Shown piece after piece: positions 1 to 64,000 of a stretch of 64,000 nt of DNA. The position numbers and the translations under genes are program-made. Each line of letters opens with the position of its first letter. Within the stretch, counting starts at the first letter, position 1. Source of the stretch: Neoroseomonas marina (lineage in GTDB: Bacteria; Pseudomonadota; Alphaproteobacteria; Acetobacterales; Acetobacteraceae); NCBI RefSeq assembly GCF_012927745.1, contig NZ_JABBKX010000006.1, positions 124,001 to 188,000 on the forward strand. Reading direction: 5' to 3'. Under the pieces are notes generated by a model. That model worked only from the letters and a program-made list of their open reading frames with translations, did no database searches and had not been told where the DNA came from.

Positions 1-204
1 CTCGGCCTCGACATCGGCAAGGCGCGCTGCATCGTCGTGAAATCCCGCGGCCATTTCCGCGGTGGCTTCGACGAGTTCTTCCACCACGAACAGATCGTCG
101 AGGTGGATTGCCCCGGCCTTACCTCTCCCGTGCTGTCCCGCTTCCCCTGGAAGGACCTGCCGCGCCCGCTGCTGCCGATCGACCCGGAGGCGCATTGGCC
201 CTGA
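1..204 (+). CDS. M81 family metallopeptidase (MlrC-like), C-terminal end only
   Basis: The window opens inside a reading frame that ends with TGA at 202-204, giving the last 67 residues of a protein. The stretch IVVKSRGHFRGGFDEFF, then VDCPGLTSP and the ending PRPLLPID, match the C-terminal domain of M81 peptidases, the family of the microcystin-degrading protein MlrC. These are probable zinc hydrolases. The catalytic N-terminal part lies outside the window, so intactness cannot be judged. The call rests on this C-terminal signature alone. Confidence 0.75.
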   Translation, partial: LGLDIGKARCIVVKSRGHFRGGFDEFFHHEQIVEVDCPGLTSPVLSRFPWKDLPRPLLPIDPEAHWP

Positions 205-268
205 CCGGGCCTTGCGCCGCGCCCCGCGCCTTGCGAGCGTGGCGACCCTTCCGATCCGGAGACGCATC

Positions 269-727
269 GTGCGCCGCCACCTCCTGGCCCTGACGCTGCT
301 TGCCGCCGCGCCCTTCGAGGCCTCGGCCAACACCGCCTTCTGCGAGGCGCTGAACCAGCTCGTCTCGGCGGCGCAGTCGCGCTTCGACTGGTTGCCGCCC
401 GGCCGTCACCTCATCCCGGGGTCGATCGACGAGCGGCATGGGGTCGTGCAGCGGCCGGACGGGGAGCCGCGCGGCGTGATCGTCGCGGTGATGTATCGCC
501 AGAACGGCCCCGTGCAGGCGAATGTGGTGCGGCAGCGCTTCGACACCCTGCAGCGGGAGGTCGGCGGCTGCCTGCCGAACGCCACCACGCTCGACACCAT
601 GCAGGGCGCTGGCGCGACACTCGCCCGTTGGCTGACCCCCTATGCCGATATCGGCCTGCGGCGCGTCGACGGCGGCGCCGAGGTCCCCGAGACCGTGATC
701 GAACTCTCCGTCGCTTCCCGTTGGTGA
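269..727 (+). CDS. Hypothetical exported protein
   Basis: This encodes 152 residues from a GTG start preceded by GGAG at suitable spacing. The first 20 or so residues (VRRHLLALTLLAAAPFEASA) form a typical Sec signal peptide ending near ASA, so the mature protein is probably periplasmic. Two cysteines, one soon after the cleavage site (TAFCEAL) and one in the middle (GGCLPN), could form a disulfide. I do not recognise a domain. A longer reading frame opens at 62, but that upstream part overlaps the M81 gene and lacks protein-like composition. The gene ends 8 bases before the next start, so the two may be co-transcribed. Confidence 0.6.
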   Translation: MRRHLLALTLLAAAPFEASANTAFCEALNQLVSAAQSRFDWLPPGRHLIPGSIDERHGVVQRPDGEPRGVIVAVMYRQNGPVQANVVRQRFDTLQREVGGCLPNATTLDTMQGAGATLARWLTPYADIGLRRVDGGAEVPETVIELSVASRW

Positions 728-735
728 ACCCACGC

Positions 736-1842
736 ATGACTCTCGACGACCTGCCGACGCCCTCCCTCGTCCTCGACCTGGGTATCCTCAAGCGCAACCT
801 CGGCCACATGGCCGCCGCGGTCGCGCGGCATCCCGGGCTGAAGCTGCGCCCGCACATGAAGACGGCGAAGTCGATCGCGGTCGCCGACCTGGCCGCACCT
901 GGGAAGGGCCCGATCACCGTCAGCACGGTCGCCGAGGCGCGCTACTTCGCCGGCGGCGGCTTCCATGACCAGATCTATGCCGTCGGCATCACGCCGGCGA
1001 AGCTCGACGCCATCGCGGCGCTGAACGCGCAGGGCGCCGACGTGAAGGTCATCACGGACGATGCCGACGTCGCCTCGACCATCGCCGCGCATCCCGGCCC
1101 GCTGCGGGCGCTGATCGAGGTCGATTGCGGCGAGGGCCGCGGCGGCGTGACGCCGGACGGCAACCTGCTGGCCGAGATCGGCGGCCGGCTCGGCGCGCGC
1201 TGCGCCGGGGTGATGACCCATGCCGGGCATTCCTATGCCGAGCGCAGCCAGGCGGGCATGGAGAATGTCGCCGAGGCCGAGCACCGCGGCGCGGTGACCG
1301 CCGCCGACCGCCTGCGCGCCATGGGGGCCAAGGTCGACGTCGTGTCGCTCGGCTCCTCGCCCACCGCGCTGTACGGCAAGGACATGTCGGGCATCACCGA
1401 CGTCCGTGCCGGCGTCTACATGTTCGGCGACCTCTTCCAGGGCCAGATCGGCACCCATGGGATGGGCGACATCGCGGTGACGGTGCTGGCCGCGGTGACC
1501 GGCCGCAAGCCGGACCGCAATGCGGTGCTGGTCGATGCCGGTGCCATCGCGCTGTCCAAGGACCGGTCCACCGAGAAGGCGCCGAAGGATTACGGCTTCG
1601 GCCTGATGCTCGACGCCGACGGCAAGCCCGCCTTCGGCGATGCCATCGTGGCCCGCACCCATCAGGAACATGGCGAGGTCCGCGGCGACGGCCCGCTGCC
1701 CTTCGACCGCCTGCCGATCGGCGCCCTGGTCCGCATCGCGCCGAACCACACCTGCCTGACCGTGGCGGCCCATGACCGCTATTACGTGGTCGACGGCGGG
1801 CGGGAGGTGATCGCCGTGTGGGACCGCGTGAACGGCTGGTGA
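736..1842 (+). CDS. DSD1-family PLP enzyme (D-threonine aldolase / D-serine dehydratase-like)
   Basis: A 368-residue protein with the alanine-racemase-type barrel typical of D-threonine aldolases and eukaryotic-type D-serine dehydratases. The RPHMKTAKS motif near residues 38-46 carries the probable PLP lysine, K42. Near the C-terminus the PNHTC motif provides H338 and C340, which look like the His-x-Cys zinc site of D-serine dehydratase. The expected activity is cleavage or deamination of D-beta-hydroxy amino acids in the cytoplasm. The ATG at 736 was chosen because the longer upstream frame is arginine-rich and overlaps the preceding gene. The exact substrate is not visible from sequence. 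Confidence 0.85.
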   Translation: MTLDDLPTPSLVLDLGILKRNLGHMAAAVARHPGLKLRPHMKTAKSIAVADLAAPGKGPITVSTVAEARYFAGGGFHDQIYAVGITPAKLDAIAALNAQGADVKVITDDADVASTIAAHPGPLRALIEVDCGEGRGGVTPDGNLLAEIGGRLGARCAGVMTHAGHSYAERSQAGMENVAEAEHRGAVTAADRLRAMGAKVDVVSLGSSPTALYGKDMSGITDVRAGVYMFGDLFQGQIGTHGMGDIAVTVLAAVTGRKPDRNAVLVDAGAIALSKDRSTEKAPKDYGFGLMLDADGKPAFGDAIVARTHQEHGEVRGDGPLPFDRLPIGALVRIAPNHTCLTVAAHDRYYVVDGGREVIAVWDRVNGW

Positions 1843-1920
1843 CAGCCGGCCGCCGGGCAACGATGCGTTAACCTCCTGCGCGTCAGGGTGGGTCGAGCAG
1901 AACGCGACGGGAGTCTCGCC

Positions 1921-2193
1921 ATGCCGATCCGCATCGGAACCTTTGCCCTGGCGGCCGCCGCGATGGCGGCGGCCGTCTTCGACCTGACGGGGAGCCTCCT
2001 GGCCGCCATCGCGGCGGCGGCCATTCCCTTCGCGCTCGGCGCCACGAACATCATGCCCTTCGCCGGCTGGGCCGTGCCGGTGGTATTCGTGGCCTGGGCC
2101 GTGACCGCCCGGACCCTGGCACCACCGGCCAATGCCGCTGCGCCGTCGCCTGACCGCGCCGTTCTCGCCGCCGCGCCGCCGGCCGCGGACTGA
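1921..2193 (+). CDS. Small hypothetical membrane protein
   Basis: A 90-residue protein rich in alanine, with two or three hydrophobic stretches: about residues 5-20, 25-40 and 45-65. It is probably a small inner-membrane protein. A purine-rich GACGGGAG sequence precedes the ATG at 1921, which favours this start over one 33 bases upstream. The C-terminal 25 residues are Ala/Pro-rich and probably cytoplasmic or disordered. No family is recognised. It lies between a PLP enzyme and ispH, with no evident functional link. Confidence 0.55.
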   Translation: MPIRIGTFALAAAAMAAAVFDLTGSLLAAIAAAAIPFALGATNIMPFAGWAVPVVFVAWAVTARTLAPPANAAAPSPDRAVLAAAPPAAD

Positions 2194-2271
2194 TCCGCAC
2201 GTACCGGCGCTTGCATTCCGGCAAACCGACCCAATTCCTGATGCAAGGAAACAGTCGGGAGCCTGTCCGGG

Positions 2272-3198
2272 ATGCGGGTCGTCTTGGCGCAGCCGCGCGG
2301 ATTCTGCGCGGGCGTGGTGCGTGCGGTGGATATCGTCGAGCGCGCGCTCGCGACCTTCGGTTCACCCGTCTATGTCCGGCATGAGATCGTCCACAACGCG
2401 CATGTCGTGGCCGATCTCAAGGCCCGCGGCGCCGTCTTCGTGCGCGAGGTGGACGAGATCCCGGAGGGCGCCGTCGCCGTATTCTCCGCCCATGGCGTGG
2501 CGCGGCAGGTGGAACGCGCCGCGGCCGCCCGCGGCCTGGACGTGCTCGATGCCACCTGTCCCCTCGTGACCCGGGTGCACAATGACGGCCGCCGCTACGC
2601 CGCCCAAGGCCGCGCCGTCATCCTCGTCGGCCATGCGGGCCACCCCGAGGTGATCGGTACCCTCGGCCAGATCGAGGGCGAGGTGCATCTGGTCGCCACG
2701 GCCGATGACGTGGCCGCCCTGCCGATCCCGCCCGACCGGCCCGTCGCCTATGTCACCCAGACCACCCTGTCGGTCGATGAGACCCGCGGCGTCATCGCCG
2801 CCATCGCGGCGCGCTTCCGCGACGTCGCGGGCCCCGACACCCGCGGCATCTGCTACGCGACCCAGAACCGACAGACCGCGGTGCGGGACCTCGCGCGCCT
2901 CGCGGACCTCGTTCTGGTCATCGGATCCGCCAATTCGTCGAATTCCAACCGGCTGCGGGAGATCGCCGCGGAATGCGGCGTATGCGCCCACCTGATCCCG
3001 GATGCCGACGCGCTGGACCCGGCCTGGCTCGAGGGGGTGCGGGTGGTGGGGGTGACGGCCGGCGCCTCGGCGCCCGAACGGCTGGTCGCAGCGCTGGTCG
3101 CGCGCCTGCGCAGCCTGGGTGCCACCTCGGTCGAACCGCTGCCCGGTCCCGTCGAGGACGTCGCCTTCCGCCTGCCGCCGCGCCTCGCCGCGGCCTGA
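2272..3198 (+). CDS. ispH: 4-hydroxy-3-methylbut-2-enyl diphosphate reductase IspH
   Basis: IspH performs the last step of the non-mevalonate (MEP) isoprenoid pathway, reducing HMBPP to IPP and DMAPP with a 4Fe-4S cluster. The 308-residue length is normal. The three cluster cysteines are visible: C12 in [10 protein letters not shown]96 in DATCPLVT and C194 in CYATQNRQ. The substrate-binding TQNRQ and SSNSNRL motifs follow the third cysteine. It stands alone here, convergent with the DUF4010 gene whose stop lies 7 bases away. Identification is secure. Confidence 0.96.
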
Positions 3199-3204
3199 GG
3201 CCGA

Positions 3205-4470
3205 TCAGCCGGCGGTGATGAACAGGGCCGCTGCTCCGGCGGCGAGGCCCGCGGCCGATCCCAGACCGAAGATCCGCCCGAAGCGCGCGTCGCCAAGCGT
3301 GACGCCGTAGACCGCCTTGGCGACGATGTTGCTCGCCACCGCCACCGCGACGGCCTGCGCCGCCAGTGCCGTCGTGATGGTCCCCGGTGCCAGCAGCGGC
3401 ACGGACAGGGTGATGGCGTCCACGTCGGTCAGGCCCGTCACCGCCGCGATCACGATCACCGCGGCCTCGCCCAGTCGTTCCGAGCCGAACTTCGCCAGGG
3501 CACCGACGCCCGCCAGCAACAGCGCCATGCGGAGCACGGCCCCGATCTCGAAGGGATTGCCCGGGGGCGTCGCCGGATCCGACGCGGGCGTCCGGCGCCG
3601 CATCAGAACGGCGGCCACCAGCCCCATCGCGACCGCGGCCGCCAGCAGCGCGGGCCACAGCAAGAGCGCCGTGTCGGGCGCCACCAGGAAGGCCAGCACC
3701 GCGGTCCGCAGGCACGAAACGACGCCCGCCACCAGCGCGCCGGCCGCCAGGGCGCCCGCCGCACCGCCCTTCGCCGAGGACGCCGCATTGGACAGCGTCA
3801 CGGCGGTGGACGACACCAGCCCGCCCGCCGCGCCCGCGAGCAGCAGCCCGGTCCCTTCGCCGCCGAGCTTGATGCCGAGGTAGCCGAGGAAGGAGATCCC
3901 CGCGAGCAGGATGGCGAGCGTCCAGACCTTGTGCGGATTCACCCCGGCCAGCCAGGGGATCGGCACGTCCGGCACCAGCGGCAGCGCCACCAGGGTCATG
4001 GACAGCAGAAGGATCGCCGAGCGGAGCTCCACCCAGGTAATGCGCGCCATCAGCCCGTGCAGGCTGTCCCGCGCCGCCAGCACGGCCGTCATCGCGACCG
4101 CCGCCGCGCCGGCCGCCTCCGCGTCCCCCGACATGGCCAGTGCGCCCAGCGCATAGGTCGCCACCGCTGCGACGAGGCCGGTGGCGCTGTAGCGGTTCTC
4201 GGCCTGCGCTTCCCGCAGCGCGAAGGGGATCAGCGCCGCCATCAGCGCGAGGAGGCCGGCGCCGAGCAGCACCGCCGCGCCCAGCTGGCCCAGCGGGCTG
4301 GCCAGCGCCGCCACGATCCCGCCCGACAATCCGACCAGGGCGAACGTACGCACGCCTGCGGTCCGCTTGCCGGCCGCTTCGTCGCGTTCCCGCCAGTGCC
4401 GCTCGGCGCCCACCAGCAGCCCGATGGCCAGGGCGACCGCCAGGCGGCGGATCAGGTCGTCACCATGCAT
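3205..4470 (-). CDS. MgtC/SapB-related DUF4010 membrane protein
   Basis: A 421-residue polytopic protein. The N-terminus (IRRLAVALAIGLLVGAERHW, then RTFALVGLSGG) matches the MgtC/SapB fold, where the arginine-rich turn after GAER is characteristic. The remaining two thirds form the DUF4010 membrane region with roughly ten further helices. The function is not settled: MgtC relatives are linked to magnesium limitation and ATP-synthase regulation in other bacteria, but DUF4010 fusions are largely uncharacterised. The gene starts 80 bases from the divergent moeB-like gene, so the two share a short promoter region. Confidence 0.8.
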   Translation of the reverse strand: MHGDDLIRRLAVALAIGLLVGAERHWRERDEAAGKRTAGVRTFALVGLSGGIVAALASPLGQLGAAVLLGAGLLALMAALIPFALREAQAENRYSATGLVAAVATYALGALAMSGDAEAAGAAAVAMTAVLAARDSLHGLMARITWVELRSAILLLSMTLVALPLVPDVPIPWLAGVNPHKVWTLAILLAGISFLGYLGIKLGGEGTGLLLAGAAGGLVSSTAVTLSNAASSAKGGAAGALAAGALVAGVVSCLRTAVLAFLVAPDTALLLWPALLAAAVAMGLVAAVLMRRRTPASDPATPPGNPFEIGAVLRMALLLAGVGALAKFGSERLGEAAVIVIAAVTGLTDVDAITLSVPLLAPGTITTALAAQAVAVAVASNIVAKAVYGVTLGDARFGRIFGLGSAAGLAAGAAALFITAG

Positions 4471-4550
4471 GGCGGCATTTCGCGCGGCGCGGCCGCCGGC
4501 CGCAAGGCCGCGGGTTGCGCCGGACGGTCCGGCGCGCCCATATCGGGGCC

Positions 4551-5372
4551 ATGGACCTCGACTTCACCACGGCGGAACTGCACCGCTATTCGCGCCACAT
4601 CCTGCTCGAGGAGGTGGGCGCGATCGGCCAGGCGAAGCTGCGCGCGGCGCGCGTGCTGGTGGTCGGGGCCGGCGGGCTGGGCTCGCCCCTCTCGCTGTAC
4701 CTTGCCGCCGCCGGTGTGGGCACGATCGGCCTGATCGACCACGACGTGCTCGAATTGTCGAACCTCCAGCGCCAGGTCGCGCACACCACCGCGCGCATCG
4801 GCCGCAACAAGGCCGAAAGCGCCGCGGAGACGCTCGCGGCGCTCAATCCCGGCACGCGCGTCGAGGTCCATGCGCGGCGGATGGACGTCGCGGCGGCGCT
4901 CGACCTGATCCCCCGCTACGACATCGTCTGCGACGGCACCGACAATTTCGCGACGCGCTTCCTGCTCGGCGATGCCTGCCACCTGCTGCAGCGCCCGCTG
5001 GTCAGCGCTGCGGTGCTGCGCTTCGAGGGCCAGCTGTCGGTTTTCGCCGGCTATGACGGCATGCACCCCTGTCATCGCTGCCTGCACCCGGAACCGCCGC
5101 CCCCCGGTCTGGTGCCCACCTGTTCCGAGGCGGGGGTGCTCGGGGCGGTGACCGGCGTGATGGGCACGCTGCAGGCGGCCGAGGTGCTGAAGCTCATCAT
5201 GGGCATCGGCGACCCGTTGAAGGGGCGCCTGCTGCTGTGGGACGCGCTCGATGCGCGCTTCCGCACGGTGCGGCTCAAGCGTGATCCGGGCTGCGCGCTG
5301 TGCGGAGACCAGCCCGCGATCACCGACCTGGCCGCCCATCTGGAGCCTGCCGCGCCGGTCTGCGCCATCTGA
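4551..5372 (+). CDS. moeB: MoeB/ThiF-family adenylyltransferase
   Basis: A 273-residue E1-like enzyme that adenylates the C-terminal glycine of a small sulfur-carrier protein such as MoaD or ThiS, in molybdopterin or thiamin synthesis. Visible features are the nucleotide loop GAGGLG (residues 39-44), D63 that reads the ribose, DGTDNF (128-133), and a structural zinc site made by C174-x-x-C177 and C248-x-x-C251. The CSEAGVLG motif at 191 is also typical. There is no C-terminal rhodanese domain. No moaD or thiS is seen nearby, so moeB rather than thiF is the more common annotation but not certain. Confidence 0.85.
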   Translation: MDLDFTTAELHRYSRHILLEEVGAIGQAKLRAARVLVVGAGGLGSPLSLYLAAAGVGTIGLIDHDVLELSNLQRQVAHTTARIGRNKAESAAETLAALNPGTRVEVHARRMDVAAALDLIPRYDIVCDGTDNFATRFLLGDACHLLQRPLVSAAVLRFEGQLSVFAGYDGMHPCHRCLHPEPPPPGLVPTCSEAGVLGAVTGVMGTLQAAEVLKLIMGIGDPLKGRLLLWDALDARFRTVRLKRDPGCALCGDQPAITDLAAHLEPAAPVCAI

Positions 5373-5520
5373 TCGGGACCAGGGCGCGGAATGGCGTCCC
5401 CGGCGGGCACGACCCGCGCCCGCGTCGGGGCGGAGGCGGGGCCGCCTCGGGGTGGCGTCGCCAGGGCCCGTTCGCCGCAGGCCGGGAGCGCCGGCGCGGC
5501 ATGTGTTGGGGGGGTGAAGA

Positions 5521-5892
5521 GTGACGCGGCTCGGGATCCTGCTGGAAGCTGGCACGCATGAAAGGGCGCATTACGCCCTGGTTGTCGCCGCCGGCGCCGC
5601 CGCGCTCGGGCGCGAGGCGACGCTGTTCGTGACCAACGCCGGCTGCGCCTTGCTGCTGGATCCGACGCCGCTGCTCGACGACCCCCGCGAAGCCCGGATC
5701 GTCGCCCGCGGCGTGGCCGGGATCGCGACGCTGTTGCCGGCCTGCGCCGAACTCGGCGTGCGGCTGATCGCCTGCGAGGCGGGGCTGAAGGCGGAAGGAC
5801 TCGCCGCCCGGACGCTGGCCCCCGGCGTCGAGGTGGCGGGGATCGCCACCTTCCTGGCCGCGGTCGGCGATGGGCAGATCGTTGCGCTGTAG
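5521..5892 (+). CDS. DsrE-like family protein
   Basis: A 123-residue protein starting at GTG. It resembles the DsrE/DsrF/DsrH-like fold seen in sulfur-relay and peroxiredoxin-like small proteins: GILLEAGTHERAHYALVVAAGAAALG, then TLFVTNAGCALLL, then LACEAGL-type segments around C81. The central cysteine (about residue 40, NAGC) and the CEAG cysteine are candidates for persulfide handling. It follows the MoeB-like enzyme by about 150 bases on the same strand, which fits a role in sulfur transfer, but that link is inference. No partner subunits of a DsrEFH complex are present. Confidence 0.6.
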   Translation: MTRLGILLEAGTHERAHYALVVAAGAAALGREATLFVTNAGCALLLDPTPLLDDPREARIVARGVAGIATLLPACAELGVRLIACEAGLKAEGLAARTLAPGVEVAGIATFLAAVGDGQIVAL

Positions 5893-5936
5893 CGCGCTTG
5901 CTTGACCGGGTGGGGGGCGGGGGGAGAGACAGGGGC

Positions 5937-6821
5937 ATGACAACGGCCCTGCGCTCCGGATTCGTGATGCTGGCGCTGCTTGGCGCCACGCCTGCGCTGG
6001 CACAGTCCAGCCTCGGCGGGGCGGGAAGCCTGCCGCCGCCGCAGCGGCCGGGCGGCGCGCCTGCACCGAGCACGACGCCCCCGGCCACCGCCCCCGCCAC
6101 GCCGCCGCGGCAGGCGACGCCCGCGCCCGCGCCTCCGAGCCGGCCGCAGGCCCAGCAGCGGCCGAACCCGGCGCGTCCGCAGGCCGCCGCGCCTGTGGTG
6201 CGTCCGCCCTCGCGGCCCGACGCCCGCCCGCCAGGCGGCACCTCGGCGGCACGCCAGGGCACCACGTCGCGCCGCGCCGGGGCTGCCGCGGGCGCCGCCG
6301 GTGCGGCGGCCGGCGCCGCGGCCGCCCCGCGCCCCGCCGAACCCGCGCCGGTGGCGCCGCCGCCGGAACCGCAGCAGTCCATCGGCTCGGTCACCAACCT
6401 GCCGCTGCCCCGCTTCGCCGCGCTGCGGTCCGACGAGGTGAACCTGCGGACCGGCCCGGGCACGCGATTCCCCATCGAATGGACCTATCAGCGCCGTGAG
6501 CTGCCCGTGGAGATCACCCGCGAATTCGAGCTCTGGCGCCGCATCCGCGATCCGGAGGGCACCGAGGGCTGGGTCCACCAGTCGACCCTGATGGGCCGGC
6601 GCAGCGCCATCGTGCGCGGTGCGCCGAACGCCGAGGTCGTCCTCCGTCGCCGGCCCGAGGAGACGGCCAACCCCGTGGCGCGCCTGCGTCCCGGCGTGAT
6701 CGTCCGGCTCCGCCAGTGCGAGGCGCACAACGCGTGGTGCGAGGCGCAGGTCGGCGACCATCGTGGCTATGTCCGCCGCACCGATGTGTGGGGCGTGCTG
6801 CCGGATGAGGAAGTGAAGTAG
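5937..6821 (+). CDS. Exported SH3-domain protein with Pro/Ala-rich linker
   Basis: A 294-residue protein with a Sec signal peptide (ending near PALAQ, residue 22), then a low-complexity Pro/Ala/Arg-rich segment to about residue 145. The C-terminal part (about 155-290) is a bacterial SH3-like module of the SH3_4 type: RSDEVNLRTGPGTRFPIEW, then WRRIRDPEGTEGWVHQSTL. It probably contains two copies, since a second module ends with HRGYVRRTDVWG. Such domains usually bind cell-wall peptides, so a periplasmic wall-associated role is likely. The ATG at 5937 directly precedes the signal peptide. The low-complexity linker is unusually long. Confidence 0.75.
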   Translation: MTTALRSGFVMLALLGATPALAQSSLGGAGSLPPPQRPGGAPAPSTTPPATAPATPPRQATPAPAPPSRPQAQQRPNPARPQAAAPVVRPPSRPDARPPGGTSAARQGTTSRRAGAAAGAAGAAAGAAAAPRPAEPAPVAPPPEPQQSIGSVTNLPLPRFAALRSDEVNLRTGPGTRFPIEWTYQRRELPVEITREFELWRRIRDPEGTEGWVHQSTLMGRRSAIVRGAPNAEVVLRRRPEETANPVARLRPGVIVRLRQCEAHNAWCEAQVGDHRGYVRRTDVWGVLPDEEVK

Positions 6822-6864
6822 CACCGCTTGCCGGGCCGGCGCCGGCCGGCCTAGCCTCGCGTCC

Positions 6865-7158
6865 ATGTCGGACGACACTCCCATCCCGGCGACCCACGAT
6901 ATCGGTGGCCTCGCCCGCTTCCATTGCACGCCCGTCGAGCATGACGAGGTTCCGCCCGATGGCTTCGGCCGCAAGGTCGATGCGCTGCGCCAGGTCCTCG
7001 CGCAGAAGGGGCTGATGACCGTGGACGAACTCCGCCGCGGCATCGAGAGCATCCCCGAGCCGGAGTATTTCGCCCTCGGCTACTACGAGCGCTGGCTGCG
7101 CTCGATCACCGCGCTGATGATCGAGAAGGGCCATGTCCAGAAGGACGTGATGGAATGA
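6865..7158 (+). CDS. Nitrile hydratase beta-subunit N-terminal half (ScnB-like)
   Basis: A 97-residue protein matching the N-terminal half of nitrile hydratase beta subunits: HDIGGLARF near the start and FALGYYERWLRSITALM near residue 75. In thiocyanate hydrolase and toyocamycin nitrile hydratase this half is a separate polypeptide. The next two genes supply the other half of beta and the metal-binding alpha subunit, joined by ATGA-type overlaps, so the three form an operon and probably one enzyme complex. An alternative is that this protein acts as a cobalt-loading activator, because those are homologous to this half. No separate activator gene is visible. Confidence 0.8.
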   Translation: MSDDTPIPATHDIGGLARFHCTPVEHDEVPPDGFGRKVDALRQVLAQKGLMTVDELRRGIESIPEPEYFALGYYERWLRSITALMIEKGHVQKDVME

Positions 7159-7448
7159 GCGACGCGCCCCGCTTCGCCCCCGGCGCGGCCGTGCGCGTGA
7201 AGGACGACTGGCCCGAGCGCCGCGGCCCCTGCCACATCCGCACGCCGCACTACATCCGCGGCCGCCGGGGGACGATCGTGCGTCCCCTCGGCGCTTTCGC
7301 GAACCCCGAGGACCTTGCCTTCGCCCGACCCGCGCCGAAGCGCACGCTCTATCACGTGCTCTTCGAGCAGGAGCCGATCTGGCACGAGGGCAAGCCGGCC
7401 GACACCATCATGGTCGAGGTCTTCGAACACTGGTTGGAGGAAGCCTGA
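7155..7448 (+). CDS. Nitrile hydratase beta-subunit C-terminal half (ScnA-like)
   Basis: A 97-residue protein that starts within the stop codon of the previous gene (ATGA overlap). RFAPGAAVRVKDDWPERRGP, then HIRTPHYIRGRRGTIVR, is the SH3-like barrel of the nitrile hydratase beta subunit. In fused beta subunits it is the C-terminal half, and in thiocyanate hydrolase it is a separate subunit. The TPHYIRGRRG segment contains the arginine thought to contact the oxidised metal-ligand cysteines. Together with its neighbours it suggests hydration of a nitrile, thiocyanate or related C-N triple bond substrate. Confidence 0.82.
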   Translation: MSDAPRFAPGAAVRVKDDWPERRGPCHIRTPHYIRGRRGTIVRPLGAFANPEDLAFARPAPKRTLYHVLFEQEPIWHEGKPADTIMVEVFEHWLEEA

Positions 7449-8032
7449 TGGCCGCCCCCCCGCGCCCCGACAGCCTCGCGTTGCTCGACCGCCTGATGGC
7501 GGCGCTCGAGGCCAAGGGCATCGTCACCGAGGCCGAGATCGCCGAGCGCCAGGCCAATACCGACAAGGCCAGCCCCGAGACCGGCGCGCGCATGGTCGCC
7601 AAGGCCTGGACCGACCCGGCCTATCGCCAGTTGCTGCTGACCGACGGCAAGGCGGCGGCCGAGGCGATGGGCGTGTCGATGGCCGGCGCGCCGCCGCTCG
7701 GCGTGCTCGAGAATACGCCGACGCGGCATCACCTGGTCGTCTGCACCCTGTGCTCCTGCTACCCGCGCGCGGTGCTGGGCTACCCGCCGAACTGGTACAA
7801 ATCCTTCGCCTACCGGTCGCGGGCGGTGCGCGAACCGCGCGCGGTCCTGGCCGAATGGGGCCTGAACCTGCCGGACAGCGTCGAGGTCCGCGTCGTCGAC
7901 AGCACCGCCGACTATCGCTGGATGGTGCTGCCGATGCGCCCCGCGGGGACGGAAGGCTGGGACGAGGCGCGGCTCGCGAGCCTCGTCACCCGCGACGCCC
8001 TGGTCGGCGTCGCGGTCGCGAAGCCGGCCTGA
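7448..8032 (+). CDS. Nitrile hydratase alpha-subunit-like protein, cobalt type (ScnC-like)
   Basis: A 194-residue alpha-type subunit. The metal-binding motif VCTLCSC lies at residues 98-104, with ligands C99, C102 and C104. Threonine after the first cysteine is the hallmark of the cobalt type, while iron enzymes have serine there. PPNWYKSFAYRSRAVREPR follows, as in the family, and VRVVDSTADYRWMVLPMRP is the conserved C-terminal core. The ATG overlaps the preceding stop (TGATG). C102 and C104 would be oxidised to sulfinate and sulfenate in the active enzyme. The substrate cannot be deduced from sequence. Confidence 0.88.
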   Translation: MAAPPRPDSLALLDRLMAALEAKGIVTEAEIAERQANTDKASPETGARMVAKAWTDPAYRQLLLTDGKAAAEAMGVSMAGAPPLGVLENTPTRHHLVVCTLCSCYPRAVLGYPPNWYKSFAYRSRAVREPRAVLAEWGLNLPDSVEVRVVDSTADYRWMVLPMRPAGTEGWDEARLASLVTRDALVGVAVAKPA

Positions 8033-9388
8033 TCAGCCGCGGCCCGGCCAGACGCCGGGCCGGACCGCCGCGGCGCAGATCGCGCCATAGGCGGTGATGC
8101 CGAGGGCGACCGCGACGAACTGGCCGGTCAGCCCGTGGCCCATCACGTCCGACAGGACCCAGCCGCCTCCGACCGCGAGGCCGATGCGGCTGAGGGCGGC
8201 CGCCACCGGCCAGGCCATCCGGCCCGCCCCCATGGCGGCGAAATACAGCGCCATGCCGATGCCGAAGCCTGGCATCGCCCATCCGATGATCGACAGCGCC
8301 TCCGTCGCGATGACGCGCACGGCGGGATCGGTGGTGAAGAGTGCGGCCGTCGTCGCGGGGAAGATCGCCACGGGGATGCCGACGGCGGCCGTGACGCCGA
8401 GGGCGAGTGCCCCGCCGGCCCAGGCCGTCCGCCGCGCCTCCGCCCAATCCCGCGCCCCGACGGCCCGACCCACCAGGGCGGTGAGCGCAGAGCCGACCCC
8501 GAAGGCGAGCGGGACCATCAGGAACTCGATGCGCGCCGAGATGCCGTAGCCCGCGATGGCCGCGGCGCCGTGCCGGGCGATGCGGGCGGTGACGAGGATG
8601 GTGGCGAGGTTCGCGATCGTCGCCATGGCGCAGGCGATCAGCCCCACGGCGAGGATGCGTTGGAAATAGGCCCCGCGCATCGGCGTGCGCAACGCCGGCG
8701 TGAAGCCGGCCCCGCCCGCCATCACGGCGGCGGCCATGACCGCCGCGGCGCCCCACATCGCGATGGCGAAGGCGAGGCCCGCGCCTGGCAGGCCCATGCC
8801 GAGGGGTTCCATCAGCAGCCAGGCGAGGGGCGGGAAGGCGACCCAGGCCCCGATGATCCCCCGCGCCGCCAGTGCGTGCCGGCCGCCACCGCGAAGGATG
8901 GAGGCGAGGGTATTCGCCAGCCAGGTCGGCAAGGCGCCGGCGCCGAACAGGAACGCGGAGTAGCCGGCCGCGGCGGCCGCCGTTTCCGGTCCGCCGATCA
9001 GGCCCAGCACCGCGTGCGGGAACAGGGCGAGCGGAATGGCGAAGAGCGCCGCCCCCGCGCAGGCGATCACCAGCGCATGCGTGGCGAGGGCGGCCGCTTC
9101 CTCGCGGTTGCCGGCGCCGAGCGCCCTGGCGATGGCCGAGACGACGCCGCCGCCCATGGCGCCAGCCGACATCTGGCCGAGCAGCAACGCAAAGGGCAGC
9201 ACCAGCGCCCAGCCCGCCAACGCAAGCGTGCCCTGCCGCGCCGCGAGCCAGGGCTCGATGAGCAGGGCGCCCACCTGCGTCGCGGCCAGCAGCGTGGTCG
9301 GTGCCGCAAGTGCCAGGATGCGGCGGATGCGATCCCGCGTCGCCAGGGTGGGTGCCGGCGCGGCGGCCGTGGTGCCCGCGTCACCCAT
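8033..9388 (-). CDS. MATE family efflux transporter
   Basis: A 451-residue inner-membrane protein with about twelve hydrophobic segments arranged as two similar halves, typical of multidrug and toxin extrusion pumps that exchange cations for H+ or Na+. LALAAPTTLLAATQVGALLIEPWLAARQG matches the first helices of MATE proteins. The ATG at 9388 was chosen over a longer frame that would add 43 arginine/proline-rich residues. It overlaps the upstream HxlR regulator by 8 bases, so the two are probably co-transcribed and the regulator may control the pump. The 3' end abuts, convergently, the nitrile hydratase operon. Confidence 0.85.
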   Translation of the reverse strand: MGDAGTTAAAPAPTLATRDRIRRILALAAPTTLLAATQVGALLIEPWLAARQGTLALAGWALVLPFALLLGQMSAGAMGGGVVSAIARALGAGNREEAAALATHALVIACAGAALFAIPLALFPHAVLGLIGGPETAAAAAGYSAFLFGAGALPTWLANTLASILRGGGRHALAARGIIGAWVAFPPLAWLLMEPLGMGLPGAGLAFAIAMWGAAAVMAAAVMAGGAGFTPALRTPMRGAYFQRILAVGLIACAMATIANLATILVTARIARHGAAAIAGYGISARIEFLMVPLAFGVGSALTALVGRAVGARDWAEARRTAWAGGALALGVTAAVGIPVAIFPATTAALFTTDPAVRVIATEALSIIGWAMPGFGIGMALYFAAMGAGRMAWPVAAALSRIGLAVGGGWVLSDVMGHGLTGQFVAVALGITAYGAICAAAVRPGVWPGRG

Positions 9389-9866
9389 CGGCCCGGCCCT
9401 CGCCGAACCGGCGGCGCACGGCGTCGTTCGCGCCGGGGCCGGGCAGGATGCGGACCTCCTCCGGCAGGATCCGCGTCCCGTCGGCGCGCAGCGGGTCCGG
9501 GGCCTGCACCGGCGCACCGGTCAGGATGTCGATCATCACGGTGGGTGGTCCTTCCGGGCCGGAGAGATGCCGCGCGCCCCAGTCGCGGATGGCGAGGTAG
9601 AGCGGGAAGGCATCCCGCCCGCGCTCGGTGAGGCGATAGGCGTGCCGCCCGCCATCGGGCACGCGCTCGAGGATGCCGTGCTCGACCAGGGCGGACAGGC
9701 GCGTCGAGAGGATGTTCGGCGCGATACCGAGGTTGCGTTCGAAGGCGTCGAAGCGGGTGGTGCCGGCGAACGCCTCCCGCAGCACCAGGATGGTCCAGCG
9801 CTCGCCCAGCACCGCCATGGCGCGGGCGACGGGGCAGCGCATGCGGGCGAAGTCGGTCCGTTGCAT
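9381..9866 (-). CDS. HxlR-family winged-helix regulator
   Basis: A 161-residue transcriptional regulator. The family core RCPVARAMAVLGERWTILVL begins with C11, followed by FDAFERNLGIAPNILSTRL (recognition helix region) and GRHAYRLTERGRD (wing). Many members sense electrophiles or oxidants through the conserved cysteine. The extra 50-residue C-terminus is longer than in minimal HxlR proteins. It is transcribed away from gcrA, and its stop overlaps the start of the MATE pump, suggesting local control of efflux. Confidence 0.88.
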   Translation of the reverse strand: MQRTDFARMRCPVARAMAVLGERWTILVLREAFAGTTRFDAFERNLGIAPNILSTRLSALVEHGILERVPDGGRHAYRLTERGRDAFPLYLAIRDWGARHLSGPEGPPTVMIDILTGAPVQAPDPLRADGTRILPEEVRILPGPGANDAVRRRFGEGRADG

Positions 9867-9932
9867 GGCGGGTCATCCAGTGACCGGCGCATCGGAGCCG
9901 AAAAGCTTTCAATTTGCAAGTAAGCCGGCGCC

Positions 9933-9957
9933 GAGTCTTGTCCACAGGATTCTGTGG
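9933..9957. promoter_or_regulatory. GANTC pair, DnaA-like box and palindrome between hxlR and gcrA
   Basis: GAGTC at 9933-9937 and GATTC at 9948-9952 are two CcrM-type methylation sites 10 bases apart. TTGTCCACA at 9938-9946 differs from the DnaA-box consensus TTATCCACA at one position. CCACAG-GATT-CTGTGG at 9942-9957 is a perfect 6-base inverted repeat that encloses the second GANTC. The block lies 85-110 bases upstream of gcrA. In Caulobacter, gcrA transcription depends on DnaA and GcrA acts with CcrM methylation; transfer of that logic to this site is inference. Confidence 0.5.
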
Positions 9958-10041
9958 CTCTGCACCATCGCAGTGCTTGTGTCCTAGCCACCCTTTTGCC
10001 TACTGTATCTTGTGTCTGGGGGACATCGGGGGAGTTCAGCC

Positions 10042-10536
10042 ATGGACTGGACGGCGGAGGCGATCGAGCGCCTGAAGGCGCTCTGGGCCGAGGGTCACTC
10101 GACGGCGGAGATCGGTCGCCGGATGGGTATTTCGAAGAATGCCGTGGTGGGCAAGGCGCATCGCCTGAACCTGTCCGCGCGTCCGAGCCCCATTCGTCGG
10201 GACGCGGCGCCGCGACCGGCCCCGGTGCCGCGGGCTCCGCGCCCCGTGCCGGCGCCGATCCAGCGCCTTGCGCCCGCGCCGGTGGTGCGTGCGGCCGTGG
10301 CGCCCGCGCCGCAGCCCGTGCCGGCGGTCGCCGCCGCCCCGGTCCCGGTCGTTCGCGGCTTCCCGTCGGCCCGGCCGCGCCTCGGCGCGCGGAGTTGCTG
10401 CTGGCCGATCGGCGAGCCCGGCACCAGCGGGTTCCGCTTCTGCGGCAGCGAACCGATGGCCGGCAAGCCGTACTGCACCGAGCACGCGGCGCTTGCCTAT
10501 GTGAAGCCGCGCGATCGGCGCGAGGACGCGGCCTGA
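10042..10536 (+). CDS. gcrA: GcrA cell-cycle regulator
   Basis: A 164-residue alphaproteobacterial regulator that works with sigma-70 RNA polymerase at promoters carrying methylated GANTC sites. The N-terminal DNA-binding domain is diagnostic: MDWTAEAIERLKALWAEG, then STAEIGRRMGISKNAVVGKA to about residue 47. A Pro/Ala-rich linker (50-110) follows. The C-terminal domain with C119, C120, C134 and C145 (SCCWPIGEP, FRFCG, YCTEH) is the sigma-contacting part. The longer frame from 10012 was rejected because MDWT is the near-universal N-terminus. Identification is secure. Confidence 0.95.
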   Translation: MDWTAEAIERLKALWAEGHSTAEIGRRMGISKNAVVGKAHRLNLSARPSPIRRDAAPRPAPVPRAPRPVPAPIQRLAPAPVVRAAVAPAPQPVPAVAAAPVPVVRGFPSARPRLGARSCCWPIGEPGTSGFRFCGSEPMAGKPYCTEHAALAYVKPRDRREDAA

Positions 10537-10736
10537 GGCCCGCCGGAGGGGCTCCGCCCTTCCAGGTCGTCCCGCCAAGGGTCTGATGGCCTCAGGCCCT
10601 CAGGAACAGGTGCCGGGTAGGGCGGGCTTGGACCGCCTGTCCGGCGCTTTTTGTTGGCTCCGGTCCGGTGCCGGGCGGCCGGTAGAGGTCGCCAGCCCGG
10701 ACGGCTGACGACGCGCCGTACCTCTGGGCGTGCGCC

Positions 10737-11411
10737 CTAGCCCCGCCGCGGGGATCCGCCCTCGATCGTCGACGCCGCTTTCTGCTGATCGAGCCGCGCC
10801 AGATCGTCGGCCAGGTAGCCCTGCAGGATCTCGGCCGTGTCGATGGTCGCCGCGGGCGACCGCCCGGCGCGCGCGATGCCGGGCGCGGCTGCGGCGCGGA
10901 TCGCTTCCGCGCGGTCGGCGAACCAGGCGTCCCGGGCCTGTGCCGACGCGAAGCGGGCAGGCGGCATCGCCACCGTCGTATCGATGTAGCGGCGGGTGCG
11001 GCCCGTCCGGACCGCGTCGGCCACCTGGATCACCGCCGTGGGACCGGTGGGCTGCGGATGATGGATGTCCGGCGCGAAGTCCCGCACCGGGCGCAGCATG
11101 GCCACGGTGTCCATCCGGCCGACCGCCGTGCACCGCGCCTCGACGATCGCGGTGCTGCGCGGCAGCGCCACCTGCGCCGGCGTCGTCACCGTGCCGATCA
11201 CCGCCTGCGTCGCCGTGTTGGTGAGCACGCAGGATGCGCCCGGCGGTTCCGACGACAAGGTGATGGTGCCGGGATACGGCCCCGGCCGTCCCTCGCCAGC
11301 CAGGGCGGTGCTGTCCGCGACCGAACTGCCGCACCCAGCCAGCACGGAGGGTCCGAGGAGACATGCGGCCAGGATGGCCATCCGGCGGCGCGCGGCGGTC
11401 GGGTACGGCAT
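10737..11411 (-). CDS. Hypothetical lipoprotein
   Basis: A 224-residue protein with a lipoprotein signal peptide; the lipobox is LAGC near residue 26, followed by GSS. After the lipidated cysteine, a segment (ITLSSEPPGASCVLTN and VTTPAQVALPRS) resembles PEGA-type surface modules, in which a nonpolar sequence is presented on a beta fold. The C-terminal part is rich in Ala, Arg and Asp, and no family is recognised there. It is probably anchored in the outer membrane. It is convergent with gcrA and divergent from the SirB1-like gene. Confidence 0.65.
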   Translation of the reverse strand: MPYPTAARRRMAILAACLLGPSVLAGCGSSVADSTALAGEGRPGPYPGTITLSSEPPGASCVLTNTATQAVIGTVTTPAQVALPRSTAIVEARCTAVGRMDTVAMLRPVRDFAPDIHHPQPTGPTAVIQVADAVRTGRTRRYIDTTVAMPPARFASAQARDAWFADRAEAIRAAAAPGIARAGRSPAATIDTAEILQGYLADDLARLDQQKAASTIEGGSPRRG

Positions 11412-11555
11412 CGGGTTCCCCTTCGATCGGGCGCACGATCGCGCACGACGTCCTCATGCCGGAACGTTAATCATTCGAAAGAAACAGGCAACCACGAAAC
11501 CGTGAGGACCCAGCCGTCGCTTGATGCGGTCGGCCACCGCGCCGAGACTACAGGG

Positions 11556-12407
11556 ATGCCAGCTTCCCCCCAGGACGAGGCCCGCGCCGCGCTCGAGGCC
11601 GCGGGCCAGCTGCCGGACGCCGAGATCGACCTCGCCGCGACGGCGCTGCAGTTCGCCCGCATCGATGCGCCCGCCGCCGATTGGCGGCGCGCCGCCGAGA
11701 CCCTCACCGGCGTGGCGCGCCTCGCGGTCGCCTCCGCCGCGGCCGATCCAAACGCGGATGGTGGCGATCTGTCCGCGCGCCGCGCCGTGCTCACGCGCGT
11801 GATCCATGAACTGTTCCACTTCGCCGGCGATGCCGAGACCTATGACGACCTTGCCAACGCCAACCTGATCCACGTGCTGGAGCGCAAGCGCGGCCTGCCG
11901 GTCGCGCTGGGCATCCTGTGGCTGCACGCTGCCGAGGCCGCGGGCTGGGGCGCGCACGGCGTCGACTTTCCCGGCCATTTCCTGATCGCGCTGGAAGGCG
12001 AGCGCGCGCAGCAGGTGATCGACGTCTTCGGCGGCGGCGAGCCGCTCGAGGCCCCGGCGCTGCGCAGCCTGCTCAAGCGCATCGAGGGCGAGGCAGCCGA
12101 GCTGCGCCCGGGCCTTCTGCGTCCGATGGGCAAGCGCGAGGTCCTGCTGCGCCTGCAGAACAACATCAAGCTGCGGCGGCTGAAGGCGGGCGACCTCAAG
12201 GGTGCGCTCGACTGCACCGACGACATGTTGCGCCTCGCACCCGATGCCGCGCCGCTGTGGCGGGAGGCGGGGCTGATGAACCAGCGGCTCGAGCGCATCG
12301 GCGCGGCACTCGCCTGCTTCGACCGCTTCCTCGATCTGGTGCCGGACGGCGATGCGGCGGCGCGCATCCGCGCGCTGACGATCGAGCTGCGCCAGCGGTT
12401 GAACTGA
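11556..12407 (+). CDS. SirB1-family transglutaminase-like/TPR protein
   Basis: A 283-residue cytoplasmic protein of the SirB1 family. The N-terminal two thirds hold the transglutaminase-like fold: VLTRVIHELFHFAGDAETYD, then LIHVLERKRGLPVALGILWL, and GVDFPGHFLIALEG with the conserved His. The C-terminal 80 residues (KLRRLKAGDLKGALDCTDDM onward) form tetratricopeptide repeats. These proteins are widespread but their biochemical role is unclear; the usual catalytic cysteine of transglutaminases is absent in most. The ATG at 11556 was chosen because upstream sequence in the same frame does not resemble the family. Confidence 0.8.
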   Translation: MPASPQDEARAALEAAGQLPDAEIDLAATALQFARIDAPAADWRRAAETLTGVARLAVASAAADPNADGGDLSARRAVLTRVIHELFHFAGDAETYDDLANANLIHVLERKRGLPVALGILWLHAAEAAGWGAHGVDFPGHFLIALEGERAQQVIDVFGGGEPLEAPALRSLLKRIEGEAAELRPGLLRPMGKREVLLRLQNNIKLRRLKAGDLKGALDCTDDMLRLAPDAAPLWREAGLMNQRLERIGAALACFDRFLDLVPDGDAAARIRALTIELRQRLN

Positions 12408-12464
12408 CGCCGCAGGCGCGTAGTCTCCGGCCCCAACAAGCAAGGCCGGAGGATCGTCCACCCC

Positions 12465-13433
12465 ATGAATCGTCGTCTGCTGCTCGCGGCTGGTCTCGCC
12501 GCGCCGTTCGCGCGCGCCAACGCCCAGCCCGCCTGGTCGCCCAACCGGCCGATCCGCTTCATCGTGCCCTTCGTCGCCGGCGGCAGCACCGACGTCGCGG
12601 CGCGCATCATCGCCGACCGGATGGGCGAGACGCTCGGCCAGCCGGTGATCGTCGAGAACCGCGGCGGATCGGGCGGGAACATCGGCGGGGACATCGTCGC
12701 CAAGGCGCCGCCCGACGGCCACACCATCCTGATGGGCGTCACCGGGCTGCTGTCCACCAACAAGCACATCTACCGGCAGATGGCCTTCGACCCGGATCGC
12801 GACCTCGCTCCGGTGTCGATGGCCTATACGGCCGACATGGCGATCGTGGTGACCAACCGGCTCGGCACGCGGACGCTCGCGGAGTTCGTCACCCTGGCCA
12901 AGGCCAATCCCGGGAAGTTCTCCTTCGGCTCCTCGGGCCATGGCGCATCGACCCATACGGCTGCCGAGCTGTTCCGCCAGCAGGCTGGGCTCGACATGGT
13001 GCACGTGCCCTATCGCGGCTCGGGCGCCGCGGTGAACGACCTCGTGGCCGGCAACATCGAGATGATGCTGATGCAGATCGCCGGCGCGGCGGGCAGCATC
13101 ACCTCGGGGCAGATCACCGCGCTCGCCGCCACCGGGCCGCGCCGCCATCCGCTGATCCCGACCGTGCCCTCGATCGCCGAAGCCGGGTACCCGCAGGCCG
13201 AGGCGACGTCCTGGGGCTGCGTCATGGTGCCCGCCGGCACCCCGGCGCCGGTGGTGCTGCGCCTGTCGCAGGCCGTGCAGGAGGCGATCGCCCATCGCCC
13301 GGTGGCCCAGCGTCTTGAGGGGGCCGGCGTGGACGGCGCGTCCTCGACCCCCGAGCAGCTCGCCGCCTTCATCCGCTCCGAGAGCGAGAAATGGGGCCGG
13401 GTCGTGCGCCAGGCCGGCATCCGTGTCGAATAG
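12465..13433 (+). CDS. Bug/TctC-type periplasmic solute receptor
   Basis: A 322-residue periplasmic binding protein of the Bug family, the receptors for tripartite tricarboxylate-type transporters and for signalling. The signal peptide ends near ANA (residue 20). The mature start PNRPIRFIVPFVAGGSTDVA, and later GGSGGNIGGDIVAKAPPDGH, are diagnostic. The C-terminus SEKWGRVVRQAGIRVE is typical. No tctA or tctB adjoins it, which is common for Bug receptors. The ligand, usually a carboxylate or other organic acid, cannot be predicted. It is followed by lutA on the same strand. Confidence 0.9.
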   Translation: MNRRLLLAAGLAAPFARANAQPAWSPNRPIRFIVPFVAGGSTDVAARIIADRMGETLGQPVIVENRGGSGGNIGGDIVAKAPPDGHTILMGVTGLLSTNKHIYRQMAFDPDRDLAPVSMAYTADMAIVVTNRLGTRTLAEFVTLAKANPGKFSFGSSGHGASTHTAAELFRQQAGLDMVHVPYRGSGAAVNDLVAGNIEMMLMQIAGAAGSITSGQITALAATGPRRHPLIPTVPSIAEAGYPQAEATSWGCVMVPAGTPAPVVLRLSQAVQEAIAHRPVAQRLEGAGVDGASSTPEQLAAFIRSESEKWGRVVRQAGIRVE

Positions 13434-13500
13434 CAGGGCGGCGTCCAGGTCGGGCATCGGGGACTGTTGCCAGGACGACGCGGTCCCTATTCTCCGCCCC

Positions 13501-14274
13501 ATGTCGCAGAGCAAGCCGCGCGTCGCGCTCCTCGTCACCTGCCTGGTGGATCTCTACCGGCCGACCGTCGGCTTCGCGGCAATCCGGCTGCTGGAGCAGG
13601 CGGGCTGCCTGGTCGAGGTGCCGCCGGCCCAGACCTGCTGCGGCCAGCCGGCGTACAACAGCGGCGACCGCGCGGCGGCGAAGGACCTCGCGCGACAGGC
13701 GATCGACGCCTTCGCCGGCTACGACTACGTGGTCGCGCCCTCGGGGTCCTGTTCCGGGATGGTGGCGCACCACTATCCGTCGCTGTTCGAGGACGACCCG
13801 CAATACCGCGCCAAGGCCGAGGCGCTGGCGGAGCGGACGCACGAGCTCGTCTCCTTCCTGCGCGACGTGATGAAGATGGAGAAGGTGGCCGCGCGCTTCG
13901 ACGGCAGCGTGACCTACCATGATTCCTGCTCGGGCCTGCGGGAGATGGGGGTGAAGGCGCAGCCGCGCGCGCTGCTCGCCACCGTCGCGGGGCTGACCCT
14001 GGCCGAGATGGCCGAGCCCGAGATCTGCTGCGGCTTCGGCGGCACCTTCTGCGTGAAGTATCCCGACATCTCGACGCGCATGGTGACGGACAAGTGCCGC
14101 GACATCGCGGCGACGGGCGCGGGCACGCTGCTCGCCGGCGACCTGGGCTGCCTGTTGAACATGGCCGGCCGCCTGAAGCGCGAGGGCAGCCCGGTGAAGG
14201 CGCGGCATGTGGCGGAGGTGCTGGCAGGCATGACGAACGACGTGGCGCCGATCGGCGAAGGCGGGTCGCGGTGA
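13501..14274 (+). CDS. lutA: LutA/YkgE-type (Fe-S)-binding oxidoreductase subunit
   Basis: A 257-residue protein with two CCG domains: TCCGQPAYNSG near residues 45-55 and ICCGFGGTFCVKYPD near residue 178, which bind an iron-sulfur or related cluster. It corresponds to LutA, one of three subunits of the LutABC L-lactate-oxidising complex. lutB and lutC lie 1.6 kb downstream on the same strand, separated by a dioxygenase gene and a reverse-strand fasciclin gene. Its stop overlaps the dioxygenase start (GTGA). The complex feeds electrons from lactate to the respiratory chain. Confidence 0.85.
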   Translation: MSQSKPRVALLVTCLVDLYRPTVGFAAIRLLEQAGCLVEVPPAQTCCGQPAYNSGDRAAAKDLARQAIDAFAGYDYVVAPSGSCSGMVAHHYPSLFEDDPQYRAKAEALAERTHELVSFLRDVMKMEKVAARFDGSVTYHDSCSGLREMGVKAQPRALLATVAGLTLAEMAEPEICCGFGGTFCVKYPDISTRMVTDKCRDIAATGAGTLLAGDLGCLLNMAGRLKREGSPVKARHVAEVLAGMTNDVAPIGEGGSR

Positions 14275-14999
14275 CGGCCCCGGCGGGACCGCTGGCCGAC
14301 CTGGCGGCGAAGGGCTTCGCCCGGGTCCCGGGCACGACCCTCATCGGATTGATGGGCGAGGCGGGGCGGGCCGAGGCGCTCGCGCCCTTCTTCGCCTCCT
14401 GGGGGCGGCTCGAGACCGATGCCTTCATGCGCGACGGCGGACGCTACCGTCGCCGGCGCATCGCGAACTTCGCCGCTGAACCCGGGGTGCCCGGCCATGT
14501 CCGCGGGCCGCACCGGCCGCATTTCCAGGCGGTGGTGCACAACACGCTGAATGGTGGCGTGGATCGGTGGTTCGCGGCGATGGAGGACGCGGTCGCGGCC
14601 TCGGCGCCGCTGACGGCGCTGCTGGACCTCGGCCGTTCGATGGCCGAGGCGCTGCACGGCCCGCAACCCTGGTTCGTCGAGGCGCACCAGTTCCGCATCG
14701 AGGCCGCCGCCGGCGCGCCGGGATTCCCGACGCCCGAGGGCGTGCATCACGACGGCGTGGATTTCGTGCTGATCGCGATGATCGCGCGGACGAATCTGAC
14801 GGGCGGGGAGACGGTGATCGAGGACGATGCCGGCCACCGCCTGGCACAGTTCGTCCTGCAGGACCCGCTGGACACCGCGATGGTGGACGATCCGCGGGTG
14901 ATGCACGGGGTGACGCCTGTGGCGCCCGCCGATCCGGCGCTGCCGTCCTGCCGGGACGTGCTGGTGCTGACCTGGAAGCGGGGCGGCGCGCCGGGGTAA
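14271..14999 (+). CDS. 2-oxoglutarate/Fe(II) dioxygenase (PF10014 type)
   Basis: A 242-residue protein of the family that includes bacterial free amino-acid hydroxylases such as L-isoleucine 4-hydroxylase. The iron triad is visible as H159-x-D161 (in VHHDGVDF) and H212 (in MHGVTPV). An arginine after PSC (about residue 228) would bind 2-oxoglutarate. LTGGETVI between them is family-typical. The GTG start overlaps the lutA stop by four bases, which is the only basis for the start and implies co-translation. The substrate is unknown. Confidence 0.8.
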   Translation: MTAPAGPLADLAAKGFARVPGTTLIGLMGEAGRAEALAPFFASWGRLETDAFMRDGGRYRRRRIANFAAEPGVPGHVRGPHRPHFQAVVHNTLNGGVDRWFAAMEDAVAASAPLTALLDLGRSMAEALHGPQPWFVEAHQFRIEAAAGAPGFPTPEGVHHDGVDFVLIAMIARTNLTGGETVIEDDAGHRLAQFVLQDPLDTAMVDDPRVMHGVTPVAPADPALPSCRDVLVLTWKRGGAPG

Positions 15000-15008
15000 G
15001 GCTGGACC

Positions 15009-15201
15009 GAGAGGGGGCGCTGCCCCTCTCTGGCTCTCCCCGCCAAAGGCCGAAGGACCTTTGGGAACCGGTACGCGCGCTTGCGCGCATGTATCCCTGA
15101 CGGGACATCGGCGCGGCTTGCCGCGCCCGCAGCGGGGAATCCGCGGTGCACGGGCCCGCAGGCCCCTGGCGGGATGGTCCGGAGGGGCGGCGCCCCTCCG
15201 G
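15009..15201. repeat. Intergenic hairpin cluster between the dioxygenase and fasciclin genes
   Basis: Three stem-loops lie in this 193-base stretch: GAGAGGGG/CCCCTCTC at 15009-15030, CCAAAGG/CCTTTGG around 15043-15065, and CCGGAGGGGC/GCCCCTCCGG at 15179-15201 with a 3-base loop. The last ends 11 bases from the stop of the reverse-strand fasciclin gene. They probably terminate both convergent transcripts. A related but less regular sequence (GGAGGGGCTCCGCCC and CCCGCCAAGGG) follows gcrA near 10545-10580, so this looks like a dispersed intergenic element. Confidence 0.55.
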
Positions 15202-15212
15202 TGAATTCAGCC

Positions 15213-15731
15213 TCAGCTCGGGATCAGCACCGCGCCGATGACGTGGATGATCCCGTTGCTGCACAGGATGTTCGGGCGAACGATGCTGCCCGAGGCGCCC
15301 GACGGCGCGGCGTTGCCGCGGGCCGCCTGGATGCGCGGCTCGGCCGGGGTGCCGCCGACCACGCGGATGTCGACGCCCGAGAGCATGCGCACGCGGTTGC
15401 CGCGGGCGGCGATGTCCGGCAGGCGCAGGCGGCCGGCCGCGATCAGGTTGCGCAGCGTGGCCGGGTTGGCGTTGCGGAAATCCGGCGGGGCACCGCCCCA
15501 GGCGGTGTTGGTCGGCGCGAAGACGGTATAGGGGCCGGGGCCCTTGAGGAGATCGTCGAGGTCCGCGCGGCGCAGGGCAGAGCGGAAGTCCGACACCTCG
15601 GGAATGATCCCGAGGACATCCATGATCGGGAAGCGACCATCGGCAGCGACCTGGGCAGTCTCGCAGCCCGCGAGCATCAGGGCCCCGCCGCCGGCGGCGA
15701 AGAGGGAACGACGCGTGATCACCGGGCGCAT
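15213..15731 (-). CDS. Fasciclin (FAS1) domain lipoprotein
   Basis: A 172-residue protein with a lipoprotein signal (LFAAGGGALMLAGC, Cys near residue 23) followed by a single FAS1 domain. GPGPYTVFAPTNTAWGG is the H1 motif, and NGIIHVIGAVLIPS at the very C-terminus is the H2 motif. FAS1 domains mediate adhesion to surfaces or matrix. The protein should be anchored in the outer membrane facing the periplasm, or at the surface. It sits on the opposite strand between lutA and lutB. Confidence 0.85.
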   Translation of the reverse strand: MRPVITRRSLFAAGGGALMLAGCETAQVAADGRFPIMDVLGIIPEVSDFRSALRRADLDDLLKGPGPYTVFAPTNTAWGGAPPDFRNANPATLRNLIAAGRLRLPDIAARGNRVRMLSGVDIRVVGGTPAEPRIQAARGNAAPSGASGSIVRPNILCSNGIIHVIGAVLIPS

Positions 15732-15886
15732 CTCCTTGTAACGGCGCGAATCGGGCCCCGGTCACGGGGCGCGGCCTTTTCGCGCCCTGGGCGGCATAGG
15801 GCAAGCCCTGAGACGTCCCCGCCTGTCATGGGCCGCCATTCGCGCTAGACTGGGCGCTTCCGCAGCGTCTCCGTCGGGATATTTCC

Positions 15887-17311
15887 TTGGTCCAGATCAC
15901 CTCCCCCGCCTTCAAGCAGAATGCGGCCCGCGCCCTGGCGGATGCGGGGCTGCAGAAGGCGCTCGGCAAGGCGAAGGGCGCCTTCCTGCAGCGCCGCGCC
16001 GAGGCCGTGGCCCGCCTGCCCGAATTCGAGCAGCTGCGGGACATCGGGCGCGACATCAAGAATCACACCCTCGCGAACCTCGATTTCTACCTCGAGACCT
16101 TCGCGGCGAATGTCGAGCGCGCCGGGGGCAAGGTGCACTGGTGCTCGACCGCCGAGGACGCCCGCGCCGCGGTGCTCGAGATCTGCCGCCAGGCGGGCGC
16201 TAGGACGGTCACCAAGGGCAAGTCGATGATCTCCGAGGAGATCGCCCTCAACGACCATCTGGAGAAGAACGGCGTCACACCGGTCGAGACCGACCTTGGC
16301 GAGTACATCATCCAGCTCCGCAAGGAGCATCCGTCCCATATCATCGCCCCGGCCTTCCACCTCAACCGCGAGGATTGGGAGGCGGATTTCCGCCGCATGC
16401 ACACCGATCTGCCGGCGGACCGGGTGTTCAACGAACGGCGCGACATCCTCGCCGAGGCGCGGACGAAGCTGCGCGAGCGCTTCATCGCCGCCGATGTCGG
16501 CATCACCGGCGCGAACTTCCTGATCGCCGAGACCGGATCGTCCGTGATCGTCACGAACGAGGGCAATGGCGACCTGACGCAGACGCTGCCGCGCGTGCAC
16601 ATCGCGCTGGCGTCGATCGAGAAGGTGGTGCCGACGCTCGAGGACGCGACATCGCTGCTGCGGCTGCTGGCGCGGTCCGCCACGGGGCAGGATTTCTCCG
16701 TCTACACGACCTTCAGCACGGGCGGGCGGCGGCCGGGCGACCTCGACGGGCCGGAGGAATATCACGTCGTCCTGATCGACAACGGCCGGTCCAACATGAT
16801 CGGGTCCGAGTTCCAGGAGATGCTGCGCTGCATCCGCTGCGCGGCCTGCATGAACCATTGCCCGGTCTATGGCGCGACCGGCGGGCACGCCTATGGCTGG
16901 GTCTATCCGGGGCCGATGGGGTCCGTGCTGACGCCGGCGCTGGTCGGCGTCGACAAGGCCGGGCTGCTGCCCAATGCGTCGACCTTCTGCGGCAAGTGCG
17001 AGAGCGTCTGCCCGATGAAGATCCCGCTGCCCAACATGATGCGGCATTGGCGGGAACGGGAGTTCGAGCGCCACCTGACGCCGGCGACGGTGCGCAGTAA
17101 CCTCGCGTTGTGGGCCTGGGTGGCGCAGCGGCCGGGGCTCTATCGCTTCGCGACGAAGATGGCGGTGGGGACGCTGCGGCTTCTCGCGCAGGGCAAGGGG
17201 GCGCTGCGCTCCATGCCGTTCGCCGGCGGCTGGACCCAGGGGCGCGACCTGCCGGTGCCGGAGGGCGGCACCTTCATGGACCGCTACGCGAAGATGCAGC
17301 GGGGGCGCTGA
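15887..17311 (+). CDS. lutB: LutB-type iron-sulfur protein of lactate oxidation
   Basis: A 474-residue protein combining an N-terminal LUD domain (about 60-300; TKGKSMISEEIALN) with a ferredoxin-like region that has two 4Fe-4S motifs: C315-x-x-C318-x-x-C321-x3-C325 and C368-x-x-C371-x3-C375. It corresponds to LutB of the LutABC lactate-oxidising system. The start appears to be TTG at 15887; no ATG or GTG gives a plausible alternative before the conserved region. It opens a six-gene run with tight or overlapping junctions. Confidence 0.9.
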   Translation: MVQITSPAFKQNAARALADAGLQKALGKAKGAFLQRRAEAVARLPEFEQLRDIGRDIKNHTLANLDFYLETFAANVERAGGKVHWCSTAEDARAAVLEICRQAGARTVTKGKSMISEEIALNDHLEKNGVTPVETDLGEYIIQLRKEHPSHIIAPAFHLNREDWEADFRRMHTDLPADRVFNERRDILAEARTKLRERFIAADVGITGANFLIAETGSSVIVTNEGNGDLTQTLPRVHIALASIEKVVPTLEDATSLLRLLARSATGQDFSVYTTFSTGGRRPGDLDGPEEYHVVLIDNGRSNMIGSEFQEMLRCIRCAACMNHCPVYGATGGHAYGWVYPGPMGSVLTPALVGVDKAGLLPNASTFCGKCESVCPMKIPLPNMMRHWREREFERHLTPATVRSNLALWAWVAQRPGLYRFATKMAVGTLRLLAQGKGALRSMPFAGGWTQGRDLPVPEGGTFMDRYAKMQRGR

Positions 17312-17315
17312 GGCG

Positions 17316-18023
17316 ATGAGCAAGGATGCGATCCTCGGCGCCATCCGCCGCGGCCTGAAGCGCGGGCCGCTGCCGGCGGACCAGCGCGCGATGCTGGAAG
17401 GCCGCCTCGCGACCCATCCGCGCCACCTGATCCCGCAGCGGTCCCGCCTGCCGCGGCCGGAGCAGGTGACGCTGTTCGTGAAGAACGTCGAGAAGGAATT
17501 CGGCACCGTCGCGCGCGTCGCCTCCGCCGCCGAGGTGCCCGGCGCGGTCGCGGACTACCTGGCGCAGCAGAACCTCGCGCCGCGCTTCGTCCTCGCGCCG
17601 AACGACGAGCTCGCCGCGCTGCCCTGGGCCGAGAAGCCCCTGCTGGAATTCGAGGCGCGGCGCGCCCAGCCGACCGACACCGTCTCCGTCCAGCACGGCT
17701 TCGCCGCCATCGCGGAGACGGGGACGCTGATGCTGCCCTCGGACCCGCAGCGGCCGACCACGCTCAACCTTCTCGCCGAGACCGAGATCGTCGTGCTGCG
17801 CGCCTCGCGCATCGTCGGCGCCTATGAGGAAGCCTGGGACCGGCTGCGCGCGGAGCGCACCGATCCCGTCACCGGCGGCTTCATGCCGCGCAACGTGATG
17901 CTGGTGACCGGGCCTTCGCGCTCGGCCGATATCGAGCAGACGCTGGAACTCGGCGCGCACGGGCCGCGGCGGCTGCACATCGTGCTGGTCGACGACGACC
18001 CGGCCGCACTGCCGGAGGCATGA
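17316..18023 (+). CDS. lutC: LutC-type LUD-domain protein
   Basis: A 235-residue LUD-domain protein, the third component of LutABC. KDAILGAIRRGLKRGPLPAD at the N-terminus and AIAETGTLMLPSDPQRPTTL (about residues 128-147), with its ETGT motif, are diagnostic. ATG at 17316 lies 4 bases after the lutB stop. The smr-like gene begins inside its stop codon. It probably acts in the cytoplasm with LutA and LutB to convert L-lactate to pyruvate. Confidence 0.88.
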   Translation: MSKDAILGAIRRGLKRGPLPADQRAMLEGRLATHPRHLIPQRSRLPRPEQVTLFVKNVEKEFGTVARVASAAEVPGAVADYLAQQNLAPRFVLAPNDELAALPWAEKPLLEFEARRAQPTDTVSVQHGFAAIAETGTLMLPSDPQRPTTLNLLAETEIVVLRASRIVGAYEEAWDRLRAERTDPVTGGFMPRNVMLVTGPSRSADIEQTLELGAHGPRRLHIVLVDDDPAALPEA

Positions 18024-18553
18024 CCCGCCGCCGCCCGCGCGGCCTGACCGAGGCCGATCGCGCGCTGTGGCGGGCCTATGCGGCGGAGATCGTGCCCCTG
18101 CCCGGGCGCGAGCTGCCGCCCGAGTCCGCCCCGCCGCCCGTCCCGGTCGCCGCACCGCCTGCCGCGCCATCGCCCACGCCGGCCGCGCCCGCGCCACGCT
18201 GGGCGCCGCCCGACATCGTGGTGAACGCGCCGCCTTCCGGGCTCGACGACCGGCGCTGGCGCGACCTGCGGCGCGGCAAGGTGAAGCCCGAGCGCACGCT
18301 CGACCTGCATGGCCGCTTCGCGCAGGAAGCGCATGGCGCCGTGCGCGCCTTCCTGGCCGATGCCTATGCCGAAGGGCTGCGCTGCGTCGCCGTCATCACC
18401 GGCCGCGGCTCCTCGCCCGAGGGCGGCGTGCTGCGGCGGGAATTGCCGCATTGGCTGAACGCGCCCGATTTGCGGCGGATCCTGCTGGGTGCCGCGCATC
18501 CGCACCGGGCGAATACCGGTGCCGTGCATCTGCTGCTCCGGCGGCGGCGATGA
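18020..18553 (+). CDS. Smr-domain protein
   Basis: A 177-residue protein with a Pro/Ala-rich N-terminal third and a C-terminal Smr domain. The signature LDLHG lies at residues 94-98 and the nuclease-associated TGRG at 127-130. Smr domains bind or cut nucleic acids; stand-alone bacterial members have been linked to ribosome rescue and RNA or DNA processing. The start overlaps the lutC stop (ATGA) and its own stop overlaps the next gene in the same way. Its place in a lactate operon is not explained by known function. Confidence 0.83.
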   Translation: MTRRRPRGLTEADRALWRAYAAEIVPLPGRELPPESAPPPVPVAAPPAAPSPTPAAPAPRWAPPDIVVNAPPSGLDDRRWRDLRRGKVKPERTLDLHGRFAQEAHGAVRAFLADAYAEGLRCVAVITGRGSSPEGGVLRRELPHWLNAPDLRRILLGAAHPHRANTGAVHLLLRRRR

Positions 18554-18918
18554 CGCCGTTCGGGGCCAGGCTGCGGGAACTGCGCGCGCAGCGCGGCGTG
18601 ACGCTGAAGGACCTCGCCGCGGCGCTGCAGGTCTCGGCGGCCTATCTCTCGGCGCTCGAGCACGGGCAGCGCGGCAAGCCGAGCGCGGGCCTGGTGCACC
18701 AGGTGAACGAGTTCTTCGGCCTGATCTGGGACGATGCGGAGGAACTCGCGCGGCTCGCGCGGCAATCGCACCCGCGCGTGGTGCTGGATACCTCCGGCCT
18801 CGCGCCTGAGATCACCGATTTCGCGAACCGCCTCGCGCGCGAGATCCGGCATCTGACGCCGGAGGCGGCGGCACGAATGGAGGCGGAACTCGACCGCCTG
18901 CCGAAAGGAAAGCGGTGA
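18550..18918 (+). CDS. XRE-family helix-turn-helix regulator
   Basis: A 122-residue DNA-binding protein. The HTH covers residues 5-60: LRELRAQRGVTLKDLAAALQ, then VSAAYLSALEHGQRGKPS. The C-terminal half (ARLARQSHPRVVLDTSGLAP onward) is a conserved extension found in related alphaproteobacterial regulators, not a cupin or peptidase. It is embedded between smr and benE with ATGA-type junctions and could be the operon's own regulator. No effector domain is evident. Confidence 0.85.
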   Translation: MTPFGARLRELRAQRGVTLKDLAAALQVSAAYLSALEHGQRGKPSAGLVHQVNEFFGLIWDDAEELARLARQSHPRVVLDTSGLAPEITDFANRLAREIRHLTPEAAARMEAELDRLPKGKR

Positions 18919-20051
18919 TGCAGGCAGTCTCGGCCGGTCTTCTCGCGGGGTTCGTCGGCTTCGCGTCGTCCTTCGCCGTGGTGCTGCAGGGGCTGGTCGC
19001 GGTCGGGGCCTCGCCGGCGCAGGCGGCCTCGGGGCTGATGGCGCTGTCGATCGCCATGGGGTTCGCGGGCATCGTGCTGTCGCTGCGGCTGCGGCTGCCG
19101 ATCAGCGTCGCCTGGTCGACGCCCGGCGCCGCATTGCTCGCCGCGACCGCCGCCCCGGCGGGTGGCTTCGGTGAGGCGGTCGGGGCCTTCCTTCTCTGCG
19201 GCGTGCTGCTGACGGTGGCGGGCTTGTGGAAGCCGCTGGGGCGGGCGGTGGCGGCGATCCCGGCGCCGCTCGCGAATGCGATGCTGGCGGGAATCCTGTT
19301 CACGCTCTGCCTCGCGCCGGTGCGCGCGGTGGCGCAGCAGCCGGTGGCGGGGTTGGCGATCATCATTGCCTGGGCGGTGGTGGCGCGGATCAACCGTGTG
19401 CTGGCGGTGCCGGCGGCGGTGGCGGTGGCGGTCGGCGTGATCGCGGCCTCGGCACCGCTGCCGACGCAGGGCTGGGTGCCGGACCCGGTGCTGGTGATGC
19501 CGGGCTTCTCGCTGTCCTCGCTGACCGGCATCGCGCTGCCGTTGTTCATCGTGACCATGGCCTCGCAGAACATCCCGGGCCTCGCGGTGCTGTCGGCCAA
19601 TGGCTACCGGCCGGAGGCGGGGCCGCTCTTCGCGACGACGGGCGCCTTCAGCCTGGCCTCGGCGCCTTTCGGCGGGCATGCGGTGAACCTCGCGGCGATC
19701 ACCGCGGCGCTGTGCGCGGGCGAAGGGGCGGGGCCCGATCCGGCGCGGCGCTGGATCGCGGCGGTGGTGGCGGGGGCCACCTACGTCGTCTTCGGGCTGC
19801 TCGCCGGCGGGGTGACCGCCTTCGTCGCCGCGGCGCCGCCCGTGCTGATCCAGGCGGTGGCGGGGCTGGCGCTGCTCGGGCCCTTCGGGGGCGCCATGCT
19901 CGGCGCCGTCCATGCGCCCCAGGGTCGCGAGGCGGCGCTGGTCTGCTTCGTGGTCACGGCCTCGGGTGTTGCGTTCCTCGGCATCGGTGGGGCCTTCTGG
20001 GGCCTGCTGGCAGGGGGCGCGATGATGATCCTGGCGCGGTGGCGGGCGTGA
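18918..20051 (+). CDS. benE: BenE-family benzoate/H+ symporter-like permease
   Basis: A polytopic inner-membrane protein of 377 residues with about eleven or twelve helices. ISVAWSTPGAALLAATAAP near residues 60-75 and GGHAVNLAAITAALC near 250 are signatures of BenE, within the nucleobase/ascorbate-transporter-like superfamily. The ATG at 18918 shares one base with the previous stop; a GTG three bases earlier is possible. No benzoate catabolic genes are visible, and its operon partners are lactate genes, so the substrate may differ from benzoate. Confidence 0.82.
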   Translation: MQAVSAGLLAGFVGFASSFAVVLQGLVAVGASPAQAASGLMALSIAMGFAGIVLSLRLRLPISVAWSTPGAALLAATAAPAGGFGEAVGAFLLCGVLLTVAGLWKPLGRAVAAIPAPLANAMLAGILFTLCLAPVRAVAQQPVAGLAIIIAWAVVARINRVLAVPAAVAVAVGVIAASAPLPTQGWVPDPVLVMPGFSLSSLTGIALPLFIVTMASQNIPGLAVLSANGYRPEAGPLFATTGAFSLASAPFGGHAVNLAAITAALCAGEGAGPDPARRWIAAVVAGATYVVFGLLAGGVTAFVAAAPPVLIQAVAGLALLGPFGGAMLGAVHAPQGREAALVCFVVTASGVAFLGIGGAFWGLLAGGAMMILARWRA

Positions 20052-20629
20052 CGGCGCGCTGGGTGCCCTGGGCGACGATGGCGGGGATTCTCGCCATCGT
20101 GGCGGGCACGCAGTTCGCGATGGGGCGGCTGCCGATCTGCGCCTGCGGCGAGGTGAAGCTGTGGCACGGGGATGTCTGGTCCTCGGGCAATTCGCAGCAC
20201 CTGACCGACTGGTACACGCTGTCGCACCTCGCGCACGGCTTCGTCTTCTATGCGCTGCTGCGCTGGCTGCGGCCGGGCTGGAGCGTCGCCTGGCGCGCCG
20301 TCACCGCGCTTGCGATCGAAGGCGCGTGGGAGATCGCGGAGAACACGCCGCTGATCATCGACCGCTATCGCGCGGTCACGGCCTCGCTCGACTATTACGG
20401 CGACAGCATCGTCAATTCCTTCGGCGATGGCGTCGCGATGCTGGCGGGATTCTTCCTCGCGGCGCGGCTGCCGGTGGCGGCCTCGGTGCTCGTCGTGCTG
20501 GCGCTCGAGGGTGTCGCGGCCTGGATGATCCGCGACAACCTGGCGCTGAATATCCTGATGCTGCTCTGGCCGATCGAGGCGGTGCGCGAGTGGCAGATGC
20601 AGGGCGCGCCGCCGAGCGTCGGGCGGTAG
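20048..20629 (+). CDS. DUF2585 (UPF0314) membrane protein
   Basis: A 193-residue membrane protein. CACGEVKLWHGDVWSSGNSQ, then HLTDWYTLSHLAHGFVFYAL, and later ENTPLIIDRYR and DYYGDSIVNSFGD, are the hallmarks of the alphaproteobacterial DUF2585 family. Conserved His, Asp and Glu residues in these motifs suggest a metal or acyl substrate, but the function is unknown to me. GTG at 20048 overlaps the benE stop by four bases. It is the last gene of the lutB operon, convergent with a Bug receptor gene 4 bases away. Confidence 0.85.
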   Translation: MTARWVPWATMAGILAIVAGTQFAMGRLPICACGEVKLWHGDVWSSGNSQHLTDWYTLSHLAHGFVFYALLRWLRPGWSVAWRAVTALAIEGAWEIAENTPLIIDRYRAVTASLDYYGDSIVNSFGDGVAMLAGFFLAARLPVAASVLVVLALEGVAAWMIRDNLALNILMLLWPIEAVREWQMQGAPPSVGR

Positions 20630-20633
20630 CGCC

Positions 20634-21593
20634 TCAGGTGATCCAGGGCTGGCGGCGCCAGAGGTCGGCGTAGACGCCCTGCACGCGGCGCATCCGCGCT
20701 TCCCAATGCTCGCCGGGCTCGTAGTTCGGCTCGATGAACTGGGCCTCGAAGGTGCGGCGGGTGGCGGGGTCCTCGGCGGCGTCCTTCACCGCCTCGCGCA
20801 GGCGCTCGACGATGGTCGCGGGTGTGGCCCTGGGCACGACGATCCCACGTTCGGAATACATCTCGATGTCGATGCCCATGCTGCGTAGGGTCGGCGTGTC
20901 GGGGGCGAAGCGGCTGCGCTCGGCGCCGGCATGGGCGATGTAGCGCATGCCCTCGGGCGTCGGCGCGTATTCGCCGATCGAGACCATGTTCACCTGCACC
21001 TGGCCGGCCAGCATCGCGTTCCGCTGCTGCGGCGCGCCGTTGTAGTGGACGATGGTGAAGCGCGCGCCGGTCGCGCGTTCCAGCATCACCAGCAACAGGT
21101 GGTCGTCGGTGCCGATGCCGGAGGTGGAGACGACGATCTCCTCCGGACGTTCGCGGCCGAGGCGGACGAGGTCCGCCATGTCGCGGATCGGCCCGTCCGA
21201 CTTCACCATGAAGCCGGTCGGGTCGGTCATCACGTTGCCGACGAAGGTGAAGCTGTCGAGGTTGTACTGCGCGCGACGTTCCACTGGGACGGTGACGAAG
21301 GAGGGCATGTTGGTCAGCCCCAGCACCAGACCGTCGGGCCGTGCCCGCGCGACGTAGGTCAGCGCGATCTCGGAGGAGGCGCCCGGCCGGTTGGTGACGG
21401 TGACCGGCTGGCCCAGCCGCGGTTCGAGATGCCGGGCGAACAGCCGCGCGACGATGTCCGTGCCGCCGCCCGCCGAGAAGCCGACGGCCAGTTCGACCGG
21501 CCGGTCCGCGCGCCAGGGTGCCGCGATCGCCGGCGCGGCGAGGGGGGTGGCGATCAGGGCGCCGAGGGCGGCGCGGCGGGTCAGCGTCGTCAT
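20634..21593 (-). CDS. Bug/TctC-type periplasmic solute receptor
   Basis: A 319-residue receptor with signal peptide ending near AIAA (about residue 24). PVELAVGFSAGGGTDIVARL and TVTNRPGASSEIALTYVARA are family motifs. The ATG at 21593 is directly followed by MTTLTRRAALGAL, a twin-arginine-like leader; the longer frame starting 129 bases upstream would place non-signal sequence ahead of it. It stands alone and is divergent from a hydroxyacid dehydrogenase gene, with a 204-base shared promoter region. Confidence 0.9.
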   Translation of the reverse strand: MTTLTRRAALGALIATPLAAPAIAAPWRADRPVELAVGFSAGGGTDIVARLFARHLEPRLGQPVTVTNRPGASSEIALTYVARARPDGLVLGLTNMPSFVTVPVERRAQYNLDSFTFVGNVMTDPTGFMVKSDGPIRDMADLVRLGRERPEEIVVSTSGIGTDDHLLLVMLERATGARFTIVHYNGAPQQRNAMLAGQVQVNMVSIGEYAPTPEGMRYIAHAGAERSRFAPDTPTLRSMGIDIEMYSERGIVVPRATPATIVERLREAVKDAAEDPATRRTFEAQFIEPNYEPGEHWEARMRRVQGVYADLWRRQPWIT

Positions 21594-21797
21594 GCGGTCC
21601 TCCTGGGAACGGACCGCTGATGTGCCGGGAGTCCGGCGGATTTTCAGGGGGAATCTGGGGGTGGGCTGCGTGAAGTCGTGAAGGTCCACACACGGATCGC
21701 GTCGAATGTGTAAGCAATTCACAGCAGGCTGAGCCCCCGCCCATCGCGCCGGCGGGGAAATGCCCTAGGCTGCCCGCGACATGGGAAGGAAGCGTCG

Positions 21798-22799
21798 ATG
21801 CTGCGTGTTTTCCTGACGCATACACCGGAGATGTTCACCGGCTACTACGGGGCGCGCGCCCTGGCCGCGCTGCAGCAACATGCCGAGGTGGTGCGCAACC
21901 CGGGCACGACGGTACTGTCCGGCGCCGCGCTCGCCGAGGCGGCGCGCGGCTGCCAGGCGATCGTCGCGGACCGCGCGACGCCCGGCACGCCGGAGACCTT
22001 CGCCGCGGCGCCGGACCTGGTCGCCTTCCTGCGGGTGGCCGTGGACATCAGCACCATCGACGTGGCGGCGGCGAGCGCGGCGGGCGTGCTCGTCACGCGC
22101 GCGACGCCGGGCTTCGTGGACAGCGTCGCGGAGCAGGCGGTGGGCTTCATGGTGGATCTGGCGCGCGGCCTGTCGGGCCATGTGCAGGCCTACCGGCGGG
22201 GCGAGGAGCCGCAGGGGCGGATGGGCGTGCAGCTCTCGGCCGCGACGCTCGGCATCGTGGGGTATGGGCGGATCGGGCAGCGGCTGGCGGAGGTCGCGCT
22301 CGCGCTCGGCATGCGGGTGCTGGTGGCGGATCCGCATGCGACGGTGGCCGACCCGCGCATCGTACAGATGCCGATGGCCGAGCTGCTGCCGCAGGCGGAT
22401 TTCGTGGTGTGCCTGGCGATCTCGATCCCCGAGACGCGCGACCTGTTCGATGCGGCGGCCTTCGCGCGGATGAAGCGGGGGGCGCGGTTCATCAACCTCT
22501 CGCGCGGGGAACTGGTGGACGAGCAGGCGCTGGCGGCCGCGCTGGACAGCGGACAGGTGTCGGGGGCGGCGATGGATGTGGGGCGGGCGCTGGACCAGCG
22601 GCCGTCGCTGTTCCTGGCGCGACGGCCGGATGTGATTGCCGCGCCGCATATCGGCGGCATGACGCCCGAGGCGATGGAGCACCAGGCGATGGACACGGTG
22701 CGGCAGGTGGCCTCGCTGGCGCGGGGTGAGTTGCCCGACAACGCGGTCAATGCGGCTGCCGCGCATCGCTTGGCGCGCCTCGGCATCCGCGTCGCCTGA
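21798..22799 (+). CDS. D-isomer-specific 2-hydroxyacid dehydrogenase family protein
   Basis: A 333-residue NAD-dependent dehydrogenase. The Rossmann motif GIVGYGRIGQRL lies at residues 152-163, catalytic R236 sits in NLSRGELVDE, and the catalytic His is H284 in PHIGG. The usual DVFxxEP segment, which carries the catalytic glutamate, reads DVGRALDQRP here (260-269), so that residue may be replaced by D266. The expected reaction is interconversion of a 2-oxo and a D-2-hydroxy acid. It is divergent from a Bug receptor that could import its substrate, which is inference. Confidence 0.85.
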   Translation: MLRVFLTHTPEMFTGYYGARALAALQQHAEVVRNPGTTVLSGAALAEAARGCQAIVADRATPGTPETFAAAPDLVAFLRVAVDISTIDVAAASAAGVLVTRATPGFVDSVAEQAVGFMVDLARGLSGHVQAYRRGEEPQGRMGVQLSAATLGIVGYGRIGQRLAEVALALGMRVLVADPHATVADPRIVQMPMAELLPQADFVVCLAISIPETRDLFDAAAFARMKRGARFINLSRGELVDEQALAAALDSGQVSGAAMDVGRALDQRPSLFLARRPDVIAAPHIGGMTPEAMEHQAMDTVRQVASLARGELPDNAVNAAAAHRLARLGIRVA

Positions 22800-22834
22800 G
22801 TATCGGTTTGCAAGGGCCTTTCGGCCTATGGGCA

Positions 22835-22865
22835 CCCATTGGCGTTGCTTCGCAACGTCAATGGG
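22835..22865. repeat. Imperfect stem-loop after the hydroxyacid dehydrogenase
   Basis: CCCATTGGCGTTGC is followed by a 3-base loop and GCAACGTCAATGGG; 13 of 14 positions pair. It lies 36 bases after the dehydrogenase stop and has no T-tract. It may act as a terminator or be a palindromic intergenic element. Beyond it is a G-rich run (22880-22895) and then the decayed tctC. Confidence 0.5.
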
Positions 22866-22908
22866 ATCCCCGCCGGGGTGGTCCGGGGGGGGCGCCCCTT
22901 CGGCTGCA

Positions 22909-23122
22909 TCAGCCGGCCGCGATGCCGGCGCGCCGAACCACGTCCCGCCACCGCGTCGTCTCGCTTTCAATTGTCGCGGTCGGTTCCGTCGCGCTGCTCG
23001 TTTCGGATGCCGAGCCCGGCGGCCGCCAGGCCGCGGGGTGCGACGATGCTGTGCGAGTCGGACGGCCCGCCCGGGACGTAAGGCACCACGATGGCAGCCA
23101 GGATCAGGCTGCGGCGGTTCAT
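22909..23122 (-). pseudogene. Decayed Bug/TctC receptor gene (both ends remain)
   Basis: An ATG at 23122 opens a frame with a signal-like start (MNRRSLILAA) running into VVPYVPGGPSD, which is the first strand and loop of Bug receptors, and then IVAPRGLAAAGLG, like the following helix. The frame then ends. In a different frame the sequence RWRDVVRRAGIAAG followed by a stop at 22909 reproduces a typical Bug C-terminus. About 214 bases remain of a normal length near 960, so the middle has been deleted and the frame lost. It lies just downstream of the tctA of an intact tctC-tctB-tctA set. Confidence 0.7.
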
Positions 23123-23174
23123 GCGGAAACTCCCGGGGATTGTCGCCCCGGGAGGAAGCAACCCGCGTGCCGGA

Positions 23175-24674
23175 TCAGCCCTCGGCGGGCTTGCGCCGCC
23201 GCAGCAGGCCGGCGACCGAGGGGATGGACCAGAGCGCCGCGATCAGCGTCAGCGCGCAAAGCCCCATGCTGATCGGCCGGGTGAAGAAGGGCGTGACATC
23301 CCCGCCCGAGAGCACCAGCCCGCGCAGCAGGTTCTTGTCGAGCAGGTCGCCCAGCACGATGCCGAGCACCAGCGGCGCCATCGGGAAGCGCAACTCCCGC
23401 AGGATGAAGCCGACCAGCCCGGCGCCGAGCATCACCCAGATGTCGAAGAGCCGCGACGTGATGGCGAAGGCGCCGACGGTGCACAGCACGAAGACGATCG
23501 GCATCAGTCGTTCGCGCGGGATCAGCAGGATCCACAGCAGCGGGCGCACCAGCACCAGGCCGTAGAACATCTTCACCATGTCGGCGATCACCAGCATGGC
23601 GACGATCTGGTAGATGAACTCGGGCGCGGTGATCGCGAGCATCGGCCCGGGGTTGAGCCCGTGGATCATCATCGCGGCCATCAGCACGGCGGCCGGTGCG
23701 GAACCGGGGACGGCGAGGGTGAGGACGGGGATGATGGCGCCGGGGACGCAGGCGCTCTCGCCGGTCTCGGCGGACATCAGGCCCTCGATGCTGCCCTTGC
23801 CGAACTTCTCCTTTTCCTTCGAGGCGCGCTTGGCGGCGGCGTAGGAGGTCCAGGCGGCGATGTCCTCGCCGAGGCCGGGCATCGCCCCGATGAAGGTGCC
23901 GAGTGCGCCGGATCGCAGGATGGTCTTCCAGTACTTCGCGACGTCCGACAGGCGCGGAATGACGGAATCGATCTTGGAGGAGACGGCCTTCACCGCCGGC
24001 CCGCGCATCGCCGAGAGCACCTCCGCCACGCCGAAGACGCCGACAAGGACCGGCAGCAGGCCCAGCCCGCCGGCGAGGTCGCCATTGCCATAGGCGAAGC
24101 GGGCATAGGCGTGGTTGGTTTCCTGCCCGATGGTCGCGACAAGCAGGCCGATGAACCCGGCGATGTAGCCCTTGAGCGGATCGCCGCCGGACAGCGACCC
24201 GGCGATGACGATGCCGAACATCGCCACCCAGAACATCTCGTAGGAGCCGAACTGCAGCGCGAATTCCCCGAAGGTCGGCGCGAACAGGGCGAGGATCAGC
24301 GTGCCGAACAGCGTTCCGAGCCAGGAGCCGGAGGTCGAGATGCCCATCGCCCGGCCGGCGAGCCCCTGCCGCGCGAGCGGAAAGCCGTCGAGCGTCGAGG
24401 CCGCCGAGGCCGGCGTGCCCGGGATGTTGAGCAGGATGGCGCTGCGCGACCCGCCATAGATCGCGCCGACATAGACGCAGACCAGCACCAGCATCGCGAC
24501 GTTCGGCCCCATGCCGAAGGTCAGCGTGGTCAGCAGCGCGACGCCCATCGTGGCCGTGAGGCCTGGCAAGGCGCCGATGACGATGCCGATCAGCGTGGCC
24601 CAGAGCGCGTGCCAGACCGCCCCGCCGCCGAGCACATGGGCGAAGCCGCCCATCAGGTTGTTGAGCGCGTCCAT
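23175..24674 (-). CDS. tctA: TctA-type large permease of a tripartite tricarboxylate transporter
   Basis: A 499-residue membrane protein with about twelve helices. GIVIGALPGLTATMGVALL and YVGAIYGGSRSAILLNIPG, then PGTPASAASTLDGFPLA, are TctA signatures. It forms the large channel subunit that works with TctB and a periplasmic TctC. Its ATG shares one base with the tctB stop. Upstream on the same strand are tctB and a Bug receptor, giving the standard C-B-A order. Confidence 0.93.
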   Translation of the reverse strand: MDALNNLMGGFAHVLGGGAVWHALWATLIGIVIGALPGLTATMGVALLTTLTFGMGPNVAMLVLVCVYVGAIYGGSRSAILLNIPGTPASAASTLDGFPLARQGLAGRAMGISTSGSWLGTLFGTLILALFAPTFGEFALQFGSYEMFWVAMFGIVIAGSLSGGDPLKGYIAGFIGLLVATIGQETNHAYARFAYGNGDLAGGLGLLPVLVGVFGVAEVLSAMRGPAVKAVSSKIDSVIPRLSDVAKYWKTILRSGALGTFIGAMPGLGEDIAAWTSYAAAKRASKEKEKFGKGSIEGLMSAETGESACVPGAIIPVLTLAVPGSAPAAVLMAAMMIHGLNPGPMLAITAPEFIYQIVAMLVIADMVKMFYGLVLVRPLLWILLIPRERLMPIVFVLCTVGAFAITSRLFDIWVMLGAGLVGFILRELRFPMAPLVLGIVLGDLLDKNLLRGLVLSGGDVTPFFTRPISMGLCALTLIAALWSIPSVAGLLRRRKPAEG

Positions 24675-25204
24675 CAGGGCAGCCGCAGCAGGAAGAGCTT
24701 CTCGAAGACCAGCATCACCGCGACGCCGGTGCCGATTCCGATCAGCGCGGCCTCGATCATGCGGCGGGCGCGGCGTTCGGGCCCCTGATCCCATTCGAAG
24801 GCGGTGGTGAAAGCGAAGACGAACAGTGCGGAGGCGATCCAGAACGGCACCCGGCCGACGAGCACGCCCGCATAGAGAATGCCGAGCAACGCCGCGAGGC
24901 CGAGCCGCCGCCCGTCCCCCGTCGCCTTGGCGACCGGCCCGCGCACCGCCCAGCCGCCGCGCCCGATCGCCCGGACGCCGAGCACGACGGACAGCAGCGC
25001 GAGCATCACGCCGTAGAAGCCCGGCACGATGCCCGGTGCGGTGAGGCCGGTGCCCGATTGCTCGACGAAGCGCGGCATGGCGATGGCCTGCTGGACGATC
25101 GCCACGCCGACGACGAAGAGGACCGCCGCGGTGATCAGGTCCGCGCGCGGCGAGGCCGGCGCCTTTTCGCCGTCGAAGGGGGAGTCGGCCTCGACCTCGC
25201 TCAA
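24674..25204 (-). CDS. tctB: TctB-type small permease
   Basis: A 176-residue protein with four hydrophobic helices (for example LITAAVLFVVGVAIVQQAIA and FVFAFTTAFEW flanks) and the periplasmic loop GTGLTAPGIVPGFYGVML, typical of TctB. The start is probably TTG at 25204, which overlaps the tctC stop as TTGA; a longer GTG/ATG-initiated version would run through the end of the receptor gene and is not membrane-like. It is the small subunit of the transporter. Confidence 0.85.
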   Translation of the reverse strand: MSEVEADSPFDGEKAPASPRADLITAAVLFVVGVAIVQQAIAMPRFVEQSGTGLTAPGIVPGFYGVMLALLSVVLGVRAIGRGGWAVRGPVAKATGDGRRLGLAALLGILYAGVLVGRVPFWIASALFVFAFTTAFEWDQGPERRARRMIEAALIGIGTGVAVMLVFEKLFLLRLP

Positions 25205-26223
25205 AGTCGTGCGATCCCCAGCGTGTCGGGGGAAACGCGCGCCTTGCCGCCGTCGAAGTAGAGCCAGGCGGTCTGGCGGACCATCTTCCACGCCTCGTCA
25301 TGGGCCTGCTGGCCGTAGATCGGCGTGAAGAGCGCGGCCCGCGACGTCGCGTAGTCCTTCAGGCGCTGGGAATTCGCGATGGTGGTGCGCCAGATGTTGG
25401 TCATGGTCGCGACCACGGGTTCGGGCACGCCCTTGGGGCACCAGATGCCGAAGTAGTTCAGCGGCGCCGGCATGTTCGGCACCCAGCGGCGGACGGAGGG
25501 GATCTCGATCGCCGGGCTGTTGCCCTGCGCGGCGAGCGTCACCGGGTTGTCGGACTGCACGGCGAGCGGCACCAGGCGGCGGGCGCGGATCATCTCCGCG
25601 GCCTCGACCAGCAGCATCGCGCCCAGCGGCGTCTCGCCCGAAACGGTCGCGATCATCGCCGGATTGCCGCCGTCATAGGTGGCGTGGCGGTACTGCATCC
25701 CCGGCGTGGCGGCGCGCAGCGCCTCCATCATGTTGTGCCCGGCCGAGGAGACGCCGGCGGTGGCGATGCCGATGCCCTGGCCGCGGGTCTTCAGCGCGTC
25801 GAGCGCCGCGGGGAAGTCGCGGAAGCCGGCCTGCGGGTTGGCGACCAGCACGTTCACATTGGCCACCGCGAAGAACAGGTTCCAGTCCGACAACTGCGTG
25901 TCGAGCAGGCCGAGCACCTTGTAGCAGCCCACATCCACCGCCGCGCCGGCGGCCCAGGTGTAGCCATCCTTCGCCGCTTCCATGGCGTTGCGCGTGCCGA
26001 TCGAGCCCGAGGCGCCGGGCTGGTTCACCACCACGACCCGCTGGCCGAGCGAGCCTTCCACCTCGGCCGCCACGATGCGGGCCATCTGGTCGGTCGATCC
26101 GCCGGCGGCCCAGGGGACGATGATCGTGACCGGGCGATCCGGCCGCCAGGCGGCCTGGGCGCGGAGCGTGGCGGGCGCCGCGATCCCGGCGGCGGTGGCG
26201 GCGAGCAGGTGCCTGCGCAGCAT
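25201..26223 (-). CDS. tctC: Bug/TctC-type periplasmic solute receptor
   Basis: A 340-residue receptor with signal peptide ending near LRAQA (about residue 24), then RPVTIIVPWAAGGSTDQMA and VVVVNQPGASGSIGTRNAME. It is longer than average, with a C-terminal extension beyond the usual end (FDGGKARVSPDTLGI). The gene heads the tctC-tctB-tctA operon, so it supplies the substrate-binding component. The ligand is not deducible; family members bind carboxylates and related small acids. Confidence 0.9.
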   Translation of the reverse strand: MLRRHLLAATAAGIAAPATLRAQAAWRPDRPVTIIVPWAAGGSTDQMARIVAAEVEGSLGQRVVVVNQPGASGSIGTRNAMEAAKDGYTWAAGAAVDVGCYKVLGLLDTQLSDWNLFFAVANVNVLVANPQAGFRDFPAALDALKTRGQGIGIATAGVSSAGHNMMEALRAATPGMQYRHATYDGGNPAMIATVSGETPLGAMLLVEAAEMIRARRLVPLAVQSDNPVTLAAQGNSPAIEIPSVRRWVPNMPAPLNYFGIWCPKGVPEPVVATMTNIWRTTIANSQRLKDYATSRAALFTPIYGQQAHDEAWKMVRQTAWLYFDGGKARVSPDTLGIARL

Positions 26224-26338
26224 GTCTTCGACCCTTTCCTCGTTCGCGCGCCGCGTTCGCCGCGGCGTCCTTGGGCGGTAACCCGGTAGTTACTGCGAAT
26301 GGTGCGGCGGTCCTCGCGGTGACGTCAAGCCGGGCGGG

Positions 26339-27148
26339 TCAGCCGAACTCCGGCCCGGCGACGGCGGCGAACATCGACGGGTCGCCCGGCGTGTCCGCGC
26401 CCAGGGCCATGCGCGTGAAGTGCCGCTGCGGCGTTGCGCCGTGGGCGGCGAGCCAGGCAGCGACCTCGCCGCGCGCATCGGGCAGGTCGAGCACCGGCGC
26501 ACCGGGAAGGGCGTTGCGCGCGGCGGCGAGGAGGGCACGCGCCGTTGCATCGTCGCGCGCGACCACCGGGCCTATCTGCGGTCCGCGTGCGCCGTCGCGG
26601 GCGAGGGCGAAGCCGCTGCCGTCCTCGGCGATGAAGGCCGCGCCGGGCTGGCGCGCGGCGAAGTCGCGCAGCAGGGCTTCGCGCGGCGCGCCGAAGGCGG
26701 CGGCGTCGAGGGCGAGCAGTGCCGGCCAGTCGGAGTCGGCCACCGGGCGAACGCCGGTCCCGCCGGGCAGCGGTGCCGGCAGCGACCAGCGCGCGAATCC
26801 CCAGAGGTCGCGGAAGCCAAGGCGGCGATAGACCTCCCGCCCCGCCGGCGTCGCGTCGAGCGCGGCGCAGCGCGTGCCGGAGAGCGTGTCGACGGCCCAG
26901 CGCATCAGCGCCGTCGCATGGCCCTTCCGCCGCATGTCGGGACGCACGAGGACCATCGAGATCCAGGCGAGGTCGCCGCCGTAGCGGATCACGGCGGCGG
27001 TTGCGGCCAGCGCCTCCTGCCCGTCGTCGAGCGCCTGGCCCTCGCCTTCGTGGAGGAACAACGCCCAGTCGCGCGCGACCTGGTTCCAGCCGATGAGGAA
27101 GGACAGCGCGGCGGCGCGGGGCAGGTCGGCCTCGGTGAGCGGTCGCAT
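26339..27148 (-). CDS. GNAT acetyltransferase with second GNAT-like domain
   Basis: A 269-residue protein. The first GNAT domain (residues 1-130) contains MVLVRPDMRRKGHATALM, with the acetyl-CoA loop R-x-x-G-x-A, and REVYRRLGFRDLWGF near its end. The second half (from about 135; SDWPALLALDAAAFG) resembles the C-terminal acetyltransferase-like domain of YitH-type proteins. The ATG at 27148 starts exactly at a typical N-terminus (MRPLTEADLP); the longer frame upstream overlaps the divergent gene. The substrate is unknown. Confidence 0.8.
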   Translation of the reverse strand: MRPLTEADLPRAAALSFLIGWNQVARDWALFLHEGEGQALDDGQEALAATAAVIRYGGDLAWISMVLVRPDMRRKGHATALMRWAVDTLSGTRCAALDATPAGREVYRRLGFRDLWGFARWSLPAPLPGGTGVRPVADSDWPALLALDAAAFGAPREALLRDFAARQPGAAFIAEDGSGFALARDGARGPQIGPVVARDDATARALLAAARNALPGAPVLDLPDARGEVAAWLAAHGATPQRHFTRMALGADTPGDPSMFAAVAGPEFG

Positions 27149-27224
27149 GGGCCTGATGCGACGATGCGCCGGGCCGCGCGTCAAGCGCTTGACGGTCGCG
27201 CGGGATCGAAGCCCACTCGCGCGC

Positions 27225-28241
27225 ATGGAACGACCGGGACTGCTGCTGATCGGATGCGGCGCCTTCGGGCGCGTGCACCTCGCCGCGCTGAAGCGGCTCG
27301 GCATGGCTGCCACCGTGTTCGATGCGGACCGCGGCCTGGCGGCGGCGACGGGGGAGGCGGTGGCGGAGAGCCTCGAGGCCGGGCTGGCCGCCTGCGATGC
27401 CGCGATCGTGGCGACGCCGGTGCCGACGCATGTCGCGGTGGCGGGCGCGGTGCTGCGCGCCGGGCGGGACCTGTTCCTGGAAAAGCCGGCGACGGAGACG
27501 GCGGCCGAGGCCGCGGCGCTGGCGGACCTCGCAGAGGCGCAGGGCCGCATCGCGCAGGTCGGGCTCTATTTCCGCTTCCATCCGAAGGCGATCGCGTTGC
27601 GGCGGATGGTGGCGGCGGGCGACTTCGGGAGGCTGCACTACCTCGCCGCGCGGTTTTCCGGTCTGAAGCGCGCGCGTGGCGATTCCGGCGCGCTGTTGAA
27701 CGACGCGGTGCATTTCGCCGACCTGCTGCCCTGGATCGCGGGCGAGGCGCCGTCCCGGATCTTTGCGACGACGGCCGATCCGCTGGGGCGCGGGCGCGAG
27801 GACCTGGCGGTGATCCAGATGACGTTCCCCTCGGGCCTGGCGGGATTGATCGAGGCCGGCTGCGTCCTGCCCGGGCGCTGGCCCGACGCGGTGGTGCCTG
27901 GGGCGGAGACGCGCAAGGAGATCGTCGTCGCTGGCCATGACGCGCTGGCCGAGGTCGACTTCGCCGCCGAGACCTTCGCGCTCCGCCGCGGCGCCCATGC
28001 CCCCGGCGCGAACGGCGCCTGGCTGCCGCAGCATGCGGCGCGCGAGGATGCCGCGATTCCCGCCGCCGATCCGGTCGAGGTCGTCGCCGCCGAGCTTGCT
28101 GCCTTCATCGAAGCAGTGCGGACGCGTCGCGCGCCGGAGGCCGGGCTGCGATCCGGCGCCGTCGCGCCGGCACGGATCCTGGATGCCGCGCGGCTGTCCG
28201 CCGCCGAGGGGCGCGTCGTCGCGCTGGAGGAGATCGCCTGA
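27225..28241 (+). CDS. Gfo/Idh/MocA-family NAD(P)-dependent oxidoreductase
   Basis: A 338-residue dehydrogenase. The N-terminal Rossmann motif LIGCGAFGRVHLAAL is at residues 8-22, and the family hallmark LEKPATET lies near residue 87. The C-terminal part is the substrate domain typical of sugar or inositol dehydrogenases; QVGLYFRFHP around residue 110 marks the junction. It is the first of three overlapping genes with a sugar isomerase-like and an enolase-superfamily protein, so it probably oxidises a sugar or sugar acid. Confidence 0.87.
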   Translation: MERPGLLLIGCGAFGRVHLAALKRLGMAATVFDADRGLAAATGEAVAESLEAGLAACDAAIVATPVPTHVAVAGAVLRAGRDLFLEKPATETAAEAAALADLAEAQGRIAQVGLYFRFHPKAIALRRMVAAGDFGRLHYLAARFSGLKRARGDSGALLNDAVHFADLLPWIAGEAPSRIFATTADPLGRGREDLAVIQMTFPSGLAGLIEAGCVLPGRWPDAVVPGAETRKEIVVAGHDALAEVDFAAETFALRRGAHAPGANGAWLPQHAAREDAAIPAADPVEVVAAELAAFIEAVRTRRAPEAGLRSGAVAPARILDAARLSAAEGRVVALEEIA

Positions 28242-29062
28242 TGCGCATCAGCCTGTGCAACGAGGTCATCCGCGACCTCGACTTCGCCGCGCAATGCGCG
28301 TTGGCGGCGGGGCTCGGCTATGACGGGCTGGAGGTCGCGCCCTTCACGCTCGATGCCGAGGCGCCGCATCTGCTGCCGGCCTCGCGCCGCGCCGCAGTCC
28401 GCCGGGCGGCGGCGGAGGCCGGCACGACGATCACCTCGCTGCACTGGCTGCTGGTCGCGCCCGCGGGGCTGTCCATCACCAGCGCGGACCCGGCGCTGCG
28501 CGCGCGCACGCTGGATGTGATGGAGCGGCTGGTGGCGCTGGCGGCCGATCTCGGCGCGACGCTGCTGGTGCATGGCTCGCCCGGCGCGCGCCGCGTGGAG
28601 GCCGAAGACGACCCGGCCCGCGCCGAGGAGGCGATGGCCAAGGCCGGCGAATGGGCGGCGCAGCACGGCGTGACCTATTGCCTGGAAGCGCTCGACCCCG
28701 GCCAGACCAACTGGTGCACCACGGTGGCGGAGGCGGCGGCGATCGTGCGGCGCATCGGCAATCCGGCGCTGCGGACGATGCTGGATGTCTGTTCGGCGGG
28801 GAATGGCGAGGTGGAGCCGGTGCCCGCGCTGCTGGAACGCTTCGTGCCGTCCGGCGACGTGGTGCATGTGCATCTCAACGACCGCAACAAGCGCGCGCCG
28901 GGGCAGGGGAATGACCGCTTCGGACCGGTGCTCTCGACGCTGCGGCGCATCGGCTATGGCGGCTTCTGCGCCGTCGAGCCCTTCGACTACGTCCCCGACG
29001 GGCCGACCAGCGCGGCGCGCGCCATCGGCTACCTCCGTGCGCTCGAGGAGACCACCGCATGA
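28241..29062 (+). CDS. Sugar phosphate isomerase/epimerase family protein (TIM barrel)
   Basis: A 273-residue protein of the xylose-isomerase-like TIM-barrel family. LGYDGLEVAPF near residue 25, YCLEALDPGQTNW (metal-ligand Glu) near 148, MLDVCSAGN near 182, VVHVHLNDRNK near 206 and GGFCAVEPFDY near 243 provide the usual metal-binding Glu, Asp and His. ATG overlaps the preceding stop by one base, and its stop overlaps the next start by four bases. It probably isomerises or epimerises a sugar in the same pathway as its neighbours. Confidence 0.85.
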   Translation: MRISLCNEVIRDLDFAAQCALAAGLGYDGLEVAPFTLDAEAPHLLPASRRAAVRRAAAEAGTTITSLHWLLVAPAGLSITSADPALRARTLDVMERLVALAADLGATLLVHGSPGARRVEAEDDPARAEEAMAKAGEWAAQHGVTYCLEALDPGQTNWCTTVAEAAAIVRRIGNPALRTMLDVCSAGNGEVEPVPALLERFVPSGDVVHVHLNDRNKRAPGQGNDRFGPVLSTLRRIGYGGFCAVEPFDYVPDGPTSAARAIGYLRALEETTA

Positions 29063-30492
29063 CCGCGCCCCGCTTCCGGTTGCTGGAGACGCAGCGCTTC
29101 GAATGGCCGTTCAAGCTGCGGATGCCCTTCCGCTTCGGCGTCATCACGGTGACGCATGGGCGCCAGGCGGTGATCCGCGCGCGCATCGTGCTGGAGGACG
29201 GGTCGGAGCACTGGGGCGTGGCGGCGGAGACGCTCGCCGCGAAATGGTTCGACAAGGATCCGCGCTGGACCGATGCGCAGAACGAGGACCAGCTGCGCCG
29301 CGCGCTCGAGATCGCCTGCGCGGCGACGATGGCGGCGGGTGCGAACACCGCCTTCGGGCATTACGCGGATGCTTATGGCGCGCATGTCGCGGCCTGCGGG
29401 GCGGAAGGGCTGAATCCGCTGGTCGCGGCCTATGGGCGTGCGCTGCTCGACCGCGCCATGCTGGATGCGCTGCTGAAGGCGAAGGGGCTGTCCTTCGCCG
29501 CCGCGATGCGCGCCAATGTCGGCGGTATGACGGCGCATGCGGCGCTGCCCGACCTCGCCGGACATGATTTCGGGGCGATGCTGGCCTCGCTGACGCCCGC
29601 ACGGCGGATGCATGCGCGGCATACGGTCGGGCTGGTCGATCCGATCACCGCGGCGGACCAGGCGGAACGGGTGAATGACGGCCTGCCCGAGACGGTGGAG
29701 GAGGTCGTCGCGACCTATCGCCATTCCTGGTGGAAGCTGAAGGTCGGCGGGAATGTCGCGGCGGATGTGGACCGGCTGTGCCGGATCGCCTCGGTGCTCG
29801 ATCGGCTGCACGGCTATCACGTCTCGCTCGACGGCAATGAGCAGTACGAGGATGCGGAAGGCGTGCTCGCGCTGTGGCGGGCGATGCAGGCGGAACCGCG
29901 CCTGGCGCGGCTGAATGCCTCGATCGCCTTCATCGAGCAGCCGGTGAAGCGGGCCAAGGCACTTGAAGGCGCGATGGGAGCCCTGGCGGCGGAACGCCCG
30001 GTGATCGTGGATGAGAGCGACGGGCCGCTCGACGCCTTCGTGCAGGCGAAGGCGCTCGGCTATGCCGGCATTTCGTCGAAGGCCTGCAAGGGCGTGTGGC
30101 GGTCGCTGATCAACCTGGCGCGCTGCGGCGCCTGGAATGCGGCCCTGCCCGAGCCGCGCTACTTCATGAGCGCGGAGGATTTGACGACGCTCGCCGGCGT
30201 CTGCGTGCAGCAGGACCTGGCGCTGGTCAGCGCGATGGGCCTGGTTCACGTCGAGCGCAACGGCCATCATTTCGTGGACGGCTTCGCGGGCCGGCCGAAG
30301 GCGGAAGCGATCCGTTTCATGGAGGCGCATCCGGACCTCTATGCGGACACGCCGCGTGGCCCGCGCCTGGCGATCCGCGACGGAGCGCTGGACCTTGGAT
30401 CCGTGGTGGATGCCGTGGGCCTGGGCACCGCGCTGGAGCCCGACGTCACGGCAATGGCACCGATGCCCGCCGCCGCCTGGCCCCCTCGCTGA
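29059..30492 (+). CDS. Enolase-superfamily (mandelate racemase-like) protein
   Basis: A 477-residue protein, longer than typical sugar acid dehydratases. The N-terminal capping part includes LRMPFRFGVITVTHG. The barrel shows WWKLKVGG (about residue 230), SLDGNEQYED (about 256), FIEQPV (about 294) and VDESDG (about 316), which correspond to the Lys, Asp, Glu and Glu/Asp catalytic and Mg ligands. The last part YAGISSKACKGVWR is also characteristic. A dehydration or racemisation of a carboxylate sugar derivative is expected. The exact subfamily is unclear. Confidence 0.8.
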   Translation: MTAPRFRLLETQRFEWPFKLRMPFRFGVITVTHGRQAVIRARIVLEDGSEHWGVAAETLAAKWFDKDPRWTDAQNEDQLRRALEIACAATMAAGANTAFGHYADAYGAHVAACGAEGLNPLVAAYGRALLDRAMLDALLKAKGLSFAAAMRANVGGMTAHAALPDLAGHDFGAMLASLTPARRMHARHTVGLVDPITAADQAERVNDGLPETVEEVVATYRHSWWKLKVGGNVAADVDRLCRIASVLDRLHGYHVSLDGNEQYEDAEGVLALWRAMQAEPRLARLNASIAFIEQPVKRAKALEGAMGALAAERPVIVDESDGPLDAFVQAKALGYAGISSKACKGVWRSLINLARCGAWNAALPEPRYFMSAEDLTTLAGVCVQQDLALVSAMGLVHVERNGHHFVDGFAGRPKAEAIRFMEAHPDLYADTPRGPRLAIRDGALDLGSVVDAVGLGTALEPDVTAMAPMPAAAWPPR

Positions 30493-30497
30493 CGTAT

Positions 30498-30540
30498 CCA
30501 AAGAAGGGAGGGGGATTCGGGGGAGGTTCTCCTCCCCCGC
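30498..30540. repeat. Intergenic hairpin repeat, copy 1
   Basis: After AAAGAAGGGAGGGGG a perfect 9-base stem, CGGGGGAGG (30518-30526) and CCTCCCCCG (30531-30539), closes a 4-base loop. Closely similar units lie at 39853-39893 and 53043-53082. This one separates the enolase-family gene from the ycgN-like gene and may limit read-through. Confidence 0.65.
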
Positions 30541-30561
30541 TCTTCGGCGTAGAACCCGCCC

Positions 30562-31059
30562 GTGACCGATCCGGCCCCTTTCTGGCGTGCGAAGACGCTC
30601 GACGCGATGACCCGCGCCGAGTGGGAGAGCCTGTGCGACGGCTGTGGCCGCTGCTGCCTGCACAAGCTGCGCGACGAGGAGACCGATCGCCTCGCCTACA
30701 CCAACGTCGCCTGCCGGCTGCTGGATGGTGAGACCTGCCGGTGCAAGGACTACGCGAACCGGCGGAAATGGGTTCCGGACTGCGTGAAGCTGACGCCGAA
30801 GCGGCTCGAGAAGATCGACTGGCTGCCGCCGACCTGCGCCTATCGCCTGGTGGCCGAGGGGCAGGACCTGCCCTGGTGGCATCCGCTGGTGTCGGGCCGG
30901 GCCGAGACGGTGCACGAGGCCGGGATTTCCGTCCGCGGCCGGACCGTCGCCGAGCGCGATGCCGGCGATTTCGAGGACCACGTCGTGTCCTGGCCGGGCA
31001 AGTGGCCGGCCAAGGCACGCACGCCCCCTGTTGTGACGAACCGGAGGAGACCGGGATGA
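30562..31059 (+). CDS. YcgN-family cysteine cluster protein (UPF0260)
   Basis: A 165-residue protein starting at GTG. The conserved cysteines in [27 protein letters not shown] and PDCVKLTP, and PTCAYRL, define the UPF0260/YcgN family. The clustered cysteines suggest metal or Fe-S binding, but the biochemical role is not established. Its stop overlaps the start of the DapA-family gene (ATGA), which ties it to the catabolic cluster by transcription only. Confidence 0.88.
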
Positions 31060-31994
31060 AGGACGCGATCTATGGCGGCGTGAATGCCGCGGTGCTGACG
31101 GCGATGGGGCCCGACCTCACGCCCGATCTCGACCGCATGGCGGCGCATGCGAAGTGGCTGCTCGCCAATGGCTGCACCGGCCTCGGCGTTCTGGGCACGA
31201 CGGGGGAGGCCAATTCCTTCGGCCTGCATGAGCGCAAGGCGATCCTCGAAGGCCTGATCGCGCGCGGCATCCCGGCGGCGAAGATGATGCCGGGCACGGG
31301 CTGCGCCAGCCTGACGGACAGCGTGGAACTGACGAAGCATGCCCGCGACGCCGGCTGCCCCGGCGTGCTGATGCTGCCGCCCTTCTACTACAAGGGGCCG
31401 AGCGACGACGGGCTGTTCGCCTATTTCTCGGAAGTGGTGCACCGCGTCGGCGGCGGGGTGAAGATCTACCTCTATCACTTCCCGCAGCAGTCGGCGGTGC
31501 CGTTCAGCCTCGACCTGATCGGGCGGCTGCTGAAGGCCTTCCCGGGCGCGATCAAGGGCGTGAAGGATTCGTCCGGCGACTACGCCAACATGCTCGCGAT
31601 GGTGAAGGCCTTCGCGAAGGACGGGTTCGAGGTCTATTCGGGCAGCGACGAGTTCCTGCAGCAGATCCTCGCCGAAGGCGGGGCGGGCTGCATCACCGCG
31701 GCGTCCAACGCGAACAGCCATTGGGGCGGCATCGTCTATGCGAAGCGCACGGGCCCCGAGGCCGATGCGGCGCAGGCGACGCTGACCGCGACGCGCCGTG
31801 CCGCGACGTCCGTGCCGCTGATCCCGGGCCTGCGCGAGATCATCGCGCGCAGCACCGGCGATGCCGGCTGGCGCGTGATCCGTCCGCCGCACCTGCCCCT
31901 GACGGCCGAGCAGGCCGAGAAGGTCTGGGCCGCCTGGACCGCGGCCGGCGCCATCCCGCTGCCCGGCATGGTCCCCGCGAAGGCGGCCGAGTGA
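31056..31994 (+). CDS. DapA-family lyase/dehydratase
   Basis: A 312-residue TIM-barrel protein of the dihydrodipicolinate synthase/N-acetylneuraminate lyase superfamily. The GTTGE motif is at residues 47-51, the Schiff-base lysine is probably K170 in [10 protein letters not shown], and Y140 in YLYHFP is the catalytic tyrosine. It is preceded by GGAGGAGACCGGG before the ATG. Given the cluster, a 2-keto-3-deoxy sugar acid aldolase or dehydratase is more likely than lysine biosynthesis. The specific substrate is unknown. Confidence 0.85.
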
Positions 31995-32308
31995 TGAACG
32001 AGCCGCTGCGCTGCCGCGAGCCCGCCATCGCCACCGTCCAGGTGGATGACGACAATGTCCGCGTGACCCGGTGGGATTTCCCGCCGGGCTCCGAGACCGG
32101 CTGGCACCGGCACGGCATGGCCTATGTCGTCGTGCCCGTGAGCGACGGGAAGATGCTGCTGGAACTGCCGGGCGGCGAGACGGCGACGGCCGAGATCAAG
32201 GCGGGCGTGGCCTATGCGCGCGCCGCGGGCATCGAGCACAATGTCGTCAATGCCGGCGACACGGCCTTCGCCTTCGTCGAGACGGAGCTGAAGCACCTCA
32301 TCGGGTGA
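31994..32308 (+). CDS. Small cupin-domain protein
   Basis: A 104-residue single-cupin protein. The metal motif begins with GSETGWHRHGMAYVVVPV (H38, H40), and EHNVVNAGDTAFAFVETELK holds the second motif with a conserved His. ATG shares one base with the DapA-family stop. Such cupins often isomerise or oxidise small carbohydrates or simply bind metal. Its last 11 bases overlap the end of the reverse-strand DMT exporter gene. Confidence 0.83.
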   Translation: MNEPLRCREPAIATVQVDDDNVRVTRWDFPPGSETGWHRHGMAYVVVPVSDGKMLLELPGGETATAEIKAGVAYARAAGIEHNVVNAGDTAFAFVETELKHLIG

Positions 32309-33182
32309 CCTTGCGCCCGGGCAGCGTCACCAGCGCGAGCCCGGCGAAGACCAGCGAGGCGGCCGGGATGGTCAGCCATCCCGGCCGTTCGCCGAACAGG
32401 GCCCAGCCCCAGGCCAGGCCCGTCAGCGTGATGATGTAGCCGGTCTGCGACGTGACCACGCCGCCATGCGCGGCGAGCGAGCGGAAGTAGATCATGAAGG
32501 CCGCCGCGGTGCAGGCCGCCTGCAGCGCCGAGACCGGCAGGCCGTCCAGCGGCGGCACTCGCATCTGCCCCAGCAGCGTGGCGACGATGCCCGCCTGCAG
32601 CGCCCCGGCCGTCAGCGTGCCGGTGGCGAGCGCGAGCGGCGCCGTGCCCTGCGGCGCGAGCCGTACCGCGAGCAGGTTCGACGCCGCGTAGCAGGCCGGC
32701 GTCAGCGCCGCGAAGAGCGCCCAGGGCAGCATGGACGGATCCGGCAGCGCCGCGCCGGGCCGCATCGCGACCACCACCCCCGCGAAGCCCAGCACCGTGC
32801 CGAGCAGCCGTCGCCGCGTTGCCCGTTCCATGCTGAGCGCGGCCGCGCCCAGCACGGTCAAGATCGGCGAGAGCGGCACGATCAGGGAGAAGAACCCCGC
32901 GGGAATGTGAGGAATGCTGGTGAAGGCGACCAGGTTCGCCAGCGCCATGCCGAACAGGCCCGACACCGCATAGTGGCGCAGATGCGTCCGCGACAGCGGT
33001 ACGTCGATTCCGCGGAACCGGCAGGCGGCGAACAGGATCACGGCGCTGCCCGCCGCGGCACAGGTCGCGATCAGCATCGGGGGCCAGCCGAGGGCGGCAA
33101 GATGCTTCACGAAGGCCGGCGTCGCGCCCCAGATCGAGCCCAGCAGGAGCAGCGGTGGCAAGGGGCGGAGCGCCTCGGGCAT
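32298..33182 (-). CDS. EamA/DMT-family exporter
   Basis: A 294-residue membrane protein with ten predicted helices in two EamA repeats. LLLGSIWGATPAFVKHLAAL at the start and LTGLAWGWALFGERPGWLTI near the end are typical of drug/metabolite transporters. The ATG at 33182 follows a long upstream open frame that is shadow sequence. The exported compound is unknown; amino acids and nucleosides are common in this family. Confidence 0.85.
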   Translation of the reverse strand: MPEALRPLPPLLLLGSIWGATPAFVKHLAALGWPPMLIATCAAAGSAVILFAACRFRGIDVPLSRTHLRHYAVSGLFGMALANLVAFTSIPHIPAGFFSLIVPLSPILTVLGAAALSMERATRRRLLGTVLGFAGVVVAMRPGAALPDPSMLPWALFAALTPACYAASNLLAVRLAPQGTAPLALATGTLTAGALQAGIVATLLGQMRVPPLDGLPVSALQAACTAAAFMIYFRSLAAHGGVVTSQTGYIITLTGLAWGWALFGERPGWLTIPAASLVFAGLALVTLPGRKVTR

Positions 33183-33258
33183 GACAATCAGTGGTCGTGT
33201 GCACGGCGCCGCTGTCAAGCAGTTGAAGCCGCCATCGTCGCTGAGCCATGTTGCTGCG

Positions 33259-33978
33259 ATGCAGTCGCCCGATTCGGAAACCGTCGTGTTGCGCCCCGGC
33301 GTGCTCGGAGCCCCGGTGGGCTGCCCGGTGCGTTGGAACCGCTCCGCGCGCGCGCGCCGGGTCAGCCTGCGGATCGATGCGCGCGCCGGGGAGGTCGTGG
33401 TGACGCTGCCGATGCGCGCCGGACGGCGCGCGGGCATGGCGCTGCTGACGACCCATGCCGCCTGGGTGATGCAGCGCCTGGCAGCGCTGTCGCCGCCGGT
33501 GGAACTGGCGCCGGGCGTGGAGGTGCCGCTCGGCGGCCTGCCGCATGTCATTCGCCACGATCCGGACGCGCGCGGCGGCGCGTTCCTGGATGGCCAGTCG
33601 ATCGTCGTGTCCGGGCGGGCGGAATTCCTCGCGCGCCGCGTGAAGGACTTCCTGCGCGCCGAAGCCAAGCGCCGCATCGCCCTGCTGGCCGAAGGGCACG
33701 CCGCGACGCTCGGGGTGAAGATCCGCGCCATCCGGCTGAAGGACACCAACAGCCGCTGGGGGTCCTGCGCGCCGGACGGGACGCTCGCCTTCTCCTGGCG
33801 CCTCGTGATGGCGCCTGACTGGGTGCTGGACTACGTCGTGGCGCATGAGGTCGCGCATCTGCGCGAACTGAACCACTCGTCGCGCTTCTGGGCCCATGTC
33901 GCGGCGCTGACACCGCATCGCGAGCCGGCGCAGGACTGGCTGCGCGAGAACGGGCCGGCCCTCCTGCGCGTCGGTTGA
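33259..33978 (+). CDS. SprT-like (YgjP/DUF45) zinc metalloprotease
   Basis: A 239-residue protein of the YgjP/DUF45 family. The gluzincin-like motif H196-E197-x-x-H200 lies in VVAHEVAHLRELNHSSRFW, with H206 as a third ligand candidate. NSRWGSC at 164-170 is the other family hallmark. The M at 33259 was chosen because the preceding 26 residues of the open frame overlap the DMT promoter region and lack family similarity. Function is probably proteolytic, but substrates are not known to me. Confidence 0.85.
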   Translation: MQSPDSETVVLRPGVLGAPVGCPVRWNRSARARRVSLRIDARAGEVVVTLPMRAGRRAGMALLTTHAAWVMQRLAALSPPVELAPGVEVPLGGLPHVIRHDPDARGGAFLDGQSIVVSGRAEFLARRVKDFLRAEAKRRIALLAEGHAATLGVKIRAIRLKDTNSRWGSCAPDGTLAFSWRLVMAPDWVLDYVVAHEVAHLRELNHSSRFWAHVAALTPHREPAQDWLRENGPALLRVG

Positions 33979-34017
33979 ATCCGGCCTATATCCTCCGCAA
34001 GCCTACGGAGGATGCGC

Positions 34018-35025
34018 ATGAAGGCGGTCGGTTTCACCAAATGCCACCCGGTCGATCATCCGGAGGCGTTGCTCGACCTCGATATCCCCGAGCCCGGCGC
34101 GCCGGCCGGTCATGACATGCTGGTCGAGGTGCGCGCCGTCTCGGTCAACCCGGTCGACACCAAGCGCCGCAAGACGGAGGAGCCGAAGGATGGCCCGCGC
34201 ATCCTGGGCTTCGATGCCGCCGGCATCGTCCGGGAGGTCGGCCCGGCGTGCACCCTGTTCCGCCCCGGCGACGAGGTCTTCTACGCCGGCGTCGTGAACC
34301 GGCCCGGTAGCAATGCAGCGTTGCAACTGGTCGATGAACGCATCGTCGGGCGCAAGCCGGCCTCGCTGTCCTTCGCCGAGGCGGCGTCGATGCCGCTGAC
34401 GACGATCACGGCCTGGGAAGGGCTGCACGACCGGCTGAAGATCCATGAGGGCGGCGGTGTCGGGGAGGCGCTGCTGGTCATCGGCGGCGCCGGCGGCGTC
34501 GGGTCCATGGTCATCCAGGTCGCGCGGCAGCGGACCGCGCTGACGGTGGTTGCCACGGCGTCCCGGCCCGAGACGGCGCAATGGTGCCGCGACCTCGGCG
34601 CGCATCACGTCGTCGACCATCGGGAGGACATCCCCGCCCAGCTCAAGGCTTTGGGCGTGAAGCCGCGCTACGTCTTCTCGACCAACACCACGGCGCGGAA
34701 CTGGGATCAGATCGTCGCGTCCATCGCACCCCAGGGTGCGATCGTGCTGATCGAAAGCCAGGCGCCGATCGATGCGCGGCAACTGATGCCGAAATCCGTG
34801 TCGCTGCACTGGGAGCTGATGTTCACCCGACCGATCTTCGGCACGCCGGATATGATCGAGCAGCATCACCTCCTGACCGCCGTGGCCGACATGGTCGACC
34901 ACGGGCGCATCCGTCACACCATGACGCTGAACCTCGGTCCCATGACCGCCGCGCGGCTGCGCGAGGCGCATGCGAAGGTCGAGAGCGGCACGATGATCGG
35001 CAAGGTCGTGCTCGACGGGCTCTAG
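34018..35025 (+). CDS. Zinc-type alcohol dehydrogenase/quinone oxidoreductase family protein
   Basis: A 335-residue medium-chain dehydrogenase. SVNPVDTKRRK near residue 43, ILGFDAAGIVREVGP near 63, GDEVFYAG near 86, and the NADPH loop GGAGGVGSMVIQVARQ near 160 are diagnostic. The catalytic-zinc Cys and His of true alcohol dehydrogenases are not seen, so it is likely a zinc-free quinone oxidoreductase-like enzyme. TACGGAGG is well spaced from the ATG at 34018 but not from the one at 34012, which decides the start. Confidence 0.87.
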   Translation: MKAVGFTKCHPVDHPEALLDLDIPEPGAPAGHDMLVEVRAVSVNPVDTKRRKTEEPKDGPRILGFDAAGIVREVGPACTLFRPGDEVFYAGVVNRPGSNAALQLVDERIVGRKPASLSFAEAASMPLTTITAWEGLHDRLKIHEGGGVGEALLVIGGAGGVGSMVIQVARQRTALTVVATASRPETAQWCRDLGAHHVVDHREDIPAQLKALGVKPRYVFSTNTTARNWDQIVASIAPQGAIVLIESQAPIDARQLMPKSVSLHWELMFTRPIFGTPDMIEQHHLLTAVADMVDHGRIRHTMTLNLGPMTAARLREAHAKVESGTMIGKVVLDGL

Positions 35026-35852
35026 ACAGCCACCCCGGCGGCGCGCGCCTTCTCCACCATGTACCCGCGCGCCGCCTGCATGTCCTCGAGCGTGCCGAAG
35101 GCATTGGTGTAGGCGCCGCGATAGCCCTTGCCTTCGAGCAGCGCGAACATCGCGCCGAAATCGAAATCGCCCTTACCGGGGATAAGGTGCTCCTCGTAGC
35201 CGTTGCGCCAGCAATCGGCGAGGCGGACCTCCTTCACCCGCTCCATCGGGATCTCCGCGACGAAGCCCTCCACCCCCGGCGGCAGCAGATGCGCGTGGTT
35301 GGCGGTGAAGGACAGGGCGAAGGCCGGCGAATGGATGGCGTCGAAGTAGTAGCGCCATTCCTCCATGGTGTGCGCGAGGTAATGCACCTCGGCATTGTCG
35401 GGTTCACGGTTCAGGTTCTCGAGCAGCAGCAGGGCGCCGTGCTGTTCGGCGTGCTTCACCATGCGCTGCAGGCGGTCGCGCCCGGCTTCCATGCGCATCT
35501 TCACGTCGGCGGTGAAGTGATAGCCGGCGTGGACGACGATCCACTGGGCTTCGAGCCGTGGCGCGACCTCGATATAGGCGCGAAGGTAGGCGTCCACCGC
35601 CTCCGACAGGAAGGGCGAATACTCGGCGACGTTCACCGCCGAGAGCGTGTGCAGCGCAATGTGGACGCCGTTTGCCTTGGCACTCTGCCTGATCGCGCGG
35701 CAGCGCGCCTCATCGAACAGCGTCACCGCATTGGCACCGGTATCGAGCTGGATGTCGATGTGCCGGACCTCATTGCGCGCGGCCCATTCGATAGCGTCCT
35801 CGAGCTTAAGCTTGCGCCCGACATCGACGCCGATCCGATCAAGTAGCGACAT
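35022..35852 (-). CDS. Sugar phosphate isomerase/epimerase family protein
   Basis: A 276-residue TIM-barrel protein. VRHIDIQLDTGANAV, then LHTLSAVNVAEYSPF, IVVHAGYHF, LLLENLNREPD (metal Glu) and EVRLADCWRNG (metal Asp) match this family. It converges with, and overlaps by four bases, the oxidoreductase gene. It is divergent from the ABC importer, with a 127-base shared region, so it may act on the imported compound, though this is inference. Confidence 0.83.
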   Translation of the reverse strand: MSLLDRIGVDVGRKLKLEDAIEWAARNEVRHIDIQLDTGANAVTLFDEARCRAIRQSAKANGVHIALHTLSAVNVAEYSPFLSEAVDAYLRAYIEVAPRLEAQWIVVHAGYHFTADVKMRMEAGRDRLQRMVKHAEQHGALLLLENLNREPDNAEVHYLAHTMEEWRYYFDAIHSPAFALSFTANHAHLLPPGVEGFVAEIPMERVKEVRLADCWRNGYEEHLIPGKGDFDFGAMFALLEGKGYRGAYTNAFGTLEDMQAARGYMVEKARAAGVAV

Positions 35853-35979
35853 CGCTTCCTCCTGCCGTTTTGCGATGGTTGCCAGCACGCGGAGGCGATG
35901 GCAACGTTCCCACGTCCAAGAACAACGCGCGCCGAGACCGCCCAACGCGGCAGGTGCGCCATGGTTGGGAGGAAGCCGG

Positions 35980-37029
35980 ATGTTCCTGATCGACAGGCGT
36001 CAGATGCTGGCGCTCGCGGCATGGTCCGCGGCGGCCTCCAAGGCCTGGGCCCAGGCCCCGCTCACGCCGGCGGAACAGGCGCTGCATGAAGCGGCGAAGC
36101 GCGAAGGCGAGATCACCTGGTATTCCGGCCAGTACAGCGCCGAGGCATCGGAAGCCGCGGGCCGCGCCTTCAATGCACGCTATCCGGGCGTGCGCTGCAA
36201 CGTGGTGCGCTCGACCTCGCAGGTCGCCTTCCAGCGTCTCTCGCAGGACCAGCGGGCCGGCGTCGCGCAGTGCGACGTCTTCTCCTCGACCAATGGCGGG
36301 CACTACATCCAGCTCAAGCGGCAGAACCGGCTGATGCAGTTCCGCCCGGCGAGCGCCGACGGGGTGCTGCCGATCCTGCGCCAGGCGGACCCGGACAACT
36401 ACTTCCAGTCCTCCTTCCTCGGCATCTACCTGATGGCGCACAACACGCGCATGGTGCCGGAGGCCGAGGCGCCGAAATCCTGGACCGACATCCTCGATCC
36501 CAAGTGGAAGGACAAGCTGGCGGTCGGGCATCCCGGCTTCAGCGGCGCGATCGGGCTGTGGGCACTGCAGATGCGCACCATGTACGGCCCGGACTACCTC
36601 CGGCGCTTCGAGCGCAACAAGCCGCAGATCGGCCGTTCCTCCATCGATCCCGTCACGATGATGGAAGCCGGGGAACGCGCCGTCGGCGTCGCGGTGCCGT
36701 CCGCCTCCACCCTGTTCTCCATGTCGCGCGGCAATCCGCTGAAGCTGATCTACCCGACCGAGGGCGTGATCGCCGCGCTCTCGCCGTCCGCGATCATCCG
36801 CAACGCGCCGCATCCGAATGCGGCGAAGCTGTTCATGGAGTTCACCTGCGGCCCGGCGCTGTCGACGGCCGTCCGGGAACTGTTCAACGAGAGCCTGCGT
36901 CCGGACGTGCCACCGCCGGAAGGGTCCCGCCCGCTCGACCAGGTGACGATGCTGGCGCCGAGCCTCGAGGACGCGGAGAAGGGCGTGCCCGAGGTCCGCG
37001 AGCAGTGGCGCGAGATCTTCGGGGTCTGA
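35980..37029 (+). CDS. ABC transporter periplasmic binding protein (Fe3+/polyamine-like)
   Basis: A 349-residue binding protein. The leader has a twin-arginine-like start (DRRQMLALAAW) and ends near AWAQ at residue 25. EGEITWYSGQYSAEASEAAG and DVFSSTNGGHYIQLKRQ are typical of the iron/2-aminoethylphosphonate-like solute-binding proteins. The tyrosine ligands of classic ferric binding proteins are not obvious, so the ligand is open. It is the first gene of a three-gene importer with permease and ATPase downstream. Confidence 0.87.
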   Translation: MFLIDRRQMLALAAWSAAASKAWAQAPLTPAEQALHEAAKREGEITWYSGQYSAEASEAAGRAFNARYPGVRCNVVRSTSQVAFQRLSQDQRAGVAQCDVFSSTNGGHYIQLKRQNRLMQFRPASADGVLPILRQADPDNYFQSSFLGIYLMAHNTRMVPEAEAPKSWTDILDPKWKDKLAVGHPGFSGAIGLWALQMRTMYGPDYLRRFERNKPQIGRSSIDPVTMMEAGERAVGVAVPSASTLFSMSRGNPLKLIYPTEGVIAALSPSAIIRNAPHPNAAKLFMEFTCGPALSTAVRELFNESLRPDVPPPEGSRPLDQVTMLAPSLEDAEKGVPEVREQWREIFGV

Positions 37030-37039
37030 GCCGCTGTCC

Positions 37040-38740
37040 GTGAATGCCTTGAGGCCGTCCCGGCTCCGCCTGCTGGAGCCGGTCGCCGTCCTGTGGATCG
37101 CACTGATCGTCGCGCTGCTCGTCCTGGTGGCGGTGCCGCTGGGCAAGATGGTGGTGATCTCCTTCGAGACGCAGGAGACCGGCGAGTTCACCATCGCCAA
37201 CTACCTGACCGCCTATGGCCGGCAGCGCTACCTCGATGCGCTGCGGAACTCGCTGCTGCTCGGGCTCTATTCGGCGGCGATCTCGACCGTGCTGGCGGTG
37301 CCGATGGCCTGGGCGGTGTCGCGCACGGACATGCCGGGCAAGACCTTCACCTGGGTGATGGTGCTCGCGGCCTTCATCATGCCGCCCTATCTCGGCGCCA
37401 TCGGCTGGATCCTGCTCGCCGGGCCCAATGCCGGCTGGATCAACCAGGTCTGGCGCTGGGCGAGCGGGGCGGAAGCGCCGCTGGTGAACGTCTACACCTT
37501 CACCGGCCTCGCCTTCGTCATCGCGCTGCATTCCTTCCCGCTCGTCTTCATCTTCGTGAAGTCGGCGCTGGACCTCATCTCCTCCGAGATGGAGGACGCG
37601 GCGAACATCCTCGGCGGCGGGACCTGGGTGACGATGCGCAAGGTCACCCTGCCGCTGGTCTGGCCGTCCATCCTCGGCGGCTTCATCCTGATCTTCCTCG
37701 AGACCATCGCGCTGTTCGGCACCCCGGCGATCATCGGTATCCCCGCGCGGATCAACGTCGTCACCACGCAGCTGTGGCAGTTCTTCGAGGATCCGGTCCG
37801 CGTCGAGGTCGCGGCCGCCTATGCCATTCCGCTGCTGCTCATCACCGTCGCGCTGATCGCGGTGCAGAAGCTGATGCTGAACCGCAAGGGCTTCGTCTCC
37901 CAGACCGGCAAGGGCGGGGAGCGGCGGCAGGTGAAGCTCGGCCCCTGGCGCTGGGTGCTGTTCGCCTGGTGCCTGATGGTGGGCATGCTCTCGGTCGTGA
38001 AGCCGCTCGGCGTGCTGCTGCAGGCGTCATTCTCGCGCGCCTGGGGGCGGGGGCTGTCGTGGGACAACCTGACCTTCCGCAACTACCACCTGCTGCTGTT
38101 CGACCACGACATGGCGCCGCAGGCGGTGTGGAACACGATGTGGTTCTCGGCCGCCTCGGCGAGCCTCGCGATCGTGCTGGCGCTGCTGGTCGCCTACATC
38201 GTCGTGCGGCGGCTGATGCGCTTCGCCGATGCGCTCGGCTTCCTCGCCATGGCCCCCTTCGTCATCCCGGGCATCGTCATGGCGATCGGCTTCTATGCCG
38301 CCTATGCCGGGCCGCCGTTGTCGCTCTACGGGTCGGCTTTGCTCATCATCCTCGCCTTCACGGCGCGCTTCCTGCCGATCGCCTATGCCAACTCCCAGGC
38401 GGCGATCCGCGCGGTGCACCCCGAGATGGAGGAAGCCGCACGCATCCTCGGATCGGGACGGTTGCGGGCGATCCGCAGCATCACCGCACCCTTGCTCAAG
38501 ACGTCCCTGCTCGGGGGCTGGCTGATCGTCTTCATCGTTGCCTCGCGCGAGCTCTCGGCCGCCATCTTCCTGGTCGGGCCGCGGACGCGGACCATGTCCG
38601 TGCTGCTCTACGACCTCAGCGAGCAGGGCAATTTCGAGGTCGTCTCCGCCTTCGGCGGCATCCTGCTGGTCATCACCCTCGTCATCGTCGGCATCGGCAT
38701 GAAGCTGGTCGGCCGCGACTTCATGCTGCGGAGGGAATAG
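37040..38740 (+). CDS. ABC transporter permease, fused double-domain type
   Basis: A 566-residue inner-membrane protein containing two permease units, as in FbpB/ThiP-like importers. Each half carries an EAA-type loop: EMEDAANILGGGTWVTMRKV near residue 182, and EMEEAARILGSGRLRAIRSI near 464. About twelve helices are predicted. GTG at 37040 lies 11 bases after the binding-protein stop. It works as a pseudo-dimer with the ATPase encoded next. Confidence 0.9.
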   Translation: MNALRPSRLRLLEPVAVLWIALIVALLVLVAVPLGKMVVISFETQETGEFTIANYLTAYGRQRYLDALRNSLLLGLYSAAISTVLAVPMAWAVSRTDMPGKTFTWVMVLAAFIMPPYLGAIGWILLAGPNAGWINQVWRWASGAEAPLVNVYTFTGLAFVIALHSFPLVFIFVKSALDLISSEMEDAANILGGGTWVTMRKVTLPLVWPSILGGFILIFLETIALFGTPAIIGIPARINVVTTQLWQFFEDPVRVEVAAAYAIPLLLITVALIAVQKLMLNRKGFVSQTGKGGERRQVKLGPWRWVLFAWCLMVGMLSVVKPLGVLLQASFSRAWGRGLSWDNLTFRNYHLLLFDHDMAPQAVWNTMWFSAASASLAIVLALLVAYIVVRRLMRFADALGFLAMAPFVIPGIVMAIGFYAAYAGPPLSLYGSALLIILAFTARFLPIAYANSQAAIRAVHPEMEEAARILGSGRLRAIRSITAPLLKTSLLGGWLIVFIVASRELSAAIFLVGPRTRTMSVLLYDLSEQGNFEVVSAFGGILLVITLVIVGIGMKLVGRDFMLRRE

Positions 38741-38741
38741 C

Positions 38742-39791
38742 GTGCCCCGCCTGACGCTCTCCGGCCTGACCAAGGCCTATGGCAAGCTGACCGTCGTCGA
38801 CGGCGTCAACCTGACGCTCGAGGAAGGGGAATTCGTCTCGCTGCTCGGCCCGTCGGGCTGCGGCAAGACCACGACGCTGCGGATGATCGCGGGCTTCGTC
38901 GATCCCACGGGCGGGACGATCTCGGTGGACGGCAACGTGCTGTCCGCCCCCGGTGCCGTGGTGCCGCCCGAACGGCGCGGCATGTCCATGATCTTCCAGT
39001 CCTACGCCATCTGGCCGAACATGACGGTGGAGGAGAACGTCGCCTTCGGACTCAAGCTGCGGAAGCTGCCGCGGGAGGAGATCCGCCGCCGCACGGCCGA
39101 GATGCTGGAGGTGGTGAAGCTGAACCATCTGGCGCATCGCTACCCTGCGGAACTGTCGGGCGGCCAGCAGCAGCGCGTCGCGCTCGCTCGCGCCATCGTC
39201 GTGAAGCCGGCGGTCCTCCTGCTCGACGAGCCGCTCTCGAACCTCGACGCCAACCTGCGCGAGGAGATGCGCTTCGAGATCCGCCGCCTGCACGACGAGT
39301 TCCGCATCACCACGGTCTATGTCACCCATGATCAGGCGGAGGCCATGGCGACCTCCGACCGGATCGCCGTGATGAATGGCGGGCGGATCGAGCAGGTCGA
39401 CGCGCCGCACCTGCTCTACACCAGGCCGCGCACGCGCTTCGTCGCGGGCTTCGTGGGGCGCACCAATCTGCTCGAGGCGCGGGCGGAGGGAGGCATGCTG
39501 CGCATCGACGGCCTCGCGCTCGCGCCCACGACGCAGGCCGATGGCCCCGCGCTGGTGTCGCTGCGGCCGCAGGCGATGACGATTCTCGACGCGCCGCCGA
39601 CCGGCGATGGTCCCGCGCTCGAAGCCATGATCGTGGAACGCACCTATCTCGGCGAGGCGTGGGATTATGTCGTGACGCCCACTGGCAGCGCGCTGCGCCT
39701 CCGCGCCTCGGCACCGCCGCTCGCGGCCTATGAGGTCGGGAAGGCCGTGTGGGTCGAGATCGATCCGCGGCAGGTTGCTGTCGTGCAGTAG
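38742..39791 (+). CDS. ABC transporter ATP-binding protein (PotA/FbpC-like)
   Basis: A 349-residue ATPase. The Walker A motif GPSGCGKT is at residues 36-43, the signature LSGGQ at 138-142, and Walker B VLLLDE at 158-163, followed by a switch histidine in YVTHDQAEA. The C-terminal 110 residues form a TOBE-type regulatory domain common to polyamine, iron and molybdate importers. GTG at 38742 lies one base after the permease stop. It energises the importer encoded by the two preceding genes. Confidence 0.93.
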   Translation: MPRLTLSGLTKAYGKLTVVDGVNLTLEEGEFVSLLGPSGCGKTTTLRMIAGFVDPTGGTISVDGNVLSAPGAVVPPERRGMSMIFQSYAIWPNMTVEENVAFGLKLRKLPREEIRRRTAEMLEVVKLNHLAHRYPAELSGGQQQRVALARAIVVKPAVLLLDEPLSNLDANLREEMRFEIRRLHDEFRITTVYVTHDQAEAMATSDRIAVMNGGRIEQVDAPHLLYTRPRTRFVAGFVGRTNLLEARAEGGMLRIDGLALAPTTQADGPALVSLRPQAMTILDAPPTGDGPALEAMIVERTYLGEAWDYVVTPTGSALRLRASAPPLAAYEVGKAVWVEIDPRQVAVVQ

Positions 39792-39792
39792 G

Positions 39793-39893
39793 CGGGGGGA
39801 GAAGGGAACTTCTCCCCCCGAACCCCCCTCAACCTTCTTTGGAACCAAAAAGACAAAGAAGGGAGGGGGTTCGGGGGAGGTTCCCCTCCCCCG
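39793..39893. repeat. Paired hairpin repeats (copy 2) between convergent genes
   Basis: Two stem-loops face each other: CGGGGGGAGAAG/CTTCTCCCCCCG at 39793-39820 (12 pairs, 4-base loop) and CGGGGGAGG/CCTCCCCCG at 39872-39893 (9 pairs). The left unit plus its AACCTTCTTTGG flank is approximately the reverse complement of the right unit with its AAAGAAGGG flank. They sit between the stops of the ABC ATPase and the reverse-strand cytochrome gene and probably terminate both transcripts. Confidence 0.7.
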
Positions 39894-39897
39894 ACCT

Positions 39898-40443
39898 TCA
39901 CCTTGCCCTGTTCGCGTAATCCCACGCCGTGAAGGTGAAATCCTGCTGCCCCCGCGCCTGCAGGTGGCAGGTGAAGCACGCGTTCAGTGGCGTGTCGCGC
40001 CGCGCGCCGGTCTGCGCGTCGAAACGGGCATACTCCCATTCGCCGTTGCGCTGCTCGGGCCCGTAGCCTTCGCCCCAGCCGCGCTCCTTCTGCTGCATCT
40101 CGATGCCGATGAAGGCGGGTTCCGGGATCATGCGCCCGGCGGCGTCGCGCAGCGGCACGCCCTGCGCGTCGACCCGCGCGCGCTGGTCGGCCATGATGAT
40201 CATCGCGCCATAGGGCAGCGGCTGGCCCGGTGCGAGCGCCTCGAAGGCCTCGGGGTTGATGTAGATGTTGCGGATGATCTTGCGGTCGGGCTTGTCGACG
40301 GTCGCGTAGCGGATGAAGCGCGCCTGCCAGTCCGCCGGCAGGCTGATGTTCTGCGGTCCCGGCGTGTAGGGCCGCTGCTGGGCCGTCGCCGATGCGGCGA
40401 GGGCGGCGCCCAGAAGCGCCGTGGCCAGGATGGTGATGCGCAT
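39898..40443 (-). CDS. Cytochrome P460-like exported heme protein
   Basis: A 181-residue protein with signal peptide ending near ATAQ (residue 22). A single heme c site C156-x-x-C159-H160 (ACFTCH) lies near the C-terminus. ADWQARFIRYATVDKPDRKI and RNIYINPEAFEAL match the cytochrome P460 family, periplasmic proteins whose studied members oxidise hydroxylamine. The lysine cross-link cannot be confirmed from sequence. It is divergent from glpK. Confidence 0.8.
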   Translation of the reverse strand: MRITILATALLGAALAASATAQQRPYTPGPQNISLPADWQARFIRYATVDKPDRKIIRNIYINPEAFEALAPGQPLPYGAMIIMADQRARVDAQGVPLRDAAGRMIPEPAFIGIEMQQKERGWGEGYGPEQRNGEWEYARFDAQTGARRDTPLNACFTCHLQARGQQDFTFTAWDYANRAR

Positions 40444-40542
40444 GACGGGATCCTCCCGGATCGCATCGGGCCTCGTTCCGGGTGCGGGATGCAAGACCTT
40501 CGATGCGGCGGCTAGGATGGGTGCCGGGAGGACCGCCGCGAC

Positions 40543-42048
40543 ATGACCGATGCCCTGCTGCTTGCCCTGGACCAGGGCACCACCAGCACGCGGACCATTG
40601 CCTTCGATGCGGCGTTGGTGCCGCGGGCCGCGGCACAGGAGGAACTGCCGCAGCATTTCCCTGCCCCGGGCTGGGTCGAGCACGAGCCGGAGGACATCTG
40701 GCGCGGCGTGGTCGCGACGCTGCGCGGGGCGCTCGAGCGCGCGGGCGGCGACGCCTCCCGCGTCGCAGGCATCGGGATCACCAACCAGCGCGAGACGACG
40801 TTGCTGTGGGACCGGGCGACGGGACGCTGCCTGCACCGTGCCATCGTCTGGCAGGACCGCCGCACCGCCGAGCATTGCGCCAGGCTGCGCGCCGAGGGTC
40901 TCGAGGACCTGATCACCGAGCGCACCGGCCTGCTGGCCGACCCTTATTTCTCCGGCACGAAGCTCGCCTGGCTGCTCGACCGCGTACCCGGCGCACGGGA
41001 GGCGGCTGAACGTGGCGACCTCGCCTTCGGCACGGTCGATTGCTTCGTGCTGTGGCGGCTGACCGGCGGCCGCGTCCATGCGACGGACGCCACCAACGCG
41101 GCGCGGACCATGCTGTTCGACATCCGGCGCGGCGATTGGGACCAGGATCTGCTCCGCCTGCTCCGGATTCCGCGAGCGATTCTGCCGGTGGTTCACGACT
41201 GTGCGAGCGATCTCGGGGTAACCGAGGCCAGGATCCTCGGAGGGCCGGTCCCGGTCCGCGGCATGGCGGGCGACCAGCAGGCGGCGACGCTCGGCCAGGC
41301 GTGCTTTTCGCCGGGCATGGTCAAGTCGACCTACGGCACCGGCTGCTTCGCACTGCTGAACACCGGGGCGGGACCGGTGGCCTCGCGCTCGCGCCTGCTG
41401 ACCACCATCGCCTATCAGCTCGCCGGCCGGCGGACCTATGCGCTGGAGGGTGCGATCTTCGTGGCCGGCGCGGCGGTGCAATGGCTGCGCGACGGTCTCG
41501 GCATCATCGACCGCGCGTCGGAGGCCGGAGACCTGGCCGCCAAGGCGGATCCGGCGCAGCGCGTGGTCATGGTGCCGGCCTTCACCGGGCTCGGCGCGCC
41601 GCACTGGGATGCCGAGGCCCGGGCGGCGATCTTCGGCATGACGCGCGGGACCGGGCGGGCCGAGCTCTGTCGCGCGGCGCTCGAAGCGGTCGCCTTTCAA
41701 ACCCGTGATCTGATCGAGGCGATGCGCGCCGACTGGCCCGGCGCCGCGGGGGAAACGGTCCTGCGCGTCGATGGCGGCATGACCGCATCCGACTGGACGA
41801 TGCAGGCGCTGGCGGACGTGCTGGGCGCGGCCGTGGACCGGCCGCAGGTGCAGGAAACCACGGCGCTTGGGGCGGCCTACCTGGCGGGCCTTCAGGCGGG
41901 GCTGCTGCCCGAACCGGGCGCGGCCGGCGCCTCCCATTGGCGGCTCGAACGCCGCTTTCTGCCCGGCACCGGGTCGGCGGAGGCGGAGTTGCGATACGGG
42001 CTCTGGCGCAACGCGGTGCGGCGGACGCTGGGCGCGTTGGACGCATAG
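40543..42048 (+). CDS. glpK: Glycerol kinase GlpK
   Basis: A 501-residue FGGY kinase that phosphorylates glycerol to sn-glycerol 3-phosphate. [14 protein letters not shown] at residues 9-22, [11 protein letters not shown] near 44, [13 protein letters not shown] near 80 and [19 protein letters not shown] near 408 are diagnostic, and the length is normal. GGGAGG precedes the ATG. No other glycerol genes (glpD, glpF) are visible in the window. Confidence 0.94.
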
Positions 42049-42081
42049 CGTTCAGGGCGCGGGCTCATACACGCCGCGGTT

Positions 42082-42177
42082 GAGAATATTCTCCCCGGCA
42101 TGTGATTCGCTTCCGATTCCTTCGCGACTCTAACCCCGTCGTCCCAAGCGGCGCCCCTGTCGCCGCGGGCAGGAGTC
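42082..42177 (+). promoter_or_regulatory. Leader of the Flp-type pilin gene: palindrome and four GANTC sites
   Basis: GAGAATATTCTC at 42082-42093 is a perfect 12-base palindrome in a region that is AT-richer than its surroundings. It is followed by GATTC at 42104, GATTC at 42115, GACTC at 42126 and GAGTC at 42173, so four potential CcrM sites fall in 74 bases. The last overlaps the ribosome-binding sequence GGCAGGAG. The first three are 11 bases apart, about one helical turn. This looks like a methylation-responsive control region, although no start point is known. Confidence 0.55.
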
Positions 42178-42184
42178 GCTGACG

Positions 42185-42787
42185 ATGATGATCCACGCCT
42201 GCACGCGTATGCTCGCGCGTCTCGGACGACGCGGCATCACCTCGGCCGAATACGCGATCCTGGCGAGCGGCCTGGTCGCCGTCATCGGCACGTCCGCGAT
42301 CAACTACGGCGGCAACCTGACCGGCGCCTTCGGAGGCATCGGGACCGAGATCAGCCGGCAGACCAATGCCGTGCAGACAGCGACACGCAGCGGTGGATCG
42401 GGCGGCAGCATGTCGGGAGGCGGCGGCGCATCCTCGGGCGGCGATGCCGGCGCGGGCGGTTCGGCAGGGGCGGGAAGTGGCTCGGGCAGCGGTGGGACGA
42501 CCGCCGGCGGTGGGACCGGTGGCGGCACGACGGGCGGGACGGGTGTCGGATCCGGCACCAGCGCCGGGACAGGGACCGGCAGCGGTTCGGGCAGCGGCAC
42601 GACAGGCGGCGGTACGGCCTCCGGTGGCGCCGATGGCGGAAGCGGCACCTCCTCCGGCAGCGGCAGCGGAACCGGTTCGGGCAGCGCGTCCGCCGGTTCG
42701 GGTGGCGGCGGGTGCACCACCAATGGCAATGGCAATGGCAACGGAAACGGCAACGGGAACGGCAAGAAGAACACCTGCACCACCTGA
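42185..42787 (+). CDS. Flp-type pilin with long Gly/Ser-rich tail
   Basis: A 200-residue protein. The N-terminus RRGITSAEYAILASGLVAVI matches the class IVb (Flp) prepilin rule: cleavage after G17 and Glu-Tyr at mature positions 5 and 6 (E22, Y23), then a hydrophobic helix to about residue 55. Normal Flp pilins are 50-80 residues and end soon after this. Here about 130 residues follow, almost only Gly, Ser, Thr and Ala, then NG repeats, lysines and two cysteines (one before and one after the repeats). AGGAG lies 8 bases upstream of the ATG pair. No other pilus genes are nearby. Confidence 0.72.
   Translation: MMIHACTRMLARLGRRGITSAEYAILASGLVAVIGTSAINYGGNLTGAFGGIGTEISRQTNAVQTATRSGGSGGSMSGGGGASSGGDAGAGGSAGAGSGSGSGGTTAGGGTGGGTTGGTGVGSGTSAGTGTGSGSGSGTTGGGTASGGADGGSGTSSGSGSGTGSGSASAGSGGGGCTTNGNGNGNGNGNGNGKKNTCTT
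42721..42763 (+). repeat. Short tandem repeat encoding Asn-Gly units
   Basis: Seven successive six-base units, AATGGC and then AACGGA/AACGGC variants, encode NG pairs close to the C-terminus of the Flp-type pilin. The first units are identical and later ones have drifted at third positions, which suggests expansion by slippage followed by selection to keep the protein sequence. Confidence 0.65.
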
Positions 42788-42896
42788 CGCACGCCCTCGC
42801 CCTGGCGCACGTCCCTTGGCAGGATGAACGCCGGCGGGTGACCAGGACGATGGGCATGGGTGGAAACAGGATGACGGTGCCGCGGGCCACGCGGGC

Positions 42897-44078
42897 ATGA
42901 CGGGTGGCATCTACGCCGCGCTCGGCGTGCGGCGGATCATCAACGGCTATGGCACCAATACGCGCCTCTCGGGCGGCCTCATGGCGCCGGAGGTGGTGGC
43001 CGCGATGGCCGAGGCCTCGCGCGCCTGCGTCGAGATGCATCACCTCCAGGCCGCGGCGTCGCGCGCCATCGCCGAGGCGACGGGTGCGGAGGCCGGAATC
43101 GTGACGTCGGGCGCGGCCGCCGCCCTGCTGCTCGGCGCTGCGTCCTGCATGGCGCGGCTCGACCCCGGCGCGATGAACCGCCTGCCCGAAACGGCCGGGA
43201 TGCCCGACGAGTTCATCGTCATCCGCAGCCAGCGCAACATGTACGACCGCGCGCTGCGCGCCGCCGGCGGCCGCATGGTCGAGGTCGGCATCCCCGATCG
43301 CTATTCCGGCCCCGGCGTGCGGGATGCGAGCGCCGGCGAAGTCGCCGACGCCATCACCGATCGCACGGCGGCGATCTACTACCTGGCCGGCGATGCCGCC
43401 GAGCCGCCGCTGCCCGATATCGTCCGCGTCGCCCATGCCCGCGGCGTGCCGGTCCTGGTGGATGCCGCGGCGCAATTGCCGCCCGCGTCGAACCTCCGCC
43501 GCTTCATCGCCGAGGGCGTCGACCTGGTCTGCTTTTCCGGCGGCAAGGCGATCGGCGGGCCGCAGGCCTCGGGCATCCTCGCGGGGCGGCGGGACCTCGT
43601 CAGCAGCGCGCTGGCGCAGATGCTCGACCTCGACCTGCCCGAGGCGCAGTTCGTCGCACCTGCGGAATTCGCGCCGCTGAACCAGATGCGCTTCCTGCCG
43701 CATCACGGCATCGGCCGTTCCGGCAAGGCAGGGAAGGAGGAGATCGTCGGCCTGATCGTCGCGCTCCGTCGCTTCGTGGCCGAGGATCCCGCGCAGCGCA
43801 CCGCGCGCTGGACGGCGCGCCTCGCCACCCTGCGCGACGCCGCGCCCGGTGCTGTGATGCTGCCCGACGGCGCCAAGCCCGGCCTGCCGCTGCTCGAGCT
43901 GCGCTTTCCCGACCGCGCGGCGGCGGAACGCGCCGACGCCACGCTGCGCGCGCGCGATCCGGCGGTGCATCTCGATGCCTCCCGCATCCGGCGCGGCGTA
44001 CTGGTGGTGAACCCGATCGCGCTCGACGATGCCGACCTCCCGCTGCTCGCAGCGGCGCTGAAGGAATGCTGCGCATGA
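42897..44078 (+). CDS. SelA-like PLP-dependent protein
   Basis: A 393-residue fold-type I PLP protein of the group that contains selenocysteine synthase SelA and D-glucosaminate-6-phosphate ammonia-lyase. VRRIINGYGTNTRLSGGLMA at the start, D189 in VLVDAAAQLPP, and the PLP lysine K217 in VCFSGGKAIGGPQ are diagnostic. It is not SelA itself: the length and the context lack selenium genes. It overlaps the AtuA-like gene by four bases, so it probably acts in the same pathway on an amino-sugar or amino-acid-like compound. Confidence 0.8.
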   Translation: MTGGIYAALGVRRIINGYGTNTRLSGGLMAPEVVAAMAEASRACVEMHHLQAAASRAIAEATGAEAGIVTSGAAAALLLGAASCMARLDPGAMNRLPETAGMPDEFIVIRSQRNMYDRALRAAGGRMVEVGIPDRYSGPGVRDASAGEVADAITDRTAAIYYLAGDAAEPPLPDIVRVAHARGVPVLVDAAAQLPPASNLRRFIAEGVDLVCFSGGKAIGGPQASGILAGRRDLVSSALAQMLDLDLPEAQFVAPAEFAPLNQMRFLPHHGIGRSGKAGKEEIVGLIVALRRFVAEDPAQRTARWTARLATLRDAAPGAVMLPDGAKPGLPLLELRFPDRAAAERADATLRARDPAVHLDASRIRRGVLVVNPIALDDADLPLLAAALKECCA

Positions 44079-45454
44079 GTGACCTGTTCCTCGTCGGCAA
44101 TGGCGCCGGTTTTTCCGGCGACCGCGTCGACGCGCCGATCCCCGTGGTGCGCGCGCTGGTGCAGCGCGGCCTGCCGGCGGCGATGTTCTTCGAATGCCTG
44201 GCCGAGCGGACCATCGCGCTCGCGCAGATCGAGAAGCGCCGCGATCCCGATGCGGGCTATGAGCCGATGCTCGAACGCCTGCTCGAACCGATCCTGGTCG
44301 ACTGCGCGCGCGCGGGCATCCCGATCCTGGGGAATTTCGGCGCTGCGAACCCGATGGCCGCGGCGCGCTGCGTCGCGCGGCTGGCGCGGCGCCTCGGCAT
44401 TCCGGAATTGCGCATCGGCGTCGTCACCGGCGACGACGTGTCCGGCACCGTCGACCTGTCGAAGCTCGCGGTGCACGAGGCCGATGCCGGGCTCGACATG
44501 TCCGCCTGGACGCTGGTCTCGGCCAACGCCTACATCGGCGCTGCACCGCTCGCCGAGGCGCTCGCGCGCGGCGCGCAGGTGGTGGTGGCGGGACGCACCT
44601 CCGACCCCTCCCTCGCCATCGCGCCGCTGATGCATCACTACGGCTGGGCGGAGGATGACTGGCAGGCGCTCGCGCTCGGCGCGGCCTGCGGGCACCTTCT
44701 GGAATGCGGGTCGCAGGTGACCGGCGGCGTCTTCTGGGATCCCGGCTTCAAGGACATTCCCGACCCCGCGAATATCGGCTTCCCCTATGCCGAGATCGGC
44801 CGCGACGGATCGCTCGTGGTTACCAAGCCCGCGGGCACCGGCGGCCTGGTGGACCTGCGCAGCGTGAAGGAACAGCTGCTGTATGAATTGCACGACCCGG
44901 CCGCCTACCTGACGCCGGACGTGGTCATGGACATCACCGGCGTGACGCTCGAACAGCAGGGCAGGGACCGCGTCGCGCTGCGCGGCGTGAAGGGTCATGC
45001 GCGGCCGGAACGGCTGAAGGTCACCGCCTGCTACGAAGGGTCATGGCTCGGCGAAGGCGAGGTCTCCGTCGCCGGCCCCAACGCGCTGGCCCGGGCGCGC
45101 GCGACCGCGGACGTGCTGCTGCAGCGCGTGAAGCAGCGCGGCCTGGGACGCCGCGCGCGCGCCGACCTGATCGGGATTTCAGCGGTGCACGATTCCGACG
45201 CCGGCGCGCTCTGGCGATCCTATGACGGGCCGGAGCCGCCCGAGATCCGGATCCGCCTCGCCGTCGAATCCGCGACGCGGGACGACGCCGACCAGGCCTC
45301 GCGCGAGGCGCTCGCCATGCTCTGCTGCGGCACCGCCGGGACCTCGGGTGCGCGCTGGCGCGTCACGCCGCGCATCCTGACGCGATCCTTCCTCGTGCCG
45401 CGCGAGATGGTCCCGACGGAAGTGACGGTGCGGGAGGCCCGGCTATGGAACTGA
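44075..45454 (+). CDS. AtuA-family (DUF1446) protein, large part
   Basis: A 459-residue protein of the acyclic terpene utilisation AtuA/DUF1446 family. FLVGNGAGFSGDRVDAPIPV at the start, GNFGAANPMAAARCVARLA, and VVVAGRTSDPSLAIAPL are typical. The ATG at 44075 overlaps the preceding stop (ATGA). In many homologues an extra C-terminal domain is fused; here it is the separate next gene, which begins 10 bases before this one ends. The biochemical role of the family is poorly defined. Confidence 0.8.
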   Translation: MSDLFLVGNGAGFSGDRVDAPIPVVRALVQRGLPAAMFFECLAERTIALAQIEKRRDPDAGYEPMLERLLEPILVDCARAGIPILGNFGAANPMAAARCVARLARRLGIPELRIGVVTGDDVSGTVDLSKLAVHEADAGLDMSAWTLVSANAYIGAAPLAEALARGAQVVVAGRTSDPSLAIAPLMHHYGWAEDDWQALALGAACGHLLECGSQVTGGVFWDPGFKDIPDPANIGFPYAEIGRDGSLVVTKPAGTGGLVDLRSVKEQLLYELHDPAAYLTPDVVMDITGVTLEQQGRDRVALRGVKGHARPERLKVTACYEGSWLGEGEVSVAGPNALARARATADVLLQRVKQRGLGRRARADLIGISAVHDSDAGALWRSYDGPEPPEIRIRLAVESATRDDADQASREALAMLCCGTAGTSGARWRVTPRILTRSFLVPREMVPTEVTVREARLWN

Positions 45455-45789
45455 TCGAAGTGCCGCTGCACGCGGTCGCGCATTCCCGCGCGGGGGACAA
45501 GGGCAATCGCGCCAATCTCTCGCTGATGCCCTACGACCCCGCGCTCTGGCCCGCGCTTGCCGAGCAGGTGACGGAGGCGCGAGTCCTCGCGCTGTTCGCG
45601 CACCGTGGCGCCACGCGCTGCACGCGCTACGACCTGCCGCTGATCCACGCCTTCAACTTCATCATCGACGATGCGCTGGAAGGCGGGGTGAACGGATCGC
45701 TCAACCTCGACGGCCACGGCAAGAGCCTGTCCTTCCGGCTGCTGTCGCTGACCGTGAAGGTGCCGGCGGACAAGCTGCCCCGGACCTGA
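45445..45789 (+). CDS. AtuA C-terminal-domain-like protein
   Basis: A 114-residue protein. HSRAGDKGNRANLSLMPYDP is the hallmark of the small domain that is often fused to the C-terminus of AtuA-family proteins. It overlaps the larger gene by 10 bases in a different frame. The second half (IHAFNFIIDDALEGGVNGSL) is also conserved in that domain. The two proteins probably form a complex, reproducing the fused version. Confidence 0.78.
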   Translation: MELIEVPLHAVAHSRAGDKGNRANLSLMPYDPALWPALAEQVTEARVLALFAHRGATRCTRYDLPLIHAFNFIIDDALEGGVNGSLNLDGHGKSLSFRLLSLTVKVPADKLPRT

Positions 45790-45790
45790 C

Positions 45791-46531
45791 TCAGGCCGCG
45801 CCGCCGGCATCCGGGCCGGCGGCGATCTCGAGGATCAGCTTGCGCCGGATGGCGTGGCCGAAGTCGCGGATGCTGTCGGCGACCTCGACGAAGGCGCCGG
45901 GCCCGCCGATCACCGCATCGCGGTAGTAGTCCGCCAGCCGCGCGCCGGGCCCGAGCACCCGCTCGACCTCGGGATCGCCCTCGACCGCCAGGCCATTGAC
46001 GGTGATGCCGGCGGCGACCGCGCGATCGCGCGCCTCCTCGACGGGCGGGCCTTCGTTGTTGGGGCCGTCGCCGGACACGTCGATCACCCGCCGCGGCGCA
46101 TCCCAGGCCGCCTGTGCGAAGAGGCGGCGCGAGAAGTCGATGCCGCGGGAGATGCAGGTGAGCGACCCGTTCGGGAAGGCCTCGGACGCCGCTTCGTCCG
46201 GCACGGGCAGCCAGGCGGTCGCCAGCGCGTCGCCCCAGGCCTCGGCGTCGCGACGGTCCGCGATCCGGGTCCAGGGCAGCACCAGCTTCTGGAAGCCGAG
46301 GCCGGCCCAGGCGACGGTGGCGATGGCAATGGCGCCGAGCGGGCCGGAGGCGATCGCATCCAGCACCTGCGGATGGGGCAGCGCACGCTGGTAGCCGCGC
46401 TGCTGCATCCGGGCTTCCTCGGCACTGATCGAGGCTGAGGCATCCACGGCGAGGACCAGCAGCAGGTCGACGCGGTCGTGCATCTCCGCCGGCCGCGCCG
46501 CTCCTGGAATCCACAACCTCGGCCGCTGCAT
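45791..46531 (-). CDS. DUF1194 von Willebrand factor A-like protein
   Basis: A 246-residue protein. VDLLLVLAVDASASISAEEA carries the MIDAS-type D30-x-S32-x-S34, and VIDVSGDGPNNEG is the second conserved motif of the alphaproteobacterial DUF1194 family. Most members have a signal peptide; none is evident here. GCGAGGATCCTC precedes the ATG at 46531 at good spacing, favouring it over an internal ATG at 46483 that has almost no spacing. The function is unknown to me. Confidence 0.75.
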   Translation of the reverse strand: MQRPRLWIPGAARPAEMHDRVDLLLVLAVDASASISAEEARMQQRGYQRALPHPQVLDAIASGPLGAIAIATVAWAGLGFQKLVLPWTRIADRRDAEAWGDALATAWLPVPDEAASEAFPNGSLTCISRGIDFSRRLFAQAAWDAPRRVIDVSGDGPNNEGPPVEEARDRAVAAGITVNGLAVEGDPEVERVLGPGARLADYYRDAVIGGPGAFVEVADSIRDFGHAIRRKLILEIAAGPDAGGAA

Positions 46532-46637
46532 GAGGATCCTCGCCCGCGCAGGGCCGGTCGCCCCGCACGCAAGACCCTAAGCCGCGGCCGTCGCCGCGCG
46601 GTCCGAAATTCTCACGAAATCGCGATGGTTGTGCGGC

Positions 46638-47588
46638 TCACCCCCCCGCCACCCCCTGGGTGTTCACGTACAGCGCGTAGAGCGACTGCGCGGCGGCCAT
46701 GAAGAGCCGGTTCCGGTGCCGCCCGCCGAAGGCGACATTGGCGCAGCGCTCCGGCAGGTGGATATGGCCGATTGGCGCGCCGGCGCTGTTGAACACGCGG
46801 ATGCCGTCGAAGGCCGGCGACATGCCCCAGCCGCACCAGAGGTTGCCGTCGATGTCGACGCGGAATCCGTCCGGCGTCTCGCCCGGCTGGCAGGCGATGA
46901 AGGTGCGGCGGTTGCGGATCGTCGCGCCATCCACGTCATAGGCAAGGATGTTGCGTGGCTCGGAGCGGCTCTCGACGATGTAGAGGATGCGCTCGTCCGG
47001 ACTGAAGGCGAGGCCGTTCGGATGGTTGATGTCGTCGGCGACGAGGGTGATCTCGCCGGTCGTCCCATCCACCCGGTAGACATTCGTGTGCGGCAGTTCC
47101 GGCGCGGTCTTCTCGCCTTCGTAGAAGCCGTAGATGCCGAAGGGCGGATCGGTGAACCAGATCGACCCGTCGGACTTCACCACCACGTCGTTCGGGCTGT
47201 TCAGCCGCTTGCCCTGGAAGTGGCTGGCGATGACGGTGATGGCGCCGTCATGCTCGAAGCGCACCACGCGCCGCCCGCCATGCTCGCAGGCGATGATGCG
47301 GCCCTGCCGGTCGCGCGTGTGGCCGTTCGCGTTGTTCGACGGCTTGCGCCAGGCGGAGACGGCGCCCGTCTCCTCCTCCCATTTCAGCACGCGGTTGTTC
47401 GGGATGTCCGACCACAGCAGGCAGCGCGCATCGCCGAGCCAGACCGGCCCCTCGCCCCAGCGCGTGCCGTGATACAGGCGCTCCACCGCCGACAGCGGCA
47501 GCTGGTAGCGCTTGAAGGACGGGTCGAGCGCGACGATGGACGGGTCGGGGTAGCGCAGGCTCGGCTGCCAGCGCGTGTCGTCGGTCAT
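46638..47588 (-). CDS. SMP-30/gluconolactonase-family protein
   Basis: A 316-residue six-bladed beta-propeller protein. EGPVWLGDARCLLWSDIPNN holds the first metal Glu, LNSPNDVVVKSDGSIWFTDP the Asn, and NHPNGLAFSPDE the next Asn with a downstream Asp (PDGFRVDIDGNLW). Members hydrolyse sugar lactones using a divalent metal. The ATG at 47588 was preferred to one 45 bases upstream because the added residues are not propeller-like. No signal peptide is evident. Confidence 0.87.
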   Translation of the reverse strand: MTDDTRWQPSLRYPDPSIVALDPSFKRYQLPLSAVERLYHGTRWGEGPVWLGDARCLLWSDIPNNRVLKWEEETGAVSAWRKPSNNANGHTRDRQGRIIACEHGGRRVVRFEHDGAITVIASHFQGKRLNSPNDVVVKSDGSIWFTDPPFGIYGFYEGEKTAPELPHTNVYRVDGTTGEITLVADDINHPNGLAFSPDERILYIVESRSEPRNILAYDVDGATIRNRRTFIACQPGETPDGFRVDIDGNLWCGWGMSPAFDGIRVFNSAGAPIGHIHLPERCANVAFGGRHRNRLFMAAAQSLYALYVNTQGVAGG

Positions 47589-47651
47589 GGGGCTTCCTCC
47601 GGTCGTTGCACCGGAGGATAGGCGGGATGGCACGGCGCGCGAAGGCGCCCG

Positions 47652-48830
47652 TCAGGCGCGTTCGAGCAGGCCGTGCCGCGCGAGCCTGCGGCAGAAATCC
47701 AGCGCGTTCTCGCCCAGCGCGGCCGGCGTCGCACCGTCCTCGAGCGCCTGGAGCCAATCGAGCTCCGCGGCCGAGAGTGTCTCGACGCCGCCATACCAGC
47801 GCAGCGCGGCGCCGCCCTCGGGCAGCGGGACGATCGCGTGGTGCATCGTCTCCGACAGGCGGAGCCGGTCGTCGGCGCCCGGCGGCGGCGTATGGAGCGC
47901 GCGGCCCGGCAGGGACATCCGGTCGCGCAGCACGCGATCGAGCGCGTTCACCGCCATCCGGTCCGCGACATCCGGCCGGTCCAGCACCTCGAGCGCGGCG
48001 GCGAGGCGGCTACGCAGCAGCGCCACGCCTTCGGGCTCGGCCAGGCGCCAGGTCGGGATCGCCGCGCGTAACGCGGGTTCCTCCGCCTCGAGCTCGCCGA
48101 GCAGGGCGCGCAGCACCTCGCCCAGGCCGGGTTCGAGCAGGCCGATCGTGATGTGCAGCGACGGCTCGGCGCCGGCCTGGACCATCGCCTCATGCATCAC
48201 GCCGCGCGGCAGGTAGAGCGCATCGCCCGGCGCCATCACCAGCTCATGCGGCTCGCCCTCGGGCGTGGCGTTGTTGCGCCAGGGCGTGTGGCGGGTGGGC
48301 GCGGCGTAGGGGATCGCGTCCCACACCCGCCAGGCCTTGCGGCCGGAGACCTGCAGCACCAGCACGTCATGCGTGTCGAAATGCACGCGGAAGCCCTGCG
48401 CACCCGGCGGGGTGAGGTAGATGTTCGCCTGCACGCCGTGCAGGAAGGCCTTCTCCAGCCCACGGCAGAAACGCGCGAGCGGCGGGTGGATCTCATGGAA
48501 CTGGGAGACGACGAGACTCGCGCCCTCGTCGTGGCGGGCCATCAGGCGCGGCAGGTCGACGCGGTCGCCGCCCTCCTCGATGTACTCCTCGATCGGAACG
48601 GCGGCGCTGCCCTTGCGCGCGCCGTCGGCCATCGACACGCGCGGCGTCCGTGCCGCGTCGGTGCGCAGGAAGGCGTCGAGGTCGCCGATCGACAGCAGCC
48701 CCGTGAAGCGGGCCGGATCGTTGCCCGGCATCAGGCGCCACGCGGTGCCTTCGCGCAGCGCCAGCCCGTCCTCGAGCGGCATGGTGCCGAAGGCGAGTGC
48801 CCAAACATCCTCGGCGAGTGTCGCTACCAT
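47652..48830 (-). CDS. Cupin_4/JmjC-type 2-oxoglutarate oxygenase-like protein
   Basis: A 392-residue protein of the group that includes ribosomal oxygenases such as YcfD, an arginyl hydroxylase. The iron site is visible as H150-x-D152 in VHFDTHDVLVLQVSGRKAW, and H213 in YLPRGVMHEAM after APGDAL. The C-terminal part (about 230-392) is a helical region as in other members. ATG at 48830 overlaps the end of the upstream repeat-protein gene by 7 bases, so they are translationally linked. By family it would hydroxylate a protein side chain; the repeat proteins are the obvious candidates, which is inference. Confidence 0.8.
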   Translation of the reverse strand: MVATLAEDVWALAFGTMPLEDGLALREGTAWRLMPGNDPARFTGLLSIGDLDAFLRTDAARTPRVSMADGARKGSAAVPIEEYIEEGGDRVDLPRLMARHDEGASLVVSQFHEIHPPLARFCRGLEKAFLHGVQANIYLTPPGAQGFRVHFDTHDVLVLQVSGRKAWRVWDAIPYAAPTRHTPWRNNATPEGEPHELVMAPGDALYLPRGVMHEAMVQAGAEPSLHITIGLLEPGLGEVLRALLGELEAEEPALRAAIPTWRLAEPEGVALLRSRLAAALEVLDRPDVADRMAVNALDRVLRDRMSLPGRALHTPPPGADDRLRLSETMHHAIVPLPEGGAALRWYGGVETLSAAELDWLQALEDGATPAALGENALDFCRRLARHGLLERA

Positions 48831-49261
48831 CGTGATCCTCTGCCGCGCCCGGCGGCGTCGCGCGGGTCGCTGTCTGAAAAGCCGGTGCGCGGGCGGCCCC
48901 GGCCGGCGGCATCGTTGGGGTCGCTGTCGGAATAGCCGGTGCGGGGCCGGCCACGCCCGGCGGCGTCGCGCGGGTCGCTGTCGGAATACCCGGTCCGCGG
49001 CCGGCCGCGGCCCGCCGCATCGCGCGGGTCGCTGTCGGAAACCCCGGTGCGCGGTCTGCCGCGCCCTGCCGCGTCGCGCGGATCGCTGTCGGAGTACCCG
49101 GTGCGCGGACGGCCGTATCCCGCCGGATCGCGCGGATCGCCGTCGGACAGGCCGGTGCGACCCTGAGCGACCGCGGCGGCGGGAACCAGACCCGCGGACG
49201 TGCCGATCACCACCAGCCGGCGCGTCAGCCGGCCTCGACGGGCTTCGTCATCCGCGACCAT
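48824..49261 (-). CDS. Exported six-repeat protein A (18-residue units)
   Basis: A 145-residue protein. Residues 1-35 form a leader with an RR motif (LTRRLVVIGTSAG) ending near AVAQ, Tat-like. The rest is six units of 18 residues, RTGYSDSDPRDAAGRGRP and variants, ending FSDSDPRDAAGRGRGSRW. The units alternate acidic (D-x-D-P-x-D) and basic (GRGR) patches. The ATG at 49261 directly precedes the leader. I know no function for this repeat. It overlaps the JmjC-like oxygenase gene and follows its paralogue by 13 bases. Confidence 0.75.
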   Translation of the reverse strand: MVADDEARRGRLTRRLVVIGTSAGLVPAAAVAQGRTGLSDGDPRDPAGYGRPRTGYSDSDPRDAAGRGRPRTGVSDSDPRDAAGRGRPRTGYSDSDPRDAAGRGRPRTGYSDSDPNDAAGRGRPRTGFSDSDPRDAAGRGRGSRW

Positions 49262-49274
49262 GGCCCATGCGCCG

Positions 49275-49850
49275 TCAGCGCCAGCCGCGGCCGCGGCCGG
49301 GCGCATCGCCCGGGTCGTTGTCGGTCACGCCGCGCTGGCGATAGCCGCCACGGCCGCGACCCGGCCCGTCGCTGGGGTCGGCGTCGGTGATGCCGGTGCC
49401 GCGCTGGCGCCAGCCCGTGCCGTAGCCCGACGGGTCGCGCGGGTCGCCGTCGTTGATGCCGGTATAGGCGCGCCCCTGCGGCGCGGCGCGATAGCCGCGG
49501 CCCTGTCCGGCGCCGTCGCCGGGATCGTTGTCCGTGATGCCGGTGCGGGGTGCGCCGCGATAGCCGCGGCCCTGTCCGGCGCCGTCGCCGGGATCATTGT
49601 CGGTGATGCCGGTCCGCGGGCGATAGCCGCCGCGGCCATAGCCCGGCCCGTCGCCGGGATCGGAATCGGTGATGCCGGTGCGGTACTGGACGGGCGTCGG
49701 TTCCAGCGCTTCTGCAGCGCGCGTGGCCGTCGCGGTCGCGCCCCCTGCGACCGCGAGGACGAGGAGGCGCCGGCCGAGGCTGCGTGAGGGCGCCGGGCCG
49801 TCCGCCTGCGGCGCGTCGGGCGCACCCTTGGTGTCGTCACGTTCGGTCAT
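49275..49850 (-). CDS. Exported six-repeat protein B
   Basis: A 191-residue paralogue of its neighbours. An N-terminal hydrophilic part is followed by an RR leader (LGRRLLVLAVAGG) to about residue 48. Six units of 17-28 residues follow: TGITDSDPGDGPGYGRG, then TGITDNDPGDGAGQGRG twice, TGINDGDPRDPSGYG, TGITDADPSDGPGRGRG and the terminal VTDNDPGDAPGRGRGWR. The core theme is constant while spacers vary (Gly, Tyr, Arg, Pro). The operon order and the same closing unit argue that the three proteins share one role or one modifying enzyme. Confidence 0.73.
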   Translation of the reverse strand: MTERDDTKGAPDAPQADGPAPSRSLGRRLLVLAVAGGATATATRAAEALEPTPVQYRTGITDSDPGDGPGYGRGGYRPRTGITDNDPGDGAGQGRGYRGAPRTGITDNDPGDGAGQGRGYRAAPQGRAYTGINDGDPRDPSGYGTGWRQRGTGITDADPSDGPGRGRGGYRQRGVTDNDPGDAPGRGRGWR

Positions 49851-49940
49851 CGGCGTCGCTCTCCTTCCCCCAGGCGCATCATCCTGCGGAGAGCGGCCCT
49901 ACGGCAAGATTGCGCCACGCATGCTGCGTGCGCCGGGTCA

Positions 49941-50477
49941 CTACCAGCCGCGGCCGCGCCCCGGCGCGTCGCGCGGGTCGCTGTCCGAGACCTGACGGCG
50001 GGAACTGCCACGGCCCTGCCCGGGTCCGTCGCCGGGGTCGGCGTCGGTGTAGCCAGTGCGGACGGGGCCCCGGTATCCGCCACGACCCTGGCCGGGCCCG
50101 TCGCCCGGATCGGCGTCGGTGTAGCCGGTGCGCGCGGGGCCGCGGTATCCGCCGCGCCCCTGGCCAGGTCCGTCGCCCGGATCGGCGTCGGTGTAGCCGG
50201 TGCGCGCGGGGCCACGGTATCCGCCGCGCCCCTGGCCAGGTCCGTCGCCCGGATCGGCGTCGGTGTAGCCGGTGCGCGCGGGGCCGCGATATCCGCCGCG
50301 GCCCATGCCCGGTCCATCGGCCGGATCGGCATCCGTGATGCCGGTGCCGCGCGGTGCGTAGACCGGCTGGGGCGCGACGACGCACCCCGCCAGCGCCGGC
50401 GCCGCGGCGCCCACCGAGGCAAGCTTCAGCACCAGCATGCGGCGCTTCAGGCGCGGCGCGCCGTCATTCTCATCCAT
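49941..50477 (-). CDS. Exported six-repeat lipoprotein C (24-residue units)
   Basis: A 178-residue protein. The leader RLKRRMLVLKLASVGA ends with a lipobox, ALAGC, so unlike its paralogues it is a probable lipoprotein. Six units follow, four of them nearly identical at 24 residues (RTGYTDADPGDGPGQGRG plus GYRGPA). The last unit is VSDSDPRDAPGRGRGW, as in the other two. It is the first gene of the run and is divergent from a Bug receptor gene 145 bases away, so the operon promoter should lie in 50478-50622. Confidence 0.73.
   Translation of the reverse strand: MDENDGAPRLKRRMLVLKLASVGAAAPALAGCVVAPQPVYAPRGTGITDADPADGPGMGRGGYRGPARTGYTDADPGDGPGQGRGGYRGPARTGYTDADPGDGPGQGRGGYRGPARTGYTDADPGDGPGQGRGGYRGPVRTGYTDADPGDGPGQGRGSSRRQVSDSDPRDAPGRGRGW
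50040..50330. repeat. Tandem 72-base direct repeats inside gene C
   Basis: Four consecutive units of about 72 bases, nearly identical at DNA level, encode the central 24-residue units of repeat protein C. Near identity at synonymous sites implies recent duplication or gene conversion. A similar 54-base repetition occurs in gene A (about 48840-49165). Copy number could vary between strains. Confidence 0.7.
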
Positions 50478-50622
50478 GCCGCGTCCTTCCCCGATACGCC
50501 CGCCGCCATACTTCCCGCGCCACGGTGCCGGCGCAACCGGTCATCGCGCGCGATTGCCCCTTCACGGCGGATGCCGCACTGACGCAGACTTTACGGCTCA
50601 GGGAAACGATCCGGACCACGCC

Positions 50623-51582
50623 ATGATCAATCGCCGCACACTTCTCGCCGCCACGGCCGGGCTTGGCCTCGCCCCTGGCCTGGCCGGGGCGCAGCAGCGC
50701 TTCGCCAGCATCTACATGTTCGTGCCGGCCAATCCGGGCGGCGGGTGGGACGGCCTCGGCCGGGCCATCGAACAGGCAGCCCGCCAGGCCGGGCTGGTCG
50801 GGTCCTTCCAATTCGAGAATGTCGGCGGCGCCGGCGGCACGGTCGGCCTGCCGCGGTTCCTGGCGCAGCGGCGCGGGCGCGCGGATGCGCTGATGGTCTC
50901 GGGTTCGGTGATGGTCGGCGCCACCTTGACCAACAAGACGCCGGTGTCCCTGCAGAACACCGTGCCGATCGCGCGCATGACGGACGAGGCCGGCGTCATC
51001 ATCGTGCCGGCCAACAGCCCGATCCAGAACATCGGCCAGTTCGCGGATGCGCTGAAGGCGAATCCGCGCGGCGTCTCGGTGGCCGGCGGCAGCGCCGGCG
51101 GCACCGACCACATCGTCCTGGGGCTGATGCTGCAGAAGCTCGGCCGCCAGCCGCGCGAGGCCTCCTTCGTCGCCTTCCCCGGCGGCGGGCCGGCCCAGGC
51201 CGCGATCCTCGGCGGACAGGTCACCGCGGGCATCTCCGGCTGGTCCGAATTCTCCGAACAGATCAAGGCGGGCCGCGTGCGCGCCCTGGCGACGACCGGC
51301 GAACGCCGCATCGACCCCGCCGTGCCGACGCTCAAGGAAAGCGGCATCGACGTCGTCGCGACCAACTGGCGCGGCGTGTTCGGCGCCCCCGGCATCAACC
51401 CGAATCAGCGCCAGGCGCTGGTCGACCTGATGACCGCGATCCATGCCAGCGAAGGCTGGCGCCGCATCCTCGAGGATCGCGGCTGGGACGACGCCTTCCT
51501 GACCGGCACGCCCTTCGAGGAATTCCTCGCCCGCGACCGCGCGGACACCGAAGGCGTGCTCAAGGACCTCGGCCTCGCCTGA
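50623..51582 (+). CDS. tctC: Bug/TctC-type periplasmic solute receptor
   Basis: A 319-residue receptor with signal peptide ending near LAGAQ (about residue 23). ASIYMFVPANPGGGWDGLGR, NVGGAGGTVGLPRF and AGGSAGGTDHIVLGLML place it in a TctC subgroup that usually accompanies TctA and TctB. It opens the second tct operon here, followed by tctB, phzF and tctA. The ligand is unknown. Confidence 0.9.
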   Translation: MINRRTLLAATAGLGLAPGLAGAQQRFASIYMFVPANPGGGWDGLGRAIEQAARQAGLVGSFQFENVGGAGGTVGLPRFLAQRRGRADALMVSGSVMVGATLTNKTPVSLQNTVPIARMTDEAGVIIVPANSPIQNIGQFADALKANPRGVSVAGGSAGGTDHIVLGLMLQKLGRQPREASFVAFPGGGPAQAAILGGQVTAGISGWSEFSEQIKAGRVRALATTGERRIDPAVPTLKESGIDVVATNWRGVFGAPGINPNQRQALVDLMTAIHASEGWRRILEDRGWDDAFLTGTPFEEFLARDRADTEGVLKDLGLA

Positions 51583-51598
51583 CCGGAGGAGTGACGGC

Positions 51599-52105
51599 AT
51601 GAAGCCCGGTGCGGCTCCCGACCTCGCCGTCGGCCTCGGCGTGGTGGTGCTCGGCATCCTCGCGGCCTGGCTGACCTGGGTCATTCCGGTCACCCCGGTC
51701 TATGCGGTGGTCGGGCCGAAGCTGGTGCCCGCGGTGATCGCCGCGGCGCTGGTGGTGCTCGGGCTGATGCTCACCGTCGCCGCGCTGCGCGGTGGCTGGA
51801 GTGCCGACCTGCCCGAGGTGGCCGAGGCGGGGCCGCCGAACCTGCTCGCCCTCGCCTGGCTGGGCGGCGGCATGCTGCTGAACCTGGTGCTGATCGAACC
51901 GCTGGGCTTCTCGATCGCGGCGGCGATCCAGTTCGTCTGCACGGCGCGGGCCTTCGGCAGCACCTCGATGCTGCGGGACGCGGCGATCGCGCTCGCCGTG
52001 TCGCTCGCGGCCTTCTTCCTCTTCGTGGAGGCGCTCGGCGTGAACATCGGCGCCGGGCTGCTGGAGGGCGCGATCCTGCGCCTGCTGGGTCAGGAGGTGC
52101 CGTGA
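51599..52105 (+). CDS. tctB: TctB-type small permease
   Basis: A 168-residue protein with four hydrophobic helices; LGVVVLGILAAWLTWVIPV is the first and AIALAVSLAAFFLFVEALGV the last. VVGPKLVPAVIAAALVVLG matches the TctB loop. GACCGGAGGAG precedes the ATG. Its stop overlaps the phzF start by four bases, which ties the transporter to that enzyme. Confidence 0.85.
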   Translation: MKPGAAPDLAVGLGVVVLGILAAWLTWVIPVTPVYAVVGPKLVPAVIAAALVVLGLMLTVAALRGGWSADLPEVAEAGPPNLLALAWLGGGMLLNLVLIEPLGFSIAAAIQFVCTARAFGSTSMLRDAAIALAVSLAAFFLFVEALGVNIGAGLLEGAILRLLGQEVP

Positions 52106-52995
52106 GGGCGTTCCGTTTCGTCACCGTCGACGTCTTCACCGAGACGCGCTTCGGCGGGAACCAACTGGCCGTCTTCCCCGATGCGCGCGGGCTGACGGAT
52201 GCCGAGATGCAGGCGCTCGCCGCCGAGTTCAACCTGAGCGAGACGACCTTCGTCCTGCCGCCGGAGAACCCGCAGAACTCGGCGCGGGTGCGCATCTTCA
52301 ACCGGGTGCGGGAGATGGGCTTCGCCGGGCATCCGAATGTCGGGACGGCCTATGTCCTCGGCCGCGCGGACGAGGAGAGCCCACGCACCTACCGGTTCGA
52401 GGAACCGGCCGGCCTCGTCGAGGTGACGCTGCTGCGCGACGCGTCGGGCCGGGTGACGGGCGCCGAGGTCGCGGCCCCCCAGCCGCTCGCGATCGGGGCG
52501 ACGCTGCCGGTGGCGCTCGCCGCGGCCTGTGCCGGCATTCCGGAAACCGCGATCGTCACCGCGCGCCACCAGCCGACGCTCGCCGCCGATGGCGGCAACC
52601 AGCGCCTGCTGACGGAGGTGACGCCCGAGGGTCTGGCCGCGGCCTCGCCCGATCTGGGCGCGTTCCGCCGTGCCGTCGCCGAGCATCCGGAGGCAACGCG
52701 CGGTTTCCTCTCGCTCTACATCTACTGCCGCGACGGGGCGGAGGTGCGGACGCGCATGTTCTCGCCGCTGGTCGGCACCTGGGAGGATGCGGCGACGGGC
52801 AGTGCCGCGACGCCGCTGGCGGGCTTCCTGCTGCATCTCGACGGCGCCGATGACGGCGCCTGGCGGATGCTGCAGGGCGTCGAGATGGGACGTCCGAGCG
52901 TGATGCTCGCCCGTGCGCGCCGCCGCCCCGAAGGCATCCGCGCCTGGGTCGGCGGCAGCAGCGTCCCGGTCCTGCGGGGCGAGGCCGTGCTGTGA
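52102..52995 (+). CDS. PhzF-family isomerase/epimerase-like protein
   Basis: A 297-residue protein of the PhzF/diaminopimelate-epimerase-like superfamily. FVTVDVFTETRFGGNQLAVF at the N-terminus, FNLSETTFVLPP with the proposed catalytic Glu, FAGHPNVGTAYVLG, and ATGSAATPLAGF are diagnostic. GTG at 52102 overlaps the tctB stop. It is not expected to make phenazines here; no phz genes are present. Lying between tctB and tctA, it probably acts on the transported compound. Confidence 0.88.
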   Translation: MRAFRFVTVDVFTETRFGGNQLAVFPDARGLTDAEMQALAAEFNLSETTFVLPPENPQNSARVRIFNRVREMGFAGHPNVGTAYVLGRADEESPRTYRFEEPAGLVEVTLLRDASGRVTGAEVAAPQPLAIGATLPVALAAACAGIPETAIVTARHQPTLAADGGNQRLLTEVTPEGLAAASPDLGAFRRAVAEHPEATRGFLSLYIYCRDGAEVRTRMFSPLVGTWEDAATGSAATPLAGFLLHLDGADDGAWRMLQGVEMGRPSVMLARARRRPEGIRAWVGGSSVPVLRGEAVL

Positions 52996-53042
52996 CGTTG
53001 CATTGCCTGATGCGGATCGCCGGAGGCGATCCGCCCTGACAG

Positions 53043-53082
53043 AAAAGGGAGGGGGTGCGGGGGAGGTTCATCCTCCCCCGCA
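53043..53082. repeat. Intergenic hairpin repeat, copy 3
   Basis: TGCGGGGGAGG at 53056-53066 and CCTCCCCCGCA at 53072-53082 pair perfectly over 11 bases around a TTCAT loop, preceded by AAAAGGGAGGGGG as in the other copies. It lies between phzF and tctA of one transport operon, so it could reduce expression of tctA relative to the upstream genes. Confidence 0.68.
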
Positions 53083-53112
53083 TCTTCTTCGTCCTTCGCG
53101 AAGGTCGACTGC

Positions 53113-54609
53113 ATGGATTCGCTCTCGGGCCTGGCCCTCGGCTTCGGCAATGCCTTCTCCCTGGTGAACCTTGCCTGGGCGTTGCTCGGGTGTTTCCTGG
53201 GGACGGCCGTCGGCGTGCTGCCCGGCATCGGGCCTGCGCTGACCATCGCGCTGCTGCTGCCGATCACCTTCAGCGTGAACGCGACCGGGGCCTTCATCCT
53301 GTTCTGCGGCGTCTTCTACGGGGCGATGTACGGCGGTTCGACGACCTCGATCCTGCTCAACACGCCGGGCGAGAGCGGGTCGATCATCACCGCGCTGGAG
53401 GGGGCCAAGATGGCCCGCAACGGGCGCGCGGGGCCGGCGCTGGCGACCTCCGCGATCGGGTCCTTCGTCGCGGGCACGGTGGGTACGCTCGGCATCGCCT
53501 TCCTCGGGCCGGTGATCGTGGAATGGGCACTGGTGCTGGGGCCGGCGGAATACTTCACGCTGATGGTGCTGTGCTTCGTCACCGTCTCTGCGGTGCTGGG
53601 GTCCTCGGCGCTGCGCGGCCTGACCTCGCTGTTCTTCGGGCTGCTGCTGGGGCTGGTCGGGATCGACCTGCAGACGGGCCAGCCGCGGCTGACCTTCGGT
53701 GTGCCGGAGCTGCTCGACGGCGTGAACGTGGTGCTGGTGGCGGTCGCGCTGTTCGCGGTCGGCGAGGCGCTCTACATGGCCTGGCACCATCATGCCGGGA
53801 AGCAGGAGGTCCTCGAGGTCGGGCGGCTGATGCTGTCGAAGGAGGACCTGAAGCGGTCCTTCTGGCCCTGGATCCGCGGGGCCGGCCTCGGCTTTCCCTT
53901 CGGCGTGCTGCCGGCCGGCGGCACCGAGATGCCGACCATGCTGTCCTATTACGCCGAGCGGAAGCTGGTGGACCCGAAATACGCCCCGGAGTTCGGCACG
54001 ACCGGCGCCATCGAGGGCGTGGCCGGGCCCGAGGCCGCCAACAACGCCGCGGCCGCGGGCATCCTGGTGCCGATGCTGACGCTCGGCATCCCGACCAGCG
54101 CGACGGCGGCGATCATGCTGTCCGCCTTCCAGTCCTACGGCATCAATCCCGGGCCGCTGCTGTTCACCCAGCAGGCGGAGCTGGTCTGGACGCTGATCGC
54201 GTCCCTGTTCATCGCCAACGTGATGCTGGTGGTGCTGAACCTGCCGCTGGTGGGGCTCTGGGTGCGGATCCTGAAGATCCCGGTGCCGCAGCTCTATGCC
54301 GGCATCCTCGTTTTCGCGACGATCGGGACCTATGGCATCTCGAACAGCGTCATCGACCTGGTGATCCTCTACGCGCTCGGCGTGGTGGCGATGTTCATGC
54401 GACGCTTCGACTTCCCCGTGGCACCCGTGGTGATCGGCATGATCCTGGGGCCGATGGCGGAGCAGGCGCTGCGCCAGGCCCTGACGATCAGCCAGGGCGA
54501 CTGGACGGTGTTCGTAACGCGGCCGGGCAGCGCGCTGATCCTCGGCCTTGCCCTGGTGGCGCTGGTCGGGCCGAAGCTCTACGGCGCCTGGACGGCGCGC
54601 CGCGCCTGA
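53113..54609 (+). CDS. tctA: TctA-type large permease
   Basis: A 498-residue membrane protein with about twelve helices. [20 protein letters not shown], then [20 protein letters not shown], are TctA signatures. It is the large subunit for the tctC and tctB encoded upstream, although a phzF gene and a strong hairpin intervene. A 498-residue length is normal. Confidence 0.93.
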
Positions 54610-54695
54610 GGCAAGCGGGCCGACGAGGCGGCATCCGGCCCTCCGGCGTCCAGGAGGTCGAAGCCGCCGACGGCTGACGTGATACGAGGTGACCG

Positions 54696-55328
54696 ATGTT
54701 CTACGAACCCCGCAACGGCCACGGCCTGCCGCACGACCCCTTCAAGGCCATCGTCGCCCCGCGACCGGTGGGTTGGATCTCGACCATCGACGGGCAGGGG
54801 CGGCCCAATCTCGCGCCCTATTCCTTCTTCAACGCGGTGCATTCGCGCCCGCCGATGCTGATGTTCACCAGCGAGACGATGAAGCACAGCGCCGCGAACG
54901 CCATCGCGACCGGGGAGTTCGTGTTCAACCTCTGTTCACGCGCGCTTTTCGACGCGATGAACATCTCCTCCGGCGCGCTCGGCGAGGGGGAGAGCGAATT
55001 CGCCGCCGCGGGGCTCGAGGCCGCGCCCTGCCGGGTGGTGAAGGCGCCGCGCGTCGCCGCCGCGCCGGCCTCGCTGGAATGCCGGGTGACCTTCTCGACC
55101 CGGCTGCACGATGTGGACGGCGCGCCGCTGGAGGGCTGGATCATCATCGGCCAGGTCGTCGGCGTGCATATCGACGAAGCCTTCCTTAAGGACGGTCGCT
55201 TCGACACCGCGGCGGTCCAGCCGGTGGCCCGCTGCGGCTACCGCGACTATTCCGCCGTGACCGAGATGTTCGAGGCGCTGCGCCCGACCGATGGCGGGGC
55301 CTACGCGCTGGGTCAGCGCGACCGCTAG
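54696..55328 (+). CDS. Flavin reductase family protein (FMN-binding split barrel)
   Basis: A 210-residue protein. IVAPRPVGWISTIDGQGRPN, then LAPYSFFNAVHSRPPMLMFT, is typical of the flavin-reductase-like/DIM6-type flavoproteins, which bind FMN and reduce it with NAD(P)H or act on other substrates. It starts 87 bases after tctA and may belong to the same transcript. The stop overlaps the reverse-strand MFS gene end by four bases. Confidence 0.86.
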   Translation: MFYEPRNGHGLPHDPFKAIVAPRPVGWISTIDGQGRPNLAPYSFFNAVHSRPPMLMFTSETMKHSAANAIATGEFVFNLCSRALFDAMNISSGALGEGESEFAAAGLEAAPCRVVKAPRVAAAPASLECRVTFSTRLHDVDGAPLEGWIIIGQVVGVHIDEAFLKDGRFDTAAVQPVARCGYRDYSAVTEMFEALRPTDGGAYALGQRDR

Positions 55329-56572
55329 CAGCGCACCGGGCGGACGGTCGCGAGGATCGCCGCGCCGAGGGACAGGAACACCAGGACCGTCGCCATCCCC
55401 GCGCGCTGGCTGCCCGTCGCCGCCGTCACGGCGGCGAGCACAGCCGGGCCCAGGAAGCCCGTGATCCGTCCCGACAGGGCGAACAGGCCGAAATGGGAGG
55501 TGATCTCCCCCTCCGGCGCCATGCGCGCCATCAAGGTGCGGGACGCCGCCTGCGCCGGCCCCATGAAGATGCCGAGCGCCATCGCGAGGCCCCAGAAGGC
55601 CGTCTTGCTGTCGGTCAGCAGCAACCCTGCCCCGAGCACGGTCATCGACACCAGCGCGACCATCACGGTGCGCTTCGATCCGACGCGGTCCTCGACCAGG
55701 CCGAAGCCCGCGGCGCCGAGGCCCGCGGTCACGTTCAGCGCGATGCCGAAGACCATGATCTCCTCGAAGCTCATGCCGTGGACGCCGGCGGCATAGATGG
55801 CGCCGAAGGCGAACAGGGTATTCAGCCCATCGGTGTAGAACAGCCGCGCGACCAGGAAGCGCAGCATGTCCGGCCGCCGCGGCAGGCCACGGACCAGCAG
55901 CCGCGTTTCGCGCACGCAGGCGGTGACGGCCTCGCGCATCGGCTTGCGCTCGCAGGCCGGGTCGGGCACGGCGATCAGGACCGGCCAGCCGAAGAGGATC
56001 GTCCAGGCGGCGACCAGCAGCGCGGTCGCGCGGACCGGCTCGGCACTCGCGCGGTCGAGGCCGAAGAGCGGCGGATTCGGCTGCACCAGCAGGACCAGCG
56101 CGATGGCGAGGCAGGCCAGGCCGCCCGCATAGCCAAGCCCCCAGGCGAGACCCGAGACCCGGCCCATCCGTTCGGGCGTGGTCACGTCGGGCAGCATGGC
56201 GTTGTAGAAGACGGTCCCGACCTCGAACGCGATGGTCGCGAGGCCGACGCAGACCAGCGCCCAGAGCGTCCAGGACGGGTCCGGCTTCGCGTACCAGACG
56301 AGTCCCGTGAAGATGGCGGTGCACAGCGTGCAGGCCGCGAGCAGTGCTCGCCGCCGCCCGCCATGGTCCGCGACGGCCCCGAGCAGCGGCGAGAGGATGG
56401 CGATCCCGACCGCCGAGACCGTTTGCATCCAGCCCCATTGCGCCTGGCCGGTCGCCGGGTCCGGGGCGATGCCCTGGGAGAAGTAGGCGGCGATGACGAA
56501 GGTCGAGACGACCGTCGGGAAGGCGCTGTTCGCCCAATCGAAGGTGGCCCAGGCGATCGCCTTGCGGTTCAT
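55325..56572 (-). CDS. MFS transporter of the UMF1/Atg22-like family
   Basis: A 415-residue membrane protein with about twelve helices. AWATFDWANSAFPTVVSTFV at the N-terminus, with its conserved D-W-A-N-S, is the signature of the UMF1 family. The ATG at 56572 was chosen because the longer upstream frame is shadow sequence over pgaD. It lies 58 bases downstream of pgaD on the same strand, so it may be read with the pga operon. The transported compound is unknown. Confidence 0.86.
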   Translation of the reverse strand: MNRKAIAWATFDWANSAFPTVVSTFVIAAYFSQGIAPDPATGQAQWGWMQTVSAVGIAILSPLLGAVADHGGRRRALLAACTLCTAIFTGLVWYAKPDPSWTLWALVCVGLATIAFEVGTVFYNAMLPDVTTPERMGRVSGLAWGLGYAGGLACLAIALVLLVQPNPPLFGLDRASAEPVRATALLVAAWTILFGWPVLIAVPDPACERKPMREAVTACVRETRLLVRGLPRRPDMLRFLVARLFYTDGLNTLFAFGAIYAAGVHGMSFEEIMVFGIALNVTAGLGAAGFGLVEDRVGSKRTVMVALVSMTVLGAGLLLTDSKTAFWGLAMALGIFMGPAQAASRTLMARMAPEGEITSHFGLFALSGRITGFLGPAVLAAVTAATGSQRAGMATVLVFLSLGAAILATVRPVRC

Positions 56573-56630
56573 CCTGCCGGCGTGCCGGATCGCCGCGCGG
56601 CTGACAAGGGGCCTTTGCGTGACAGCCCGG

Positions 56631-57083
56631 TCAGGTCCCGGTTTCCGCCCGCACCACCCGTCCGGACTCGTCGTGATGCACCACCAAGCGTTTCGCCCCC
56701 CGCCAGGCGGTGAGGTCCGCCGAGGGCAGGGACAAGGCGGCCGCGACCGCGGCATCCGAGGGGGGCGCGAAGCCGAGCCGCCGGTCGTCCCCGGCGAACC
56801 GCCGCCGTTCGAACAGCACGCGGACGAACATCCAGGCGCAGACGACCGAGGCGACCATGACGTTGATCAGCGCGATGCGCAGTACCTCGAGCGGATGCTC
56901 CGGCGGGGACACCGGCAGCATGTGCTGCACGAAGGGCGGCATCCACAGCGTCCCGACCGCCGCCATCAGCAGGTACAGCCAGCCGAGCCAGAGCAGCGCG
57001 GTCAGCACCGCGTCGCGGATCCGCGCCCAGCGGGGCCGGGAGGCGGCGTCGAGGATGAGCGGCGGGTCGAAATGCGTCGCCAT
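56631..57083 (-). CDS. pgaD: PgaD-like membrane protein of poly-N-acetylglucosamine synthesis
   Basis: A 150-residue protein with two transmembrane helices (about residues 28-50 and 72-92: ALLWLGWLYLLMAAVGTLW and LINVMVASVVCAWMFVRVLF). Size and topology match PgaD, the partner of the PgaC glycosyltransferase. ATG shares one base with the pgaC stop. Sequence similarity within the PgaD family is low, so position in the pga operon is the main support. Confidence 0.78.
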   Translation of the reverse strand: MATHFDPPLILDAASRPRWARIRDAVLTALLWLGWLYLLMAAVGTLWMPPFVQHMLPVSPPEHPLEVLRIALINVMVASVVCAWMFVRVLFERRRFAGDDRRLGFAPPSDAAVAAALSLPSADLTAWRGAKRLVVHHDESGRVVRAETGT

Positions 57084-58357
57084 CAGCGGAACCCCCGGTC
57101 CGGGCTGGTCCATCGCGCGCGGCGTCCCCCGCGCCGGAGGATGGCGCGGGGGAATCCGACCGCCGTCGCCGCCGCCGAGAGGCACCAGAACACCGCCGGG
57201 TACCAGATCACCCACAGCAGCGGGCGCAGCGTCTCCCGCCGGTGCGGTTCATGGCGGCGATCGACCCAGAGGCTGACGGCGAACTGCACCATGCACGCGA
57301 CCGACAGCACCATGCCCCAGATCGACAGCAGCGCCGGCGGCGGACCCAGCCGCGCCGGCATCAGTCCCGCGAGCGACAGCAGCGCCAGCGCGAGCGTCAG
57401 GATCATCGCGTAGCACCAGAAGACGGACACCACGTACTCGCCGAGCACGCCCCACATCCGTCGGCCCTTCCAGTGCAGGAAGTCCGGCGCGTAGCGCAGG
57501 AAGGTCTGCGCCCCGCCCGAGGCCCAGCGCAGACGCTGCCGCCACAGGCCGCGCAGCGTTTCCGGCATCAGGATGTAGCAGAGCGCATTGGGTTCGAAAT
57601 GCACGGTCCAGCGGCGGCGCTGCAGCTTCCAGGTGACGTCGACGTCCTCGGTGAGGTTGTCGTCGGTCCACCAGCCGACATCGTGCAGCGCGCTGACGCG
57701 GAAGGCGACGACGACGCCCGAGACGGTGAACACCCGCCCATAGAGCCGCTGCGTCCGCTTGATCAGCCCGATCGTCGCGGAAAATTCCCCCACCTGCAGC
57801 AGGCCGAGCAGCGAGGACCGGTTGCGGATGCGGGGGTTGCCGGTGACGGCGCCCAGGCGCGGACGGTTGCCGAAGCGCCGCACCAGCCAGGCGACGCAGT
57901 CGGGGTGCAGGATCGCGTCGCCGTCGATGCAGACGAGAATCTCGCCGTTGGCCACCAGCGCGCCGGTGCGCAGCGCCGTGGCCTTGCCCTGGTTCTGCGC
58001 CAGGTGGACGACGCGCAGGCGCGGGATCTCGGCGGCGAGGCGGTCCAGCACCTCGGCGGTGCGGTCGCGGGATCCGTCGTTGATCGCGATGATCTCATAG
58101 TCCGGATAGGACTGCGCGGCGCAGGCGCGGATCGTCTCCTCGGCGTTGTCCTCCTCGTTGTAGCAGGGGATCAGGATGCTCACGCGCAGCGACTGCGCGA
58201 GGGGCGGCGGCGCTTCGCGACGACGCGCGCCGGTCTCGTGCAGCAGGTAGAAGCCGAGCCCGCCGATGACCCAGACAAGCATCATCAGCAGCGGCCAGAA
58301 GCCCACGAAGGCGTAGAGCCAGGTCAGGATGGCGGCGAGGGTCTCCATCACGGTCAC
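57083..58357 (-). CDS. pgaC: Poly-N-acetylglucosamine synthase PgaC (GT2)
   Basis: A 424-residue membrane glycosyltransferase that polymerises N-acetylglucosamine from UDP-GlcNAc. The GT2 motifs INDGSRDRT, ICVIDGDA-type LVCIDGDAILH (metal-binding), LTEDVDVTWKL (catalytic base D) and WRQRLRWASGG (Q-x-x-R-W) are present. Helices flank the domain. GTG at 58357 overlaps the pgaB stop (GTGA); an ATG 9 bases later is possible. Confidence 0.92.
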   Translation of the reverse strand: MTVMETLAAILTWLYAFVGFWPLLMMLVWVIGGLGFYLLHETGARRREAPPPLAQSLRVSILIPCYNEEDNAEETIRACAAQSYPDYEIIAINDGSRDRTAEVLDRLAAEIPRLRVVHLAQNQGKATALRTGALVANGEILVCIDGDAILHPDCVAWLVRRFGNRPRLGAVTGNPRIRNRSSLLGLLQVGEFSATIGLIKRTQRLYGRVFTVSGVVVAFRVSALHDVGWWTDDNLTEDVDVTWKLQRRRWTVHFEPNALCYILMPETLRGLWRQRLRWASGGAQTFLRYAPDFLHWKGRRMWGVLGEYVVSVFWCYAMILTLALALLSLAGLMPARLGPPPALLSIWGMVLSVACMVQFAVSLWVDRRHEPHRRETLRPLLWVIWYPAVFWCLSAAATAVGFPRAILRRGGRRARWTSPDRGFR

Positions 58358-60300
58358 CGCCGATAGGGGAAGGAATGCGCGTTGATCGCGTCGCGCACGA
58401 CGGAGGCCTCCGGCAGCCCCCGCACGAAGTCGTCCGGATACCAGCCCATGTGATGCGCGCCGAGACGCTGCAGCAGGCGCAACTGCGCCCGCAACGTCGC
58501 GGCCGGAACCGGCCGCGCGGGACGGTGGCGCCAGTCGGCGGCCTGCAATTCGAACACCGTCCTCGCCACGCCGCCCGGTTCCGCCGCCACGCGGGCGTAG
58601 AGGCGGCGCAGGAAGGCGTCGGGGTCACGCGCCCGCTCCATGTACGGCATGGCCATGATGGCCGTGCGGTCATAGGCGGCGAGGAAGGCCGGCAGGGACT
58701 GGGCGAACCAGTCCTCGGATGCCGGATTCAGCACCGGTTCGGCATACATGTTGCGCGCGGTCTCGAGTGGCGCGCGCCACCGTCGCGCATGGTCCGCCGC
58801 GGCGACCGTCAGCTCGATCAGCGTCCGCGTCTTGAGTGCGGTCCAGCGTGCCCGCGCCTCCTGATCCGAGCGCAGGGCCGCGACGTCGCCGGGCAGCCCC
58901 GCCGCACGATAGGCGGCGAGCGCGTCGGGGTTCGCGTCCTCGTAATCCGTCAGGAAGGCGTCGTCATGGAAGACGATGCCGGCGAAGGAGGCATGCTTGG
59001 CGAGATCGTCATACAGATCGAGGATCCAGCCCCGCGCCCGCGCGCTGAAGGGCGACAGGCGGCGGTAGTGATCGGGGTCGATGGCGGGCGCGCCGCTGCG
59101 CGTGGACAGCACGAGGTCCGCCTCGGTCCCGAGGCGGAAGCCCAGCACCGGCATCCAGGCGAAGACCTTCACCCCCGCGCGGGAGGACAATTGCCAGGCG
59201 ACGCGGTTGAACAGGTCGGCCCGCATCGGCAGGTGCCGGTTCGGGAAGTACATCGCATCCGCGACGCCATCCCCGTCCGGATCCGCGAAGGCCTGCAGGT
59301 AGACATGCGACGGCCCGAGCGAGGCGACGCGCTCGATCAGCGCATCGAGGTTGCGCACCGCCTGCGCCGCGTCCTCGTCGTACACGGCGTCGAGGTCGAC
59401 ATGCAGCACGCGTTCGCGCACGGGCTCGTCGAAGCGCATCAGGCGCGCGAGGTCGCCGACGCGCGGATCGCCCATGGTCAGCAGCCGCCCGACCGCGCCG
59501 AGGCGATCGGTGCGCGCCGGCTCGGGGTCGAGCGTCATCGCCACCGGCATGCCCAGCCGCCGCGCGATGGCCACGGCCTCGAGGTTGTAGCGCCCGTAGG
59601 GCCAGACCATGACGCGCGGGCGTCGGCCGAGGCGGTTCGCCATGATGCTGCTCGCCCGCGACAGGTCGCCCTCGATCCGCCGGGTCCAGGCGGCGTCGGT
59701 CTCATAGGTGCCGGTGCGCGCGTCCCAGATGCGCGTCACGGCCGCGGGCTGCACATTGCCCTGCGGGTTCGCCGGCACGCCGTGGTGCAGGTCGTGGGAA
59801 TGGGAGGCGAACTCGCACAGCCCGCTCGCCTGCATCTCGCGCGCCTGGGCCCACGTCATGAGCGCGCTGCGCGGCGTCGCCTGCCCGCCATAGTCGAAGG
59901 TCCCGCCGGGCGGCGTCTCCATCCAGGACGTCACCAGCGCGAAGACCCCCGGCGCGTTGAAGGCGCGCAGCAGGGGGAAGACGCGCGTGTAGTAGTCGTT
60001 GTAGCCGTCGTCGAAGCTCAGCAGCACGGTCTTGTCGGGCAGCGGCCGGCGCCCGTCGCGCGCGGCGAGCAGCTCGTTCACGCTCGCGAAATGCCAGCCG
60101 TCGTGCCGCAGGAAGGACAGGTGCTGGACGAGCTGGCTTTCCGACAGCGAATAGTGCCGACCGGCCCCGTCCTCGCCGATCTCATGATAGGCGATGGCGA
60201 CGAAGCGGCCCGGGCCGGGCTGGGCGCGCGTGCCCTGCGGCAGCGCCAGCGCACCGGCCAACGAGAAGACGCCGCGGCGGGTCAGGGGGATCAGCCGCAT
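58354..60300 (-). CDS. pgaB: Poly-N-acetylglucosamine deacetylase PgaB
   Basis: A 648-residue exported protein that partially deacetylates poly-beta-1,6-GlcNAc to allow export. The signal peptide ends near TRAQ (residue 26). The deacetylase motif SFDDGYND is at residues 95-102, and H167 and H172 in SHSHDLHHG are the metal ligands. The C-terminal half (from about residue 310) is the hydrolase-like domain that binds deacetylated polymer (MYFPNRHLPMRADLFNRVAW). ATG shares one base with the pgaA stop. Confidence 0.93.
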   Translation of the reverse strand: MRLIPLTRRGVFSLAGALALPQGTRAQPGPGRFVAIAYHEIGEDGAGRHYSLSESQLVQHLSFLRHDGWHFASVNELLAARDGRRPLPDKTVLLSFDDGYNDYYTRVFPLLRAFNAPGVFALVTSWMETPPGGTFDYGGQATPRSALMTWAQAREMQASGLCEFASHSHDLHHGVPANPQGNVQPAAVTRIWDARTGTYETDAAWTRRIEGDLSRASSIMANRLGRRPRVMVWPYGRYNLEAVAIARRLGMPVAMTLDPEPARTDRLGAVGRLLTMGDPRVGDLARLMRFDEPVRERVLHVDLDAVYDEDAAQAVRNLDALIERVASLGPSHVYLQAFADPDGDGVADAMYFPNRHLPMRADLFNRVAWQLSSRAGVKVFAWMPVLGFRLGTEADLVLSTRSGAPAIDPDHYRRLSPFSARARGWILDLYDDLAKHASFAGIVFHDDAFLTDYEDANPDALAAYRAAGLPGDVAALRSDQEARARWTALKTRTLIELTVAAADHARRWRAPLETARNMYAEPVLNPASEDWFAQSLPAFLAAYDRTAIMAMPYMERARDPDAFLRRLYARVAAEPGGVARTVFELQAADWRHRPARPVPAATLRAQLRLLQRLGAHHMGWYPDDFVRGLPEASVVRDAINAHSFPYRR

Positions 60301-62774
60301 CAGAACCTCCAGCGCAGGCCGCCGACGACCGAGCCGGAATCCTCGGCCTGGCCGTCATAGTCGCGCCGCACCCAGCCCGCGCCGTAGACGACGGAGAGCG
60401 TGTCCGACAGCGTGTGCTCGTTCTCCCATCGCGCCGCGAGGACGGGCGACCAGCCGAAACCTTCCTGCCAATAACCGCCGGCGGTGACGACGAAGCGGAC
60501 GCGCAGGTCGCGCTCGTAGCGCTTCCACGGGATCCAGGTCAGCGCGGCGGTGGCCGCGACCTCGAGGTCGCGTTCCGGACTGTAATAGGGCACGTCCTGC
60601 CGCGTGTTCGACGAGGCATAGGCATAGGGCTGGATGTCGAGCTTCCAGTCCGGCAGGTTCATCACGCGTTCCTGCCAGCGCGCGAAGCCGATCCAGCGCG
60701 TGTTGTCGTCCGAGAACTGCATGACGCGGACATAGGCCGCCGCCTCGCGCAGGTCCGATTGCCGCCAGGTGGCCCCGATCCGCGCCGAATCCGCATAGAC
60801 CCCGGCGCGCAGCGCGGCGAGGGGCGTATCCGCCGCCGTCAGCTGCCCGCCTGCATCGATGGTCCACTGGTCCGACAGGCGCAGCGCGGCGTCCACGAAG
60901 GCGCCGCCACGGTCGACGCCCTCCCAGTCGATCGTCACGCCACCGCTGACGACGATGTCCGGCGAACGCCATTCGAGCCCCGCCACGGCGCGGTAGGTCG
61001 TCAGCGAGCCGTTGTTGGTGTCGCCGGTGCGGAGCAGGGCGCCGCTGAAGGCGCGCCAGTTCTCCGCGATCGGCGGGGTGTAGAGCCGCACGCCGACATC
61101 GAGCTCAGGCTTGCTCGAATCGCGGCCCAGGCCGCCGCGCACCGTGGCTTCCAGTTCCCACATGTCGCGGATCGCCTGGCGGCGCTGCAGCCGCTGGACC
61201 GCGGTGTTCTCGGGGTACTGCTCGCCGAGCACGCGGATCTCCTCGCGTGCCTCGGCATAGCGGCGCCGGTCGAGCAGCGCCTCGGCACGGCCGAGCCGCA
61301 GGTCGAGATCGTCCGGCGCGTTGGTCAGCGCCGTCTCGTATTCCTCGAGCGCCTGGTCGGGCCAGCCGCGCAGGCGCCAGATGTCGCCGCGCAGCGACCG
61401 CAGCGAGGCGTTCATCGCCGCCGCCGAGGCAAGCGGATCGACCACCGCCTCCGCCCCCGCGAGGTCGTCGCCCCACATGCGCCAGAGAATGCCCGCGGTG
61501 TCGACCTGCAACCTGTCCCATTCGGCGACCGGCGGCTCGGGGCCGCGCAGGGCGCGCCAGGCCGGGATCTCGCGGTCCAGGCGTTGCACCACCTGCTGCG
61601 CCTCGGTCCAGCGGCGCTGCTCCGACAGGGCGTAGAACAGGCCGACGGAGGGGGCGAGCGCGCCCGGGTCGGCGGCGAGCACGGCGCGGTACTCCGCCTC
61701 GGCCTCCTCCGGCCGGCGCCGGGACAGCAGCGCATCGCCCACCGCTTCGCGCGCGTAGGGGGGCAGCTCGCCGCCCTCGCGCAGCCGCGCAGCCTCGGCG
61801 ATCACCTCCTCCATCCGGGTGCGGTCGCGGAGCGCGACCAGGCGGTCGGTGCGCGCGGCCCGCACCGCATCCGCCGCCTCGGGCCCCAGAGGCGTCCAGG
61901 CGGCGATGGCGGCGTCGAGCGCGGCGATGGCCGCGTCCGTGCGCGCGTAGCGCGCGGCGGGGTCGCGCGGCGTCGGCGATTCGATCTGCGCGCCCCAGCG
62001 CACCAGGAAGGCGTTGGCGGCGCCGCGGATGCGGCGTTCTTCGGCGGGGCGGAGAGCGCCGGGCACGGAGGCCGCCCGCACCAGCGCGAGTTCCGGCGCC
62101 CCGACGGCCGCCAGCGCCAGGGCTTCGCGTCGACGGAGCGCGGGATCGCGCGGCGCGCGCAGCAGGGCGGGTTCCAGGACCGCCAGGGCATCGAAGGGGC
62201 GGCGGAGGTCCATCAGCGCATCGGCCATGGCCGCGGCGGATCCGGCATTGCCGCCGCTCGCCGCCAGCCGCGCGGCGGTGACGGCCTGGTCCGGTCCGGC
62301 GGATTGCGCCAGGGCGCGGACGCGCCGGGCCTCGGCTGCCGGGTCGGGGCGCAGCAGCGCCTCCACGTCGCGCGCCGCCTGCCGCAGCCGCGGGTTGGAC
62401 GGGTCGGCGGCTTCCGCCTCGGCCAGCGCCGCGCGGGCGGCTGCGCCGTCGCCGCGCGCGGCTTCGGCCAGGGCGAGGCCGATGCGTGTCTCGGTGCTGC
62501 GGTCCCCGCCTGCGATGGCGGCCTGGTAGAGCTGGACCGCGCGCGCCGCCTGGCCGATGCGGCGGGCGGAGACCGCCGCGGCCGCGATGGCATAGGCGGG
62601 GGCGCCCGCGGCCCCGAGGCTGTCGAAACGCGCCAGAGCCTCCCGGTCCCGGCCCGCCCAGGACAGGACGACCACGAGGTCGGCGAGGGTCCCGCGGTCC
62701 GACGGCGCGGCCGCGAGCGCGGCTTCGAGCAGCCGCCGTCCTTCGTCGAGCCGGCCGGCGCGCGCTGCGCTCAC
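60300..62774 (-). CDS. pgaA: Poly-N-acetylglucosamine export porin PgaA
   Basis: At least 824 residues: tetratricopeptide-like repeats in the N-terminal 500, then an outer-membrane beta-barrel (alternating aromatic/polar strands to the final Phe, GGLRWRF). It exports the polymer made by PgaC. The only usual start codon in this frame is GTG at 62774, which leaves out an evident signal peptide encoded just upstream in the same frame (RHRLLALGLVAALLP, then AIPAAAQ). An ATG at 62871 lies one base out of frame with that peptide. Start unresolved; see findings. Confidence 0.85.
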   Translation of the reverse strand: MSAARAGRLDEGRRLLEAALAAAPSDRGTLADLVVVLSWAGRDREALARFDSLGAAGAPAYAIAAAAVSARRIGQAARAVQLYQAAIAGGDRSTETRIGLALAEAARGDGAAARAALAEAEAADPSNPRLRQAARDVEALLRPDPAAEARRVRALAQSAGPDQAVTAARLAASGGNAGSAAAMADALMDLRRPFDALAVLEPALLRAPRDPALRRREALALAAVGAPELALVRAASVPGALRPAEERRIRGAANAFLVRWGAQIESPTPRDPAARYARTDAAIAALDAAIAAWTPLGPEAADAVRAARTDRLVALRDRTRMEEVIAEAARLREGGELPPYAREAVGDALLSRRRPEEAEAEYRAVLAADPGALAPSVGLFYALSEQRRWTEAQQVVQRLDREIPAWRALRGPEPPVAEWDRLQVDTAGILWRMWGDDLAGAEAVVDPLASAAAMNASLRSLRGDIWRLRGWPDQALEEYETALTNAPDDLDLRLGRAEALLDRRRYAEAREEIRVLGEQYPENTAVQRLQRRQAIRDMWELEATVRGGLGRDSSKPELDVGVRLYTPPIAENWRAFSGALLRTGDTNNGSLTTYRAVAGLEWRSPDIVVSGGVTIDWEGVDRGGAFVDAALRLSDQWTIDAGGQLTAADTPLAALRAGVYADSARIGATWRQSDLREAAAYVRVMQFSDDNTRWIGFARWQERVMNLPDWKLDIQPYAYASSNTRQDVPYYSPERDLEVAATAALTWIPWKRYERDLRVRFVVTAGGYWQEGFGWSPVLAARWENEHTLSDTLSVVYGAGWVRRDYDGQAEDSGSVVGGLRWRF

Positions 62775-62998
62775 GCCTTCGGCGCGCAGCGCCGTGGCAT
62801 CCTGTGCAGCGGCAGGAATGGCGGGAAGCAGGGCGGCGACGAGACCGAGGGCGAGAAGCCGATGGCGGCATCGGGAGCGTGCGGCAGGCGACAGGGCGAA
62901 GCGTCCTGATCTCGGGGGTCGGCGGCCCCACCGGGCCGCGCGACGAAGTGTATCGGCGTTATGGTTATAGCTTCCTTCGCGCGGATGCAGCGCCGACG

Positions 62999-64000
62999 CT
63001 ATTCCCGGCGCCCCATTTTAAGGCCCCGGCCCTTCACTACTGCGTCATCCCCGAAACGGGCGCGCAGCGCCTCCACCGCCGCCCAGCGCGCGGCGCGCTT
63101 CGGCGCCTCGGGGTCCGCGAGGTCGCCGCGATCCGCCTCCGCCGCCTGCACCAGGGGCTGGGCACCGATTCCGATCAGGCGGAAGGCCGTGCCGTCGGCC
63201 TCCCGGGCCAGCAGCGGTTGCGCGGCGGCGAACAGCACGTCCGGCAGGCGCGTGGGCTGCGGCAGCCGCGCCGCCCGGGTGCGCGTGGCGAAGGCGGCGG
63301 TCTTCAGCTTCAGCGTGACGCCCGCGGCGGCGAGGTCCTTCTCCTTCAGCCGCCGCGCCAGCTTCTCGCACATCCGCCACAGCGGCGCCTCGAGGGCCGC
63401 GCGCGCCGCGATGTCGGCCTCGAAGGTCGTCTCGGCGCTGATCGACTTGGTCTCGCGGTCGGGGATCACGCGGCGCTCGTCCTCCCCGCGTGCCCGGGCG
63501 GCGAGGGAGGGCCCGTCCTCCCCGAAGCGCTGCATCGCCTCGCGCGGCGACAGGGCGGCGAGCTGGCCAAGGGTGCTGAACCCGGCGGCCTGCAGGCGCT
63601 TCGCCATGGCCGGGCCGATGCCGGGCAGCAGCGAGACCGGCTGCGGCGCGAGCCAGCCCGCGGCCTCCCCGGCGCCGATCACCGCGAAGCCGCGCGGCTT
63701 GTCGCGCTCGGCCGCGAGCTTCGCCATCAGCCGGTTGGCCGCGAGGCCGATCGAGACGGTGACGCCGACCTCCTTCTCCACCTGCCGGGCGAAGCGGGCG
63801 AGCACGACGGCCGGCGGCGCGCCGTGCAGCGCTTCCGTGCCCGTCAGGTCGAGCACCGCCTCGTCGATCGACAGCGGCTGCACGAGGGGCGTCAGCGCTT
63901 CCATCAGCGCGCGGATGCGCCGACCCTCGCGCACGTACTTCGCCATCTCCGGCTTGATCACCACGGCGTCCGGGCAGGCGGCCAGCGCCTTGAACATGGG
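62999..64000 (-). CDS. dinB: DNA polymerase IV (Y-family), N-terminus beyond the window
   Basis: The right edge cuts the gene; 333 residues of the C-terminal portion remain. LSIDEAVLDLTGT contains the catalytic S-I-D-E motif, VSIGLAANRLMAKLAAERDK follows, then the helix-hairpin-helix LLPGIGPAMAKRLQAAG and the little-finger domain. DinB copies damaged DNA with low fidelity. The stop at 62999 lies about 130 bases from the pgaA leader. No beta-clamp motif is obvious at the C-terminus (GLKMGRRE). Confidence 0.93.
   Translation of the reverse strand, partial: PMFKALAACPDAVVIKPEMAKYVREGRRIRALMEALTPLVQPLSIDEAVLDLTGTEALHGAPPAVVLARFARQVEKEVGVTVSIGLAANRLMAKLAAERDKPRGFAVIGAGEAAGWLAPQPVSLLPGIGPAMAKRLQAAGFSTLGQLAALSPREAMQRFGEDGPSLAARARGEDERRVIPDRETKSISAETTFEADIAARAALEAPLWRMCEKLARRLKEKDLAAAGVTLKLKTAAFATRTRAARLPQPTRLPDVLFAAAQPLLAREADGTAFRLIGIGAQPLVQAAEADRGDLADPEAPKRAARWAAVEALRARFGDDAVVKGRGLKMGRRE

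Follow-up and report, generated by a model that had tools for sequence, protein, structure and literature searches.

Why should the gene for an iron-dependent oxygenase overlap the last of three genes for repeat proteins that appear to be exported? The question is raised by an operon of Neoroseomonas marina that lies in a 64-kb stretch of DNA (64,000 nucleotides of contig NZ_JABBKX010000006.1), called the window here. Our best explanation, to which we assign a probability of about 0.6, is that the JmjC_2 oxygenase would be a dedicated modifier of the repeat proteins, hydroxylating aspartate at multiple sites before export by the twin-arginine (Tat) pathway. The operon has the following features, in window coordinates.

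49941..50477, minus strand: RP1, a repeat protein of 178 amino acids with 6 units, an Arg-Arg signal, and a lipobox-like LAGC (open reading frame [ORF] list, motif scan)
49275..49850, minus strand: RP2, a repeat protein of 191 amino acids with 6 units and the signal LGRRLLVL (ORF list, motif scan)
48824..49261, minus strand: RP3, a repeat protein of 145 amino acids with 6 units (ORF list, motif scan)
48824..48830, minus strand: the 7 bases shared by the RP3 stop and the oxygenase start (sequence)
47652..48830, minus strand: a JmjC_2 Fe(II)/2-oxoglutarate oxygenase of 392 amino acids with H150-x-D152...H213 and K165 (PF08007)

An earlier note on this DNA had reported three adjacent minus-strand genes with 18 units, the last overlapping the oxygenase by 7 bases, and an intact oxygenase iron site; all of these observations were confirmed, with H150, D152, and H213 each present. 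The start of RP3 is our choice, in that the ATG at 49261 gives 145 amino acids and the first ATG is at 49306. In a six-frame translation of the window, the motif D-x-D-P-x-D-x-x-G-x-G occurs 18 times, six times per repeat gene and always within 48824-50477, and it was absent from 100 locally shuffled windows. One RP2 unit ends in GYGT instead of GYGR. The three proteins are simple in composition, with abundant Gly, Asp, and Arg and no His at all. They matched no NCBIfam family at E values up to 1 and no Pfam family, RP2 and RP3 having weak sub-cut-off matches only. For one relative, a Pfam suprabasin repeat scored 28.4 bits, below the cut-off of 31, and was read as low complexity. The predicted structure of RP2 has no confident fold (pLDDT 45.5), and the model is unstructured.

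The oxygenase matches JmjC_2 (PF08007) with 91 bits (cut-off, 22; E value, 5.8e-26), and its AlphaFold model is confident (pLDDT 89.7). Foldseek matches it to NO66 (3.2e-23 over 453 alignment columns; TM score of 0.66 by query length; rmsd 6.7), the relatives include YcfD, and FIH is a distant match only (9.3e-8). As judged by Foldseek and the secondary structure of the model, the JmjC, dimerization, and winged-helix regions are arranged as in the ribosomal oxygenases, whose architecture is given in PMC6006756. NO66 (RIOX1), MINA53 (RIOX2), and YcfD have the whole-length fold and the iron site in common with the window enzyme. In the C-terminal region, strands at 331-335, 341-345, and 348-352 precede helices at 354-364, 369-372, and 376-385, and two further short strands lie at 323-325 and 389-391. 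This bbb-aaa order agrees with the definition of an RRE in the available excerpts of PMC12710340 (2025), where JmjC_2 enzymes of bacteria had already been noted in RiPP-like contexts. It is not specific to the subfamily, because PMC6006756, as excerpted, describes the winged helix for RIOX1, RIOX2, and YcfD alike.

Despite this fold, the oxygenase forms a subfamily of its own, here the 102 rows scoring at least 300 bits in the residue comparison. The ligands H150, D152, and H213 and Lys165 are kept in all 102, as is Thr140, which is followed by Pro141 in 99%; the ribosomal-oxygenase-like paralogues, for their part, carry Ser at position 140 in 29/29 rows. The invariant Tyr138 aligns with Tyr167 of MINA53. 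In MINA53, Ser257 contacts the target His by a hydrogen bond (PMC9994133, in part). The window enzyme lacks this Ser, the position being Gly230 in 102/102 subfamily rows; this is weak evidence on the target because Gly is also found in 24 of the 29 paralogue rows. His hydroxylation is ruled out for the window, since RP1 to RP3 have no His. A single origin of the repeat-linked enzymes was considered and not upheld: one tree only placed them on one side of a branch, unstarred, with an SH-aLRT of 81, and in the remaining trees the clade of the window sits at an open fork. The trees used 74 of 148 rows, 64 rows with four long-branch rows dropped, or 55 rows; in the last, the label DxD_linked was assigned by score and includes a genome with no repeats detected (G431). 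A look for substrate-binding residues in the available text of PMC5862935 found none.

Linkage between the two families is widespread. Among 80 named loci, which are the best 80 of 271 relatives and thus biased toward near relatives, 71 have a same-strand repeat ORF upstream of the oxygenase at a distance of no more than 400 bp, with a median gap of 38 bp and no opposite-strand cases. In eight of the nine misses, the genomes searched carry repeat genes elsewhere (G031, G020, G033, and five more); in the ninth (L120 of G009), a decayed repeat ORF that falls under the two-unit rule lies just upstream. Gene order varies while adjacency is kept: the repeat gene is usually upstream, but it is downstream in G049 and G460 and divergent in family f23.

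Presence and absence also coincide. At a single enzyme cut of E < 1e-50, the numbers of genomes with both families, enzyme only, repeat only, and neither were 29/0/1/5 in the genus sample, 26/1/2/171 in the family sample, 9/1/0/279 in the class sample, and 8/1/0/389 in the phylum sample, counts that are not independent tests, as the samples share ancestry and the score cuts had been chosen with the gaps in view. A stricter cut of 1e-100 gives 8/0/0/390 for the phylum; at 1e-50, G828 becomes enzyme-only. In three genera (g1, g61, and g88), some members lack both families while sister members carry both, and the system occurs in at least seven sampled genome families of the window's class (f1, f4, f13, f16, f23, f63, and f128). 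The linkage across genomes that the earlier note wished to see checked therefore held at the genus, family, class, and phylum levels, and for this reason we regard the enzyme-substrate pairing as well supported; the repeats are probably the substrate of the oxygenase.

There are exceptions. G163 has repeat genes, and the subfamily enzyme was not found in it; a contig end was rejected as the cause, given that a 318-bp contig tail does not account for it. In G431, the enzyme is present without detected repeats, and the contig stops 46 bp beyond the enzyme match. G828 lacks repeats and carries a more distant enzyme (5.8e-61), with a Nif11 peptide and LanM instead. Three further discordant genomes (G006, G149, and G233) are each so at contig ends.

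The earlier note had called the repeat proteins exported, a label that we keep as a reading of their N termini. RP1, RP2, and RP3 all satisfy a simple rule that asks for Arg-Arg and then a hydrophobic 12-mer no more than 8 residues on. Of 195 repeat ORFs, 39 have fewer than 60 residues upstream and were set aside; 155 of the other 156 also pass, whereas 20 rounds of shuffling the upstream letters let through 10.9 on average and 16 at most. The NCBIfam Tat model did not match RP1 to RP3 and scored above its cut-off in one of seven relatives scanned (21.8 versus 16.7). We infer from these N termini that the proteins are exported, probably by Tat, and the substrates resemble whole proteins that leave by this route.

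Which residue would be modified? Asp, Pro, and Arg had all been put forward, and conservation favors Asp. The set comprised 174 non-identical ORF strings, each with at least two units and preceded by an RR no more than 120 residues away, deduplicated as strings only, such that cut copies of one gene may recur. In leave-one-out counts, the three Asp positions were invariant (785/785, 744/744, and 744/744). Hydroxylation of Pro at D-P would fit its presence in 719 of 738 units with the two-residue spacer; nevertheless, this option is very improbable, since a second unit type, D-x-D-x-G-x-x-x-D (108 distinct units), has S, T, G, N, Q, A, and R as its top seven letters after the second Asp, with no P, and the two types occur together in 10 of the 174 strings. 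An alternative modeled on YcfD, in which the Arg of each G-x-G-R is hydroxylated and Asp serves for recognition, was also weighed. Arg follows GxG in 771/801 two-residue-spacer units (from 181 strings, the set having grown as loci were added; dropping the RR filter gives 195 ORFs) and in 93.8% of 487 first-type and 90.7% of 108 second-type distinct units; the fold relative YcfD is an Arg hydroxylase (PMC6006756, in part); and, according to the available parts of PMC12257519 and PMC12707348, the JmjC RiPP enzymes PbsQ and BipG have as their target an Orn that comes from Arg. Still, 30 of the 801 units lack Arg, whereas the three Asp never vary. Moreover, a related enzyme in Streptomyces clavuligerus adjoins a 48-amino-acid peptide with ADNDPSDPP and ADPDPFDP, which keeps D-x-D-P-x-D twice without Arg or any GxGR part. 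We consider Arg hydroxylation unlikely for these reasons and prefer Asp to both Arg and Pro, with Asp as the target about an even bet. Other Streptomyces peptides, ending in SDGND and found beside other cousins, were discarded: they have no D-x-D-P-x-D, and their enzymes lie on another branch.

The layout, with a precursor-type gene beside a modifying enzyme, resembles a RiPP pathway, and the window repeats and the S. clavuligerus peptide appear to share a D-x-D-P-x-D core and a leader-like N terminus. A true RiPP, with multi-core precursors whose units are hydroxylated, excised, and released as a small peptide, would account for the short relatives of one or two units that adjoin the enzyme in family f23, for the precursor-like S. 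clavuligerus peptide, and for an enzyme cousin placed between a Nif11 leader peptide and LanM. However, the family search of genes flanking the operon in the window returned an SMP-30-like protein, DUF1194, and TctC and no protease or dedicated exporter (other loci were judged by eye), and the Arg-Arg signals and lipobox-like sites suggest whole-protein export. The multi-core likeness drawn by the earlier note is apt as an analogy; a literal RiPP seems rather unlikely. Linkage might also have another reason: the repeat protein could serve as a scaffold, metal store, or partner, with the oxygenase acting elsewhere, for example on a ribosomal protein, as the whole-length fold of the enzyme would allow. 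This is a fairly remote prospect: most of these genomes in the window's family have a separate ribosomal-oxygenase-like paralogue, no paralogue-only genome of the family and class samples has repeats (with the exception of G163), and the subfamily tracks the repeats in the family, class, and phylum samples. Genomic linkage points to a substrate other than a ribosomal protein. Finally, the compositional simplicity of the repeats could suggest a low-complexity protein that happens to neighbor a housekeeping oxygenase, a reading with practically no chance, refuted by the adjacency and by the way the two families come and go together across three samples.

Under multi-site Asp hydroxylation, the oxygenase would hold the unstructured repeat chain in the cytosol, its C-terminal winged-helix domain possibly gripping the N-terminal region of the repeat protein as in leader recognition. 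Each unit would receive one hydroxyl, most likely on the beta-carbon, at one Asp within D-x-D-P-x-D or, in the second unit type, within its equivalent D-x-D-x-G-x-x-x-D. The modified protein would then leave by twin-arginine export and, in some cases, become lipid anchored. The repeat proteins vary naturally, from 2 to 13 units, with two unit types and short two-unit forms. Genomes may hold several repeat genes, linked and unlinked to the enzyme, and one enzyme apparently serves them all. That this constitutes an undescribed system, in which an enzyme of the ribosomal-oxygenase fold hydroxylates Asp at many sites of Tat-exported repeats with several substrates per genome, is a proposal that we hold at a little under even odds. 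It is doubtful, although conceivable, that the exported hydroxy-Asp polymer binds metal ions, for instance Ca or Fe.

Asp/Asn beta-hydroxylation of the FIH and AspH type is known from ankyrin and EGF repeats and is the nearest chemical analogy, with different substrates. The Arg targeted by YcfD is located in a Gly-rich loop. To our knowledge, a substrate has been established for few bacterial JmjC_2 enzymes; in this case, the genomic evidence singles out a candidate unusually clearly, along with invariant residues. Our literature search found no description of this oxygenase-repeat system and no modification reported for this family. PbsQ and BipG, of the biphenomycin family, are likewise JmjC-type hydroxylases acting on a ribosomally made precursor, but they differ, as excerpted, in targeting Orn in a short macrocycle motif and in their partner enzymes. 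The JmjC-RRE-like fusions of PMC12710340 share PF08007 and the bbb-aaa order with the window enzyme; in its available excerpts, no precursor, organism, or repeat is named, and the eukaryotic cases lack nearby precursors. An aspartyl activity of FIH is mentioned in the available part of PMC9994133. Compared with ribosomal oxygenases, the window subfamily stands apart by Thr140-Pro141 and by its linkage to exported repeat genes. Co-occurrence suggests an undescribed multi-site protein modification before export, the chemistry itself being deduced. If this is true, bacterial protein hydroxylation, so far a matter of ribosomal proteins and small peptides, would come to include exported proteins modified at many sites, and the ribosomal-oxygenase fold would be tied to RiPP-like recognition. 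The product would be a poly-hydroxyaspartate protein that is exported and serves as a material or as a polymer that binds metal; we know of no counterpart.

The neighbors of orphan repeat genes, compared by eye from start sequences, recur within a genus. In family f23, a gene starting MFDLRPV lies beside the orphan repeats of three genomes from two genera; this comparison showed no partner of wider distribution. The ribosomal-oxygenase-like paralogue, in turn, adjoins repeats in some genera, where it might modify them in place of the subfamily enzyme or in addition to it.

Four consecutive minus-strand genes of the window encode three proteins built from D-x-D-P-x-D-x-x-G-x-G units (RP1, RP2 and RP3) and a JmjC_2 (PF08007) oxygenase:

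50477-49941, minus strand: RP1, six units, Arg-Arg signal, lipobox-like LAGC
49850-49275, minus strand: RP2, six units, Arg-Arg then a hydrophobic stretch
49261-48824 (earlier start possible), minus strand: RP3, six units, Arg-Arg then a hydrophobic stretch
48830-47652, minus strand: JmjC_2 oxygenase, its start sharing 7 bases with the RP3 stop

The operon described in the earlier note, with three adjacent repeat genes, 18 units and a 7-base oxygenase overlap, is thus all visible in the sequence. Six-frame translation of the window places all 18 copies of the motif in RP1-3, and 100 local shuffles of the window yielded a count of 0. RP1-3 contain no His, an NCBIfam search named no family for them, and a Pfam search gave weak sub-cut-off matches only. 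RP2 is unstructured in its structure model (pLDDT 45.5).

The oxygenase matches JmjC_2 in Pfam (91 bits) and is 98% identical to that of N. oryzicola, which suggests that the window's genome comes from a Neoroseomonas near this species. Its closest solved structures by sequence are MINA53, NO66, and YcfD, to all of which its AlphaFold model (pLDDT 89.7) aligns over the whole length. The iron site reported earlier (H150, D152, and H213) is intact, and these ligands are kept, together with Lys165, which we take to have a 2-oxoglutarate role, in 102/102 subfamily rows. In the ribosomal-oxygenase fold, a winged helix is a general feature (PMC6006756, excerpt). MINA53 Ser257 touches the target His (PMC9994133, excerpt); the equivalent position in the oxygenase is Gly230, and Gly also occupies it in 24/29 rows of the ribosomal-oxygenase-like paralogue. 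Such a paralogue is encoded by the second JmjC_2 gene of the window's genome and forms a separate branch in trees.

The earlier note had raised linkage of the two families across genomes as a check, and this is borne out both by adjacency and by co-presence in four genome samples. Scanning one genome per species found 271 oxygenase relatives, of which the best 80 became named loci, mostly from Acetobacteraceae/Roseomonadaceae with some from Phreatobacter and Hyphomicrobiales. A same-strand ORF with at least two units lies ≤400 bp upstream of the oxygenase in 71 of these best 80 of 271 loci (median gap, 38 bp), and an opposite-strand repeat ORF within 400 bp upstream in 0/80. Eight of the nine misses, namely, L057, L065, and L066 (genomes G031, G020, and G033) and L073, L074, L076, L086, and L089, have repeat genes elsewhere in the genome; at the ninth, L120 (G009), a decayed repeat ORF sits directly upstream and the oxygenase runs off the contig. 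Oxygenase genes split into two pieces in different frames were seen at L087, G146:C1:1560487-1561642, and G009:C93:7167-7977.

For co-presence, the oxygenase was counted at E < 1e-50, a cut chosen after seeing the gap between subfamily and paralogue. Among 35 genomes of the genus, 29 have both families, 5 have neither (G007, G015, G018, G026, and G034, the last keeping a 50-residue oxygenase fragment), and 1 has repeats only (G006, where a contig stops inside the apparent start of a third repeat gene). The family sample (n = 200) comprises 26 genomes with both, 171 with neither, 1 with the oxygenase only (on a 4.3-kb contig of G149), and 2 with repeats only (G233, at a contig start, and G163, unexplained). 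The class sample (n = 289) holds 9 with both (9/9 adjacent), 279 with neither, and 1 with the oxygenase only (G431, the contig ending 46 bp beyond the match), and the phylum sample (n = 398) holds 8, 389, and 1, respectively, the last being G828 (E 5.8e-61), which has the most distant of the nine enzymes. One-sided Fisher values are 1.8e-5, 3e-29, 3e-16, and 6e-16 for genus, family, class, and phylum, and they overstate independence because the genomes are related and some, the window's own included, recur between samples. More telling is that genera g1, g61, and g88 each have some members with both families and others with neither, and that gene order changes by lineage, the repeat gene lying upstream, downstream (G049 and G460), or divergent (family f23).

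Because the two families are gained and lost together and stay adjacent despite these order changes, and because the catalytic residues are kept, we propose that the repeat proteins are the oxygenase's substrate (probability, roughly 0.8). Among genomes of the family and class samples that have the paralogue but no subfamily oxygenase, G163 is the sole one with repeats; the genus sample adds one more such case, the gapped G006. The paralogue also lies beside repeat genes in Falsiroseomonas and relatives (L071, L072, L079, L081, L084, L093, L122, L265, L266, and L268) and alone adjoins them at L265, L266, and L268, so that the repeats may be acted on by two different JmjC enzymes.

Repeat ORFs carry 2 to 13 units of two types, [ST]-D-x-D-P-x-D-x-x-G-x-G-R-G and T-D-x-D-x-G-x-x-x-D-x-x-G-x-G-R-G, which occur together in 10/174 ORF strings. 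When each type-one position was scored in units that match at the remaining positions, Asp was invariant (D1 785/785, D2 744/744, and D3 744/744); Gly was present in 745/747 and 744/745 and Pro in 719/738. We give roughly even odds that Asp is the hydroxylation target, since the three Asp residues are invariant and common to both unit types, and since a Streptomyces clavuligerus peptide, a single case whose enzyme pairing is itself deduced, keeps D-x-D-P-x-D without Gly-Arg. The main rival, which we rate unlikely, is Arg hydroxylation as in YcfD. Arg is present in 771/801 type-one units. The strings behind these position counts include truncated duplicates of a single gene; among distinct units, Arg occurs in 93.8% of 487 and 90.7% of 108 for the two types.

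Modification by the oxygenase would take place in the cytosol and precede Tat export, because the enzyme has no obvious signal and the substrates have one, both read from sequence. Arg-Arg and a hydrophobic stretch precede the units in 155/156 ORFs with enough upstream sequence, and in some families a second N-terminal motif, resembling L-[TS]-D-x-[DEQ]-I and noted by eye, precedes Arg-Arg. As the motif is acidic, our guess is that the exported product binds metal.

More distant JmjC_2 cousins include those at two loci:

L271:4775-6170: S. clavuligerus plasmid pSCL4, 48-aa ORF upstream of a JmjC gene annotated only as cupin
L259:3309-8013: G828 cassette, JmjC_2 cousin flanked by a Nif11-type leader peptide and a LanM

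The S. clavuligerus enzyme is 36.8% identical to an f23 query across 94% of it. The 48-aa ORF, 91 bp 5' of the enzyme's annotated start, contains SLEPDEI, a leader-like sequence, along with ADNDPSDPP and ADPDPFDP; its pair of D-x-D-P-x-D motifs and its leader-like N terminus make it a candidate RiPP precursor. The enzyme groups with several plasmid and RiPP-cluster cousins and with enzymes from other families that are linked to repeats (SH-aLRT 98), in a tree that puts the window's own clade at an open fork with respect to this group. No D-x-D-P-x-D peptide was seen at the other cousin loci, in part of which small ORFs were translated and scanned. The G828 cassette is, by its gene content, a lanthipeptide cluster with a putative JmjC tailoring gene; a Pseudanabaena cousin also lies near a LanM, and a Rhizobium etli plasmid cousin (L273) lies 3' of genes for a radical SAM/SPASM protein and two hypothetical proteins, one of them 77 aa long. 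On Streptomyces plasmids (L272, L281, L283, L284, and L285), small ORFs ending in SDGND sit beside a JmjC cousin in a recurrent, apparently RiPP-like cassette that also holds a hypothetical gene and one for an aldo/keto reductase.

Titles and abstract openings among the matches listed, mostly non-subscription literature, gave no description of the repeat proteins or their JmjC_2 link. Excerpts of related work describe fish and algal PF08007 proteins that carry RRE-like domains and whose nearest bacterial homologues (about 30% identity) occur in RiPP-like contexts (PMC12710340), and the JmjC-type RiPP hydroxylases PbsQ and BipG, tied to Orn hydroxylation (PMC12257519, PMC12707348).

Orphan repeat genes, away from any oxygenase and with the same Arg-Arg signal, occur in many genomes. 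The window's own genome has two, L138 (G000:C20:589 kb) and L139 (G000:C1:472 kb), with no adjoining JmjC gene seen. Two large orphans of G037, L158 and L159, have 386- and 358-residue frames and SRRSFL signals; the genes directly upstream of L159 resemble ftsA and ftsZ. In three f23 genomes, the orphans L260, L261, and L262 lie near one common gene (start MFDLRPV, ~480 aa).
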